NCBI RefSeq assembly: GCF_902826655.1 | Contig: NZ_CADEFR010000033.1 | Span: 1-39,131, forward strand | Reading direction: 5' to 3' | DNA from: an uncultured Methylibium sp. | Lineage (GTDB): Bacteria; Pseudomonadota; Gammaproteobacteria; Burkholderiales; Burkholderiaceae_C | DNA: 39,131 nt | Shown here: piece by piece, positions 1 through 39,131 of the stretch | Numbering within the stretch: position 1 is the stretch's first letter | Layout of the letters: each line of letters starts with the position of its first letter | The notes under the pieces: model-generated | What the model was told of the DNA's origin: nothing | What the model saw: the letters and a program-made list of their open reading frames with translations, nothing else | Database searches by the model: none | Position numbers and translations under genes: made by a program

Positions 1-59
1 GCCGCGCCAAGAACCGCCGCGTCGAGATCGAAGTGGTGGGCACGCGCACCCGCAAATAA
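1..59 (+). CDS. OmpA-family protein, 3' end only
   Basis: The frame starting at position 3 reads AKNRRVEIEVVGTRTRK and stops with TAA at 57-59. This is the typical end of an OmpA-like peptidoglycan-binding domain, where an NRRVEIEV strand closes the fold. The family sits in the outer membrane or periplasm and anchors it to peptidoglycan. Only 18 codons are visible, so the rest of the protein, including any beta-barrel, lies to the left of the window. An OmpA-like gene just upstream of ubiG is an arrangement I associate with Burkholderiales, and this supports the host assignment. Confidence 0.75.
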   Translation, partial: RAKNRRVEIEVVGTRTRK

Positions 60-80
60 GCCGGCGCCCGGTGCCGACGA

Positions 81-106
81 AACCCCGCTTCGGCGGGGTT
101 TTTTTT
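81..106 (+). terminator. Rho-independent terminator after the OmpA-like gene
   Basis: The arms AACCCCGC and GCGGGGTT are perfect complements around a TTCG tetraloop, and a run of eight T follows. It lies 21 bp past the OmpA-like stop codon and 19 bp before ubiG, so it separates the two transcription units. Confidence 0.92.
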
Positions 107-124
107 CGCGCATAGAATGTGGTC

Positions 125-847
125 ATGAGTGATGCATCAACGAGCGGCAACGTCGACGCGGCGGAAGTCGCCAAGTTCCAGGCACTGGCCGCGCGCTGGT
201 GGGACCCGGGATCCGAGTTCCGTCCGCTGCACGAGATCAACCCGCTGCGCCTGCGCTGGATCGATTCACTCGCGGGCCTGGCCGGCCGTCGCGTGCTCGA
301 CGTCGGCTGCGGCGGCGGCATCCTCGCCGAGTCGATGGCCGCGGCCGGTGCCGCGGTCAAGGGCATCGACCTCGCGGACAAGCCGCTGAAGGTCGCGGAG
401 CTGCACGGCCTCGAGTCCGGCGTGTCGGTCGACTACGAACGGATCGCCGCCGAGGCGCTCGCCGCGCGCGAGCCCGGGTCCTTCGACACGGTCACCTGCA
501 TGGAGATGCTCGAGCACGTCCCCGATCCCGGGTCGACGGTCGCCGCCTGCGCGCGGCTCGCGAGGCCGGGCGGCTGGCTCTTCTTCTCGACGATCAACCG
601 CAACCCGAAGTCGTTCGCCTTCGCAATCGTCGGCGCGGAATACGTGCTGCGCCTGCTGCCGCGCGGCACGCACCAGTACGAGAAGTTCATCCGCCCGTCG
701 GAGCTGGCCTCGGCCGGCCGCGCGGCCGGGCTCGACCTGGTCGAGATGATCGGCCTGACCTACAACCCGATCACCGGTGTCTACCAGCTGTCGCCGGGGG
801 ACCTCGCGGTCAACTACCTGGCGGCGTTCCGCCGGCCCGAACGATGA
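125..847 (+). CDS. ubiG: Ubiquinone biosynthesis O-methyltransferase UbiG
   Basis: 240 aa. UbiG performs both SAM-dependent O-methylations of the ubiquinone head group. The SAM-binding motif [15 protein letters not shown], lies at about residues 57-70. The segment [20 protein letters not shown] near residue 20 and the downstream [16 protein letters not shown] stretch are hallmarks of UbiG rather than of a general methyltransferase. The length matches the family. I chose ATG at 125; a GTG two codons upstream (119) is in frame but would add only Val-Met, and no strong Shine-Dalgarno decides between them. The gene ends in a 4-bp ATGA overlap with gph, so the two are cotranscribed. Confidence 0.95.
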
Positions 848-1515
848 CCCGACGGCTCGCGACGCGGGCGGTGTTCTTCGATCTGGACGGAACCCTGGCC
901 GACACCGCCGAGGATCTCGCCGCGCCGATCAACGCGATGCGCGCCGAGCGCGACATGGCGCCGCTGCCGCTGCACATCCTGCGGCCGTTCGCATCGATGG
1001 GCGCCCGGGGTCTGATCGGTCGCGGCCTGGGTGTGCAGCGCGAGGACCCCGCCTTCGCCGACGTGCGCGACGAGTTCCTCCGCCGCTACGAGGCCGCCAT
1101 GTGTGTGCACACGCGGCTGTTCCCCGGCATGGACCGCGTGCTCGACCGGCTGGAGGAGCGGGGCATCGTCTGGGGCGTGGTCAGCAACAAGTTCGAACGC
1201 TACGTCCGGCCGATCCTCGCCGATCTCGGCGTGCTCGCGCGCTCGCGGGTCGCGATCGGCGGTGACACGACGCCGTTCGCCAAGCCGCATCCGGAGCCGC
1301 TGCTCGCCGCCTCCCGGTCCACCGGCATCGAGCCCGAGTGCTGCGTCTATGTCGGTGACGACCTGCGCGACGTCCAGGCCGGCCAGGCGGCCGGCATGAA
1401 GACGATCGCCGCAAGCTACGGCTTCTGCGGCGAGGCCACGCCGCCGCACGAGTGGGGCGCGGACTTCGTCATCACGACCCCGGTGGATCTGCTGACGGTC
1501 CTGAAGCTGGACTGA
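844..1515 (+). CDS. gph: HAD-family phosphatase, phosphoglycolate phosphatase (Gph)
   Basis: 223 aa. This haloacid-dehalogenase superfamily hydrolase should dephosphorylate 2-phosphoglycolate, a product of DNA 3'-end repair and of photorespiration-like chemistry. Motif I is FDLDGT at residues 12-17 with Asp13 as nucleophile and Asp15 as acid/base. VVSNK is motif II. KPHPEPL carries the motif III Lys. [13 protein letters not shown] is the acidic motif IV that binds magnesium. The alpha-helical cap between motifs I and II is typical. Coupling to ubiG by an ATGA overlap is a common proteobacterial arrangement; a related MupP-type phosphatase is possible. The 3' end overlaps the convergent sensor-kinase gene by 44 bp. 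Confidence 0.88.
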
Positions 1516-4500
1516 TCCGTCCGGCGGACTGCAGCAGGTCGGCCAGGTCCTGGATCTGCAGCGGTTTCTCCAGCACCCGGTCGAAGAGCGCCTCGGCATC
1601 CTCGGCACCGAGGGTGATCGTCCGGCTTGCCGACGCGGCGATCAGCAGCGGCCGGGGAACATCCGGTGCACGGGGCATCGCGCGCAGGCGGCGGGCGAGC
1701 TCGACCCCGTTGATGCCGGGCATGTGCAGGTCGGTCACCAGCGCGTCGAACCGGGTCTCGCGCCAGGTCTCGAGCGCGTGCTCGCCGTCGTCGGCCTGGA
1801 CCACATCCAGGCCCGCCTGCTCGAGCATCATCGCCAGCATGCTCCGGCTGAAGCGATCGTCGTCGACCAGCAGCACCCGGACGGGCCGGATCGCAGCGGG
1901 TGTCGCGACCAGATCCTGCGCCTCGTGCGCGACCGCCTCGACGTCGGCCGGGACCAGCGGCCGCGTCGCAGGCGCCGCGACGAGGTTCACGGCTTCGTCG
2001 ACGACTGCCGCCGCGGGCACCGGTGCGGGCGCTCGCCCACCGTCGCCGGCATCGGCGCCGCCGGTGGCCGCGGCAACGTCGCCATGCGAGGATCCGCCGT
2101 CCTGGCCGGAGTCGAGCACGTCGAGCGCGATCCGGACCGTGACGACGGTGCCCTGTCCCGGGGTGCTCGCCAGCTCGATGCGTCCGCCCATCAGTTCGAC
2201 CAGCCGACGGCAGATCGACAGGCCCAGGCCGGTGCTGCCCGCGCCCGGCAGCGCCGGCGAACCCGCGGGCTGCGCCGCCTGGCGTGCGGCGAAGGGTTCG
2301 AAGACCTGCGCCTGCCGCTCCGGCGCGATGCCCGGCCCGGTGTCGCTGACGACGAATTCGATCAGCCGACCCGGCGGCCCGACGACACGCCCGTCCGGCG
2401 CACCGTCCGGCAGCGGCGCGACCCGCACGGCAACCCGCCCCTGCGCCGTGTACTTCACGGCATTGCCGACCAGATTGACCAGCACCTGGCGCAGCCGCAG
2501 CGCATCACCCGAGACCCGGCGCGGCGACGACGGCGAGAAGTCGACCAGCATCACGAGCCCCTTCTGCCGGATCATCGGCTCGAACGATTCGGCCACCTCG
2601 CTCACCAGCCGCAGCAGGTCGAACGGCGCCTGCTTGATCACCATGCGGCCGGTCTCCACCTGGCTCAGATCGAGCAGATCGTCGATCAGCACGCCGAGCG
2701 AGCGCGTCGCCTCGGTGGCCCGGGCGATCGCCTGTCGGCCTTCGTCATCGCGCGTGCGGCCGCGAAGCCACTGCAGCGTCAGCGAGATGCCGTGCAGCGG
2801 CGTCTTCAGTTCGTGGCTGGCGGTCGCGATGAACACGTCCTTCGATTCCAGCAGCAGCCGGAGCTGGTCGGTCAGGCTGGTCAGCCGTGCCTCGGCGAGC
2901 CGGCGCTGCGCGGATTCCCGCGAGAGACGCCGGTTCCAGACGATCGTCGCAAGCGCGATCAGCGCGAGCGCGCCCACCAGCGGCAGCACGATGTTCAGGT
3001 AGCGCCGCAGCTGCAGCACCGGCTCCTGGTCGATCGCGATCCAGCGCCGCTCGATGCGCAGCAGCTCCGCGGGCGGGATCGCCGCCAGCGCCCGGTTGAT
3101 CAGCGGGATCAGGTCGGCCGACGCGGCCGGTGCCGCGAACGCGAACTCCGCCGGGATCTCGCTCACCGGCTCGATCACACGCAGCTTGTCGCGATAGTGA
3201 TCGTTGATCTGCTGGTTCGCGTAGACCTTGATCTCGACCGTCGCGTCGACCTCCTTGTCGGCGACCTTCGCCAGCGCCTCGGCGGCATTCGCGACCTTGA
3301 CCACACGCACCTTCGGATACCGGTCGCGCAGCACCGGCACCAGCGGATGCCCGGGTGTCAGCGCGACGGTGCGACCGTCGAGGCTCGACAGTCCCCAGTA
3401 CAACGGCGCGTCGACGTGGGCGATCAGCAGGAACGGCATGCGCACGTAGGGCGCCGAGTACTTCAGGAACATCTCCCGCTCCGGGGTGCGCACCAGGAAC
3501 GGCAGCAGGTCGATCTCGCCTCGCCGGGCCGCGTCGAACATCGCGGCAGTGGAATCGAACGCGATCACGGCCGCCGGCACGCCGAGGCCATGGGTGATCA
3601 GGCTGGTGACGTCGGCGGCGATGCCCGAATGCCCGCTCTCGTCACCGAAATCGTTGAGCGCATGCTGGCCGCGCAGTGCCCCCACCCGCAGCACCGGGTA
3701 CCTGTCGAGCACCGACAGCTCGTCGCGATCCAGCGCCACGGTCGTCATCAGCGTCGCCGACCCCAGGTACGGCGCGGCTGCCGCGGTCAGCTCGCGCTCG
3801 AGGCCGAGCCGGTCACCCGACACCATCCTGCTCACGATGCGCGCGAGGATCGCCCAGTCCGGACGCACGGCCATGTGCACCCAGGACGACGGCGAGACCA
3901 CCTGCCCCTTGATCTCCAGGTTGGAGATGCGATCGGACGAGATCCGGTGCAGTGCCGGCCGCATCGAACCGAGGTACAGCTGCACCGACCCGTCGGCGAC
4001 CGCCCGGATGCCCTGCCGGACCTGATCGAACGACACCGGGACCGCCTTCGGATACACCCGGGCGAGCAGCTGCTCGGCCGCGTAGTCGCGTCCGACCGCG
4101 ACCCGCACGCCGGCGAGCGACGGATTGTCCTGCGCGACGGTGTCGCCCTCGCGGCCGATGAGTGCACTCGGATCGCGCGTGACGCCGTGTGTGAACGCCA
4201 GGTCCTTGCTCCGTTCCTCGGTGAAGGCGATGTACGGGACCACGTCGGCACGTCGCTCGCGGATCGCCGGCAGCACCTCCGACCAGGTGTCGAAAAGCAC
4301 CGGCTCGGCGCGCACGCCGAGCGCGCGGAACACCGTCATCAGGCCTTCGATCGAGAAACCCGCGATCCGTCCCTGCGCATCGATGTACTGGAACGGGTAG
4401 TAGTCGTCCCGCGACACCGCGACCCGGATCACCGGATGGGCGGCCAGGAACGCGCGCTCGGCATCCGACAGCAAGGCGGCGGGCGAGACCGGCGGGGCGG

Positions 4501-4744
4501 TCGCCGGCTGCACGAAGACCGGCGGGGACGCCGGCGTCGAGGTCGGCGGTGATGCCGGCGTCGAGGTCGGGCCTCGAGGTGAATCCCCGGTCGACCCCTG
4601 GTACGCCGTCGGCGCCTGCGCCAATGCGCCGAACAGGCCGACGGCAAGGCACAGCGCCGCGACCCCACGTGCGGCGACGACACCACGCGCGGTACGGTCA
4701 CACCGGCGACGAGCCGGGGCAGGTCGATTCGGGGAATCAGTCAT
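1472..4744 (-). CDS. BvgS-like hybrid sensor histidine kinase with two periplasmic binding domains
   Basis: 1090 aa. A basic N-terminus and hydrophobic segment (about residues 20-45) export the sensor part. Two tandem SBP_bac_3 (Venus-flytrap) domains follow, beginning near HPVIRVAVS (about residue 100) and YPVLRVGAL (about 350). One membrane helix lies near 584-601. HisKA has ASHELKTPLHG with the phospho-His near 643. The ATPase core has NLVGNAVKYT, DTGPGIAPE and GLGLSICRRLVELMGG. A receiver domain near the C-terminus starts VRVLLVDDD and has its phospho-Asp in TDLHMPG (about 1004). Unlike BvgS I see no PAS domain and no C-terminal Hpt domain, so an external Hpt or regulator is probably needed. 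The start ATG overlaps the stop of the upstream dehydrogenase by 8 bp (ATGACTGA). Ligand unknown. Confidence 0.93.
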   Translation of the reverse strand: MTDSPNRPAPARRRCDRTARGVVAARGVAALCLAVGLFGALAQAPTAYQGSTGDSPRGPTSTPASPPTSTPASPPVFVQPATAPPVSPAALLSDAERAFLAAHPVIRVAVSRDDYYPFQYIDAQGRIAGFSIEGLMTVFRALGVRAEPVLFDTWSEVLPAIRERRADVVPYIAFTEERSKDLAFTHGVTRDPSALIGREGDTVAQDNPSLAGVRVAVGRDYAAEQLLARVYPKAVPVSFDQVRQGIRAVADGSVQLYLGSMRPALHRISSDRISNLEIKGQVVSPSSWVHMAVRPDWAILARIVSRMVSGDRLGLERELTAAAAPYLGSATLMTTVALDRDELSVLDRYPVLRVGALRGQHALNDFGDESGHSGIAADVTSLITHGLGVPAAVIAFDSTAAMFDAARRGEIDLLPFLVRTPEREMFLKYSAPYVRMPFLLIAHVDAPLYWGLSSLDGRTVALTPGHPLVPVLRDRYPKVRVVKVANAAEALAKVADKEVDATVEIKVYANQQINDHYRDKLRVIEPVSEIPAEFAFAAPAASADLIPLINRALAAIPPAELLRIERRWIAIDQEPVLQLRRYLNIVLPLVGALALIALATIVWNRRLSRESAQRRLAEARLTSLTDQLRLLLESKDVFIATASHELKTPLHGISLTLQWLRGRTRDDEGRQAIARATEATRSLGVLIDDLLDLSQVETGRMVIKQAPFDLLRLVSEVAESFEPMIRQKGLVMLVDFSPSSPRRVSGDALRLRQVLVNLVGNAVKYTAQGRVAVRVAPLPDGAPDGRVVGPPGRLIEFVVSDTGPGIAPERQAQVFEPFAARQAAQPAGSPALPGAGSTGLGLSICRRLVELMGGRIELASTPGQGTVVTVRIALDVLDSGQDGGSSHGDVAAATGGADAGDGGRAPAPVPAAAVVDEAVNLVAAPATRPLVPADVEAVAHEAQDLVATPAAIRPVRVLLVDDDRFSRSMLAMMLEQAGLDVVQADDGEHALETWRETRFDALVTDLHMPGINGVELARRLRAMPRAPDVPRPLLIAASASRTITLGAEDAEALFDRVLEKPLQIQDLADLLQSAGRISPASGPSADPPGS

Positions 4745-6413
4745 CCAGCGATCCGGTCGGCCGGGCACGCGCGAGGATCGCGGCCACGTCGACGCCGCCC
4801 GGAAGCGTACCAAACGTGCGACCCCAGCCGGCGTCGGCGGCGAGCCGGCTCGCGCAGAAGGCGTCCGCGACCTCGGCGGGCGCCCCTCGGATCAGCAGCG
4901 ACGCCTGCAGCGCCAGCGCCAGGTGTTCAGCGAGCCGGCGCGCACCGCGCTCGTCGAGCGCAGCCGGGTCGGTCATGCCCGCCAGTCGTTCGACGAATCC
5001 GTCGAACGCCGCATTCGCGCCCGACGCCTTCGCCAGCTCGTCCTCGATCGCTTCGCGGCAACGCGGGTCACGCGACAGCGCGCGCAGCACGTCCAGGCAC
5101 ATCACGTTGCCCGATCCTTCCCAGATCGAATTGACCGGCAGCTCGCGATACAGCCGGGCGATCGGCCCCTCCTCGACGTACCCGTTGCCGCCGAGCACCT
5201 CCATCGCCTCGAACGCCAGCGCCGGCCCCCGCTTGCAGATCCAGAACTTGGCCAGCGGCGTGCCGATCCGGACCAGCGCCGCGGCGAGCGGATCGGCATC
5301 GCGCTGATCCAGGGCCCTAGCCAGCCGCAGCGTGAGGGCCGTCGCGGCCTCGCTCTCCAGCGCCAGGTCGGCGAGCACCTGTTGCATCAGCGGCTGCTCG
5401 ATCAGCCGGCGGCCGAAGACGGTGCGGCCGGCACAGTGATGCAAGGCATTCGCCGTCGCCCAGCGGATCATGCCGGCCGAACCGAGTGCGCAGTCCAGGC
5501 GGGTCAGGTTGCCCATCTCCAGGATCGTGGGCACGCCGCGGCCGACCTCACCCACGCTCCAGGCGATCGCGCCATCGAACTCCACCTCGCTGGAGGCATT
5601 CGACTTGTTGCCGAGTTTGTCCTTCAGCCGCTGGATCGCGATCGCGTTGCGGCTGCCGTCGGGCAGCCAGCGCGGCAGGAAGAAGCAGGTCAGGCCGCCG
5701 GCGGTCTCGCGCTCGGTTTGCGCCAGCACCAGGAAGCCGTCACACATCGGTGCCGACAGGAACCACTTGTGACCCGTGAGGCGCCAGGCATCACCACCGA
5801 CATCCGGCGCCGGCAACGCGAACGTGGTGTTCGCCCGCACGTCGGTGCCGCCCTGCTTCTCGGTCATCCCCATGCCGATCAGCGCGCCGCGCTTGCCGGT
5901 GACCGGACCGGACGACGGATCGTAGTCACGCGACAGGATCGCCGGCACCCAGGTCGGGGCCAGCGACGGCTGGCGCGCGATCACCGGCACCGACGCGTAG
6001 GTCATCGTGACCGGGCACTGCGTGCCGTTCTCGACTTGCGCGAACATCAGATAGCCGGCCGCGCGCGCCACCTGGGCACCGGGACCGGGCGCCGCCCACG
6101 GCGCGCTGTGGGCGCCGTGACCGACGAGCAGGCGCATCAGCGCGTGCCAGGCCGGATGGAACTCGACCTCGTCGATCCGGTGACCGAATCGATCGTAGGA
6201 ACGCAGCCGCGGCGGGTTCTCGTTGGCCTGTGGACCGAGCGCGAGGGTGTCGGCCGAACCGAGGGTGCGGCCGAGGGCGGACAGCTCGTCGCCCGCGCCC
6301 GCCGCGCCCTCGCGTTCGACCGCGTCGACCAGCGCATGGTCGGTGTCGAACAGGTTGATGTCGACGAGCGGATCGGGCTGGTTGAACACCCGGTGAGTAC
6401 GGTGCGCGGCCAT
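4737..6413 (-). CDS. AidB-like acyl-CoA dehydrogenase
   Basis: 558 aa, close to E. coli AidB. The N-terminus HRVFNQPDPLVDINLFDTD is the AidB-subfamily signature. MTEKQGGTDVRANTT is the flavin/substrate segment and LGGNGYVEE the conserved C-terminal-domain loop. AidB binds FAD and DNA and is linked to protection from alkylation; AidB-like relatives may instead oxidise branched acyl-CoAs such as isovaleryl-CoA. The start is set by a strong Shine-Dalgarno GAGGAGGGG about 4-7 nt before the ATG. Translational coupling to the sensor kinase downstream suggests a shared transcript, although I know of no functional link between them. Confidence 0.9.
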   Translation of the reverse strand: MAAHRTHRVFNQPDPLVDINLFDTDHALVDAVEREGAAGAGDELSALGRTLGSADTLALGPQANENPPRLRSYDRFGHRIDEVEFHPAWHALMRLLVGHGAHSAPWAAPGPGAQVARAAGYLMFAQVENGTQCPVTMTYASVPVIARQPSLAPTWVPAILSRDYDPSSGPVTGKRGALIGMGMTEKQGGTDVRANTTFALPAPDVGGDAWRLTGHKWFLSAPMCDGFLVLAQTERETAGGLTCFFLPRWLPDGSRNAIAIQRLKDKLGNKSNASSEVEFDGAIAWSVGEVGRGVPTILEMGNLTRLDCALGSAGMIRWATANALHHCAGRTVFGRRLIEQPLMQQVLADLALESEAATALTLRLARALDQRDADPLAAALVRIGTPLAKFWICKRGPALAFEAMEVLGGNGYVEEGPIARLYRELPVNSIWEGSGNVMCLDVLRALSRDPRCREAIEDELAKASGANAAFDGFVERLAGMTDPAALDERGARRLAEHLALALQASLLIRGAPAEVADAFCASRLAADAGWGRTFGTLPGGVDVAAILARARPTGSLDD

Positions 6414-6614
6414 ATCGCCCCTCCTCGGCGTTTCAGGCCAACTATAAACCGGCCGCCTCGATCCGCGACGGCTACGACTTCAGTCGGATTCACGGCGACG
6501 ATCCGGCACGAGAGGATGCCTGGGTTCACCGCGCGACATCGCGGTGTCGAGAAAGGCGCCGGGCGCGATGTCACGACACGGCATCCGGTGCACACATCCT
6601 GAAGAGGAGCAACC

Positions 6615-7790
6615 ATGAAGGTTCGAAAGATCCAGTACAGCCACGCCGCGATGGCGGCGATCGTCGCATGGATGGTCGGCGGTTGCGGAGGCGGTGGCGG
6701 CGGCGATGGCACCGCGGTCTCCGGCGGCACGACGCCGGCGCCATCACCGTCCCCCGCCCCGTCCCCGGCGCCTTCGACACCGGCCGCACCCACGCCGGTT
6801 CCGGCCACACCGGTGCCTGCACCGTCGAAGCCGCCGCCCGGCCTGGTCGTGGCGCCGCCGCCGGCCGCACCGACACCGTCCCCGGCGCCGGGCGCCGCGC
6901 GAACGGCGGTGGTCCGGGCCCTGATGCAGGCGAGTGATCAGTTCGCCATCGACAGCAGCGGCGCGTTCGACCTGTCGCACGACGTCACCACCAAGGCGTT
7001 CTCGACGATCCGGTCGGGTACCGCGCAGCAGCGCCTCACCGCCGCGTCGACGCTCACGCTGCCCGGCGACGACGCCACGCCTTCGTTCGTGTTAATGCGC
7101 GAGGTGGTCCTGTCCGCCGCGGTCGCCACCGACGGCGTCACCAACTACACGTTCACCGGCACCGGTTCGATCACGTCGACGTCGGGACAGACTTCGATCG
7201 GCGCCACGCCGTACTCGCTGCCGGATCCGGTGCCCTTCGACCGGACGCTGCATCAGCTGAACGTGACCGGCTCGACGACGAGTTCGGTGCGCTTCTTCGT
7301 GGGCACGATCGACAATCGGGCGGACCTGATGCGGGTCTGCTGGCGGTTCGAACTGCCCGGCATCCTCCGAGTGGCGTGCACCCGTCACCTGCGCACGTCC
7401 GGCGACCTGGTCGGCGGCGATACGGTCGACGACCTCGGAGGCACGCTGTACTACCACGACACGGAAAGCGGCGACGCATTCGAACCGACGTTGCTTCGTT
7501 GCACTGAAACCTTCCAGAGCGATCCCAACCTGACCAGCACGACCTATCGTTTCGGCATCGCCGCGTTCGACCGGAACAAGGCGAACGGTGGCCTGCTGCC
7601 CCCGCCTGCCCAGTTCTATTCGGGATCGGTGAGCGTGCCGGGAACGGGACAGGTCGCGTATCGGCTCGACTACAACCCGCCGGCCAACTTCACGGCGAGC
7701 ACGCAGGCGCTGACCGCCGGCGATCGCGTGCAGAGCGTGACCTATGGATCGACCGGCAGCACCTACCGGACGGCCCGGCAATGCAACTAG
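6615..7790 (+). CDS. Putative lipoprotein of unknown function, copy 1
   Basis: 391 aa, unrecognised. A signal peptide ends at VGGC (Cys24), followed by a run of glycines, which is typical of an exported lipoprotein. Residues of about 38-97 form a Pro/Ala/Thr/Ser linker that should hold the globular part away from the membrane. The C-terminal domain of about 290 residues contains FDLSHDVTTKAFSTI, a probable beta-rich FTGTGSI segment, YSLPDPVPFDRTLHQLN and RLDYNPP, and ends in RQCN. Four cysteines (in MRVCW, VACTR, LLRC and RQCN) are conserved in the neighbouring paralogue, suggesting disulfides. The ATG is preceded by GAGGAG. The 201 bp before the gene show no other gene. Confidence 0.8.
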   Translation: MKVRKIQYSHAAMAAIVAWMVGGCGGGGGGDGTAVSGGTTPAPSPSPAPSPAPSTPAAPTPVPATPVPAPSKPPPGLVVAPPPAAPTPSPAPGAARTAVVRALMQASDQFAIDSSGAFDLSHDVTTKAFSTIRSGTAQQRLTAASTLTLPGDDATPSFVLMREVVLSAAVATDGVTNYTFTGTGSITSTSGQTSIGATPYSLPDPVPFDRTLHQLNVTGSTTSSVRFFVGTIDNRADLMRVCWRFELPGILRVACTRHLRTSGDLVGGDTVDDLGGTLYYHDTESGDAFEPTLLRCTETFQSDPNLTSTTYRFGIAAFDRNKANGGLLPPPAQFYSGSVSVPGTGQVAYRLDYNPPANFTASTQALTAGDRVQSVTYGSTGSTYRTARQCN

Positions 7791-8015
7791 CCGCGCGACG
7801 AGGCATGTGTCGACACAGTTGCCCGCGCGCCACGTGCGTCGACTGACCTCGTTGGGTATCGGCCCATGCAACAAGCGACGCTCGGACAATGATCATGCGG
7901 TTGCGGGATGAAGAAGCTGGCGACAGACCCGCATCAGTGCTGGAGACACGCAACAGCGATGGCGCCGTCCCGTGCAGGGACGGAGTGATCGAGGTCACAG
8001 CACCGGGAGTGCGAC

Positions 8016-9149
8016 ATGAGACTCGAGCGTCAGCGGATCGGCCAGGCCGCAACGGTGATCGTCGTTGCGATGATGTCGGGCGCGTGTGGTGGCGGGGGTG
8101 GCGGCGACACCGCGATTTCGGCAGGTACGACCCCCACCCCGTCACCCGTGGCGGGAGATACGACGGCCCCCGAGCCGGCCACGCCGGTTCCGGAGCCGAG
8201 CAAGCCGCCGCCGGCATTGGTGGAGATACCGGCTCCAGTCGATGCAACGCCAGTGCCGGGCGTCGCGCGGAGTTCGGTCATCCGAGCGCTGTCGCAGGCC
8301 ACCGACCAGTTGACGGTCGACATCCAAGGCGCATTCGACCTGTCACACGATGTGACCGGCAAGGCCTTCTCGACGGTCCGGTCGGCGACGGCACAAGGCC
8401 GGCTGACGGCCGTCTCGACATTCACGCTGCCCCGCGAGGCGGTGAACACGTTCCAGCGCGAGGTGGTCCTGTCGGTGGCAATCGACACGGACGGTGCCAC
8501 GCGGTACGCGTTCACCGGCACCGGCTCGGTGACCTCGCCCTCCGGGCAGACGTCGATCAGTGCCGCCCCCTACTCGCTGCCCGACCCGGTGCCGTTCGAC
8601 CGGACCTTGCACCAGTTGAACGTGACCGGGTCGTCCCCGAGTTCGATCCGCTTCTTCGTCGGCACGATCGAGGATCGGCCGGAGCTGATGCGGCTGTGCT
8701 GGCGAGTCGAACTGCCCGGCATCCTTCGCGTCGCATGCACGCGCAACAGCCGGTCGACGGGCGACGTGGCCGGTGCCGACACGGTCAACGACCTCGGCGG
8801 GACGTTGTACTTCCACGAGAACGAGATCGGTGATGCGTTCGAACCGACGGTACTGCGCTGTCTCGAGCAGACGTTCAACGCGCCCGACATCGAAACCCGG
8901 ACGAGTCTGTTCGGCATCGCGGCGTACGACCGCAGCAAGTCGGATGGCGGACTGCTGCCCCCGCCGGCCCGGTTCTATTCCGGATCGGTCAGGGTGCCGG
9001 CCGGCGGTCAGGTCGAATATCAGCTCGACTACAACCCGCCGGCGGCCTTCGTTGCGAGAACAACCGCGCTCGTGACGAACGATCGCGTGGTGCACATGAG
9101 CCACGGCGTCATGCGCCCCTTCTACAACCTGGGCCGGGAATGCAACTAG
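8016..9149 (+). CDS. Putative lipoprotein of unknown function, copy 2 (tandem paralogue)
   Basis: 377 aa, clearly homologous to the preceding protein along its full length. Shared blocks include FDLSHDVT.KAFST, YSLPDPVPFDRTLHQLNVTG, FFVGTI, CWR.ELPGILRVACTR, GGLLPPPA.FYSGSV and the final CN. The signal peptide ends at SGAC (Cys24) followed by Gly6. The proline-rich linker is shorter and more acidic than in copy 1, so the linker has diverged faster than the domain. The four domain cysteines are kept. The 225 bp between the copies hold no further gene that I can support. Function unknown; a surface-exposed or outer-membrane lipoprotein is inferred. Confidence 0.8.
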   Translation: MRLERQRIGQAATVIVVAMMSGACGGGGGGDTAISAGTTPTPSPVAGDTTAPEPATPVPEPSKPPPALVEIPAPVDATPVPGVARSSVIRALSQATDQLTVDIQGAFDLSHDVTGKAFSTVRSATAQGRLTAVSTFTLPREAVNTFQREVVLSVAIDTDGATRYAFTGTGSVTSPSGQTSISAAPYSLPDPVPFDRTLHQLNVTGSSPSSIRFFVGTIEDRPELMRLCWRVELPGILRVACTRNSRSTGDVAGADTVNDLGGTLYFHENEIGDAFEPTVLRCLEQTFNAPDIETRTSLFGIAAYDRSKSDGGLLPPPARFYSGSVRVPAGGQVEYQLDYNPPAAFVARTTALVTNDRVVHMSHGVMRPFYNLGRECN

Positions 9150-9168
9150 TCGGCAAGGTGTCGGCCCC

Positions 9169-9194
9169 TTGTTTTCGTGGCTTGAGCCTATAAT
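9169..9194 (+). promoter_or_regulatory. ssrA promoter
   Basis: A perfect -10 box TATAAT lies at 9189-9194, with a weak TTGTTT at 9169-9174 only 14 bp upstream; the -35 assignment is uncertain. Transcription should start near 9201, about 34 nt before the mature tmRNA 5' end. Confidence 0.7.
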
Positions 9195-9195
9195 T

Positions 9196-9229
9196 CGGGT
9201 GTGCGGGCAATCGACCGCCCGCACACCCG
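9196..9229 (+). repeat. 13-bp perfect inverted repeat between ssrA promoter and mature tmRNA
   Basis: CGGGTGTGCGGGC (9196-9208) and GCCCGCACACCCG (9217-9229) are perfect reverse complements around an 8-nt loop. If transcription starts near 9201, at least eight GC-rich pairs remain in the pre-tmRNA leader. It may be a processing stem for 5' maturation, or a DNA operator at the start site. Confidence 0.75.
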
Positions 9230-9234
9230 GACAC

Positions 9235-9597
9235 GGGGCCGACCTGGTTTCGACGTGGGTAACGAAGCAGTGCAGGGCATGCCGAGGCGCCTTTTCCTCG
9301 TTAATCCATTGGCAAATCCACAATCGCCAACGACAGCGATTACGCTCTGGCCGCTTAAGGCCTTGCGCGCTGCACCAACCTGCCGATAGGTTGGGTCGGG
9401 CAACCGACTGCAGTGTCATTCAAATCGGATCGCGTCGCGCCGGGTTACTTGGCGCGCCGTTAAAACCAAGGTGACTGGATGCGGGTCGGCCTGCCGGTCG
9501 GCTAAGCCCGCGTCGAGATCGAAATAGGCCGGCTACGCATGTAGAACTGTCTGTAGAGGACTTGCGGACGCGGGTTCGATTCCCGCCGGCTCCACCA
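9235..9597 (+). ncRNA. ssrA: Transfer-messenger RNA (tmRNA)
   Basis: 363 nt including an encoded CCA. The 5' end GGGGCCG pairs with 3' CGGCTCC to form the tRNA-like acceptor stem (one G-U), followed by ACCA. The T-arm GGGTTCGATTCCC is near the 3' end, and the 5' tract GACCTGGTTTCGACG is typical. The tag frame opens at GCC 9326 and reads ANDSDYALAA, then TAA at 9356-9358; with the charged Ala the added tag is AANDSDYALAA, ending in the LAA degron for ClpXP. It rescues stalled ribosomes together with SmpB. The 3' end of ssrA is a favourite integration site for mobile elements, and foreign genes start right after it here. Confidence 0.97.
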
Positions 9598-9604
9598 TAA
9601 TGTG

Positions 9605-9638
9605 AAATCCCAACCCTTATCCGGTTGGGATTTTTTTT
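9605..9638 (+). terminator. ssrA Rho-independent terminator
   Basis: An 11-bp perfect stem, AAATCCCAACC (9605-9615) with GGTTGGGATTT (9623-9633), has a 7-nt loop and a run of eight T at 9631-9638. It lies 7 nt after the tmRNA CCA. Confidence 0.95.
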
Positions 9639-9676
9639 GCCCGTTCCCCCAGTGTTGGCGCGGTTTCGCGCCCTTG

Positions 9677-9836
9677 CCTCTTGACCGCCAACCTGCGATT
9701 GCGCCCTTTTCCGGCCGCGACTTCCCCGACTTTCCCTCTCTGTTCTCTGCCGGCCTCTTGACCGGTCAACTGCCCGATTCCTGCACTGGCGCGGGTTTGC
9801 AGTCCTCGGGTTGTAGTTTTCACTTGGTCAAGACCA
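9677..9836. repeat. TTGACC repeats in the junction between ssrA and the island
   Basis: The 227 bp from 9639 to 9865 show no convincing gene; one open frame here lacks a start with a ribosome site. CCTCTTGACCG occurs at 9677-9687 and again at 9754-9764. The second copy is part of the perfect palindrome TTGACCGGTCAA (9758-9769). A further inverted GGTCAA lies near 9826. They could be recombinase accessory or operator sites at the element boundary. Confidence 0.45.
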
Positions 9837-9865
9837 GGCGACCGAGAGCAAAAACTGTCTGATCA

Positions 9866-10201
9866 CTACGCCGTTGCCGTGGGCTGTAGTGCGATGAGGG
9901 CCATGCCCGCCAGCGCGATACCTGCTCCGGCCAGATCCCAGCGTGTGAGCGCAATGCCGTCAACGAAGTGGAGCCACACGAGTGCCACGGCGATGTACAT
10001 CCCACCATAGGCCGCGTAGGTACGTCCCGCCGCAGTGGGGTGCAATGTGAGCAACCACGTAAACAGTCCCAGCGATAGAGCTGCGGGAATCAGCAGCCAC
10101 GCGGATTTGCCCTGTTTGATGACTAGCCATGGCAAGTAGCAGCCGACGATCTCGGTGACAGCGGTCACGGCAAACAGCACAGCGACTTTCAGGGGTTCCA
10201 T
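9866..10201 (-). CDS. YnfA/UPF0060-family small membrane protein
   Basis: 111 aa with four predicted membrane helices (about residues 5-25, 33-52, 62-80, 88-106). The N-terminal [24 protein letters not shown] and [12 protein letters not shown] are the conserved UPF0060 segments. YnfA of enterics resembles small-multidrug-resistance transporters and has been linked to efflux; the substrate here is unknown. I chose ATG 10201. An upstream in-frame ATG (10210) would overlap the merR stop. Either way the gene lies directly behind merR and is likely cotranscribed with it, so it may be brought under the metal response. Confidence 0.88.
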
Positions 10202-10202
10202 G

Positions 10203-10610
10203 TCATGCATCCTGCAATGCTGCGATCAATGGGCAGCGGACATTGCCATTCGTGGCGCAGCAGCGTTCTACGAGATCCGCCAGCACGCGCTCGATGCGCG
10301 TCAGGTCGGTAAGCCGTGTTCGCACGTCTGCCAGCTTGTGCTCGGCCTGCTCGCGCGCCTCGGTGCAATGCGATCCATCTTCAAGCTTCAGCAAATCCCC
10401 GACCTCGTCCAGGCTGAATCCCAGGCGCTGGGCCGATTTGATAAAGCGCACTCGCGCCAGATCCGGCTCACCGTAGTGACGAATGCCGCCCAGGGGCCGG
10501 TCGGGCTCCTGCATCAAGCCTTTGCGTTGATAGAAGCGGATCGTCTCGACGTTGACCCCGGCGGCATCGGCCAGGACGCCGATGGTCAGTGTTTCAAGTG
10601 GTTCGCTCAT
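10203..10610 (-). CDS. merR: Mercury-responsive transcriptional regulator MerR
   Basis: 135 aa. The N-terminal winged helix-turn-helix (about residues 7-45) has [15 protein letters not shown] dimerisation helix of about residues 85-115 follows. Cys82, Cys117 and Cys126 stand exactly where the three mercury-binding cysteines lie in Tn501 MerR (HCTEA, RCC, RCP), so Hg(II) sensing is well supported. MerR represses and bends the divergent merT promoter and activates it when Hg(II) binds. I chose ATG 10610; the longer frame would run through the operator. It is divergent from merT and overlaps the upstream boundary of the ynfA-like gene. Confidence 0.95.
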
Positions 10611-10615
10611 GGTGC

Positions 10616-10646
10616 TTGACTCCGTACTTAGGTACGGAGGTAAGCT
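10616..10646 (+). promoter_or_regulatory. merT promoter and merO operator
   Basis: The -35 TTGACT (10616-10621) and -10 TAAGCT (10641-10646) are separated by 19 bp, the over-long spacing that MerR corrects by DNA distortion. The spacer contains the dyad CTCCGTAC-TTAG-GTACGGAG (10620-10639), nearly identical to the classical merO. The predicted start falls at about 10652-10654, on or next to the merT ATG. Confidence 0.95.
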
Positions 10647-10652
10647 TAACCC

Positions 10653-11021
10653 ATGAGTACAGATCGACCAACAGAGACACAAGGCGGCGGACGCGGCGCG
10701 CTGTTGACTGGCGGGCTTGCCGCCATCCTGGCCTCCACCTGCTGCCTCGGCCCGTTGGTGTTGATCACGCTCGGCGTTTCCGGAGCCTGGATCAGCAACT
10801 TGACGCTGCTCGAACCCTACCAGCCCTTGTTCATCGGCGCGGCGGTAGTGGCGCTTTTCTTCGCTTACCGTCGCATCTGGCGACCGGCCACGGATTGCGC
10901 TCCGGGGCAGGTCTGTGCGCTGCCATCAGTTAACCGCAGCTACATGGTGCTGTTCTGGATCGTGGTGGCGCTGGTGGTCCTCGCCCTCGGATTCCCGCTG
11001 ATCGCGCCCTGGTTCTACTGA
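10653..11021 (+). CDS. merT: Mercuric ion transport protein MerT
   Basis: 122 aa inner-membrane protein with three hydrophobic helices (about 18-38, 52-72, 93-117). The paired Cys30-Cys31 in [11 protein letters not shown] within the first helix takes Hg(II) from MerP, and Cys82/Cys88 in the cytosolic loop ([10 protein letters not shown]) pass it inside. The length matches Tn21/Tn501 MerT. ATG 10653 aligns with the known MerT N-terminus, yet the only Shine-Dalgarno-like GGAGG lies within the operator, upstream of the expected transcript start, so the message may be leaderless. A merP gene follows after 12 bp. Confidence 0.95.
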
Positions 11022-11033
11022 AAGGAAGTTGTC

Positions 11034-11318
11034 ATGAAGAAGCTTGTTGCGCTGGCCACCTTTGCAGCCTTCGCCTCGCCCTTGTGGGCTGCGACCCAGA
11101 CCGTCACGCTGTCCGTGCCCGGCATGAACTGCGCTACCTGCCCGATCACGGTCAAGAAGGCGCTGACCAAAGTGTCGGGCGTCAGCAAGACCGACGTGAA
11201 TCTGGATAGCCGCGAAGCCAAGGTGACATTCGATGACGCGAAGACCGACGTCGAGGCTCTCAAGCGCGCCACCAAGGATGCTGGGTACCCCTCGACCGTG
11301 GTGGGGAGTGCCAAGTGA
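11034..11318 (+). CDS. merP: Periplasmic mercury-binding protein MerP
   Basis: 94 aa. A signal peptide (about residues 1-19, cleavage after LWA) precedes a single heavy-metal-associated domain. GMNCATCP holds the metal-binding Cys33 and Cys36. MerP captures Hg(II) in the periplasm and hands it to MerT. AAAGGAAG before the ATG is a good ribosome site. Its stop overlaps the GTG of the next gene by 3 bp (GTGA), so translation of the two is coupled. Confidence 0.95.
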   Translation: MKKLVALATFAAFASPLWAATQTVTLSVPGMNCATCPITVKKALTKVSGVSKTDVNLDSREAKVTFDDAKTDVEALKRATKDAGYPSTVVGSAK

Positions 11319-11536
11319 CTGCGGTGATCTTGGAATCGACGCTGACCTGTCCCGAGTGCGGCCACGCCAAGACCGAGACGATGCCCACAGACGCCTGCCA
11401 GTGGTTCTACGAGTGCGAGCAGTGTCACGCCGTACTCAAGCCTAAGCAGGGCGACTGCTGCGTGTACTGCTCCTACGGTACCGTGCCGTGCCCGCCGATT
11501 CAGGAGCGCGGCAAGGGGAGTTGCTGCGCCGGTTGA
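11315..11536 (+). CDS. GDCCVxC-domain protein
   Basis: 73 aa, cysteine-rich (12 Cys). The centre reads QGDCCVYCSYGTVPCPPIQ, the signature of the GDCCVxC-domain family, in which some members carry selenocysteine; here every position is a cysteine codon. N-terminal CPECGH and CEQCH pairs look zinc- or metal-binding. The family is often found beside mer genes, but its exact role is not established to my knowledge; a cytosolic metal-binding function is inferred. GTG start set by GTGA overlap with merP. It ends the visible mer cluster, with the convergent recombinase operon abutting at 11537; no merA, merB or merC lies in the window. Confidence 0.85.
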   Translation: MTAVILESTLTCPECGHAKTETMPTDACQWFYECEQCHAVLKPKQGDCCVYCSYGTVPCPPIQERGKGSCCAG

Positions 11537-12013
11537 TCACCGGAACCGCAGGCGTTCGCGCTGCTCGTCCCATCGCAGCGGGTTGGCGCGTCGCCCGACG
11601 CTTTCCAACGTCAAGTGCGCAGCCACGCCAGTGGTGCAGGCTTCCACGATGTCCGGTGCCAATTGCGCCAATCGGGCGATCCGGCTTGCACGACCGAGAT
11701 CGAGTCCCTCTGCCTCGGCGATCTCGGTGATCGAACTGAACCGTCCGTCGTCCAGCAGGCGCTGCCAGTGGTGCGCGAGGCCGAGTGCCCGCATCAAGGG
11801 GGTGTCCTGCGCCATCTCGCGAACCTGCCGCTCACGGCGGGCCTCGTCCAGGAACTCCTGCGGCGCGTCGAACGGCGTGATGACCTGCTTCTTCAAACCC
11901 CTGCGCACCAACGTCCAGGGCAGGAAGGTTTCCATCTGCACGCCGCCAGCAGGCAGCGGCGTCTGATACGTCACTGGGTCGCCCCTGGCGTGGCCGCGAT
12001 GCTTCTTGCTCAC
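11537..12013 (-). CDS. Recombinase-operon accessory protein B with ParB-like HTH
   Basis: 158 aa, not assigned to a named family by me. It has METFLPWTLVRRGLKK near residue 27 and then WQRLLDDGRFSSITEIAEAE and IARLAQLAPDIVEA, which resemble the helix-turn-helix of ParB/KorB proteins. These same blocks, in the same order, occur in the neighbouring 123-aa protein, so the two are diverged duplicates. It starts with GTG (12013), overlapping the stop of that neighbour, behind a strong AGGAGGATG ribosome site. As the last gene of the recombinase operon it may be a DNA-binding helper or directionality factor; this is inference only. Confidence 0.8.
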   Translation of the reverse strand: MSKKHRGHARGDPVTYQTPLPAGGVQMETFLPWTLVRRGLKKQVITPFDAPQEFLDEARRERQVREMAQDTPLMRALGLAHHWQRLLDDGRFSSITEIAEAEGLDLGRASRIARLAQLAPDIVEACTTGVAAHLTLESVGRRANPLRWDEQRERLRFR

Positions 12014-12381
12014 ACATCCTCCTCAAAACTGGCCATGAGCTGGCGCTGGGCGTGCCAGTCCACCATCAGGCGGTTTCGCTGAAACCACATCAGCGTCAGC
12101 CGCCGTGGCTGCTTGCCTGCCATGAACTGCTCAATGATGTCGGGGGCCAGCAGGGCCAGGCGCAGCAGTTCGTTGACCACCGAGTGGTGCAGCTTCTCGG
12201 CGCGGGCGATGGCCGACCCGCTCTGCATCGCGCCGGTGTCCAGCAGGTGCTGCCAGTAGAAGGCCCGTGCCACACCGTCGAGCAGTGTCACGTCGTGGAT
12301 GTGCCGGTCGTCGGCAGCCACGCGTTGGACGCCCCGGCGGCGAAACGTTAGGGGCACAAAGGTTTCCATCGACTCGTCCAT
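12010..12381 (-). CDS. Recombinase-operon accessory protein A with ParB-like HTH
   Basis: 123 aa. METFVPLTFRRRGVQR at the N-terminus and WQHLLD, SAIARAEKL, LLRLALLAPDIIEQF and the final W..QRQL segment align with protein B. The middle is consistent with a ParB-type helix-turn-helix. It lacks the 26-residue N-terminal extension and an internal insert of protein B. Its ATG overlaps the recombinase stop by one base (TGATG), and its own stop overlaps the start of protein B, so all are translated as a unit. The strict linkage suggests it works with the recombinase. No catalytic motif seen. Confidence 0.82.
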   Translation of the reverse strand: MDESMETFVPLTFRRRGVQRVAADDRHIHDVTLLDGVARAFYWQHLLDTGAMQSGSAIARAEKLHHSVVNELLRLALLAPDIIEQFMAGKQPRRLTLMWFQRNRLMVDWHAQRQLMASFEEDV

Positions 12382-13769
12382 CAGGCTTCGACCTCCAGCA
12401 GTTCAGCACCAATGCTGTCCGGGGCGAACTCCTCGATGAGCGCGTTCCAACCTACCTCACGCCACTTCACCTTGATCCCCTGCACCTCGCCCGCGTGGAC
12501 GAGGTCGATGCGCTCGATCATCAGATTGGCGATGCGGTGGCGCTCGACCGGGAACAGTTGATCCCACACGTTGTTGAGGCGTCCCATCGCCATCACGGTG
12601 GTGGCCTCGTCGATCTGGGCCCCGTTGCGTTGAATGTGCCGCACCACCGACGCCACGGTCTCCGGGCTGGTCAGCACCGTGCGGATCTGGGCCACCACCG
12701 CCCCCTCGATCTCCAGCGCAGGCAGGCGCTCGTAGCCCTTGCCCGGCGCGCCGAACCGCGCTTCCGACTTGGACACGTAGTAGTGGTACTTGCGCCCGTT
12801 CTTGCGCGAGTAGGTCGGGTACATCCGCTCGCCCGAGGGTGCGTACAGCAGGCCGCGCAGCAACGCGTCGGTGCGCGACCTGATCTTGGTCTCGACCGAC
12901 CGGGTGTGGCCATCCTTGGCCAGCACCTCGTGAACCCGGCCCCACAGTCCTGGATCGATGATGGCCTGATGCACACCTGGGTACCAACTGCCCTTGTGCG
13001 ACAACTCTCCAAGGTAGATGCGGTTGCGCAGCAGCTTGTGCAGGTACTTCTTGTCGATGCGCGTGCCCGCCCGCGTCTGACCGTCCTGCGTCGTCCAGGC
13101 CTTGGTGGTGATGTCATCCAAAGTCAGGTTGGCAGCAATCTGGGTGGGCGAGCCGATGGTCAACATCTCCTCGAAGATGCGCCGCACCACCGCCGCCTCG
13201 GTTTCATTGATGACCAGCAGGCGGTTGTCGACGTCGTAGCCCAGGGGGGGCACGCCACCCATCCACATCCCCTTGCGCTTGCTGGCGGCTATCTTGTCGC
13301 GGATGCGCTCGCCGGTGACCTCGCGCTCAAACTGAGCGAAGGACAACAGGACGTTGAGCATCAGCCGACCCATCGAGGTGGTGGTGTTGAACTGCTGCGT
13401 GACCGACACGAACGACACGCCGTGGCGCTCAAACACCTCGACCATCTTGGAGAAGTCGGCAAGGCTACGCGTCAGGCGGTCGATCTTGTAGACCACCACG
13501 ATGTCGATCTGGCCGCGCTCGATGTCGGCCATCAGGCGCTTTAGCCCCGGCCGGTCCGTGTTGCCGCCGGAGAAGCCGGGGTCGTCGTAATCGTCGGCCA
13601 CCGGAATCCATCCTTCTGCGCGTTGGCTGGCGACGTAGGCGTGGCCAGCCTCCTTCTGCGCGTCGATGGAGTTGAATTCCTGGTCGAGTCGTTCATCCGA
13701 CGACACCCGGCAGTAGACGGCGCAACGTTTGCGTGCCTTGGGAGAGGCGATTTGGGTGGCGTCGCTCAT
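12381..13769 (-). CDS. Large serine recombinase
   Basis: 462 aa. The N-terminal resolvase domain contains VYCRVSSDE with the catalytic Ser at residues 23-24, DDPGFSGGNTDRPGL, VVYKIDRLTRSL and the SMGRLMLNVLLSFAQFERE helix. The central recombinase domain has SKRKGMWMGGVPPLGYDV and a cysteine-poor zinc-ribbon region (YPTYSRKNGRKYHYYVSK); the usual paired zinc cysteines are not obvious. Such enzymes join short att sites through a phosphoserine link and can integrate and excise phages and islands. I chose ATG 13769, which overlaps the DUF2924 stop by 4 bp; the much longer open frame upstream lies over DUF2924. It is the only integrase-type gene in the window and thus the probable mobility enzyme. 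Confidence 0.93.
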   Translation of the reverse strand: MSDATQIASPKARKRCAVYCRVSSDERLDQEFNSIDAQKEAGHAYVASQRAEGWIPVADDYDDPGFSGGNTDRPGLKRLMADIERGQIDIVVVYKIDRLTRSLADFSKMVEVFERHGVSFVSVTQQFNTTTSMGRLMLNVLLSFAQFEREVTGERIRDKIAASKRKGMWMGGVPPLGYDVDNRLLVINETEAAVVRRIFEEMLTIGSPTQIAANLTLDDITTKAWTTQDGQTRAGTRIDKKYLHKLLRNRIYLGELSHKGSWYPGVHQAIIDPGLWGRVHEVLAKDGHTRSVETKIRSRTDALLRGLLYAPSGERMYPTYSRKNGRKYHYYVSKSEARFGAPGKGYERLPALEIEGAVVAQIRTVLTSPETVASVVRHIQRNGAQIDEATTVMAMGRLNNVWDQLFPVERHRIANLMIERIDLVHAGEVQGIKVKWREVGWNALIEEFAPDSIGAELLEVEA

Positions 13770-14218
13770 TGCGCACCTGCCTTGCCGGTCAGGCCGAAGA
13801 ACAGTGGCCCCGACCAGTGCGTGCCGGTGATCTGCCGGGCCACGGCTGTCAGGCTCTTGAAGGTGCTGCCCTCGTACTCGAACAGACCTTCGGCGGTGAC
13901 CGCCACCTTGTGCTCGCGGTCGCCCCATTCGCGCAGCAGCACCGTGCCGGGCGCGAAGTTGGTGTCGCGCGGCCGTGCCCGCAGCTTGATCTTGGAATGC
14001 TTGGCACCGATGGCCTCCAGGCGCTGGCGCGTGTTGTGCGCCAGACCGCCGAAGGCTTCCTCCTGCATCTTGTAGGCGATGCGCGACTCGATGAAGACGC
14101 GGTTGGGGTTGATGGGGCGGCTGCTGAAGTACCGATCCCACACTGGCCACAACTCGGCGATGGGCAGGCTCGATAGCTCCGCGATCCGCGCGGCGACTGA
14201 TGCTTGTTTCTCGTTCAT
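13766..14218 (-). CDS. DUF2924 protein
   Basis: 150 aa. It shows the DUF2924 pattern: ELSSLPIAELWPVWDRYF near residue 15, the SRIAYKMQEEAFGGL helix, and a C-terminal beta-rich segment with PGTVLLREWGDREHKVAV and SLTAVARQITGTHWSG. The family is found next to large serine recombinases in prophages and islands and probably assists them, but no biochemical role is known to me. I chose ATG 14218 with AGGAG 9 nt upstream; the stop of the small upstream gene shares this ATG (TGATG). It ends in an ATGA overlap with the recombinase. Confidence 0.9.
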   Translation of the reverse strand: MNEKQASVAARIAELSSLPIAELWPVWDRYFSSRPINPNRVFIESRIAYKMQEEAFGGLAHNTRQRLEAIGAKHSKIKLRARPRDTNFAPGTVLLREWGDREHKVAVTAEGLFEYEGSTFKSLTAVARQITGTHWSGPLFFGLTGKAGAQ

Positions 14219-14409
14219 CACAAACTCTCCTGTTGATAGGGGGTTGTATGAACGCGCTGGTCGGGCAGGAAGCCAAGGCCAACTTCTCTCTGTTTTGGCG
14301 CTTCTGCGACGACGGTGCGGACGATGGCGGCCGCAAGGATGGCGGTGATTTCACCAGCGCGGGCGCTGGCGGACATCTCCGAGGGAGATGCGAGTTCGAG
14401 GTTCTTCAT
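14218..14409 (-). CDS. Small protein at the head of the recombinase operon
   Basis: 63 aa. The segment SARAGEITAILAAAIVRTVV is a likely amphipathic helix, and the tail LGFLPDQRVHTTP is well preserved in the leader repeats found elsewhere in this element. The ATG at 14409 has GGAG 7-10 nt upstream, and the stop overlaps the DUF2924 start by one base, so it fits the coupling pattern of the operon. Function unknown. The alternative is that only its 3' part matters, as a translated leader for DUF2924. Confidence 0.65.
   Translation of the reverse strand: MKNLELASPSEMSASARAGEITAILAAAIVRTVVAEAPKQREVGLGFLPDQRVHTTPYQQESL
14249..14280 (-). repeat. Leader repeat, copy A (before DUF2924)
   Basis: On the plus strand AACGCGCTGGTC (14251-14262), six bases, then GAAGCCAAG (14269-14277). 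The same arrangement with identical 6-base spacing occurs at 29802, 30814 and 31106, always just upstream of a minus-strand gene. Here it codes for the end of the 63-aa protein (LGFLPDQRVH). Confidence 0.8.
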
Positions 14410-14571
14410 GACGGCTCCGAGGAATTGCAACCGTCACAGATGATGTGCGCGATGTTCCGAAGCGGATGGCAATTCCGGGTAATCGGGCACACCTGGTGGC
14501 GTGGCCTCGATGCCCCGGCAGGCCTGTGGTGCCTGTCTGGCAGGGAACCGGATTGCGCGTTAACGAAACAG

Positions 14572-14600
14572 TTGACAGGCGCCGATCTGCTCGATACGAT
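14572..14600 (+). promoter_or_regulatory. Promoter of the XRE/ImmA operon
   Basis: A consensus -35 TTGACA (14572-14577) and a -10 TACGAT (14595-14600) stand 17 bp apart. The start would be at about 14607, 30 nt before the XRE gene and inside the operator-like sequence. GATTGCGCGTTAACG (14551-14565), made of the same half-sites as that operator, lies just upstream of the -35. Confidence 0.8.
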
Positions 14601-14608
14601 GGCGTCAA

Positions 14609-14626
14609 TTAACTAATCACGCAATT
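14609..14626 (+). promoter_or_regulatory. Operator-like site 1 (XRE/ImmA operon)
   Basis: TTAACTAATCACGCAATT matches 14 of 18 positions of the sequence at 15822-15839 in front of the next operon. It covers the predicted transcription start and lies within a CAATT/AATTG dyad (14606-14627). It is the best candidate binding site for the XRE protein encoded 10 bp downstream. Confidence 0.65.
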
Positions 14627-14636
14627 GGGTCACAAC

Positions 14637-14915
14637 ATGGCATTTGGTGCCTACATCAGACAGAAGAGGGAGGCGAAGGGCATTCAGATGAATGACTTCG
14701 CCCGGCAGCTGGACATCTCCCCTGCCTACTGGTCGCGCATAGAGCGCGACATCGAGAAGCCGCCCAAGGACGAGCTGATCCGCAAGGCGGCAGAAATCCT
14801 TGGCGAGAATGTCGACGACGCCTTTGTTGAGGCCAGCCGCCTTCCGCCAGACATGCGCGACGACGTGGGGGGCCTGGTACGGATGTATCGCAAGCAAGCG
14901 ACGGGGGACAAGTGA
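14637..14915 (+). CDS. XRE-family helix-turn-helix repressor
   Basis: 92 aa. Residues 1-62 form an XRE/Cro-type HTH (FGAYIRQKREAKG, MNDFARQLDISPAYWSRIERD, KPPKDELIRKAAEILG), and the acidic tail ends MYRKQATGDK. ATG 14637 is chosen because it gives the canonical start of the fold; a TTG at 14625 lies in frame upstream. The ribosome site is weak. The next gene begins on the base after its stop and encodes an ImmA/IrrE protease. In known pairs (ImmR/ImmA, DdrO/IrrE) the protease cleaves the repressor after a stress signal, which predicts that this protein silences its own and the following operon. Confidence 0.92.
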   Translation: MAFGAYIRQKREAKGIQMNDFARQLDISPAYWSRIERDIEKPPKDELIRKAAEILGENVDDAFVEASRLPPDMRDDVGGLVRMYRKQATGDK

Positions 14916-15767
14916 ATGCCGGTGTTGACTCTTGGCTACCGGCATTGCGACCGAAAACGCCCCAGCTACATCAAGAATTCCGAGATTGAGGGCATCGCCG
15001 TCTTGGCCCGCCAGCAACTGGTGGATGCTGCTGCCGATGCCATCTCGCTCGCCACCCTGAGCGCCATCTCCGGCCTGAAGATCAACGGCGTGGTCTTCGA
15101 CCTGTTCGTCGGCACCGGTGACGTCGTGCATGACGAGCGCGGGAACCCTGTCCTGGGCATCTGTGAGTACGATCCTGGCGTGCCGGACACCGCGATGGTG
15201 TCGGTGTCACCGGTTGGCGTGAACGCCAGCGAGGAGTTGGTACTGAGCACCCTCGGGCACGAGCTCGGCCACGCCATCTTCGATGCGCCAGGATGGATCG
15301 TGGATGCCAGCAAGGGGCCGGGTTTGTTCGATGAGCCCAGCGACGCGGCGCGGCGGGCCTACCGCACGACCACCCGTGACGTGGAGCACTTGGCGAAAGT
15401 CCAGCCCGTCGTCGAGGCGGCTGCGAGCCCCTCTCTGGCAATTCCAGGCCACACCACCAAGGAAGAATACTTCGCCGAGCTGCGTGCCAACGAGTTCATG
15501 GGGTCGTTGCTGGTGCCGCGCCAACGCCTGAATCTGGCGGTCGAAGAGTTGGCTCCGAAACACGGTGTGACGATCCACCGCAGCCCGTCGCTTGATCCCG
15601 ATTTGCCCGGCACCTGCCTTCACCTGACGGCTGATGGAGATATCGGGTTCTTCGACATCGAATGTTTGCAGAAGGCCGTGGCCAAGCGCTTCGGCGTCAA
15701 CCGACGCTTCATCCAGGTACGGATGGAGCGCTATGGTCTTCTAAAGCCGGGGGCCAAGATCGTCTGA
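14916..15767 (+). CDS. ImmA/IrrE-family metallopeptidase
   Basis: 283 aa. The zinc motif HELGH lies at residues 115-119 (STLGHELGHAIF), and a third ligand Glu is expected in the YFAELRANEFMGSLL helix near residue 190, where the family carries its downstream acidic ligand. An N-terminal segment of about 60 residues and a C-terminal domain (about 225-283, ending KRFGVNRRFIQVRMERYGLL) extend the core; the latter could sense or bind DNA. By analogy it should cleave the XRE repressor directly upstream. The genes are adjacent without a gap, and a strong terminator follows the stop. Confidence 0.9.
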   Translation: MPVLTLGYRHCDRKRPSYIKNSEIEGIAVLARQQLVDAAADAISLATLSAISGLKINGVVFDLFVGTGDVVHDERGNPVLGICEYDPGVPDTAMVSVSPVGVNASEELVLSTLGHELGHAIFDAPGWIVDASKGPGLFDEPSDAARRAYRTTTRDVEHLAKVQPVVEAAASPSLAIPGHTTKEEYFAELRANEFMGSLLVPRQRLNLAVEELAPKHGVTIHRSPSLDPDLPGTCLHLTADGDIGFFDIECLQKAVAKRFGVNRRFIQVRMERYGLLKPGAKIV

Positions 15768-15786
15768 TCAACGCCTTCATCTCGCC

Positions 15787-15810
15787 GCCGACCGCGTGTC
15801 GGCATTTTTT
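15787..15810 (+). terminator. Terminator after the XRE/ImmA operon
   Basis: GCCGAC (15787-15792) pairs with GTCGGC (15798-15803) around CGCGT, followed by A and six T. It separates the regulator pair from the next two genes, which have their own operator-like site. Confidence 0.88.
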
Positions 15811-15821
15811 GAACCGTTCAG

Positions 15822-15839
15822 TTAACCACTCGCGCAATC
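15822..15839 (+). promoter_or_regulatory. Operator-like site 2 (operon of the two unknown proteins)
   Basis: TTAACCACTCGCGCAATC, sharing TTAAC-A-TC-CGCAAT with the site at 14609-14626. A TTGAAC lies at 15809-15814 as a possible -35, but no good -10 box is visible at 17 bp; a TTTAGA further down is another weak candidate. The site lies 31 bp before the next ATG. Confidence 0.6.
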
Positions 15840-15869
15840 GCGCACTTCGTTTAGAAAAGGAAATTGCCT

Positions 15870-17306
15870 ATGCCAGCAGACGAACAGATCACCGCCCAGG
15901 AACACGACGAGTCGACTGCCGCGCAGCAGCAGTCCTCGAAGCAGGTGCGACCCCGTCAATCGGACGATGGCCCGGAAATCCTGCCGTGCATGGAGCACTT
16001 CGTCACCGTGGTGCGCAAAGCCAAGCGTCCCGGCCTCGCCTTGCTCCTGGTCGAACGTGCCAGCGCCACTTCGCTGCCGGAACTGGCAGCGCTGACGGAT
16101 GCGGCCAAAGGCATCCTCGCGGTGCAGTCCCGCAAGGCGATGTTCCACGCCGTCGCCAAACTTGGCTCGGACGTCCAGCAGCACATCGAGCGTGCGGCCG
16201 AGCGCGTGGTGCTGCTCGATGACGAATACGGCACGCAGGCCGTCCAATCCCTCCTTGACGACCAAGACGCCAGCGACGCTGCCGTCTTGGCCACGCCCAG
16301 TGACCGGTATAGCCGGGCCCTGCACCTCTGTCTGCGGCAGGATTTTCCGGAGGTCGGTGCCAAGCGCGATCAGCGCTTCGACAACGCCGAGCGCTTGCAG
16401 GTGATGCATCGCCAGTGGAAGAGCGAGAACTACTCCAGCCACTACCTCGGCCCGAAAGGCGTGGTGCCGAGCATTGATGCCGATGTTGAGGGTGTGTTGC
16501 GCGGGCGCATTTCGGCGCTGTTCCCGCAAGTGGCTTCTGACCAAATCCTCATCGAGCAGTTCACGCGCCGTGATCTTGCGCATGCCGACCGCTGCGGCGG
16601 CAAAGACACCGACGAGGTCGCGCCCGTGCTCTTGCACACCCTGACTGCAACTTTCAACGGATCGACGGCGCACTTCCGGCAGGTTGCCAACGGCGAGGTG
16701 GTCGAGCACGAAGAACCTGCAGCGATGTCGGCCAGCTTCTCGTGGGAGCCCGGCACCGGTGCGCTCGGTGTGTTCTGCGAAGACCGTGAGGTGCGCCGTG
16801 AACTGGCGACCATCTTCCGCGATGTCGTTTTGGCGTGCGACGGGGAGATCAACGACATGCCGATGCGCGAGTTCGACCTGTTCGGCTTCTCGACACCAGC
16901 GATGCTCAAGCGCATTGAGCAGGAGCGTGTGGCGGGCATTGAAAAAATCTCGATCCTGCAGATCAAAGTCGCCCGGCCCTTCGAGCAGCAAACCACCGAC
17001 GCCGCCAATGGGCGTGATCTGATCCAGCACCTGTCGAGCACGATGCTGATCGGCAAGGATCGGCGCGACACCCGCCAGATTTATCAGGTCGCCTACGACG
17101 ACTATGGCATCGACGACCTGACGGGTTACACGCTGGCGCAGGTGAAGCTGGTGTTCCGAATGGCCAAACAGCCGCACCGCAAGGCCCACAACGTTGCTGT
17201 CCAAATCACGTCGCCGAACGGCCTGAACGACAAGAGCAAGACCGAGGATGACCGCAAGCGCGTGCTGGAACAGCTCACGCGAATTGGGGTGCTCCGTGAG
17301 TTCTGA
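15870..17306 (+). CDS. Unrecognised 478-aa protein, candidate effector of the XRE/ImmA module
   Basis: 478 aa; I do not recognise a family. A charged, Gln-rich N-terminus of about 30 residues is probably disordered. The rest looks globular and soluble, without membrane helices or signal peptide. Distinct stretches are MEHFVTVVRKAKRPGLALLL, a helical AERVVLLDDEYGTQAVQSLL, a central LTATFNGSTAHFRQVANGEV, and a C-terminal DDYGIDDLTGYTLAQVKLVF. No Walker, nuclease or methyltransferase motif is evident. ATG 15870 has AAGGA about 8 nt upstream. The end overlaps the following gene by 11 bp. Regulation by the XRE/ImmA pair is inferred from the shared operator-like site. Confidence 0.85.
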   Translation: MPADEQITAQEHDESTAAQQQSSKQVRPRQSDDGPEILPCMEHFVTVVRKAKRPGLALLLVERASATSLPELAALTDAAKGILAVQSRKAMFHAVAKLGSDVQQHIERAAERVVLLDDEYGTQAVQSLLDDQDASDAAVLATPSDRYSRALHLCLRQDFPEVGAKRDQRFDNAERLQVMHRQWKSENYSSHYLGPKGVVPSIDADVEGVLRGRISALFPQVASDQILIEQFTRRDLAHADRCGGKDTDEVAPVLLHTLTATFNGSTAHFRQVANGEVVEHEEPAAMSASFSWEPGTGALGVFCEDREVRRELATIFRDVVLACDGEINDMPMREFDLFGFSTPAMLKRIEQERVAGIEKISILQIKVARPFEQQTTDAANGRDLIQHLSSTMLIGKDRRDTRQIYQVAYDDYGIDDLTGYTLAQVKLVFRMAKQPHRKAHNVAVQITSPNGLNDKSKTEDDRKRVLEQLTRIGVLREF

Positions 17307-18252
17307 TGACGCTACCGCGAAGTCGGCACATCTGAGCTTTCTGGCAGCGCTGGAGCGGCTGCCCCGGGTCGATTCCCGCGTCAGGGCGGCCGAGCTCGGG
17401 CGATGCAGACCAACGTTTCTGCAGCGACGATGGATCACGGAAGAGGACTACCTCACACATCTGATGGTGCCCGTCCTGGATTCTGAGCAGGAAGTCGAGG
17501 TTGAGATCGATCACGACGCGGCGGTGTACCGGTACCGCAGTCCCCAGCAGCGGTCACGAACGGTTGAGCGACCTCTTGCCGACATCGCGCTGTATACCTT
17601 CCAAGTGGATGCGTGGCTCGCCGACTTGGCATCCTTGATCGGCATCGAAGATCGACGACGATCCGACCGTCGACATCGCGTGCCGGGCCACCTGTGGCAC
17701 CTCGGGGAAGTACGAATCGCTTGCACACACGACTTTGCCCCGGTGTTCGTTGCCAGAGCGTGGGAGCGTGCTCCTGTTGCCGCGATGACCTCGGTGTTGA
17801 GCGACCCAATCTGGTCGCGTGGCGGCATCGTATTGCGGCATCAGCGAGATCCCGTTGATCTGCCCCGTGACCATGTCATGCGCGTGCTGGACGAGTTCGT
17901 TCGCGTGGACGACGGCCAGGACGTTTTCGACGCGAGCGCATTCGACAGGGTGCTGCGTGGCTACGTCACGCCCAGCGGTGCGCCAGAGCCGGTTGAGTTC
18001 TTCCAAGGCAATCGACTGAAGCTGCCCCACTTCACCGAGTCGCGTGAGCTGTCTGCGGAGCGCGCCAAGATCGTCAAGCAGATGTGGAGTGCCGACGGGA
18101 AGAACGCGCCAGAGGTGTCCTGGGCCGAGGTCAACAGGATCGCCAATACCGGCTACCAGTCGTTCGATGACGCCTTCGGCGGAAAGGCTGAACGCGAGGA
18201 CGTGATCGCATTGGTCAAGCGCGGCAAATACCGACTGCGACGCAACACATAA
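17296..18252 (+). CDS. Unrecognised 318-aa protein, partner of the preceding gene
   Basis: 318 aa. No family recognised. It is rich in Arg and Asp. Notable segments are RCRPTFLQRRWITEEDYLTHL (about 35-55), EIDHDAAVYRYRSP, an IALYTFQVDAWLADLASLIG helix, RVPGHLWHLGEVRIACTHDF, and a C-terminal basic tail (KRGKYRLRRNT). The conserved look of the His/Trp-rich GHLWHLGE stretch suggests an active or binding site, but I can assign none. I chose GTG 17296, overlapping the preceding stop by 11 bp with GGGGTG just upstream; the longer frame would run inside the neighbour. Coupling implies the two proteins are made in fixed ratio. Confidence 0.82.
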   Translation: MSSDDATAKSAHLSFLAALERLPRVDSRVRAAELGRCRPTFLQRRWITEEDYLTHLMVPVLDSEQEVEVEIDHDAAVYRYRSPQQRSRTVERPLADIALYTFQVDAWLADLASLIGIEDRRRSDRRHRVPGHLWHLGEVRIACTHDFAPVFVARAWERAPVAAMTSVLSDPIWSRGGIVLRHQRDPVDLPRDHVMRVLDEFVRVDDGQDVFDASAFDRVLRGYVTPSGAPEPVEFFQGNRLKLPHFTESRELSAERAKIVKQMWSADGKNAPEVSWAEVNRIANTGYQSFDDAFGGKAEREDVIALVKRGKYRLRRNT

Positions 18253-18275
18253 ACGCGCCCATAAATCAAACCAGA

Positions 18276-18337
18276 CACGGGCCATAAACCCGTGCGGAGA
18301 CTTCGATGTGCCCATTTCATCTAGGAGGCACATCGAA
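18276..18337 (+). promoter_or_regulatory. Tandem hairpins, the second sequestering the ribosome site
   Basis: CACGGG/CCCGTG (18276-18281, 18289-18294) forms a first stem. TTCGATGTGCC (18302-18312) and GGCACATCGAA (18327-18337) form a perfect 11-bp second stem with a 14-nt loop. The AGGAGG ribosome site at 18323-18328 runs from loop into stem, and the stem ends on the base before the ATG. No T run follows, so this looks like translational control rather than a terminator. Repeated CATAAA sequences precede it. Confidence 0.75.
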
Positions 18338-18601
18338 ATGCAAACTCAAGTTCCATCAATCGAATCCGGTCGGAATCCCCGCCGGATGAATCCCGGCGGT
18401 GCAGCCTGCATCGCGCTCGACGAAAACGAGCTCGCCATCCGCTGGGGGCTCTCCGTCAAGACGCTGCGCCGCTGGCGTCAAGAGCAGCTCGGCCCGATCT
18501 ACTGCAAGCTCGGTCGCCGGGTCACCTACCTCCTGCACGAAATCGAAGCCTTCGAGCGCCGCGTCTCGCGCTACTCGAGCTTCACTCGTGCGTACCAGTG
18601 A
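18338..18601 (+). CDS. Small helix-turn-helix protein (AlpA/excisionase-like)
   Basis: 87 aa. Residues of about 32-75 form a winged-helix/MerR-like HTH: NELAIRWGLSVKTLRRWR, LGPIYCKLGRRVTYLLHEIE, of the kind seen in AlpA, excisionases and phage DNA-binding proteins. It heads the replication operon and could be an excisionase, or an activator of the genes behind it. ATG 18338 follows a consensus AGGAGG that lies partly in an inverted repeat, so translation may be switched. An in-frame GTG at 18308 lies within the hairpin and is less likely. Confidence 0.82.
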   Translation: MQTQVPSIESGRNPRRMNPGGAACIALDENELAIRWGLSVKTLRRWRQEQLGPIYCKLGRRVTYLLHEIEAFERRVSRYSSFTRAYQ

Positions 18602-18612
18602 GGAGGACGGCC

Positions 18613-19095
18613 ATGAGCGATCTGACCATCTTCCCCGTCGACATCGCTGAGATGTCTGTGAGCCAACTGGCCGCGCTGCCGGCCGAGCAGAAGCGCGAGG
18701 TCGACAAGAACCTTGATGCTGCCATCGACTGGCTAAAGAAGGCTCGCACCAAGTTCGATGCGGCGCTGGAACAGTGCTACGGCGAGCAGGCCCGTGTCGC
18801 ACTGCGTGAATCCGGCCGTGACTTTGGTACCGCCCACATCAGCGACGGCCCGATGCACATCAAGTTCGAGCTGCCCAAAAAGGTCAGCTGGAACCAGAAA
18901 CAGTTGGGCGAAATCGCCGAGCGCATCGTGGCCTCGGGCGAGAAGGTCGAGGGCTACCTCGACGTCAAGCTCTCCGTGTCCGAGTCCCGGTACATCAACT
19001 GGCCGCCTGCGTTGCAGCAGCAGTTCGCGGCCGCCCGCACGGTCGATTCCGGCAAGCCGTCCTTCACCTTGAGCACCGACGGGGGTGAGGCATGA
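18613..19095 (+). CDS. Conserved phage-type protein of unknown function
   Basis: 160 aa. An N-terminal helical stretch (SVSQLAALPAEQKREVDKNL, then AIDWLKKARTKFDAALEQ) suggests a coiled coil, followed by a beta-rich C-terminal half (MHIKFELPKKVSWNQKQL, GYLDVKLSVSESRYINWPPA). I do not recognise a named family. AGGAGG before the ATG is strong, and the stop overlaps the ATPase start by 4 bp. Position at the front of a recombination cluster suggests a role with the AAA ATPase or the SSB-like protein, but this is not shown. Confidence 0.82.
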   Translation: MSDLTIFPVDIAEMSVSQLAALPAEQKREVDKNLDAAIDWLKKARTKFDAALEQCYGEQARVALRESGRDFGTAHISDGPMHIKFELPKKVSWNQKQLGEIAERIVASGEKVEGYLDVKLSVSESRYINWPPALQQQFAAARTVDSGKPSFTLSTDGGEA

Positions 19096-19940
19096 AAAAG
19101 CTCCCCATCGTGTCCGCCATCGAACGCATGGCCGAGCGCAAGGGCGTGAAGCTGCTGATGCTGGGCAAGTCCGGCATCGGCAAGACGTCCCGGCTCAAAG
19201 ACCTCGACCCCGCCACCACGCTGTTCCTTGACATCGAGGCAGGCGACTTGGCGGTCGCCGACTGGCCGGGCGACACCATCCGCCCGGCGTCCTGGCCCGA
19301 GAGCCGCGACTTCTTCGTGTTCCTCGCAGGCCCGGACAAGTCGCTGCCGCCGGAGAGCGCGTTCTCGCAGGCGCACTACGACCACGTCATCGAGAAGTTT
19401 GGCGATGCGACGCAGCTTGGTCGCTACCAGACCTTCTTCCTTGACTCGATCACGCAACTGTCTCGCCAGTGCTTTGCGTGGTGCAAGACGCAGCCCGGGG
19501 CGGTCAGTGATCGTTCCGGCAAGCCCGATCTGCGCGCGGCCTACGGGCTGCTCGGCCAGGAAATGATCGGCGCGTTGACCCACCTGCAGCACGCCCGTGG
19601 CAAGAACGTGGTGTTCGTGGCGATCCTCGATGAGCGACTGGATGACTTCAATCGCAAGGTGTTCGTCCCGCAGATCGAAGGCAGCAAGACCAGCCTGGAG
19701 CTGCCCGGCATCGTCGATGAGGTCGTGACGCTGGCCGAGATCAAGGCCGAGGACGGTAGCTCCTACCGCGCCTTCGTCACGCACACCGTCAATCCCTACG
19801 GCTTCCCGGCCAAAGACCGCAGCGGTCGTCTCGACCTGCTGGAGCCGCCGCATCTCGGCGCGCTGATCGCCAAGTGCGCGGGCGCAGTTCCCACGCCCGC
19901 CAGCGCCGCCAACCCCGCACACATCGAATCTCAGGAGTAA
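19092..19940 (+). CDS. Phage AAA-type ATP-binding protein (AAA_24-like)
   Basis: 282 aa. RecA-like P-loop: LLMLGKSGIGKTSRLKDL with Walker A at residues 25-33, TLFLDIEAGD as the early acidic strand, TFFLDSITQLSRQCF as Walker B near 117-122, and VVFVAILDER as a later strand. Proteins of this kind are encoded next to SSB and nuclease genes in many phages and are thought to help recombination or replication, comparable to Sak4-type annealing ATPases. It starts by ATGA overlap with the previous gene. Exact role inferred from family and neighbours. Confidence 0.85.
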   Translation: MKKLPIVSAIERMAERKGVKLLMLGKSGIGKTSRLKDLDPATTLFLDIEAGDLAVADWPGDTIRPASWPESRDFFVFLAGPDKSLPPESAFSQAHYDHVIEKFGDATQLGRYQTFFLDSITQLSRQCFAWCKTQPGAVSDRSGKPDLRAAYGLLGQEMIGALTHLQHARGKNVVFVAILDERLDDFNRKVFVPQIEGSKTSLELPGIVDEVVTLAEIKAEDGSSYRAFVTHTVNPYGFPAKDRSGRLDLLEPPHLGALIAKCAGAVPTPASAANPAHIESQE

Positions 19941-19945
19941 TCGCA

Positions 19946-20572
19946 ATGACCGCATGGAATGACTTCAATGACGCCGACTCTCAGCAATCCGGCTTCGATC
20001 TGATCCCCAAGGGCACCGTCGTGCCGGTGCGCATGACCATCAAACCGGGTGGCTATGACGACCCCGAACAAGGCTGGGGTGGCGGCTACGCCACCGAGTC
20101 GTTCGAGACAGGTTCTATCTATCTGGCCGCCGAGTTCGTGGTCACCGCTGGCGACCATGTCAAACGCAAGATGTGGAGCAACGTCGGACTTCTCTCGAAG
20201 AAGGGTCCGACCTGGGGCCAGATGGGGCGCAGCTTCATCCGCGCCGCGCTCAACAGTGCTCGCAACGTCCACCCGCAGGACAACAGCCCGCAGGCCGCCG
20301 CCGCGCGCCGCATCAATGGCTTCGCCGAACTGGATGGTCTGGAGTTCCTGGCGCGCGTCGACATCGAGAAGGACGCCAAGGGCCAAGACCGCAACGTGGT
20401 CAAGCTGGCAGTCGAGCCCGATCACCCCGACTACGCCAAATTGAAGGGCGTGCCGCCGAAGGGCAGTCCGGGCGGTGGCAACTCCGGCGCTCCGGCGCAA
20501 GCGGCTCCTGCCTACGCCGCGCCTACCCCGCAACGCGCGCCAGTGACGGGCAAACCGTCCTGGGCTCAGTGA
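19946..20572 (+). CDS. Probable phage single-strand DNA-binding-like protein
   Basis: 208 aa. The core (residues 1-165) contains FDLIPKGTVVPVRMTIKPGG, YLAAEFVVTAGDHVKRKMW and FLARVDIEKDAKGQDRNVVK, a beta-rich pattern like DUF669/DUF2815-type SSB analogues. A Gly/Pro/Ala/Gln-rich tail follows and ends KPSWAQ; it lacks the acidic DDDIPF tip of bacterial SSB. It lies directly behind the AAA ATPase, as in other phage recombination cassettes. ATG 19946 follows CAGGAG at the end of the ATPase gene. The SSB role is inferred, not proven by a motif. Confidence 0.65.
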   Translation: MTAWNDFNDADSQQSGFDLIPKGTVVPVRMTIKPGGYDDPEQGWGGGYATESFETGSIYLAAEFVVTAGDHVKRKMWSNVGLLSKKGPTWGQMGRSFIRAALNSARNVHPQDNSPQAAAARRINGFAELDGLEFLARVDIEKDAKGQDRNVVKLAVEPDHPDYAKLKGVPPKGSPGGGNSGAPAQAAPAYAAPTPQRAPVTGKPSWAQ

Positions 20573-20582
20573 GGAAGCGGCC

Positions 20583-21437
20583 ATGAATACAACCGTCTTC
20601 ACTGCCAGCCACTACGGCGTCGTGCGTTTCGGCGATCTGCAATGCGAGGCCGTCGTCCTCAAGGGCGGCGAGCGCGGCTACGTTCGTCGCCAACTGGCCA
20701 AGCTGCTGGGCTTCCACGAGACGCACAAGGGTGGCCGATTTGCCCGGTTTCTGGCCGATTTCGCGCCTAACTCCTTGTCGGCATTGGAGAAAACTCGTGA
20801 GCCGATTCTGTTGCCATCAGGTCGGCAGGCGCAGTTCTTCCCGGCGGGGATCATTGCGGACGTCGCGTCGGCGGTGGTCAGCGCCGCCATCAACGGCACG
20901 CTGCACAAGGCCCGCCAGGGCATCGTGCCCAACTGCATGAAGATCATGCGCGCGCTGGCCACCACCGGCGAGGTCGCGCTGATCGACGAGGCGACGGGCT
21001 ACCAGTACCACCGCGCGCCTGACGCGTTGCAGGAACTGATCTCCGAGCTGCTGCGCCAGTCGTGCTCTTCGTGGGAGCGCCGCTTCCACCCGGATTACTA
21101 CCGCGCCCTCTACCGGCTGTTTGGCTGGAAGTACCAGGGCCACGACCAGAACCCGCCCCACGTTGTTGGCCAGATCACGCAGCGCTGGGTCTATGGGCCG
21201 GTGTTGCCCGCCACGCTGATTGACGAGATCCGTGCTCGCAAGGGCATCTCGCAAAAGCACCACCAGTGGCTGTCCGATCAGGGCCTCGCCCGTCTGGAAA
21301 CGCAGATTCACGCGGTCACCGCCATTGCGCGCAGCTCGACCTGCTACCGCGACTTCGACCGCCGTTGCGAAGCGGCCTTCGCAGGCGGCTCGCTGCAGTT
21401 GGGCCTGCTCGCGGAAGACTTTGAGGAGGTGGCGTGA
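20583..21437 (+). CDS. P63C-domain phage protein
   Basis: 284 aa. The C-terminal half, WVYGPVLPATLIDEIRARKG then QKHHQWLSDQGLARLETQIH, matches the P63C domain (phage P63-type C-terminal). The middle contains a helical ADVASAVVSAAINGTLHKAR. The family is common in prophages of proteobacteria; its function is not known to me, although similar proteins lie in replication or antirepressor regions. GAAGCGGCC precedes the ATG. The stop overlaps the next GTG by 4 bp. Confidence 0.85.
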   Translation: MNTTVFTASHYGVVRFGDLQCEAVVLKGGERGYVRRQLAKLLGFHETHKGGRFARFLADFAPNSLSALEKTREPILLPSGRQAQFFPAGIIADVASAVVSAAINGTLHKARQGIVPNCMKIMRALATTGEVALIDEATGYQYHRAPDALQELISELLRQSCSSWERRFHPDYYRALYRLFGWKYQGHDQNPPHVVGQITQRWVYGPVLPATLIDEIRARKGISQKHHQWLSDQGLARLETQIHAVTAIARSSTCYRDFDRRCEAAFAGGSLQLGLLAEDFEEVA

Positions 21438-21934
21438 AATGCTGGGTCTGCAAACGACAGGCCCGGGGATTCGGTCACACCGACAACCGACACGGTGTCG
21501 GCGATCCTCGGCGCTACCCCATCGACTGGGTGTTCTGCTCGCAGCGCTGCCAGACCGCGTTCCACGCGATGTATGGCAACTGGCTGCGCGCCAAGGATGG
21601 TCGCACCGACATCAAGGGGGTCACCATGATCGATCCCTCTGATATCGAGCTGGCCGCCATGCGCAAGTGCCTCAAGTCCTTCGGCGAGGCGGCGGGCGAG
21701 ATCGGTTTCACCAAACCGCTGGGCAACTACTCCGAAGCCGAGGCGCTGCAGGTGATCGACGCCATCGTCACTTGCTACACCGAGGCGATGGTTGAACACC
21801 ACGAGGCGAGCAAGTACCCGCCCGTGCGCGGCATGACGCAGACGCCCGATCCCATGACTCCGAGTGCAGCCAATCCGTTCGCGGATCTGGAGGACGACCT
21901 GCCTTGGGAAGAACCGAAGGGGAAGAAGCCATGA
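21434..21934 (+). CDS. Zinc-ribbon phage protein (DUF6511-like)
   Basis: 166 aa. The N-terminus has MKCWVCKRQARGFGHTDNRH then FCSQRCQTAFH, a Cys4-type zinc-binding knuckle as in DUF6511 proteins. A helical middle follows (AMRKCLKSFGEAAGEIGF). The tail PFADLEDDLPWEEP is acidic and resembles the protein-docking tips of SSB proteins, although it is not at the extreme C-terminus. GTG start set by GTGA overlap with the P63C gene; the stop is TGA in an ATGA overlap with the nuclease. It probably acts in replication or repair with its neighbours. Confidence 0.8.
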   Translation: MKCWVCKRQARGFGHTDNRHGVGDPRRYPIDWVFCSQRCQTAFHAMYGNWLRAKDGRTDIKGVTMIDPSDIELAAMRKCLKSFGEAAGEIGFTKPLGNYSEAEALQVIDAIVTCYTEAMVEHHEASKYPPVRGMTQTPDPMTPSAANPFADLEDDLPWEEPKGKKP

Positions 21935-22668
21935 TGGACTTCAACTCCACGTCGAGCATCTCGGGGCAGATTACCTCGCTGGTCGACGCCGGGATGCAGC
22001 GGGCCCGAGCCAAGCAGTCCGAGCGCCAGTACCTTGGTGCCTCGCGGTTGGGCGCTGCCTGCGAGCGTGCGCTGCAGTTTGAGTACGCCAAGGCTCCCGT
22101 CGATCACGGCCGGGACACCCCGGGCCGGATGCTACGCATCTTCGAGCGCGGCCACGTCATGGAGGACTGCATGGTCGCGTGGCTGCGCGACGCCGGTTTC
22201 GACCTGCGTACCCGCAGGGCCGATGGCGAGCAGTTTGGCTTCTGCGTGGCTGATGGCCGTCTGCAGGGCCACATCGACGGTGTCATCGTCGATGGCCCGG
22301 AGGGCTTTGCCTACCCGGCGCTCTGGGAAAACAAGTGCTTGGGCTCGAAGTCCTGGCGCGAGCTGGAGAAGAACCGGCTCGCCGTGGCCAAGCCCGTCTA
22401 CGCCGCGCAAGTGGCGATCTACCAAGCCTATCTCGAACTGCACGAGCACCCGGCGATCTTCACGGCGCTCAACGCCGACACGATGGAGATCTACACCGAG
22501 GCCGTGCCCTTTGACGCAGCCCTGGCCCAGCGCATGTCGGATCGGGCGGTGAAGGTCATCACGGCCACCGAAGCAGGCGAACTCCTGCCGCGCGCCTTCA
22601 ATGATCCGACCCACTTCGAGTGCCGGATGTGCGCGTGGCAAGACCGCTGCTGGAGAACACAAGCATGA
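21931..22668 (+). CDS. Cas4-like PD-(D/E)XK exonuclease
   Basis: 245 aa. The nuclease core has GHIDGVIVDG with Asp116 and LWENKCLGSKSW with Glu133-x-Lys135, the PD-(D/E)XK signature. Cys45 (GAACERALQF) together with the C-terminal FECRMCAWQDRCW would provide the four cysteines of a Cas4/AddB-type iron-sulfur cluster. Such phage enzymes resect DNA ends for recombination. ATG 21931 (giving MMDF) overlaps the upstream stop by 4 bp; ATG 21934 is the other option. Placement next to the ATPase and SSB-like genes supports a recombination role. There is no CRISPR array or other cas gene in the window. Confidence 0.88.
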   Translation: MMDFNSTSSISGQITSLVDAGMQRARAKQSERQYLGASRLGAACERALQFEYAKAPVDHGRDTPGRMLRIFERGHVMEDCMVAWLRDAGFDLRTRRADGEQFGFCVADGRLQGHIDGVIVDGPEGFAYPALWENKCLGSKSWRELEKNRLAVAKPVYAAQVAIYQAYLELHEHPAIFTALNADTMEIYTEAVPFDAALAQRMSDRAVKVITATEAGELLPRAFNDPTHFECRMCAWQDRCWRTQA

Positions 22669-22919
22669 CCGACAACAACACCCCGGCCACCGGCATCGAG
22701 CCGATGATCGATGCCAAGCAGGCGGCCGCCGCGTTGCGCCTGCCGTACTACTGGTTCGCCGATCACGCGATGCGCACCAAGTACCGGATTCCGCACTACC
22801 TGATGGGCGGTCTGGTGCGCTACCGCCTGTCCGATCTCTCTGCGTGGGCCACGCTTACCACCGCCGTCCAGGGCCGTGATGTCCAGGACGCGGACGCACC
22901 TGTCGAGGGAGCCGAATGA
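22665..22919 (+). CDS. Small phage HTH protein, 84 aa
   Basis: 84 aa. IDAKQAAAALRLPYYWFADH and RTKYRIPHYLMGGLVRYRLSDLSAW form a small winged-helix of the excisionase/MerR type (about residues 15-65). It starts by ATGA overlap with the nuclease and its stop overlaps the primase by 4 bp. A second candidate, with the 87-aa protein, for excisionase or for a DNA-binding cofactor of the primase. Confidence 0.8.
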   Translation: MTDNNTPATGIEPMIDAKQAAAALRLPYYWFADHAMRTKYRIPHYLMGGLVRYRLSDLSAWATLTTAVQGRDVQDADAPVEGAE

Positions 22920-25213
22920 TCGACTTCAACGACACAACCCAATCTGCGGAGCGCAACAGGGAGTCTGAACGAGACGAGATTCGCACCGAACTGCTGGCGC
23001 GACTGGAGTCGGTGCTGACCACGATGTTTCCGGCTGGCAAGAAGCGCCGTGGCAAGTTCCTGATCGGCGACATCCTCGGCAGTCCAGGTGACAGCCTAGA
23101 GGTGGTGCTCGAAGGTGAGAAGGTCGGTCTGTGGACGGATCGTGCCGACAACTCAGGCGGCGACATCTATGCGCTGATCGGCGGCTACTGCGGCATCGAC
23201 GTTCACAGCGACTTTCCCCGCGTGCTGGACGCCGCTGCTGACCTGCTCGGGCGCTCGCGGTCGCTACCGATGCGTAAAGTCAAGAAGGAAGTACCGGTCG
23301 ACGATCTCGGTCCAGCCACGGCCAAGTGGGATTACCTGGACGCCACAGGCAAGCTGATTGCGGTCGTCTACCGCTACGACCCACCCGGTCGCAAGAAGGA
23401 GTTCCGGCCGTGGGATGCCAAGCGACGCAAGATGGCTCCGCCTGAGACACGTCCGCTTTACAACCAGCCGGGGCTCCTGTCGGTAGACACAGTCGTCCTG
23501 GTTGAAGGTGAGAAGTGCGCACAGACGCTGATCGGCTTTGGCATTTGTGCCACCACTGCGATGCACGGAGCCAACGCGCCGGTTGACAAAACCGACTGGT
23601 CGCCGCTGGCAGGCAAATCTGTGCTCATCTGGCCCGACAAGGACAAGCCGGGTTGGGAATACGCGGATCGAGCCTCCCAGGCGCTGCTGCTGGCTGGTGC
23701 AAAGTCCTGCTACATCCTGTACCCGCCCGAGGACGCTGCTGATGGCTGGGATGCGGCCGATGCCAAGAACGAAGGCTTCGATGTCGCGGGCTTCATTGCT
23801 CATGGCCCGCGCCTTCAGATGCATCTCATATCGGACGACCCCGAGCGCGATCCGACAAGCGCTGGTGGCGGAATCGAGGACTCGGTATGGGGCACCGAGG
23901 ACGCGCTGGCGCTGTCATTCACGCGCCGCTATCACCGCGACTGGCGCTATGTCGCGGGCTGGGGTCGGTGGCTGGTCTGGGATGGTCTCCGCTGGCGCAC
24001 CGAGGACACCTTGGCTGCCGCCGATCTCATCCGCCACGTCTGTCGTCACGCTGCTATCAACGCCAACAACCCCAAGGTCGCGGCCAAACTTGCGGCATCC
24101 AGCACCGTGGGCGGTGTCGAACGGCTGGCACGGGCGGATCGCAGGCACGCGGCCACGACCGACGAATGGGATGCAGATCCGTGGCTGCTCAACACACCTG
24201 GTGGCGTCGTCGACCTTAAGACCGGACGTCTACGCCCACACGACCGCGCCGACCGGATGACCAAGATCACCACGGCCACACCCGGTGGCGACTGCCCAAC
24301 TTGGCGGCAGTTCCTCGATGAGGTCACGGGTGGTGACAAGGAGCTGCAGGTCTATTTGCAGCGGATGGTGGGCTACGCGCTGACCGGATCTACCCGGGAG
24401 CACGCCCTATTTTTCCTGTACGGCACTGGCGCGAATGGCAAGTCGGTGTTCGTGAACACGTTGGCCACCATCCTCGGCGATTACGCCACCAACGCGCCGA
24501 TGGACACGTTTATGGAAACGCGCACCGACCGGCATCCGACCGACATGGCCGGTCTGCGTGGGGCGCGCTTCGTGGCGGCAATTGAGACCGAGCAGGGGCG
24601 GCGCTGGGCAGAGTCGAAGGTCAAGAACCTGACCGGGGGCGACAAGATCTCTGCGCGCTTTATGCGGCAGGACTTCTTCGAGTTTTTCCCTCAATTCAAG
24701 TTGTTCGTCGCGGGCAATCACAAGCCTGCCATTCGCAACATTGACGAGGCGATGAAGCGACGGCTGCACCTGATCCCCTTCACGATCACCGTGCCGCCCG
24801 AGCGACGAGACAAGCACCTGCAGCAGAAATTGCTGGCCGAGCGCGACGGCATCCTGGCCTGGGCGGTACAGGGATGCCTCGACTGGCAACGCCTGGGACG
24901 TCTCGATCTCCCGCAGCAAGTCGTCGACGCCACTGAGGAGTACTTCGAAGCCGAGGACGCGTTGGGCCGGTGGCTGGATGAGCGCTGCGTTCGTGTGGCC
25001 ACTGCGAAGTCTTTGACTGCCGAACTGTTCAACGACTGGAAGCTGTGGGCCGAGGCAGCGGGTGAATTCATCGGCTCGCAACGCCGCTTCTCCGATCTGC
25101 TCATCACCAGGGGCGTGGAGAAGTGGCGCAACGGCATGGGCGTGCGCGGGTTTCAGGGGATCGGGCTCAAGACCCCGCCCACGGCCGCCTACACGCCTTA
25201 TGCCGACAACTGA
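22916..25213 (+). CDS. P4-type phage primase-helicase
   Basis: 765 aa. A Toprim-like primase segment has VVLVEGEKCAQTL (VEGEK 196-200) and VLIWPDKDKPG (DKDK 241-244). A D5_N-type region follows (WLLNTPGGVVDLKTGRL near 425-440). The superfamily-3 helicase has Walker A FLYGTGANGKS at 500-510, and the later FVAGNHKPAIRNID and MKRRLHLIPF match sensor motifs of P4/D5 helicases. The zinc finger at the N-terminus of P4 alpha is not evident. It primes and unwinds DNA at the phage origin. The start is by ATGA overlap. A repeat-rich non-coding stretch directly downstream could be its origin. Confidence 0.93.
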   Translation: MIDFNDTTQSAERNRESERDEIRTELLARLESVLTTMFPAGKKRRGKFLIGDILGSPGDSLEVVLEGEKVGLWTDRADNSGGDIYALIGGYCGIDVHSDFPRVLDAAADLLGRSRSLPMRKVKKEVPVDDLGPATAKWDYLDATGKLIAVVYRYDPPGRKKEFRPWDAKRRKMAPPETRPLYNQPGLLSVDTVVLVEGEKCAQTLIGFGICATTAMHGANAPVDKTDWSPLAGKSVLIWPDKDKPGWEYADRASQALLLAGAKSCYILYPPEDAADGWDAADAKNEGFDVAGFIAHGPRLQMHLISDDPERDPTSAGGGIEDSVWGTEDALALSFTRRYHRDWRYVAGWGRWLVWDGLRWRTEDTLAAADLIRHVCRHAAINANNPKVAAKLAASSTVGGVERLARADRRHAATTDEWDADPWLLNTPGGVVDLKTGRLRPHDRADRMTKITTATPGGDCPTWRQFLDEVTGGDKELQVYLQRMVGYALTGSTREHALFFLYGTGANGKSVFVNTLATILGDYATNAPMDTFMETRTDRHPTDMAGLRGARFVAAIETEQGRRWAESKVKNLTGGDKISARFMRQDFFEFFPQFKLFVAGNHKPAIRNIDEAMKRRLHLIPFTITVPPERRDKHLQQKLLAERDGILAWAVQGCLDWQRLGRLDLPQQVVDATEEYFEAEDALGRWLDERCVRVATAKSLTAELFNDWKLWAEAAGEFIGSQRRFSDLLITRGVEKWRNGMGVRGFQGIGLKTPPTAAYTPYADN

Positions 25214-25232
25214 TCTCTATGGAAACCGCATC

Positions 25233-25330
25233 GTCTGACGCAGCTGACGCTGTTCCTCGTAACTCTCTACACGCGTGCGTGACGCGCACCTCATGGAGTG
25301 TTTCGACTGACTGCGTCGGCTGCGTCAGAC
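25233..25330. repeat. Inverted iteron-like repeats between primase and resolvase
   Basis: GTCTGACGCAGC (25233-25244) and GCTGCGTCAGAC (25319-25330) are perfect reverse complements 74 bp apart. Each is paired with another GACGC unit (CTGACGC at about 25245; TGCGTCG at about 25312), giving four TGACGC-type hexamers in mirrored pairs. The middle holds the imperfect palindrome GTGCGTGACGCGCAC. No gene fits in 25214-25353. Confidence 0.7.
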
Positions 25331-25353
25331 AGAAGCGCGAAAGGATAAAAAGC

Positions 25354-25818
25354 ATGAACACGACAATCCTGGCCCTTGATCTGGGCACACACACCGGGTG
25401 GGCTCTGCAGCACCTGGACGGCACCATCACCAGCGGCACGGAGCACTTCAAGCCGCAGCGATTTGAAGGCGGCGGGATGCGTTTCCTTCGATTCAAGCGC
25501 TGGCTCAACGAACTGCTGTCGGTCAGCAATCACATCAACGCGGTGTTCTTCGAGGAAGTTCGGAGGCACGCTGGCGTTGACGCGGCGCACGCCTACGGCG
25601 GATTCATGGGGCACCTGACTGCGTGGTGTGAACATCACAACATCCCCTACCAGGGCGTTCCGGTCGGCACGATCAAGAAGCACGCAACCGGCAAAGGCAA
25701 CGCGGGCAAGGACGAAATGATCACGTCCGTCCGCGAGCGTGGTCACACCCCAGTCGACGACAACGAAGCCGACGCACTGGCCCTGCTGCACTGGGCAGTC
25801 GAGACGCAGGAGGTGTGA
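25354..25818 (+). CDS. RuvC-like Holliday junction resolvase
   Basis: 154 aa. RNase H-like fold: ILALDLGTHTGWAL with Asp9, AVFFEEVRRHAG with Glu67, and the final DDNEADALALLHW with Asp136 and Asp140. These are the acidic residues of RuvC-type nucleases. VPVGTIKKHATGKGNAGKDEM is the typical RuvC-like Lys/Gly loop. Phage versions resolve branched DNA before packaging. AAAGGA precedes the ATG. The TGA is separated from the next GTG by one base, and AGGAGGTG within its 3' end is the ribosome site for that next gene. Confidence 0.9.
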   Translation: MNTTILALDLGTHTGWALQHLDGTITSGTEHFKPQRFEGGGMRFLRFKRWLNELLSVSNHINAVFFEEVRRHAGVDAAHAYGGFMGHLTAWCEHHNIPYQGVPVGTIKKHATGKGNAGKDEMITSVRERGHTPVDDNEADALALLHWAVETQEV

Positions 25819-25819
25819 C

Positions 25820-26029
25820 GTGAAGGTTCCGACACCCCAATACCGCTGCCCCCTTGGTCGGCTGCAGCCACAAGCCACCGATCTGGACGTCATCAAGGAA
25901 CGTGGCTGGCGTGATCAACACATCCTGGTGGTCAACGCGTCCGACGACCGTCTGGACTTCATCGAACGCGAGATCGTGCGACGCATTGGTGAACGTCTGT
26001 ACGGGCTGGGAGGGACGCGTCATGGCTGA
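25820..26029 (+). CDS. Small unknown phage protein, 69 aa
   Basis: 69 aa. MKVPTPQYRCPLGRLQPQATDL, then ILVVNASDDRLDFIEREIVRRIGERLYG; a beta-alpha pattern with no known motif. It starts with GTG 25820 behind AGGAGGTG, directly after the resolvase stop, and overlaps the next gene by 8 bp. The tight spacing supports it as real. Function unknown. Confidence 0.72.
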   Translation: MKVPTPQYRCPLGRLQPQATDLDVIKERGWRDQHILVVNASDDRLDFIEREIVRRIGERLYGLGGTRHG

Positions 26030-26438
26030 GTGGACAAGCGACGACGTGGCAGCACGCTTCGAAGAGGCCGCCACCACCGGACGACGCCTGCCCCCTGTAC
26101 GTGTGCAGGGCTACTTCAATTGTTGGCCCGCCTTCGTTCGCAAGGAGTGGGAAGCCTTTGCTGCCGACGAGAAGGTGTACCGACCCTTCCCACCAAGCCC
26201 CGAGGCCATCGACCGGATGCTGGAGACGATGCGCTGGGTGCAGTGGCTCGAGGTCGAGCAGCGCCATCTCGTGTGGATGCGGGCCAAGCGCTACGGCTGG
26301 AGGGACATCACGATTCGCTTTGCCTGCGACCGGACGACGGCGTGGCGGCGTTGGCAGAGGGCAATGGAGATCGTGGCTGCGAACCTCAACAGCGAAGGCG
26401 TGCGGTTGCCTTCCAAAAACGTGGGCAATTTAGGGTAA
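26022..26438 (+). CDS. DUF6362-like phage protein with C-terminal HTH
   Basis: 138 aa. RLPPVRVQGYFNCWPAFVRKEW, PPSPEAIDRMLETMRWVQWL and WMRAKRYGWRDITIRFACDR followed by TTAWRRWQRAMEIVAANLN match the DUF6362 pattern. The C-terminal half resembles the region-4 HTH of sigma-like or ArpU-type late regulators (RDITIRFACDRTTAWRRW). It is the last gene before the late region, a typical place for a late-transcription regulator; this role is inferred. The start overlaps the preceding gene by 8 bp. Confidence 0.8.
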   Translation: MAEWTSDDVAARFEEAATTGRRLPPVRVQGYFNCWPAFVRKEWEAFAADEKVYRPFPPSPEAIDRMLETMRWVQWLEVEQRHLVWMRAKRYGWRDITIRFACDRTTAWRRWQRAMEIVAANLNSEGVRLPSKNVGNLG

Positions 26439-26439
26439 T

Positions 26440-26476
26440 GCTTGCCGCGCTTGTCCCTGCTTTGCCTTGCTTGTCC
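26440..26476. repeat. 10-bp phased GCTTGTCC-type repeat array
   Basis: GCTTGCCGC (26440), GCTTGTCC (26449), GCTTTGCC (26459) and GCTTGTCC (26469). The last three units start exactly 10 bp apart, so they fall on the same DNA face. Such phasing is typical of protein-binding arrays. Confidence 0.65.
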
Positions 26477-26643
26477 GTTTCGAGGCCCGCCAGCCCTGCA
26501 ACAAAACAGCCCGGTCGGGGGTAGTATTTCGGCTATCTTCTGGACAGCGGTGACGGTTGAGGCGATAGGCCCAGGCAAAAGGGGTCCTTCCTTCCCAAAT
26601 CGCAATGCGGGGGGCGCGAGCGCGGCATTCGCCTAGCGTCCGA

Positions 26644-26678
26644 CTGCAAACCAAGGTTTGCAGGGTTTGCAGTTTGCA
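26644..26678. repeat. CTGCAAACC palindrome plus GGTTTGCAG direct repeats
   Basis: CTGCAAACC-AA-GGTTTGCAG (26644-26663) is a perfect 9-bp inverted repeat. GGTTTGCAG recurs at once (26664-26672), followed by a partial TTTGCA (26673-26678). A possible operator or terminase-binding site. Confidence 0.7.
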
Positions 26679-26705
26679 CCCACCCCAGTCCGCACCCATC
26701 ACGAG

Positions 26706-26740
26706 CCCGCCCACGGTTTCCCGTCGGCGGGTTTTTTTTT
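26706..26740 (+). terminator. Rho-independent terminator
   Basis: CCCGCC (26706-26711) pairs with GGCGGG (26726-26731); inside, after one C-C mismatch, ACG pairs with CGT. Nine T follow. It would end the early replication transcript just before the methyltransferase pair. Confidence 0.85.
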
Positions 26741-26752
26741 GAGGAACCGATT

Positions 26753-28162
26753 CTGAACACGCTCAACGTCGAGTACCGTAAGGTCGAGGCGCTGATCCCC
26801 TACGCCCGCAATCCACGCACGCACACTGACGAGCAGGTGGCCAAGATCGCCGCCAGCATCGTCGAGTACGGCTGGACGAATCCGGTGCTGGTGGACGGCG
26901 ACAACGGGATCATCGCGGGCCACGGTCGTCTGGCCGCCGCGCGCAAGCTCGGGCTGGATCAGGTGCCGGTCATAGAACTGGCGCACCTCTCGCCCACGCA
27001 GAAGCGTGCCTACGTCATCTCTGACAACCGGCTGGCGCTCGACGCCGGTTGGAACGAGGAGATGCTGGCGCTGGAGATGGCCGAGCTGTCCGAGGCCGGG
27101 TACGACCTTGCGTTGACCGGTTTCGAGGATGCTGAGATCGAGGCCTTGCTCGCTGACGAGGTGGAAACCGATGACGCCGACCAGGAGGCAGATGCCGACG
27201 AACCGGACGCTGCTGATGATGTGCCGGATGCCCCTGTGGTGCCGGTGTCCCGCACCGGCGATGTCTGGGCCATCGGCTCCCACCGTCTGATCTGTGGCGA
27301 TGCCACCGACCCGACAGCAGTCGCCACGCTGATGCAGGGCGATGCGGCCCGGCTGTGCTTCACCTCACCGCCTTACGGCAACCAGCGTGACTACACCAGC
27401 GGCGGTGTCAAGGATTGGGATGGCCTGATGCGCGGCGTATTTGCCAACGTGCCAACGGCCGACGACGGCCAGGTGCTGGTCAACCTCGGGTTGATCCACC
27501 GCGACAACGAAGTCATCCCGTATTGGGATGCGTGGCTTGGCTGGATGCGCACGCAGGGTTGGCGGCGCTTCGCGTGGTACGTCTGGGATCAAGGACCGGG
27601 GATGCCCGGAGACTGGGCTGGTCGCTTTGCGCCGAGTTTCGAGTTCGTATTTCACTTCAACCGCGCCAGCCGCAAGCCCAACAAGATCGTGCCCTGCAAG
27701 CACGCGGGCCAGGAGTCGCACCTGCGTGCCGATGGCTCGTCCACGGCGATGCGCGGCAAGGACGGCGAGGTCGGCGGCTGGACGCACAAGGGGCAGCCGA
27801 CGCAGGACACCCGGATTCCCGACTCGGTGATCCGCGTGATGCGTCACAAGGGCAAGATCGGTCAGGACATCGACCACCCGGCTGTGTTCCCGGTGGCGTT
27901 GCCGGAGTTCGTGATCGAGGCCTACACGGACGCAGGCGACATCGTGTTCGAACCTTTTGGCGGCAGCGGCACGACGATGCTGGCCGCGCAGCGCACCGGT
28001 CGTGTGTGTCGCAGCGTTGAGATCGCGCCGGAGTACGTGGACGTCGCCATCAAGCGCTTCCAGCAGAACCACTCCGGCGTGCCCGTCACGTTGCTGGCCA
28101 CCGGCCAATCCTTCGATGACGTCGCCAGTGAACGTCTGGCCACCACGGAGGTAGCGCAATGA
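26753..28162 (+). CDS. ParB-domain / DNA methyltransferase fusion 1 (SPPY type)
   Basis: 469 aa from the start chosen here. The ParB/sulfiredoxin-like domain has ALIPYARNPRTHTDEQVAKI, GIIAGHGRLAAARKLGL and RAYVISDNRLALDAGW. An acidic linker follows. The methyltransferase has catalytic FTSPPYG (SPPY about 205-208) and the SAM motif FEPFGGSGTTMLAA, in beta-class order. SPPY is common in N4-cytosine enzymes. No ATG, GTG or TTG begins the conserved N-terminus; CTG 26753 with GAGGA 7 nt upstream is the best start. A GTG at 26837 would delete 28 conserved residues. Solitary phage methyltransferases of this type usually protect phage DNA from host restriction. It is coupled to fusion 2 by ATGA. Confidence 0.9.
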   Translation: MNTLNVEYRKVEALIPYARNPRTHTDEQVAKIAASIVEYGWTNPVLVDGDNGIIAGHGRLAAARKLGLDQVPVIELAHLSPTQKRAYVISDNRLALDAGWNEEMLALEMAELSEAGYDLALTGFEDAEIEALLADEVETDDADQEADADEPDAADDVPDAPVVPVSRTGDVWAIGSHRLICGDATDPTAVATLMQGDAARLCFTSPPYGNQRDYTSGGVKDWDGLMRGVFANVPTADDGQVLVNLGLIHRDNEVIPYWDAWLGWMRTQGWRRFAWYVWDQGPGMPGDWAGRFAPSFEFVFHFNRASRKPNKIVPCKHAGQESHLRADGSSTAMRGKDGEVGGWTHKGQPTQDTRIPDSVIRVMRHKGKIGQDIDHPAVFPVALPEFVIEAYTDAGDIVFEPFGGSGTTMLAAQRTGRVCRSVEIAPEYVDVAIKRFQQNHSGVPVTLLATGQSFDDVASERLATTEVAQ

Positions 28163-29430
28163 CCGCCTCGTGGTTTGCCGACAAGATCGAGCAGTGGCCG
28201 ACCGCCAAACTGCTGCCCTACGCCCGCAATGCGCGCACCCACTCGGACGATCAGGTGGCGCAGATCGCTGCCTCGATTGCCGAGTTCGGATTCACCAATC
28301 CGATCCTCGCCGGTAGCGATGGTGTCATCGTGGCCGGGCACGGACGGCTTGCTGCTGCGCAGAAGCTCGGGCTGGCGGTGGTGCCGGTGGTGGTGCTCGA
28401 TCATCTGAGCGCGACGCAGCGCCGGGCCCTGGTGATCGCGGACAACCGCATCGCCGAGAACGCGGGCTGGGACGACGCGATGCTGCGCATCGAGATCGCG
28501 TCCCTTCAGGATGACGACTTCGACGTGTCGCTGACCGGCTTCGATGCCGATGCACTTGCGGAATTGATGGCGGGCGACGAGCCGGATGGCGAAGGCGAAA
28601 CCGATGACGATGCGGTGCCCGAGGTGTCAGAGACACCCGTCTCGCGCCCGGGCGATGTCTGGCTGCTCGGTGGCCACCGTCTGCTGTGTGGCGACTCCAC
28701 TGTGGCTGAGAGCTACGACCGGGTTCTCGATGGCGAGCCGGTGGATATGGTCTTCACCGACCCGCCGTACAACGTGAACTACGCCAACAGCGCCAAGGAC
28801 AAGATGCGCGGCAAGGATCGCGCGATCCTGAACGACAACCTCGGCGACGGCTTCTACGACTTCCTGCTGGCGGCGTTGACGCCGACCATCGGGAACTGCC
28901 GGGGCGGCATCTACGTGGCGATGTCGTCCAGCGAACTGGATGTGCTGCAGGCAGCGTTCCGTGCCGCCGGTGGAAAGTGGTCGACGTTCATCATCTGGGC
29001 CAAGAACACCTTCACGCTGGGCCGGGCCGACTACCAGCGCCAGTACGAGCCAATCTTGTACGGATGGCCCGAGGGCGCGCAGCGTCACTGGTGCGGCGAC
29101 CGCGACCAGGGTGACGTCTGGAACATCAAGAAGCCGCAGAAGAACGACCTGCATCCGACGATGAAGCCGGTGGAGTTGGTCGAGCGCGCGATACGCAATT
29201 CGAGCCGACCGGGCAACGTGGTGCTCGACCCGTTCGGGGGCTCCGGCACGACGCTGATCGCCGCCGAAAAGTCAGGGCGGCTGGCACGGCTGATCGAACT
29301 CGACCCTAAGTACGTGGACGTGATCGTGCGGCGCTGGCAGGAATGGGCTGGCAAGCAAGCCACCCGCGAGTCGGATGGCGCGCTGTTCGATGATCAGGCG
29401 GCGAGCGACTCCTCGTTGATCTCGCAGTGA
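28159..29430 (+). CDS. ParB-domain / DNA methyltransferase fusion 2 (DPPY type)
   Basis: 423 aa. Same architecture as the upstream gene: LLPYARNARTHSDDQVAQIA, VIVAGHGRLAAAQKLGL and LVIADNRIAENAGWDDAML, acidic linker, then MVFTDPPYNVNY (DPPY 201-204) and LDPFGGSGTTLIAAEKSGR. DPPY suggests N6-adenine methylation, so the two tandem enzymes may modify different bases. The N-terminal domains are clearly homologous, while the methyltransferase parts differ strongly, suggesting domain shuffling rather than plain duplication. The start is an ATGA overlap. The 3' end overlaps the convergent small gene by 37 bp. No restriction endonuclease is nearby. Confidence 0.93.
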   Translation: MTASWFADKIEQWPTAKLLPYARNARTHSDDQVAQIAASIAEFGFTNPILAGSDGVIVAGHGRLAAAQKLGLAVVPVVVLDHLSATQRRALVIADNRIAENAGWDDAMLRIEIASLQDDDFDVSLTGFDADALAELMAGDEPDGEGETDDDAVPEVSETPVSRPGDVWLLGGHRLLCGDSTVAESYDRVLDGEPVDMVFTDPPYNVNYANSAKDKMRGKDRAILNDNLGDGFYDFLLAALTPTIGNCRGGIYVAMSSSELDVLQAAFRAAGGKWSTFIIWAKNTFTLGRADYQRQYEPILYGWPEGAQRHWCGDRDQGDVWNIKKPQKNDLHPTMKPVELVERAIRNSSRPGNVVLDPFGGSGTTLIAAEKSGRLARLIELDPKYVDVIVRRWQEWAGKQATRESDGALFDDQAASDSSLISQ

Positions 29431-29762
29431 ATCACAAAGCCCGTCAGGTAAGGCAGGCCGCGCGGGATGCCGTACTGCTTGCTGGTCTGGCGGCCAATCG
29501 TCCAGCCCATCCACTGTTGGGTGGCGGCGTTGATCGCGTCCGCTAGGGTCTGGCCCTGGTACAGCCCGTTTTGCACATCGTCCGCAAAGTGGCGTCCGTG
29601 GCGGCTGTCGAGGAAGACCTGGACTGATTCGAGGGGCTGGCTGGTGGCGTCCGAGATGGCCCTCATCGCCAGGGGCCACGCGGTGCTGGCGTGTTCGTTC
29701 ATCGTGCCCCAGAAGCCCCAGGCTTCGTTCTGGGTGGCGGGGATCTGTTGGTTGGTGTTCAT
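29394..29762 (-). CDS. Unknown protein of the leftward small-gene cluster, 122 aa
   Basis: 122 aa. WGFWGTMNEHASTAWPLAMR, VQVFLDSRHGRHFADDVQNG and LADAINAATQQWMGWTIGRQ look like a conserved mostly helical fold; I know similar proteins only as hypotheticals of integrative elements. The FLDSRHGRHFADDV stretch is the most family-like. AGGAG precedes the ATG at 29762, and leader repeat D lies 40 bp upstream. It converges with methyltransferase 2 (37-bp overlap). Confidence 0.8.
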   Translation of the reverse strand: MNTNQQIPATQNEAWGFWGTMNEHASTAWPLAMRAISDATSQPLESVQVFLDSRHGRHFADDVQNGLYQGQTLADAINAATQQWMGWTIGRQTSKQYGIPRGLPYLTGFVIHCEINEESLAA

Positions 29763-29801
29763 CTCTGGCTCCTTGGGGTTGATCGTTGCGACACCCGTAG
29801 T

Positions 29802-29852
29802 AACGCGCTGTTCGATTGAGAAGCCAAGCTGTTCTTGGCTTCTTTCTCAATC
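29802..29852 (-). repeat. Leader repeat, copy D, with hairpin
   Basis: AACGCGCTGTTC (29802-29813), six bases, GAAGCCAAG (29820-29828). GATTGAG-AAGCCAAG pairs with CTTGGCTT-CT-TTCTCAATC up to 29852 apart from a short bulge, giving a long hairpin on the minus strand upstream of the 122-aa gene. Confidence 0.8.
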
Positions 29853-29860
29853 TATTTCGA

Positions 29861-30220
29861 TCACCCGAGACGGGCCACGTAGCGTGCGTAGTCGCCGCCC
29901 TCTGGATTCACGTAAAGGTAGGGGCGACCCGGTGCGGTGACCTCGACGCAAAGATAGCCGTCACAAGTGCCGCCACCTTTGCCACGCAGCCAGTCGCGCG
30001 ATACCAACAGGCTGCGGGCAAAGGCATCGAACTCGTCGACGGTGAGTTCCTTCGTCTCGGTGACGTAGACCTTGGTCTGACCCTGGCCGCCAACTTCGTC
30101 CAAGTCGGCAGGCTTGCGGGCAAACGGCAATCGGACGCTCAACTCCTCGACCTGCAAGGTGGTGTCGCCAAACTGAAGGGTGCGAGGCGTGCGTTCGATG
30201 GTGATGGTCATGGTGCTCAT
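29861..30220 (-). CDS. Unknown protein, 119 aa
   Basis: 119 aa. Beta-rich: MTITIERTPRTLQFGDTTLQ, QTKVYVTETKELTVDEFDAF, then GTCDGYLCVEVTAPGRPYLY and a short tail. Not recognised. I chose ATG 30220 with AGGAG 8 nt upstream; a second ATG three codons in is possible. It lies 29 bp behind DUF3489 and is the one gene of the cluster without a leader repeat, so it is probably read from the DUF3489 transcript. Confidence 0.75.
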   Translation of the reverse strand: MSTMTITIERTPRTLQFGDTTLQVEELSVRLPFARKPADLDEVGGQGQTKVYVTETKELTVDEFDAFARSLLVSRDWLRGKGGGTCDGYLCVEVTAPGRPYLYVNPEGGDYARYVARLG

Positions 30221-30249
30221 GGATGTTCTCCTGGGTGTTGGCGTGGCGA

Positions 30250-30774
30250 TCAGGCTTCTGCGGCGATCCGGTAGACCCGCTCGCCACCTTGGGCCTTGTC
30301 CGAGACGATGGTCAGGCCAAGCTTCTTCTTGAAGGCTCCGGCAAAGGTGCCGCGCACCGTGTGCGCCTGCCAGCCGGTGGTCTCGCAGATCTGCTGCACC
30401 GTTGCCCCTTCGGGGCGCCGCAGCATCTGGATCACGGTGGCCTGCTTGCTGTTCTCGCGGGTGCGAGGTTTGGCGGCCGCCTTTTCTTGCGCCCACGTGG
30501 CCTCGGCTGCCGTCACGGCTGCGTCGAGTTCGGAGTCGGCGGTCACTGGCGCAGGCGCAGGCCGGGCGCGCCCCATCGCGTCGTAGCCCTCGGCTGCAAC
30601 GAACCAGTGGGTGCCGTCGGAGGTGATCAGCGCGCGGTTGAAAAGGCCATCGAGCACCTTCTTGCGTGCCCCGCCTTTGATGTTTTCGGGGAACCAGTCG
30701 ATCTTGCCGTCGGTGTGTTCGAGGGCGTAGGCCAGGATCGCGTGCTGCGCCGGGGTCAGTTGGGTGGTGGTCAT
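30250..30774 (-). CDS. DUF3489 protein
   Basis: 174 aa. The N-terminus QLTPAQHAILAYALEHTDGK and the C-terminal winged-helix region KQATVIQMLRRPEGATVQQI, CETTGWQAHTVRGTFAGAFK, KKLGLTIVSDKAQGGERVYR are the DUF3489 signature. The latter resembles an HTH with the LRRPEGATVQQICETTGW recognition segment, so DNA binding is likely. The middle (about 75-110) is Ala/Pro-rich linker. GAAGGAGAAG precedes the ATG. The frame stays open upstream into leader repeat B without an earlier start. Confidence 0.88.
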   Translation of the reverse strand: MTTTQLTPAQHAILAYALEHTDGKIDWFPENIKGGARKKVLDGLFNRALITSDGTHWFVAAEGYDAMGRARPAPAPVTADSELDAAVTAAEATWAQEKAAAKPRTRENSKQATVIQMLRRPEGATVQQICETTGWQAHTVRGTFAGAFKKKLGLTIVSDKAQGGERVYRIAAEA

Positions 30775-30813
30775 TTGCTTCTCCTTCGGAGGGGTTGATG
30801 GGGTGACGTGATG

Positions 30814-30858
30814 AACGCGCTGTTCGGGAGTGAAGCCAAGCGCTTTCTGCTTGGCTTC
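30814..30858 (-). repeat. Leader repeat, copy B, with hairpin
   Basis: AACGCGCTGTTC (30814-30825), six bases, GAAGCCAAGC (30832-30841), and a perfect inverted GCTTGGCTTC (30849-30858) with a 7-nt loop. On the minus strand it would translate as ALGFTPEQRVHHVTP, in frame with DUF3489. Confidence 0.85.
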
Positions 30859-30870
30859 GACGGTTCTTGA

Positions 30871-31068
30871 TCAGTTGTTGGCCTTGTCCGACTTCGCCGC
30901 CTTGCGGCCCTGTTCGACGCCTGCGTTGAACGCGGCTTCAAGGGCGTCGCGCAGGCACCAAACCGCCACGTCGTGGAAGTCGAGGCTGTCCGACTTGCGG
31001 GTTTCCAGGGTTTCGATGCCCAGCTTGCTTTGCGCGATCTGGGTCAGGAGTTGTTCGAGCTTGCTCAT
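30871..31068 (-). CDS. DUF6900-like small protein
   Basis: 65 aa. MSKLEQLLTQIAQSKLGIET then LETRKSDSLDFHDVAVWCLR and DALEAAFNAGVEQGRKA, which fits DUF6900: two helices joined by a short SLDFHDVAVW turn. ATG 31068 is preceded by AAAGGA. First gene of the leftward cluster, 117 bp from the divergent terminase small-subunit gene. Function unknown. Confidence 0.8.
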   Translation of the reverse strand: MSKLEQLLTQIAQSKLGIETLETRKSDSLDFHDVAVWCLRDALEAAFNAGVEQGRKAAKSDKANN

Positions 31069-31105
31069 TGCTGCGTCCTTTGATGGTGTTGATGACGTCC
31101 GTATG

Positions 31106-31133
31106 AACGCGCTGTTCCAGAGAGAAGCCAAGC
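31106..31133 (-). repeat. Leader repeat, copy C
   Basis: AACGCGCTGTTC (31106-31117), six bases, GAAGCCAAGC (31124-31133), 38 bp upstream of the DUF6900 start. The second hairpin arm is missing here. The peptide frame LGFSLEQRVHT is present but not in frame with DUF6900. Confidence 0.8.
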
Positions 31134-31185
31134 TGATTTCGAGTGAATGACGAACAAATGATTGAAGGGGCAACCGGTTCTCAAA

Positions 31186-31725
31186 ATGGGCATTTCGATT
31201 CGCGCTTACGCCCGTCACCGTGGTGTGACCGACACCGCTGTTCACAAGGCAATTCGCGCAGGTCGGATCACGCCGGAGACTGACGGCACCATTGATGCCG
31301 ACCGTGCTGATCGCGAGTGGGCTCGCAACTCCGATGTGCCGAAGACCGGTACGCGGGCCAAGGCCGCAAAGGTCGCCGTGCCGGAAGGCGGTACCGGTGT
31401 TGGCGGTGATGGGCCTGCGGCCCTACCCACTGGCGGCGCGTCCCTGCTTCAGGCGCGCACGGTCAATGAGGTCGTCAAGGCGCAGACCAACAAGGTGCGT
31501 CTGGCCCGGCTGAAGGGCGAGTTGGTGGATCGGCCGCAGGCCATCGCCCACGTTTTCAAGCTGGCGCGCTCCGAGCGCGATGCGTGGCTGAACTGGCCAG
31601 CGCGCATCTCGGCGCAGATGGCGGCCAAGCTCAATATCGATCCGCACACGATGCACGTCGCCCTGGAGGCGGCGGTACGTGAGCACCTGCAGGAACTGGG
31701 CGAACTGCGGCCCCGGGTGGACTGA
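31186..31725 (+). CDS. Phage terminase small subunit (Nu1-like)
   Basis: 179 aa. An N-terminal HTH, SIRAYARHRGVTDTAVHKAI with RITPETDGTIDADRADREWA, is followed by an Ala/Gly-rich linker and a helical C-terminus (VRLARLKGELVDRPQAIAHV, FKLARSERDAWLNWPARISA). This is the terminase small-subunit pattern of lambda-type phages; it binds the packaging site and recruits the large subunit. ATG 31186 is chosen; an in-frame TTG at 31162 would add eight residues and has a comparable ribosome site. The stop and the next ATG share one base. Confidence 0.85.
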   Translation: MGISIRAYARHRGVTDTAVHKAIRAGRITPETDGTIDADRADREWARNSDVPKTGTRAKAAKVAVPEGGTGVGGDGPAALPTGGASLLQARTVNEVVKAQTNKVRLARLKGELVDRPQAIAHVFKLARSERDAWLNWPARISAQMAAKLNIDPHTMHVALEAAVREHLQELGELRPRVD

Positions 31726-33692
31726 TGCTGGATGTTGAATACGAAGGCGCTGCCGAAATCGAGCGCGCGTGGCGTGAAGGGCTTACGCCCGATCCTCTGC
31801 TCTCGGTGTCCGAATGGTCGGACCGCCACCGGATGCTCTCCAGCAAGGCATCCGCCGAGCCAGGACGCTGGCGCACCAGCCGCACGCCGTACCTGAAGGC
31901 GATCATGGACTGCCTGTCACCGACTTCGCCGGTCGAGCGCGTGGTGTTCATGAAAGCCGCACAGCTCGGTGCGACCGAGATGGGTTCGAACTGGATCGGC
32001 TACGTGATCCACCACGCGCCGGGGCCGATGATGGCGGTATGGCCGACGGTGGATATGGCCAAGCGCAATTCCAAGCAGCGGATCGATCCGTTGATCGAGG
32101 AGTCGGCGGCGCTGAGCGAACTGATCTCCCCGGCACGGTCACGCGACTCGGGCAACACCATCCTGGCCAAGGAGTTCCGGGGCGGTGTTCTGGTGATGAC
32201 CGGGGCCAACAGCGCGGTCGGACTGCGCTCGATGCCGGTGCGGTATCTGTTCCTCGACGAGGTAGACGGCTATCCACTGGACGTCGAGGGCGAAGGCGAT
32301 GCGATCTCGCTGGCGGAGGCGCGCACGCGAACTTTCGCTCGGCGCAAGATCTTCATCGTGTCGACGCCGACGATCTCGGGGGCGTCGGCCATTGAGCGCG
32401 AGTACGAAGCCAGTGACCAGCGCCGCTACTTCGTGCCGTGCCCACATTGCTCGCATCGACAGTGGCTGCGCTTCGAGCAGTTGCGATGGGAGAAGGGTCA
32501 ACCGGACACGGCGGCGTACATCTGCGAATCGTGCGACGAGTCGATTGCCGAGCACCACAAGACCTGGATGCTGGAGCACGGCGAATGGCGCGCGATGATC
32601 AGCGACGGCACCGGCAAGACGGCGGGGTTTCACCTGTCGTCGCTTTACAGCCCGGTGGGCTGGCGCGGTTGGCGCGACATTGCCGCCGCGTGGGAAAGCT
32701 CGGTGAACAAGGAATCGGGGTCGGCGGCCGCCATCAAGACCTTCAAGAACACCGAGCTGGGTGAGACCTGGGTCGAGGAAGGCGAAGCGCCCGACTGGCA
32801 ACGGCTGGTCGAGCGCCGCGAGGAATACCGGATCGGCACGGTGCCACCGGGTGGATTGCTCCTGGTGGGCGCTGCCGACGTGCAGAAGGATCGCATCGAG
32901 GCATCGATCTGGGCGTTTGGGCGCGGCAAGGAATCCTGGCTGGTCGAACACCGCGTGCTGATGGGCGACACCGCCCGCGACGCAGTGTGGAAGCGACTGG
33001 CCGAGTTGCTTGCCGAAAACTGGACGCACGCCTCGGGCGCGGCGATGCCGCTGGCCCGTTTCGCCCTTGACACCGGCTTTGCGACGCAGGAGGCCTACGC
33101 CTTTGTGCGTGCCTGCCGTGACCCGCGCGTGATGCCGGTCAAAGGGGTGCCGCGCGGCGCAGCCCTGATCGGCACGCCGACGGCCATCGATGTTTCGCAA
33201 GGCGGCAAGAAGCTGCGCCGGGGCATCAAGGTGTTCTCGGTGGCGGTCGGCATCGCCAAGTTGGAGTTCTACAACAACCTGCGCAAGGGCGCGGACGTCA
33301 GCGAGGACGGCGTGACCACCGTCTACCCGACGGGGTTCGTCCACCTGCCAAAGATCGACGCCGAGTTCATCCAGCAGCTCTGCGCCGAACAGTTGATTAC
33401 CCGCCGCGACCGCAACGGCTTCCCGGTGCGCGAGTGGCAAAAGATGCGCGAGCGCAATGAAGCGCTCGACTGCTACGTGTACGCCCGGGCGGCCGCATCG
33501 GCGGCGGGCCTGGATCGCTTCGAGGAACGCCACTGGCGCGAACTGGAGCGCCAACTCGGGATGGAACGGCCACCGGATGAGCCACCCCCGATTCAAGCAT
33601 TCGACCCAGACGAGGCCACCCAACGAGGTGGCCTTTCTGTTTCTGCAACCCCATCACGGCGGCGGGTCATCCGAAGCCGCTGGCTTCGCTGA
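31725..33692 (+). CDS. Phage terminase large subunit (GpA family)
   Basis: 655 aa. ATPase domain: FMKAAQLGATEMGSN (Walker A variant, about 77-85), MMAVWPTVDMAKRNSKQRID, and Walker B YLFLDEVDGYP (about 174-184). A zinc-like CPHCSHRQW and CESCDES pair lies near 240-275. The nuclease domain has LLLVGAADVQKDRIEASIWA with its catalytic Asp and ALDTGFATQEAYAFVR. It cuts concatemers at cos and pumps DNA into the head. The C-terminus RRRVIRSRWLR is typical of the family. The sequence near its 3' end (33613-33640) also forms a terminator-like hairpin. Confidence 0.95.
   Translation: MLDVEYEGAAEIERAWREGLTPDPLLSVSEWSDRHRMLSSKASAEPGRWRTSRTPYLKAIMDCLSPTSPVERVVFMKAAQLGATEMGSNWIGYVIHHAPGPMMAVWPTVDMAKRNSKQRIDPLIEESAALSELISPARSRDSGNTILAKEFRGGVLVMTGANSAVGLRSMPVRYLFLDEVDGYPLDVEGEGDAISLAEARTRTFARRKIFIVSTPTISGASAIEREYEASDQRRYFVPCPHCSHRQWLRFEQLRWEKGQPDTAAYICESCDESIAEHHKTWMLEHGEWRAMISDGTGKTAGFHLSSLYSPVGWRGWRDIAAAWESSVNKESGSAAAIKTFKNTELGETWVEEGEAPDWQRLVERREEYRIGTVPPGGLLLVGAADVQKDRIEASIWAFGRGKESWLVEHRVLMGDTARDAVWKRLAELLAENWTHASGAAMPLARFALDTGFATQEAYAFVRACRDPRVMPVKGVPRGAALIGTPTAIDVSQGGKKLRRGIKVFSVAVGIAKLEFYNNLRKGADVSEDGVTTVYPTGFVHLPKIDAEFIQQLCAEQLITRRDRNGFPVREWQKMRERNEALDCYVYARAAASAAGLDRFEERHWRELERQLGMERPPDEPPPIQAFDPDEATQRGGLSVSATPSRRRVIRSRWLR
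33613..33640 (+). terminator. Terminator-like hairpin inside the 3' end of the terminase gene
   Basis: AGGCCACC (33613-33620) pairs with GGTGGCCT (33627-33634) around CAACGA, followed by TTCTGTTT. It lies 58-80 bp before the terminase stop, so it could partly reduce transcription of the head genes. The T-run is imperfect. Confidence 0.4.
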
Positions 33693-33728
33693 TCCCCGCT
33701 GGCTGTCCTGATTTTCAGAGGAGTTTTC

Positions 33729-34220
33729 ATGAGTCTTGCCACCCGTATCGAGAGCCTGGTCATCCGGGTCGCCCAGGAGTTCAACGACGTCCGGGCGACG
33801 GCGGGCAATCTCGCTGGCCTGTCCACCACCGACAAGTCGAGTCTGGTCGCGGCGATCAACGAACTGAAGGCGGCGGTGCTGTCCGCCACCGCCATCGACG
33901 ACAGCCAGATCGCCACCTCCAGCACCTACTCGTCGAACAAGATCGTGTCGCTGCTCGACGCGCTCAAGGCCGACATTTTGGGTGGCGCGGACGCCGCCTA
34001 CGACACCCTGGTGGAAATCCAGCAGTTGCTGCAGAACGGCACCACGGGACTGGATGCGCTTCTGGCCGCAGTCAATCTGCGCGTGCGTTTCGACGCGGCG
34101 CAGACCCTGACGGTGGCCGAGCAACTGCAGGCCCGCACCAACATCGGTGCGGTGGCGGCCAGCGATGTCGGGAACACCGATACCGACTTCGTCGTGATCT
34201 TTGACGGAGCGCTGGCCTGA
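33729..34220 (+). CDS. Fibre-like phage protein 1
   Basis: 163 aa. The N-terminus MSLATRIESLVIRVAQEFND, the helical LSTTDKSSLVAAINELKAAV, SSTYSSNKIVSLLDALKADI and NGTTGLDALLAAVNLRVRFD, TLTVAEQLQARTNIGAV resemble the coiled shaft of phage tail or head fibres. In most lambda-like phages such proteins lie after the tail genes, not between terminase and gpW. GAGGAG precedes the ATG. The stop overlaps the next start (TGATG). It may form a head or neck fibre together with the next protein. Confidence 0.7.
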   Translation: MSLATRIESLVIRVAQEFNDVRATAGNLAGLSTTDKSSLVAAINELKAAVLSATAIDDSQIATSSTYSSNKIVSLLDALKADILGGADAAYDTLVEIQQLLQNGTTGLDALLAAVNLRVRFDAAQTLTVAEQLQARTNIGAVAASDVGNTDTDFVVIFDGALA

Positions 34221-34612
34221 TGAGCCTCGCGTCCAGCATTGGCGCACTGGCGGCGCGCATTGGTTTCGAGGTCAAGACCAAGATCGACGCCACGCATCCA
34301 GGCCTCGCCCGGGTGTGGGTCAGCTTCGGCTACGTGGGCGGTCAGGTCGTGATCGCCAGTGCGCGCAATGTGGCCAGCGTCGTGCGCACGGCGGCGGGCC
34401 GGTACCGCGTGCATTTCGCCGTGGCGATGCCGGATGCGAACTACTGCTGGACGGCGCTCGCCCGCAGCAGCACCAACACCGGTCAGCAGCGCGTAGCCGT
34501 CGTGCGCGCCAGCTCCGACCTAAAGACGGCCCAGTACGTCGACATCTCCTGCGCGACGACCGCAGCGTCGTTCGACGACTCCTCCGAAATCAATCTCGTG
34601 GTGTACCGCTGA
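34220..34612 (+). CDS. Fibre-like phage protein 2
   Basis: 130 aa. The N-terminus MSLASSIGALAARIGFEVKT is similar to the start of the previous protein (MSLATRIESLVIRVAQEFND), suggesting a shared attachment segment. The C-terminal part is beta-rich (VWVSFGYVGGQVVIASARNV, YRVHFAVAMPDANYCWTALA, YVDISCATTAASF), similar to the tip domains of tail fibres. The start shares a base with the previous stop; the end shares one with gpW. Virion attachment or host-surface contact is inferred. Confidence 0.7.
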   Translation: MSLASSIGALAARIGFEVKTKIDATHPGLARVWVSFGYVGGQVVIASARNVASVVRTAAGRYRVHFAVAMPDANYCWTALARSSTNTGQQRVAVVRASSDLKTAQYVDISCATTAASFDDSSEINLVVYR

Positions 34613-34833
34613 TGGCCTACACAGAAGTCCAACTCCAGGCGCTGGAATCCGCGCTCGCCAAGGGCGAACACCGCGTCACCTTCGGCGACAAGACAGTCGA
34701 GTACCGCTCGGTCGATGACCTGAAGGCCGCGATTCGCGAGGTCAAGCGCGGCCTGTTGCAGCAGGCAGCCGAAACCGGCCTCTTGCCTGGCGCACCGCGC
34801 CAGATCCGGGTCACGACCTCGAAGGGGTTCTGA
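34612..34833 (+). CDS. Head-tail joining protein, gpW family
   Basis: 73 aa, matching the size of lambda gpW (68). VQLQALESALAKGEHRVTFG, DKTVEYRSVDDLKAAIREVK is the gpW alpha/beta pattern with two helices flanking a beta hairpin. It sits at the head-tail connector and is needed before the tail is joined. The start and end each share one base with the neighbouring genes, the usual lambda order gpA-gpW-gpB. Confidence 0.92.
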   Translation: MAYTEVQLQALESALAKGEHRVTFGDKTVEYRSVDDLKAAIREVKRGLLQQAAETGLLPGAPRQIRVTTSKGF

Positions 34834-36344
34834 TGGCTTGGTATTCCAAGATTCGAAGCCTCTTCGGTCAGTCTCCGGTTCACGAAGCGGCGGGCCGTGG
34901 CCGTCGCTCGCTGGCGTGGATGCCCGGCAACCCCGGCGCGGTCGCGGCAATGCTGGCGACCAATGCCGAACTGCGTGGCAAGAGCCGTGACCTCGTGCGC
35001 CGCAATGCCTGGGCGCAGGCCGGTATCGAAGCCTTCGTCGCCAACGCGGTCGGCACCGGCATCAAGCCCCAGAGCCTGTCGCCCGACGAGGCGTTCAAGG
35101 CTGAAGTGCAGGCGCTGTGGCGCGACTGGACGGCGGAGGCCGACGCCGCCGGGCAGACCGACTTCTACGGCCTGCAAGCCTTGGCCTGCCGCGCGATGCT
35201 CGAAGGCGGCGAATGCCTGATCCGCCTGCGGCCACGCCGTCCGGAAGATGGGCTGGTGGTGCCCCTGCAGCTCCAGTTGCTGGAGCCCGAGCACCTGCCG
35301 ATCCATCTGAACACCGATCTGCCCTCGGGCAACGTGGTGCGCTCCGGAATCGAGTTCGACAGCCTCGGTCGCCGCGTGGCCTACCACCTGTACCGCTCGC
35401 ACCCCGAAGACGGGCGACTGGCCCCGATGTCGGGCCAGGGTGGCATGGACACGGTGCGCATCGATGCAAAGGAAATCATCCACCTGTTCCGTGTGCTGCG
35501 TCCGGGCCAGATCCGAGGTGAGCCGTGGTTGTCGCGGGCCCTGGTCAAGCTCAACGAGCTCGACCAGTATGACGACGCCGAGTTGGTGCGCAAAAAAACC
35601 GCTGCGATGTTCGCCGGGTTCGTGACCCGCCAGAACCCAGAGGACAACCTGATGGGGGAAGGCGCTGCCGACAGCGATGGCATCGCGCTGGCCGGGCTGG
35701 AGCCGGGAACACTGCAGATTCTGGAGCCCGGCGAGGACATCAAGTTCTCCGACCCGGCCGACGTCGGCGGCTCGTATGGCGAGTTCCTGCGCACGCAGTT
35801 CCGGGCCGTCGCCGCAGCCATCGGCATCACCTACGAGCAACTGACCGGCGATCTGACGGGCGTGAACTACTCGTCCATCCGAGCCGGGATGCTGGAGTTT
35901 CGGCGTCGGTGCGAGATGGTGCAGCACGGCGTGCTGGTACATCAGATGTGCCGCCCGGTCTGGGCCGCCTGGATGAAGCAGGCCGTGCTCGCTGGTGCGC
36001 TCGAAGCGCCGGGCTTCGCGCGTGGCGGGACGGCGCGTCGCCGCCAGTACCTGCAGGTGAAGTGGATTCCCCAGGGCTGGCAGTGGGTCGATCCGGAGAA
36101 GGAATTCAAGGCGATGTTGCTGGCCATCCGCGCGGGCCTGATGAGCCGCTCGGAAGCCATCTCGGCCAATGGGTACGACGCCGAAGACGTCGACCGCGAG
36201 ATTGCGGCCGACAACCAGCGCGCCGACGACCTCGGCTTGATCTTCGACTCCGACCCTCGCTACACGTCCAAAGACGGCGGCAGCGCCGAACCCAACCGCA
36301 GCGCCAACGCGCCGGACATCACCGGCAGCCAAACGTCTTCCTGA
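34833..36344 (+). CDS. Phage portal protein, lambda family
   Basis: 503 aa. WMPGNPGAVAAMLATNAELR, DLVRRNAWAQAGIEAFVANA, VGTGIKPQS near the N-terminus; IDAKEIIHLFRVLRPGQIRG, EPWLSRALVKLNELDQYDDA in the middle; AIGITYEQLTGDLTGVNYSS and EFRRRCEMVQ later: the lambda gpB pattern. The dodecameric portal ring is the DNA entry point. The C-terminal tail is Ser/Asn-rich. 33 bp separate it from the protease gene. Confidence 0.95.
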   Translation: MAWYSKIRSLFGQSPVHEAAGRGRRSLAWMPGNPGAVAAMLATNAELRGKSRDLVRRNAWAQAGIEAFVANAVGTGIKPQSLSPDEAFKAEVQALWRDWTAEADAAGQTDFYGLQALACRAMLEGGECLIRLRPRRPEDGLVVPLQLQLLEPEHLPIHLNTDLPSGNVVRSGIEFDSLGRRVAYHLYRSHPEDGRLAPMSGQGGMDTVRIDAKEIIHLFRVLRPGQIRGEPWLSRALVKLNELDQYDDAELVRKKTAAMFAGFVTRQNPEDNLMGEGAADSDGIALAGLEPGTLQILEPGEDIKFSDPADVGGSYGEFLRTQFRAVAAAIGITYEQLTGDLTGVNYSSIRAGMLEFRRRCEMVQHGVLVHQMCRPVWAAWMKQAVLAGALEAPGFARGGTARRRQYLQVKWIPQGWQWVDPEKEFKAMLLAIRAGLMSRSEAISANGYDAEDVDREIAADNQRADDLGLIFDSDPRYTSKDGGSAEPNRSANAPDITGSQTSS

Positions 36345-36377
36345 ACGGCTGCCAGACCGCCTTCCACAAGGATTCCC

Positions 36378-37631
36378 ATGACCGTGCTACCTCATCTGGC
36401 GGCGCGCCTGTTCGGCGTGCCGCTGGCGATCCATCGCCCGAAACTCGATGTCATCCTTTCGGTGCTCGGTGCGCGCATCGGCCTCGCCGACCTCGCCGCG
36501 CCCGTGGGTTACACGCCTGCGGCCCGCGCGCCCGGGCCTCCGAGCGGCAAGGTCGCAGTCATCCCGATCCACGGCACGCTGGTGCGCCGAACCTCGGGCA
36601 TCGAAGCCGAATCGGGCCTCGCCAGCTACACCGGCATCGCCGCGCAACTGGATGCGGCGCTGGCCAGCCCTGAGATCGCCGCGATCCTGCTCGACATCGA
36701 TTCGCCGGGTGGCGAGTCGGGCGGCGTGTTCGATCTGGCTGACCGCATCCGCGCGGCGTCGGAAGTGAAGCCCGTCTGGGCCGTGGCCAACGACATGGCG
36801 TTCTCTGCAGCCTATGCGCTGGCGTCAGCCGCCACCCGCGTGTTTGTCGCGCGAACCGGAGGCGTCGGCTCGATCGGCGTCATCGCCATGCACGTCGATC
36901 AGTCGGTGAAGGACGCCCAGGACGGCGTTCGCTACACCGCCGTGTTCGCGGGCGAACGCAAGAACGACCTCAACCCGCACGAACCGATCTCCAACGAAGC
37001 CCACGTCGTCCTCAAGGCCGAGGTGGACCGCATCTATGACCTGTTCGTCGAGACGGTCGCGCGCCATCGCGGCCTCGATGCGGACACCGTGCGCGCCACG
37101 GAAGCGGGTCTGTTCTTCGGCCCGGATGCCGTCGCCACCGGTCTTGCCGATGCCGTCGGCAGTCTCGACGACGCGCTCACGCAACTCACGCAATCGCTTT
37201 CCCCACTCCCGACTCAGGTGGCTCCGGCCAGCCAAGCGGGCTTTCTTCGCAACCACCAGATGGAGTCTTCCATGAATGATCGAACCGACCCCGCTGCTCC
37301 TGATCGGCCTCTTGCTGATCCTGCTGGCAGTCATCCTCAACCGTCCGCCACCGCCACCGCCACCGCGCTGAGCGTGGCGGACGCCGTCGAAATCGCCCAG
37401 ACCTGCACGCTGGCCGGGCGCACTGACCTGATCGCTGGCTTTCTCGAAGCCCAGTCCTCGCCCGCCAAGGTGCGCAGCCAACTGCTCTCAGCACAGGCCG
37501 AAGCCAGTCCCGAAATCACCAGCCTGATCCGACCCGATTCGGCGGCCGATGCTGCGCGTATTTCCGCCACCAGTCCGCTGATCGACGCCGCCAAGCGGAT
37601 CGCGGCGCAATCCACCAAGAAGGAGATCTGA
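36378..37631 (+). CDS. S49 (SppA-like) head maturation protease with scaffold domain
   Basis: 417 aa. VIPIHGTLVRR, LLDIDSPGGESGGVFDLADR and WAVANDMAFSAAYALASAAT with nucleophile Ser143, plus the general base Lys195 (GERKNDLNP), form the Ser-Lys dyad of S49 peptidases, as in lambda gpC. Residues of about 285-417 are Ala/Pro-rich then helical and correspond to the scaffold part, which also has its own start (MNDRTD, residue 299). It processes portal and scaffold during head assembly. AAGGATTCCC precedes the ATG. Confidence 0.93.
   Translation: MTVLPHLAARLFGVPLAIHRPKLDVILSVLGARIGLADLAAPVGYTPAARAPGPPSGKVAVIPIHGTLVRRTSGIEAESGLASYTGIAAQLDAALASPEIAAILLDIDSPGGESGGVFDLADRIRAASEVKPVWAVANDMAFSAAYALASAATRVFVARTGGVGSIGVIAMHVDQSVKDAQDGVRYTAVFAGERKNDLNPHEPISNEAHVVLKAEVDRIYDLFVETVARHRGLDADTVRATEAGLFFGPDAVATGLADAVGSLDDALTQLTQSLSPLPTQVAPASQAGFLRNHQMESSMNDRTDPAAPDRPLADPAGSHPQPSATATATALSVADAVEIAQTCTLAGRTDLIAGFLEAQSSPAKVRSQLLSAQAEASPEITSLIRPDSAADAARISATSPLIDAAKRIAAQSTKKEI
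37272..37631 (+). CDS. Nested scaffold protein start (Nu3-like)
   Basis: Within the protease gene, ATG 37272 is in frame and has GGAG (37262-37265) six bases upstream, giving a 119-aa protein from MNDRTDPAAPDRPLADPAGS to the shared C-terminus KRIAAQSTKKEI. In lambda the C gene contains the in-frame scaffold gene Nu3 in the same position. The internal ribosome site and the domain boundary here match that arrangement; the product is inferred. Confidence 0.7.
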   Translation: MNDRTDPAAPDRPLADPAGSHPQPSATATATALSVADAVEIAQTCTLAGRTDLIAGFLEAQSSPAKVRSQLLSAQAEASPEITSLIRPDSAADAARISATSPLIDAAKRIAAQSTKKEI

Positions 37632-37632
37632 G

Positions 37633-38010
37633 ATGCCCGCTCTTGCCGAACTTCTGAACCTGGGCGACCTGCTCAAGTACGAAGCCTCAAACCTTTACTC
37701 GCGCGACCGTGTCACCGTCGCATCGGGCCAGAACCTGCCGCTGGGCACGGTCGTCGGCCTCGTTACCGCCACCGGGAAGTTCAAACAGATCGACCCTTCC
37801 GCCGAGGATGGCTCGCAGGTCGCCGCTGGCGTGCTGCTGCAGACCTGCGACGCCACCTTGATCGACCGCGATGACGGTCTCGTCGTTGCGCGCCACGCCA
37901 TCGTCGCCCACCACGCGCTCGCGTGGCCCGACGCCATCACCACCGCCGAAAAACTCACCGCCATTGCGCAGCTCAAGGCGCTGGGCGTGCTCGTCCGCCA
38001 AGGAGCTTGA
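37633..38010 (+). CDS. Head decoration protein, gpD family
   Basis: 125 aa. LNLGDLLKYEASNLYSRDRV, TVASGQNLPLGTVVGLVT and a C-terminal beta segment, AGVLLQTCDATLIDRDDGLV, fit the lambda gpD trimer fold, which clamps the expanded capsid. AAGGAGATCTGAG precedes the ATG by the usual distance, and only one base separates it from the protease stop. Confidence 0.9.
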   Translation: MPALAELLNLGDLLKYEASNLYSRDRVTVASGQNLPLGTVVGLVTATGKFKQIDPSAEDGSQVAAGVLLQTCDATLIDRDDGLVVARHAIVAHHALAWPDAITTAEKLTAIAQLKALGVLVRQGA

Positions 38011-38012
38011 CC

Positions 38013-39017
38013 ATGAACAACCCCTTCAGCAATCCCGCCTTTTCGATGACGGCGCTGACCGCTGCCATCAACATCCTGCCCAACCGGTACGGGCGTCTGG
38101 AAGAACTGAACCTGATGCCGTCCAAGCCGGTACGTCAGCGCCAGATCGTCGTCGAGGAAATGAACGGCGTGCTCAACCTGCTGCCCACGCTGCCGCCGGG
38201 TTCGCCTGGCACGGTCGGCGTGCGCGGCAAGCGTAAGCTGCGCTCCTTCGTGGTGCCGCACATTCCGCACGACGACGTCGTGCTGCCCGAAGAAGTGCAA
38301 GGCATCCGCGCCTTCGGTTCGGAAACGGAAACCGAGACGGTCGCGGGCGTGATCGCACGCCATTTGGAAACCATGCGCAACAAGCATGCGATCACGCTGG
38401 AGCACCTGCGCATGGGCGCACTCAAGGGCGTGATCCTCGACGCGGACGGCTCGGTGCTCTACGACCTGTTCGATGCCTTCGATATCACCCAACAGGCGGT
38501 GGCCTTCGAGCTGGGCACGGCAGGCACCAACGTCAAGGCCAAATGCACCACGGTGCTGGCAACCATCGAGGAGAACCTCAAAGGCGAGTTCATGAACGGC
38601 GTCCACTGCCTGTGCTCACCGGAGTTCTTCGCCGCGCTCACCGGTCATGCCAAGGTCGAGAAGGCCTTCGAGAACTGGCAGAACGGGGCCATCCTCATCA
38701 ACGACGTGCGTCGCGGCTTCACCTACGGCGGGATTACTTTCGAGGAGTACCGGGGGCAGGCCACCGATGCCAGCGGCACTGCCCGCCGCTTCATCGCCGC
38801 TGGCGAGGCCCATGCCTTCCCGTTGGGCACCATCGACACCTTCGGCACCTACTTCGCACCGGCGGACTTCAACGAGACCGTCAACACGGTCGGCCAGCCG
38901 CTGTACGCCAAGCAGGAGCCGCGCAAGTTCGACCGGGGCACCGACCTGCACACGCAGTCCAATCCGCTGCCGATGTGCCATCGCCCTGGGGTGCTGGTGA
39001 AGCTGACGGTGGCGTGA
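38013..39017 (+). CDS. Major capsid protein, gpE family
   Basis: 334 aa. FSMTALTAAINILPNRYGRL, EELNLMPSKPVRQRQIVVEE and HIPHDDVVLPEEVQGIRAFG, then a C-terminal TFGTYFAPADFNETVNTVGQ and YAKQEPRKFDRGTDLHTQSN PLP, are typical of lambda-type major capsid E (HK97 fold). The length is close to lambda gpE (341). ATG 38013 has AAGGAG 9 nt upstream; the longer open frame upstream overlaps gpD and is not used. The stop overlaps the next GTG. Confidence 0.95.
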   Translation: MNNPFSNPAFSMTALTAAINILPNRYGRLEELNLMPSKPVRQRQIVVEEMNGVLNLLPTLPPGSPGTVGVRGKRKLRSFVVPHIPHDDVVLPEEVQGIRAFGSETETETVAGVIARHLETMRNKHAITLEHLRMGALKGVILDADGSVLYDLFDAFDITQQAVAFELGTAGTNVKAKCTTVLATIEENLKGEFMNGVHCLCSPEFFAALTGHAKVEKAFENWQNGAILINDVRRGFTYGGITFEEYRGQATDASGTARRFIAAGEAHAFPLGTIDTFGTYFAPADFNETVNTVGQPLYAKQEPRKFDRGTDLHTQSNPLPMCHRPGVLVKLTVA

Positions 39018-39131
39018 AGAACCTCATCGACCAAATCTATGAGTCGGCCGCAAACTCTGGTCTGCTGAAGGAGTGTCTTTGGTATCCGTCGAACGGTGCG
39101 CCATCGCAACGGCATCAGGTCGGCTTTGCCG
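39014..39131 (+). CDS. Probable FII-like head-tail connector, 5' end only
   Basis: A frame starting at GTG 39014 (GTGA overlap with the capsid stop) is open to the window end. It reads MKNLIDQIYESAANSGLLKE and then CLWYPSNGAPSQRHQVGFA. The position after gpE and the sequence pattern suggest the gpFII / ATP-binding sugar-transporter-like head-tail connector, but only 39 codons are visible. Confidence 0.6.
   Translation, partial: MKNLIDQIYESAANSGLLKECLWYPSNGAPSQRHQVGFA

What the first reader, a model, noticed from the sequence alone, without database searches (positions are those of the whole stretch)
14551..18252. Candidate undescribed system: XRE repressor / ImmA protease controlling two large unknown proteins
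Four genes stand together: XRE regulator, adjacent ImmA/IrrE protease, terminator, then an operon of a 478-aa and a 318-aa protein that I cannot assign. The two operons each carry TTAAC-(6 nt)-CGCAAT like sequences (14609-14626 and 15822-15839, 14 of 18 identical), the first covering the promoter start. In ImmR/ImmA and DdrO/IrrE pairs the protease removes the repressor on stress. Here the module would switch on the two unknown proteins, which have no obvious virion or replication role. They lie at the accessory edge of a prophage, as many defence or superinfection genes do. An anti-phage, DNA-damage or abortive function is inference.
Basis: partly seen in the sequence, partly recalled or inferred. 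Interest (0 to 1): 0.82.

Follow-up and report, generated by a model that had tools for sequence, protein, structure and literature searches.

The report
Damage-switched two-protein prophage module
A prophage carries a stress-type genetic switch (a repressor plus a protease likely to cut it) beside two unnamed proteins that form one fused protein in related phages; they look like a distant cousin of the lambda phage "Rex" exclusion genes and are widespread but unassigned.

Summary
XRE (92 aa), ImmA (283 aa), a terminator, then ORF3 (478 aa) and ORF4 (318 aa) are real genes under purifying selection. The shared site is real: [AG]TTAACN5[AG]CGCAA occurs twice in the window, and over the window plus 121 related loci 188 of 190 matches lie just upstream of XRE or ORF3. 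All four genes occur together in 59 of 66 distinct relatives with room. ORF3 and ORF4 have no significant match in Pfam, PHROGs, NCBIfam or PADLOC.

ORF3 and ORF4 are two halves of one protein: sister prophages, including named phage AcaML1, encode a ~750-aa fusion. In 30 wider loci the pair lies near an exchangeable stress-type repressor: XRE+ImmA 20, LexA 5, LexA-UmuDC-RecA 2, WYL 2, none found 1. Family members lacking the pair mostly carry QatC-like genes (12 of 18), once GmrSD. ORF3's model weakly resembles RdgC and kinetochore N chains, as reported for lambda RexA; ORF4 has an apparent winged helix and, unlike RexB, no membrane helix.

Most likely: a DNA-damage-gated, Rex-like DNA-binding complex at the prophage switch. 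Whether it excludes phages or steers induction is open. Damage sensing, cleavage, DNA binding and defence are inferred. New variant of a known kind.

The parts
14553..14564 (+). TTGCGCGTTAAC element just upstream of the XRE -35 box; possible extra operator half-sites
   Evidence: TTGCGCGTT in 40 of 68 distinct XRE upstream sequences; one match in the window
14572..14600 (+). sigma-70-like promoter of XRE-ImmA (TTGACA-17-TACGAT)
   Evidence: similar boxes in 63 of 68 distinct XRE upstream sequences
14608..14626 (+). operator copy 1, covering the expected XRE transcription start
14637..14915 (+). XRE repressor, 92 aa, HTH_3-type
   Evidence: Pfam HTH_31 9.6e-11; PADLOC HTH_VI 1.1e-7 and capH 7e-6; ClgR and SinR in PDB, 1.7e-5 and 1.7e-4
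14916..15767 (+). ImmA/IrrE (M78)-like metalloprotease, 283 aa
   Evidence: weak Pfam M78 0.0028; HEXXH and E-x-R-A-N-E-F block kept in 12 of 12 aligned sequences
15787..15803 (+). intrinsic terminator after ImmA
   Evidence: stem plus T-run in 63 of 63 distinct gaps
15821..15839 (+). operator copy 2, in front of ORF3
15870..17306 (+). ORF3, 478 aa, unassigned family; N-terminal helical domain plus alpha+beta regions with weak RdgC-like fold matches
17296..18252 (+). ORF4, 318 aa, unassigned family, overlaps ORF3; conserved LWHLG block and apparent C-terminal winged helix (read from alignment and model); no membrane helix by hydropathy
18302..18337 (+). hairpin with 11-bp arms over the ribosome-binding site of the excisionase-like gene that follows; boundary of the module
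12381..14221 (-). context: DUF2924 protein (13766-14221) and large serine recombinase (12381 to about 13766), divergent from the module
18338..19940 (+). context: excisionase-like gene, phrog_2480 protein and AAA_24-like ATPase that follow ORF4
   Evidence: phrog_66 1.8e-6, phrog_2480 4.2e-36; the AAA_24 Pfam label is from the relative L127, matched to the window gene

Best explanation
The four genes are a self-contained, DNA-damage-gated module at the lysogeny-switch locus of a serine-integrase prophage family. XRE binds the operator at its own promoter and its copy in front of ORF3. ImmA, activated by single-stranded DNA as in CapP and PprI/IrrE, cleaves XRE, and ORF3-ORF4 rise. ORF3 and ORF4 act as one unit (one protein in relatives): a DNA-binding complex built on an RdgC/RexA-type fold plus a winged helix. 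Like lambda RexA beside CI, it acts next to the repressor on the lysogeny switch and/or excludes superinfecting phage. Shown by sequence: gene order, conserved shared operators, natural fusion, exchangeable stress-type repressors, purifying selection. Inferred: XRE binding, ssDNA-triggered cleavage, complex formation, DNA binding, Rex-like role. The regulatory logic is about 0.75 likely; the Rex-like role of ORF3-ORF4 about 0.45.
For: Operators confined to the two places, 188 of 190 matches and the other two also before ORF3. XRE is an HTH_3 protein with a secondary capH match, 7e-6; ImmA keeps the protease motifs in 12 of 12. All four genes in 59 of 66 distinct loci with room. ORF3-ORF4 fusions in sister prophages: residues 9-416 = ORF3 (hhalign 1e-21), 428-727 = ORF4 (7e-13), and in phage AcaML1 Gp6. 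Regulators at 30 wider loci: XRE+ImmA 20, LexA 5, LexA-UmuD-UmuC-RecA 2, WYL 2 (adjacent in L197; 3.7 kb upstream behind a kinase-like gene in L177), none found 1; one or two representatives of each label were confirmed in Pfam. Foldseek for ORF3: RdgC 2owl first (E 1.8e-3, prob 0.87), six inner-kinetochore N chains in the top 12 (prob 0.69-0.92), and two viral 'recombination-associated proteins' (1.5e-4, 3.2e-4); RexA's reported structural relatives include RdgC, IML3 and CHL4 (PMC11077077, passages). Order repressor - first protein - partner as in lambda cI-rexA-rexB.
Against: The fold match is weak: no PDB hit below 0.001, query TM-scores 0.14-0.23 for the RdgC and N-chain hits, model pTM 0.53, and unrelated SAMHD1 chains rank 7-10. 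No sequence relation to RexA (hhalign probability 0.3%), and RexA (8TWQ, in the PDB sequence copy) is not among the 50 PDB hits shown of 504. ORF4 is not a membrane protein like RexB. XRE's best PADLOC match is a generic HTH model, not capH. No ImmA match in four loci (L097 and L098 from Xanthomonas genomes, viral contigs L055 and L058) that keep XRE, ORF3 and ORF4. No promoter found before ORF3. No phage-exclusion data exist here.
Confidence: 0.5

Rival explanations
1. A new anti-phage immune effector pair under a CapH/CapP-type controller, unrelated to Rex: phage infection exposes ssDNA, ImmA cuts XRE, and ORF3-ORF4 then block the phage or kill the cell.
For: CapH+CapP, CapW and CapK+CapS are described as DNA-damage controllers of adjacent immune operons (PMC13373217, passages); ORF3-ORF4 sit with XRE+ImmA, WYL and LexA types. 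Elements of the same family without the pair carry a QatC-like gene (PADLOC QatC 3.5e-57; 12 of 18 distinct loci) or XRE-ImmA with a LOTUS gene (3 of 18, one with GmrSD between). A distant pair on a Tenderia plasmid precedes Multi_ubiq, JAB-like and ThiF genes.
Against: Almost confined to one family of elements; no PADLOC match; no obvious catalytic motif among the invariant residues, as I read; the multi-ubiquitin link is one plasmid, and none of 9 other Multi_ubiq regions (one only 3.4 kb) has the pair.
Confidence: 0.3
2. Ordinary core phage early genes: XRE is the lysogeny repressor, and ORF3-ORF4 are the first genes of the lytic operon, serving phage DNA metabolism.
For: In the window the pair is co-directional with the excisionase-like, primase and other early genes; the pair or fusion is in 50 of 51 distinct loci with the divergent layout, the other being a deletion remnant; proteins named RdgC-like occur in phages.
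Against: Orientation flips: in L174, L178 and the L216/AcaML1 type the unit runs with the integrase. 18 of 69 distinct loci of the same family lack it. XRE is the most conserved of the four (median identity to the window 80% against 64, 66, 63), whereas immunity repressors usually diversify (recalled). The following excisionase-like gene has its own hairpin in several layouts.
Confidence: 0.25
3. A toxin-antitoxin or addiction module in which ORF3-ORF4 are the toxin or its scaffold and XRE-ImmA the regulated antitoxin arm.
For: Fused relatives follow a PIN_3 gene and an HTH_17 gene (L216) or a fused XRE-ImmA and a gene that looks PIN-like by eye (L203); Xre-COG2856 operons with PIN or RelE toxins, and a possible three-component system, were predicted before (PMC2701414, passages).
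Against: The window form has no PIN gene next to it; ORF3 and ORF4 show no known toxin domain; ORF3-ORF4 are kept in four loci without an ImmA match.
Confidence: 0.1

Closest known systems
lambda cI-rexA-rexB and the Pseudomonas putida RexAB-type system (PMC11077077, PMC12894663)
   Same: Two-gene unit beside and downstream of the phage repressor; the first protein's best fold matches (RdgC, kinetochore N chains) fall in the set reported for RexA; prophage-borne.
   Different: No sequence similarity to RexA; ORF3 is longer (478 aa against 279) with an extra helical domain; ORF4 is soluble with an apparent winged helix, not a four-helix membrane protein; natural ORF3-ORF4 fusions; XRE-ImmA in place of CI.
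CapH+CapP, ImmR/ImmA and DdrO/PprI repressor-protease pairs
   Same: Small HTH repressor directly followed by an HEXXH M78-like protease, operator at its own promoter, placed in front of the controlled genes.
   Different: The neighbouring genes are not CBASS, ICE or Deinococcus repair genes; ssDNA activation and cleavage untested; ImmA is too diverged for a Pfam-cut-off or PDB match.
Acidithiobacillus phage AcaML1 Gp6-Gp8
   Same: Gp6 (751 aa) is a fused ORF3-ORF4 relative beside serine recombinase genes; the paper's table gives attB 'srrA' (PMC3826726), which I take as ssrA, the tmRNA gene, also present in the window.
   Different: Led by a gene annotated excisionase (Gp8, 153 aa) and a 190-aa protein (Gp7) in the positions of the HTH_17 and PIN genes of L216 (not tested here), transcribed with the integrase.
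Xre-COG2856(-PIN) mobile stress-response systems (PMC2701414)
   Same: Predicted stress systems with a protease-controlled Xre repressor, common in prophages.
   Different: The third component there is PIN or RelE; here a new two-part family.

Membership tests
CapH+CapP type controller | Small XRE/HTH repressor specifically matching CapH | tested here: inconclusive
   PADLOC capH E 7e-6 over residues 1-85, but the generic HTH_VI model scores better, 1.1e-7
CapH+CapP type controller | Adjacent HEXXH metalloprotease of the IrrE/CapP fold | tested here: inconclusive
   HEXXH and second motif in 12 of 12, but capP only 0.007, M78 below cut-off, no PDB match up to E 1
CapH+CapP type controller | Operator-like site at own promoter and at the neighbouring operon | tested here: met
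   188 of 190 pattern matches at the two places; binding itself not tested
CapH+CapP type controller | ssDNA-stimulated cleavage of the repressor | not testable with these tools
   needs purified proteins
RexA/RexB exclusion system | RexA sequence homology | tested here: not met
   hhalign of A3 with lambda RexA: probability 0.3%, E 0.21
RexA/RexB exclusion system | RdgC/RexA two-domain fold | tested here: inconclusive
   weak RdgC and inner-kinetochore N chain hits; two viral proteins named recombination-associated
RexA/RexB exclusion system | Location beside the prophage repressor | tested here: met
   beside the candidate repressor; that XRE is the prophage's repressor is inferred
RexA/RexB exclusion system | Membrane-protein partner (RexB) | tested here: not met
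   maximum 19-residue Kyte-Doolittle mean 1.27 in ORF4, 1.08 in ORF3
RexA/RexB exclusion system | Excludes other phages | not testable with these tools
   needs plaque assays
Known anti-phage systems in PADLOC 2.0.0 | Match of ORF3, ORF4 or their fusion to a system component | tested here: not met
   no family at E up to 1 for ORF3/ORF4 and up to 0.1 for three fusions

The most novel reading that the evidence does not exclude
ORF3-ORF4 define a new family of repressor-linked effector proteins, made as two chains or one 750-aa chain, that prophages across Pseudomonadota couple to whichever DNA-damage repressor is at hand (XRE-ImmA, LexA, LexA-UmuDC-RecA, WYL), sometimes with PIN genes. It would be a second, independently built 'Rex' that links phage exclusion to the lysogeny switch.
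Probability: 0.35. Interest if true: 0.85.

Novelty: new variant of a known kind. Interest (0 to 1): 0.62.

Why it matters
ORF3 relatives were found in 28 of 398 sampled genomes of the phylum (20 genera, E up to 0.01), the window's pair has no significant match in four protein libraries, and the family is tied to DNA-damage-type repressors of several unrelated kinds. If the Rex-like reading is right, it would show that coupling an RdgC/RexA-type DNA-binding protein to the prophage repressor exists in a second, widespread form, and would make the old question of what Rex does (exclusion or switch control) testable with a soluble partner instead of a membrane one.

Tried and rejected
Multi-ubiquitin pathway: the Tenderia plasmid pair (hhalign 2e-14 and 2e-7 to the ORF3 and ORF4 families) precedes Multi_ubiq, JAB-like (weak, 0.0054) and ThiF genes. 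Multi_ubiq was found in 9 of 299 genomes; none of the 9 regions fetched (one is 3.4 kb) has the pair. Treated as one unconfirmed case.

Direct database assignment: Pfam, PADLOC, PHROGs, NCBIfam (best for ORF3 a PHROG of unknown function at 0.014), PHROGs over 15 ORF4 relatives (best 0.063), PDB sequences with A1, A2, A3 (best 0.44, 0.064, 0.35). Foldseek of ORF4 against PDB: best E 0.3. tblastn of ORF3 and of its L127 relative in 50,697 phage records: none; ORF4 alone was not searched there. ORF3 in plasmids: Tenderia only; ORF4 in plasmids: none; the Tenderia ORF3 relative in viral contigs: none confirmed. The L203 fusion found three AcaML1 records in phages and one short Shinella match in plasmids.

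Roseicitreum plasmid hit (E 6e-3 with the Tenderia protein; 5.8e-7 with the ORF3 profile): an ORF3-like part running into what looks by eye like a peptidase M15 end, no ORF4 detected; taken as a relict.

Genome searches: the narrow ORF4 profile matched 2 of 274 genomes of the class, the window's own included; the broad ORF3 profile 28 of 398 of the phylum, the window's own included. I fetched 30 regions from 24 of these genomes, so some come from one genome or genus and are not independent; three genomes with weak or partial hits (G345, G579, G598) and a few partial places in others were not fetched. ORF4 was not detected in 3 of the 30 (contigs L183 and L198 end there; L197 does not).

The 7 of 66 distinct loci with room that lack the full set: 2 with ORF3 only, 2 XRE+ImmA+ORF3, 2 ORF3+ORF4, 1 XRE+ORF3+ORF4.

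Sampling limits: the AAA_24 bait kept the best 80 of 544 loci, so the 82 loci are close relatives; deduplication to 69 is by shared 600-base words. 'PIN-like' for the 173-aa gene is by eye (no Pfam match). LexA, UmuD, UmuC, RecA, WYL, XRE and M78 labels at the wider loci come from similarity to one member each or by eye, with ten proteins checked in Pfam; the histidine-kinase label in L177 is by eye.


Full report
What is there. XRE (14637-14915, 92 aa) and ImmA (14916-15767, 283 aa) follow a sigma-70-like promoter (14572-14600); a terminator (15787-15803) follows ImmA; ORF3 (15870-17306, 478 aa) and ORF4 (17296-18252, 318 aa) overlap by 11 bases including the ORF3 stop. XRE is a standard HTH_3/HTH_31 protein whose PADLOC matches are a generic HTH model (1.1e-7) and capH (7e-6), with weaker ones below; ImmA is a diverged M78-like protease, below the Pfam cut-off, that keeps its zinc motif in 12 of 12 aligned sequences. 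ORF3 and ORF4 have no significant match in Pfam, PHROGs, NCBIfam or PADLOC. The module lies between a divergent DUF2924/large serine recombinase cluster and the early genes of a prophage (excisionase-like, AAA_24-like, primase, then methyltransferase/ParB-type genes, terminase and portal); a tmRNA gene lies at 9235-9597.

The shared sites are real. The pattern [AG]TTAACN5[AG]CGCAA occurs exactly twice in the window, at the two places named. Over the window and 121 related loci (1.36 Mb; several contigs counted more than once) it occurs 190 times: 91 upstream of XRE, 97 upstream of ORF3, and two more that lie 29 and 43 bases before ORF3 starts in loci whose ORF3 match begins late. Among distinct upstream sequences it is in 57 of 68 for XRE and 55 of 63 for ORF3. 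The eight ORF3 misses form a divergent group with a palindromic TTGCGCG/CGCGCAA site in that gap. This makes a common DNA-binding protein for both units very likely; XRE is the natural candidate because copy 1 covers its own expected start. No promoter-like sequence was found before ORF3, while the terminator after ImmA is present in 63 of 63 distinct gaps; so expression may come from read-through, with copy 2 acting as a roadblock. This is inference.

Conservation. Scans of viral contigs with ORF3 and ORF4 gave 85 loci and one scan of genome contigs gave 36, whose record titles name, among others, Ramlibacter, Rhodoferax, Xanthomonas, Stenotrophomonas and Nitrospira. They reduce to 83 distinct loci; of the 66 with room on both sides 59 have all four genes. 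Four loci (L097 and L098 from Xanthomonas genomes, viral contigs L055 and L058) show no ImmA match but keep XRE, ORF3 and ORF4, and operator 2 was read directly in L055 and L058; another Xanthomonas MAG (L099) has ImmA. The four genes evolve under purifying selection (dN/dS 0.04-0.28 in six comparisons), and XRE is the most conserved (median identity to the window 80% against 64, 66 and 63% for ImmA, ORF3 and ORF4).

Wider family. A distant element (L127; hhalign 6e-19 and 3.5e-14 to the ORF3 and ORF4 families) has a fused XRE-ImmA protein (HTH_3 6.7e-13, M78 8.8e-15) in front of the pair and a divergent DUF2924/serine recombinase cluster beyond it. A profile including it found ORF3 in 28 of 398 genomes of the phylum, 20 genera. 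In the 30 regions fetched from 24 genomes the neighbouring regulator was XRE+ImmA of at least three sequence types in 20, a LexA-like repressor in 5, LexA-UmuD-UmuC with RecA in 2, a WYL protein in 2 (adjacent in L197; in L177 3.7 kb upstream, behind a kinase-like gene), and none found in 1. Representatives of these labels are confirmed by Pfam: M78 7.7e-16 and 2.7e-8, S24/LexA 2.9e-32 and 3.4e-23, IMS 5.6e-34, RecA 1.5e-135, WYL 5e-19 and 1.1e-17. ORF4 was detected beside ORF3 in 27 of 30. At least one DUF2924, recombinase or early gene of this element family was seen in 24 of 30; the other 6 are contigs of 3.4-6.3 kb.

Fusion and swapping. With AAA_24 and DUF2924 baits 82 loci spanning both ends of the slot (69 distinct) were classified. 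Distinct loci: 31 XRE+ImmA+ORF3+ORF4; 11 fused XRE-ImmA + PIN-like gene + a single ~750-aa protein; 6 HTH_17 gene + PIN_3 gene + the single protein; 1 with the split pair and the PIN-like gene; 1 single protein + nuclease; 1 deletion remnant (L212: ORF3 gone, ORF4 cut); and 18 without the pair. Those 18 have the recombinase turned the other way, and beside it stand a QatC-like gene with a 263-aa partner (12), XRE-ImmA with a LOTUS protein, once with GmrSD (3), a nuclease only (1) or nothing recognised (2). The single protein aligns with ORF3 over residues 9-416 and with ORF4 over 428-727 (hhalign of six fusions, 1e-21 and 7e-13), so ORF3 and ORF4 are parts of one functional unit. The temperate Acidithiobacillus phage AcaML1 encodes it as Gp6 (27% identity to the L203 fusion over 97%, E 1e-56); the table in PMC3826726 gives its attB as 'srrA' (passages read), which I take as ssrA, the tmRNA gene.

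What ORF3 and ORF4 may be. The ORF3 model (23 sequences, mean pLDDT 79, pTM 0.53) has a helical N-terminal domain and two alpha+beta regions. Its best PDB match is E. coli RdgC (E 1.8e-3, probability 0.87), followed by the N chain of inner-kinetochore structures (six of the top 12, E 0.011-0.052, probabilities 0.69-0.92; that this chain is CENP-N/Chl4 is recalled); SAMHD1 chains rank 7-10 with probabilities 0.20-0.33. Two of the six viral matches below 0.001 are named recombination-associated protein; the other four are uncharacterised or unnamed. None is strong alone. They match, however, the set that the lambda RexA structure paper reports for RexA: RdgC, and the kinetochore subunits IML3 and CHL4 (PMC11077077, passages read). 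RexA sits with RexB beside the lambda repressor; a P. putida prophage RexAB pair downstream of a CI-like repressor is reported as a two-component phage immunity system (PMC12894663, abstract and passages). ORF3 shows no sequence relation to RexA and ORF4 is not a membrane protein, so this is a resemblance in position and, tentatively, in fold, not membership. ORF4 (mean pLDDT 86.5) has no PDB match below E 0.3; its C-terminal winged helix is read from the alignment and secondary structure.

Mechanism proposed. In CapH+CapP and PprI-DdrO, ssDNA activates the protease, which cuts the repressor (PMC13373217 and PMC10904395, passages read). By analogy XRE holds down its own promoter and ORF3-ORF4 until DNA damage. 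The exchange of XRE-ImmA for LexA or LexA-UmuDC-RecA next to the same pair supports damage gating independently. Whether the product then biases the prophage toward induction, excludes a second phage, or both, cannot be decided from sequence: near-confinement to one family of elements speaks for a phage function, while orientation flips, absence from part of the family, and QatC-like or GmrSD genes in those members speak for a portable protective module.

Noticed in passing
window 18302-18340: Eleven-base inverted repeat (TTCGATGTGCC...GGCACATCGAA) over the ribosome-binding site of the excisionase-like gene; in relatives both arms change together (for example TTCAATGTGCC/GGCACATTGAA and TGCGATGTGCC/GGCACATCGCA), and different hairpins stand there in other layouts. 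Looks like a conserved translational or operator control element.
   Followed up: partly
window 18253-18300: CCATAAAYC-like direct repeats between ORF4 and the excisionase-like gene, with variant sequences in relatives; possible binding sites.
   Followed up: no
L194 397-6518 and L200 6149-15257: Elements with LexA, UmuD, UmuC, ORF3, ORF4 and RecA clustered (with an XRE gene in L194; L200 has extra sequence between UmuC pieces): an element-borne SOS cassette.
   Followed up: partly
L257 234-4344: XRE-ImmA-GmrSD-LOTUS genes in a row: a known type IV restriction gene apparently under an XRE-ImmA pair.
   Followed up: partly
L223 1302-4197 and 11 other distinct loci: A 704-aa QatC/QueC-like gene (PADLOC QatC 3.5e-57) with an unassigned 263-aa partner next to a nuclease and DUF2924; QatA and QatD were not looked for.
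   Followed up: no
L123 5605-10286: ORF3/ORF4 relatives directly upstream of Multi_ubiq, JAB-like and ThiF genes on a Candidatus Tenderia plasmid.
   Followed up: partly
window 26837-29430: Two adjacent genes both matching the same DNA methyltransferase/ParB-type family (phrog_498), a tandem pair.
   Followed up: no
window 11537-12381: Two adjacent small genes both matching phrog_14161 (recombinase) behind the large serine recombinase; AcaML1 annotates a recombinase large and a small subunit side by side.
   Followed up: no
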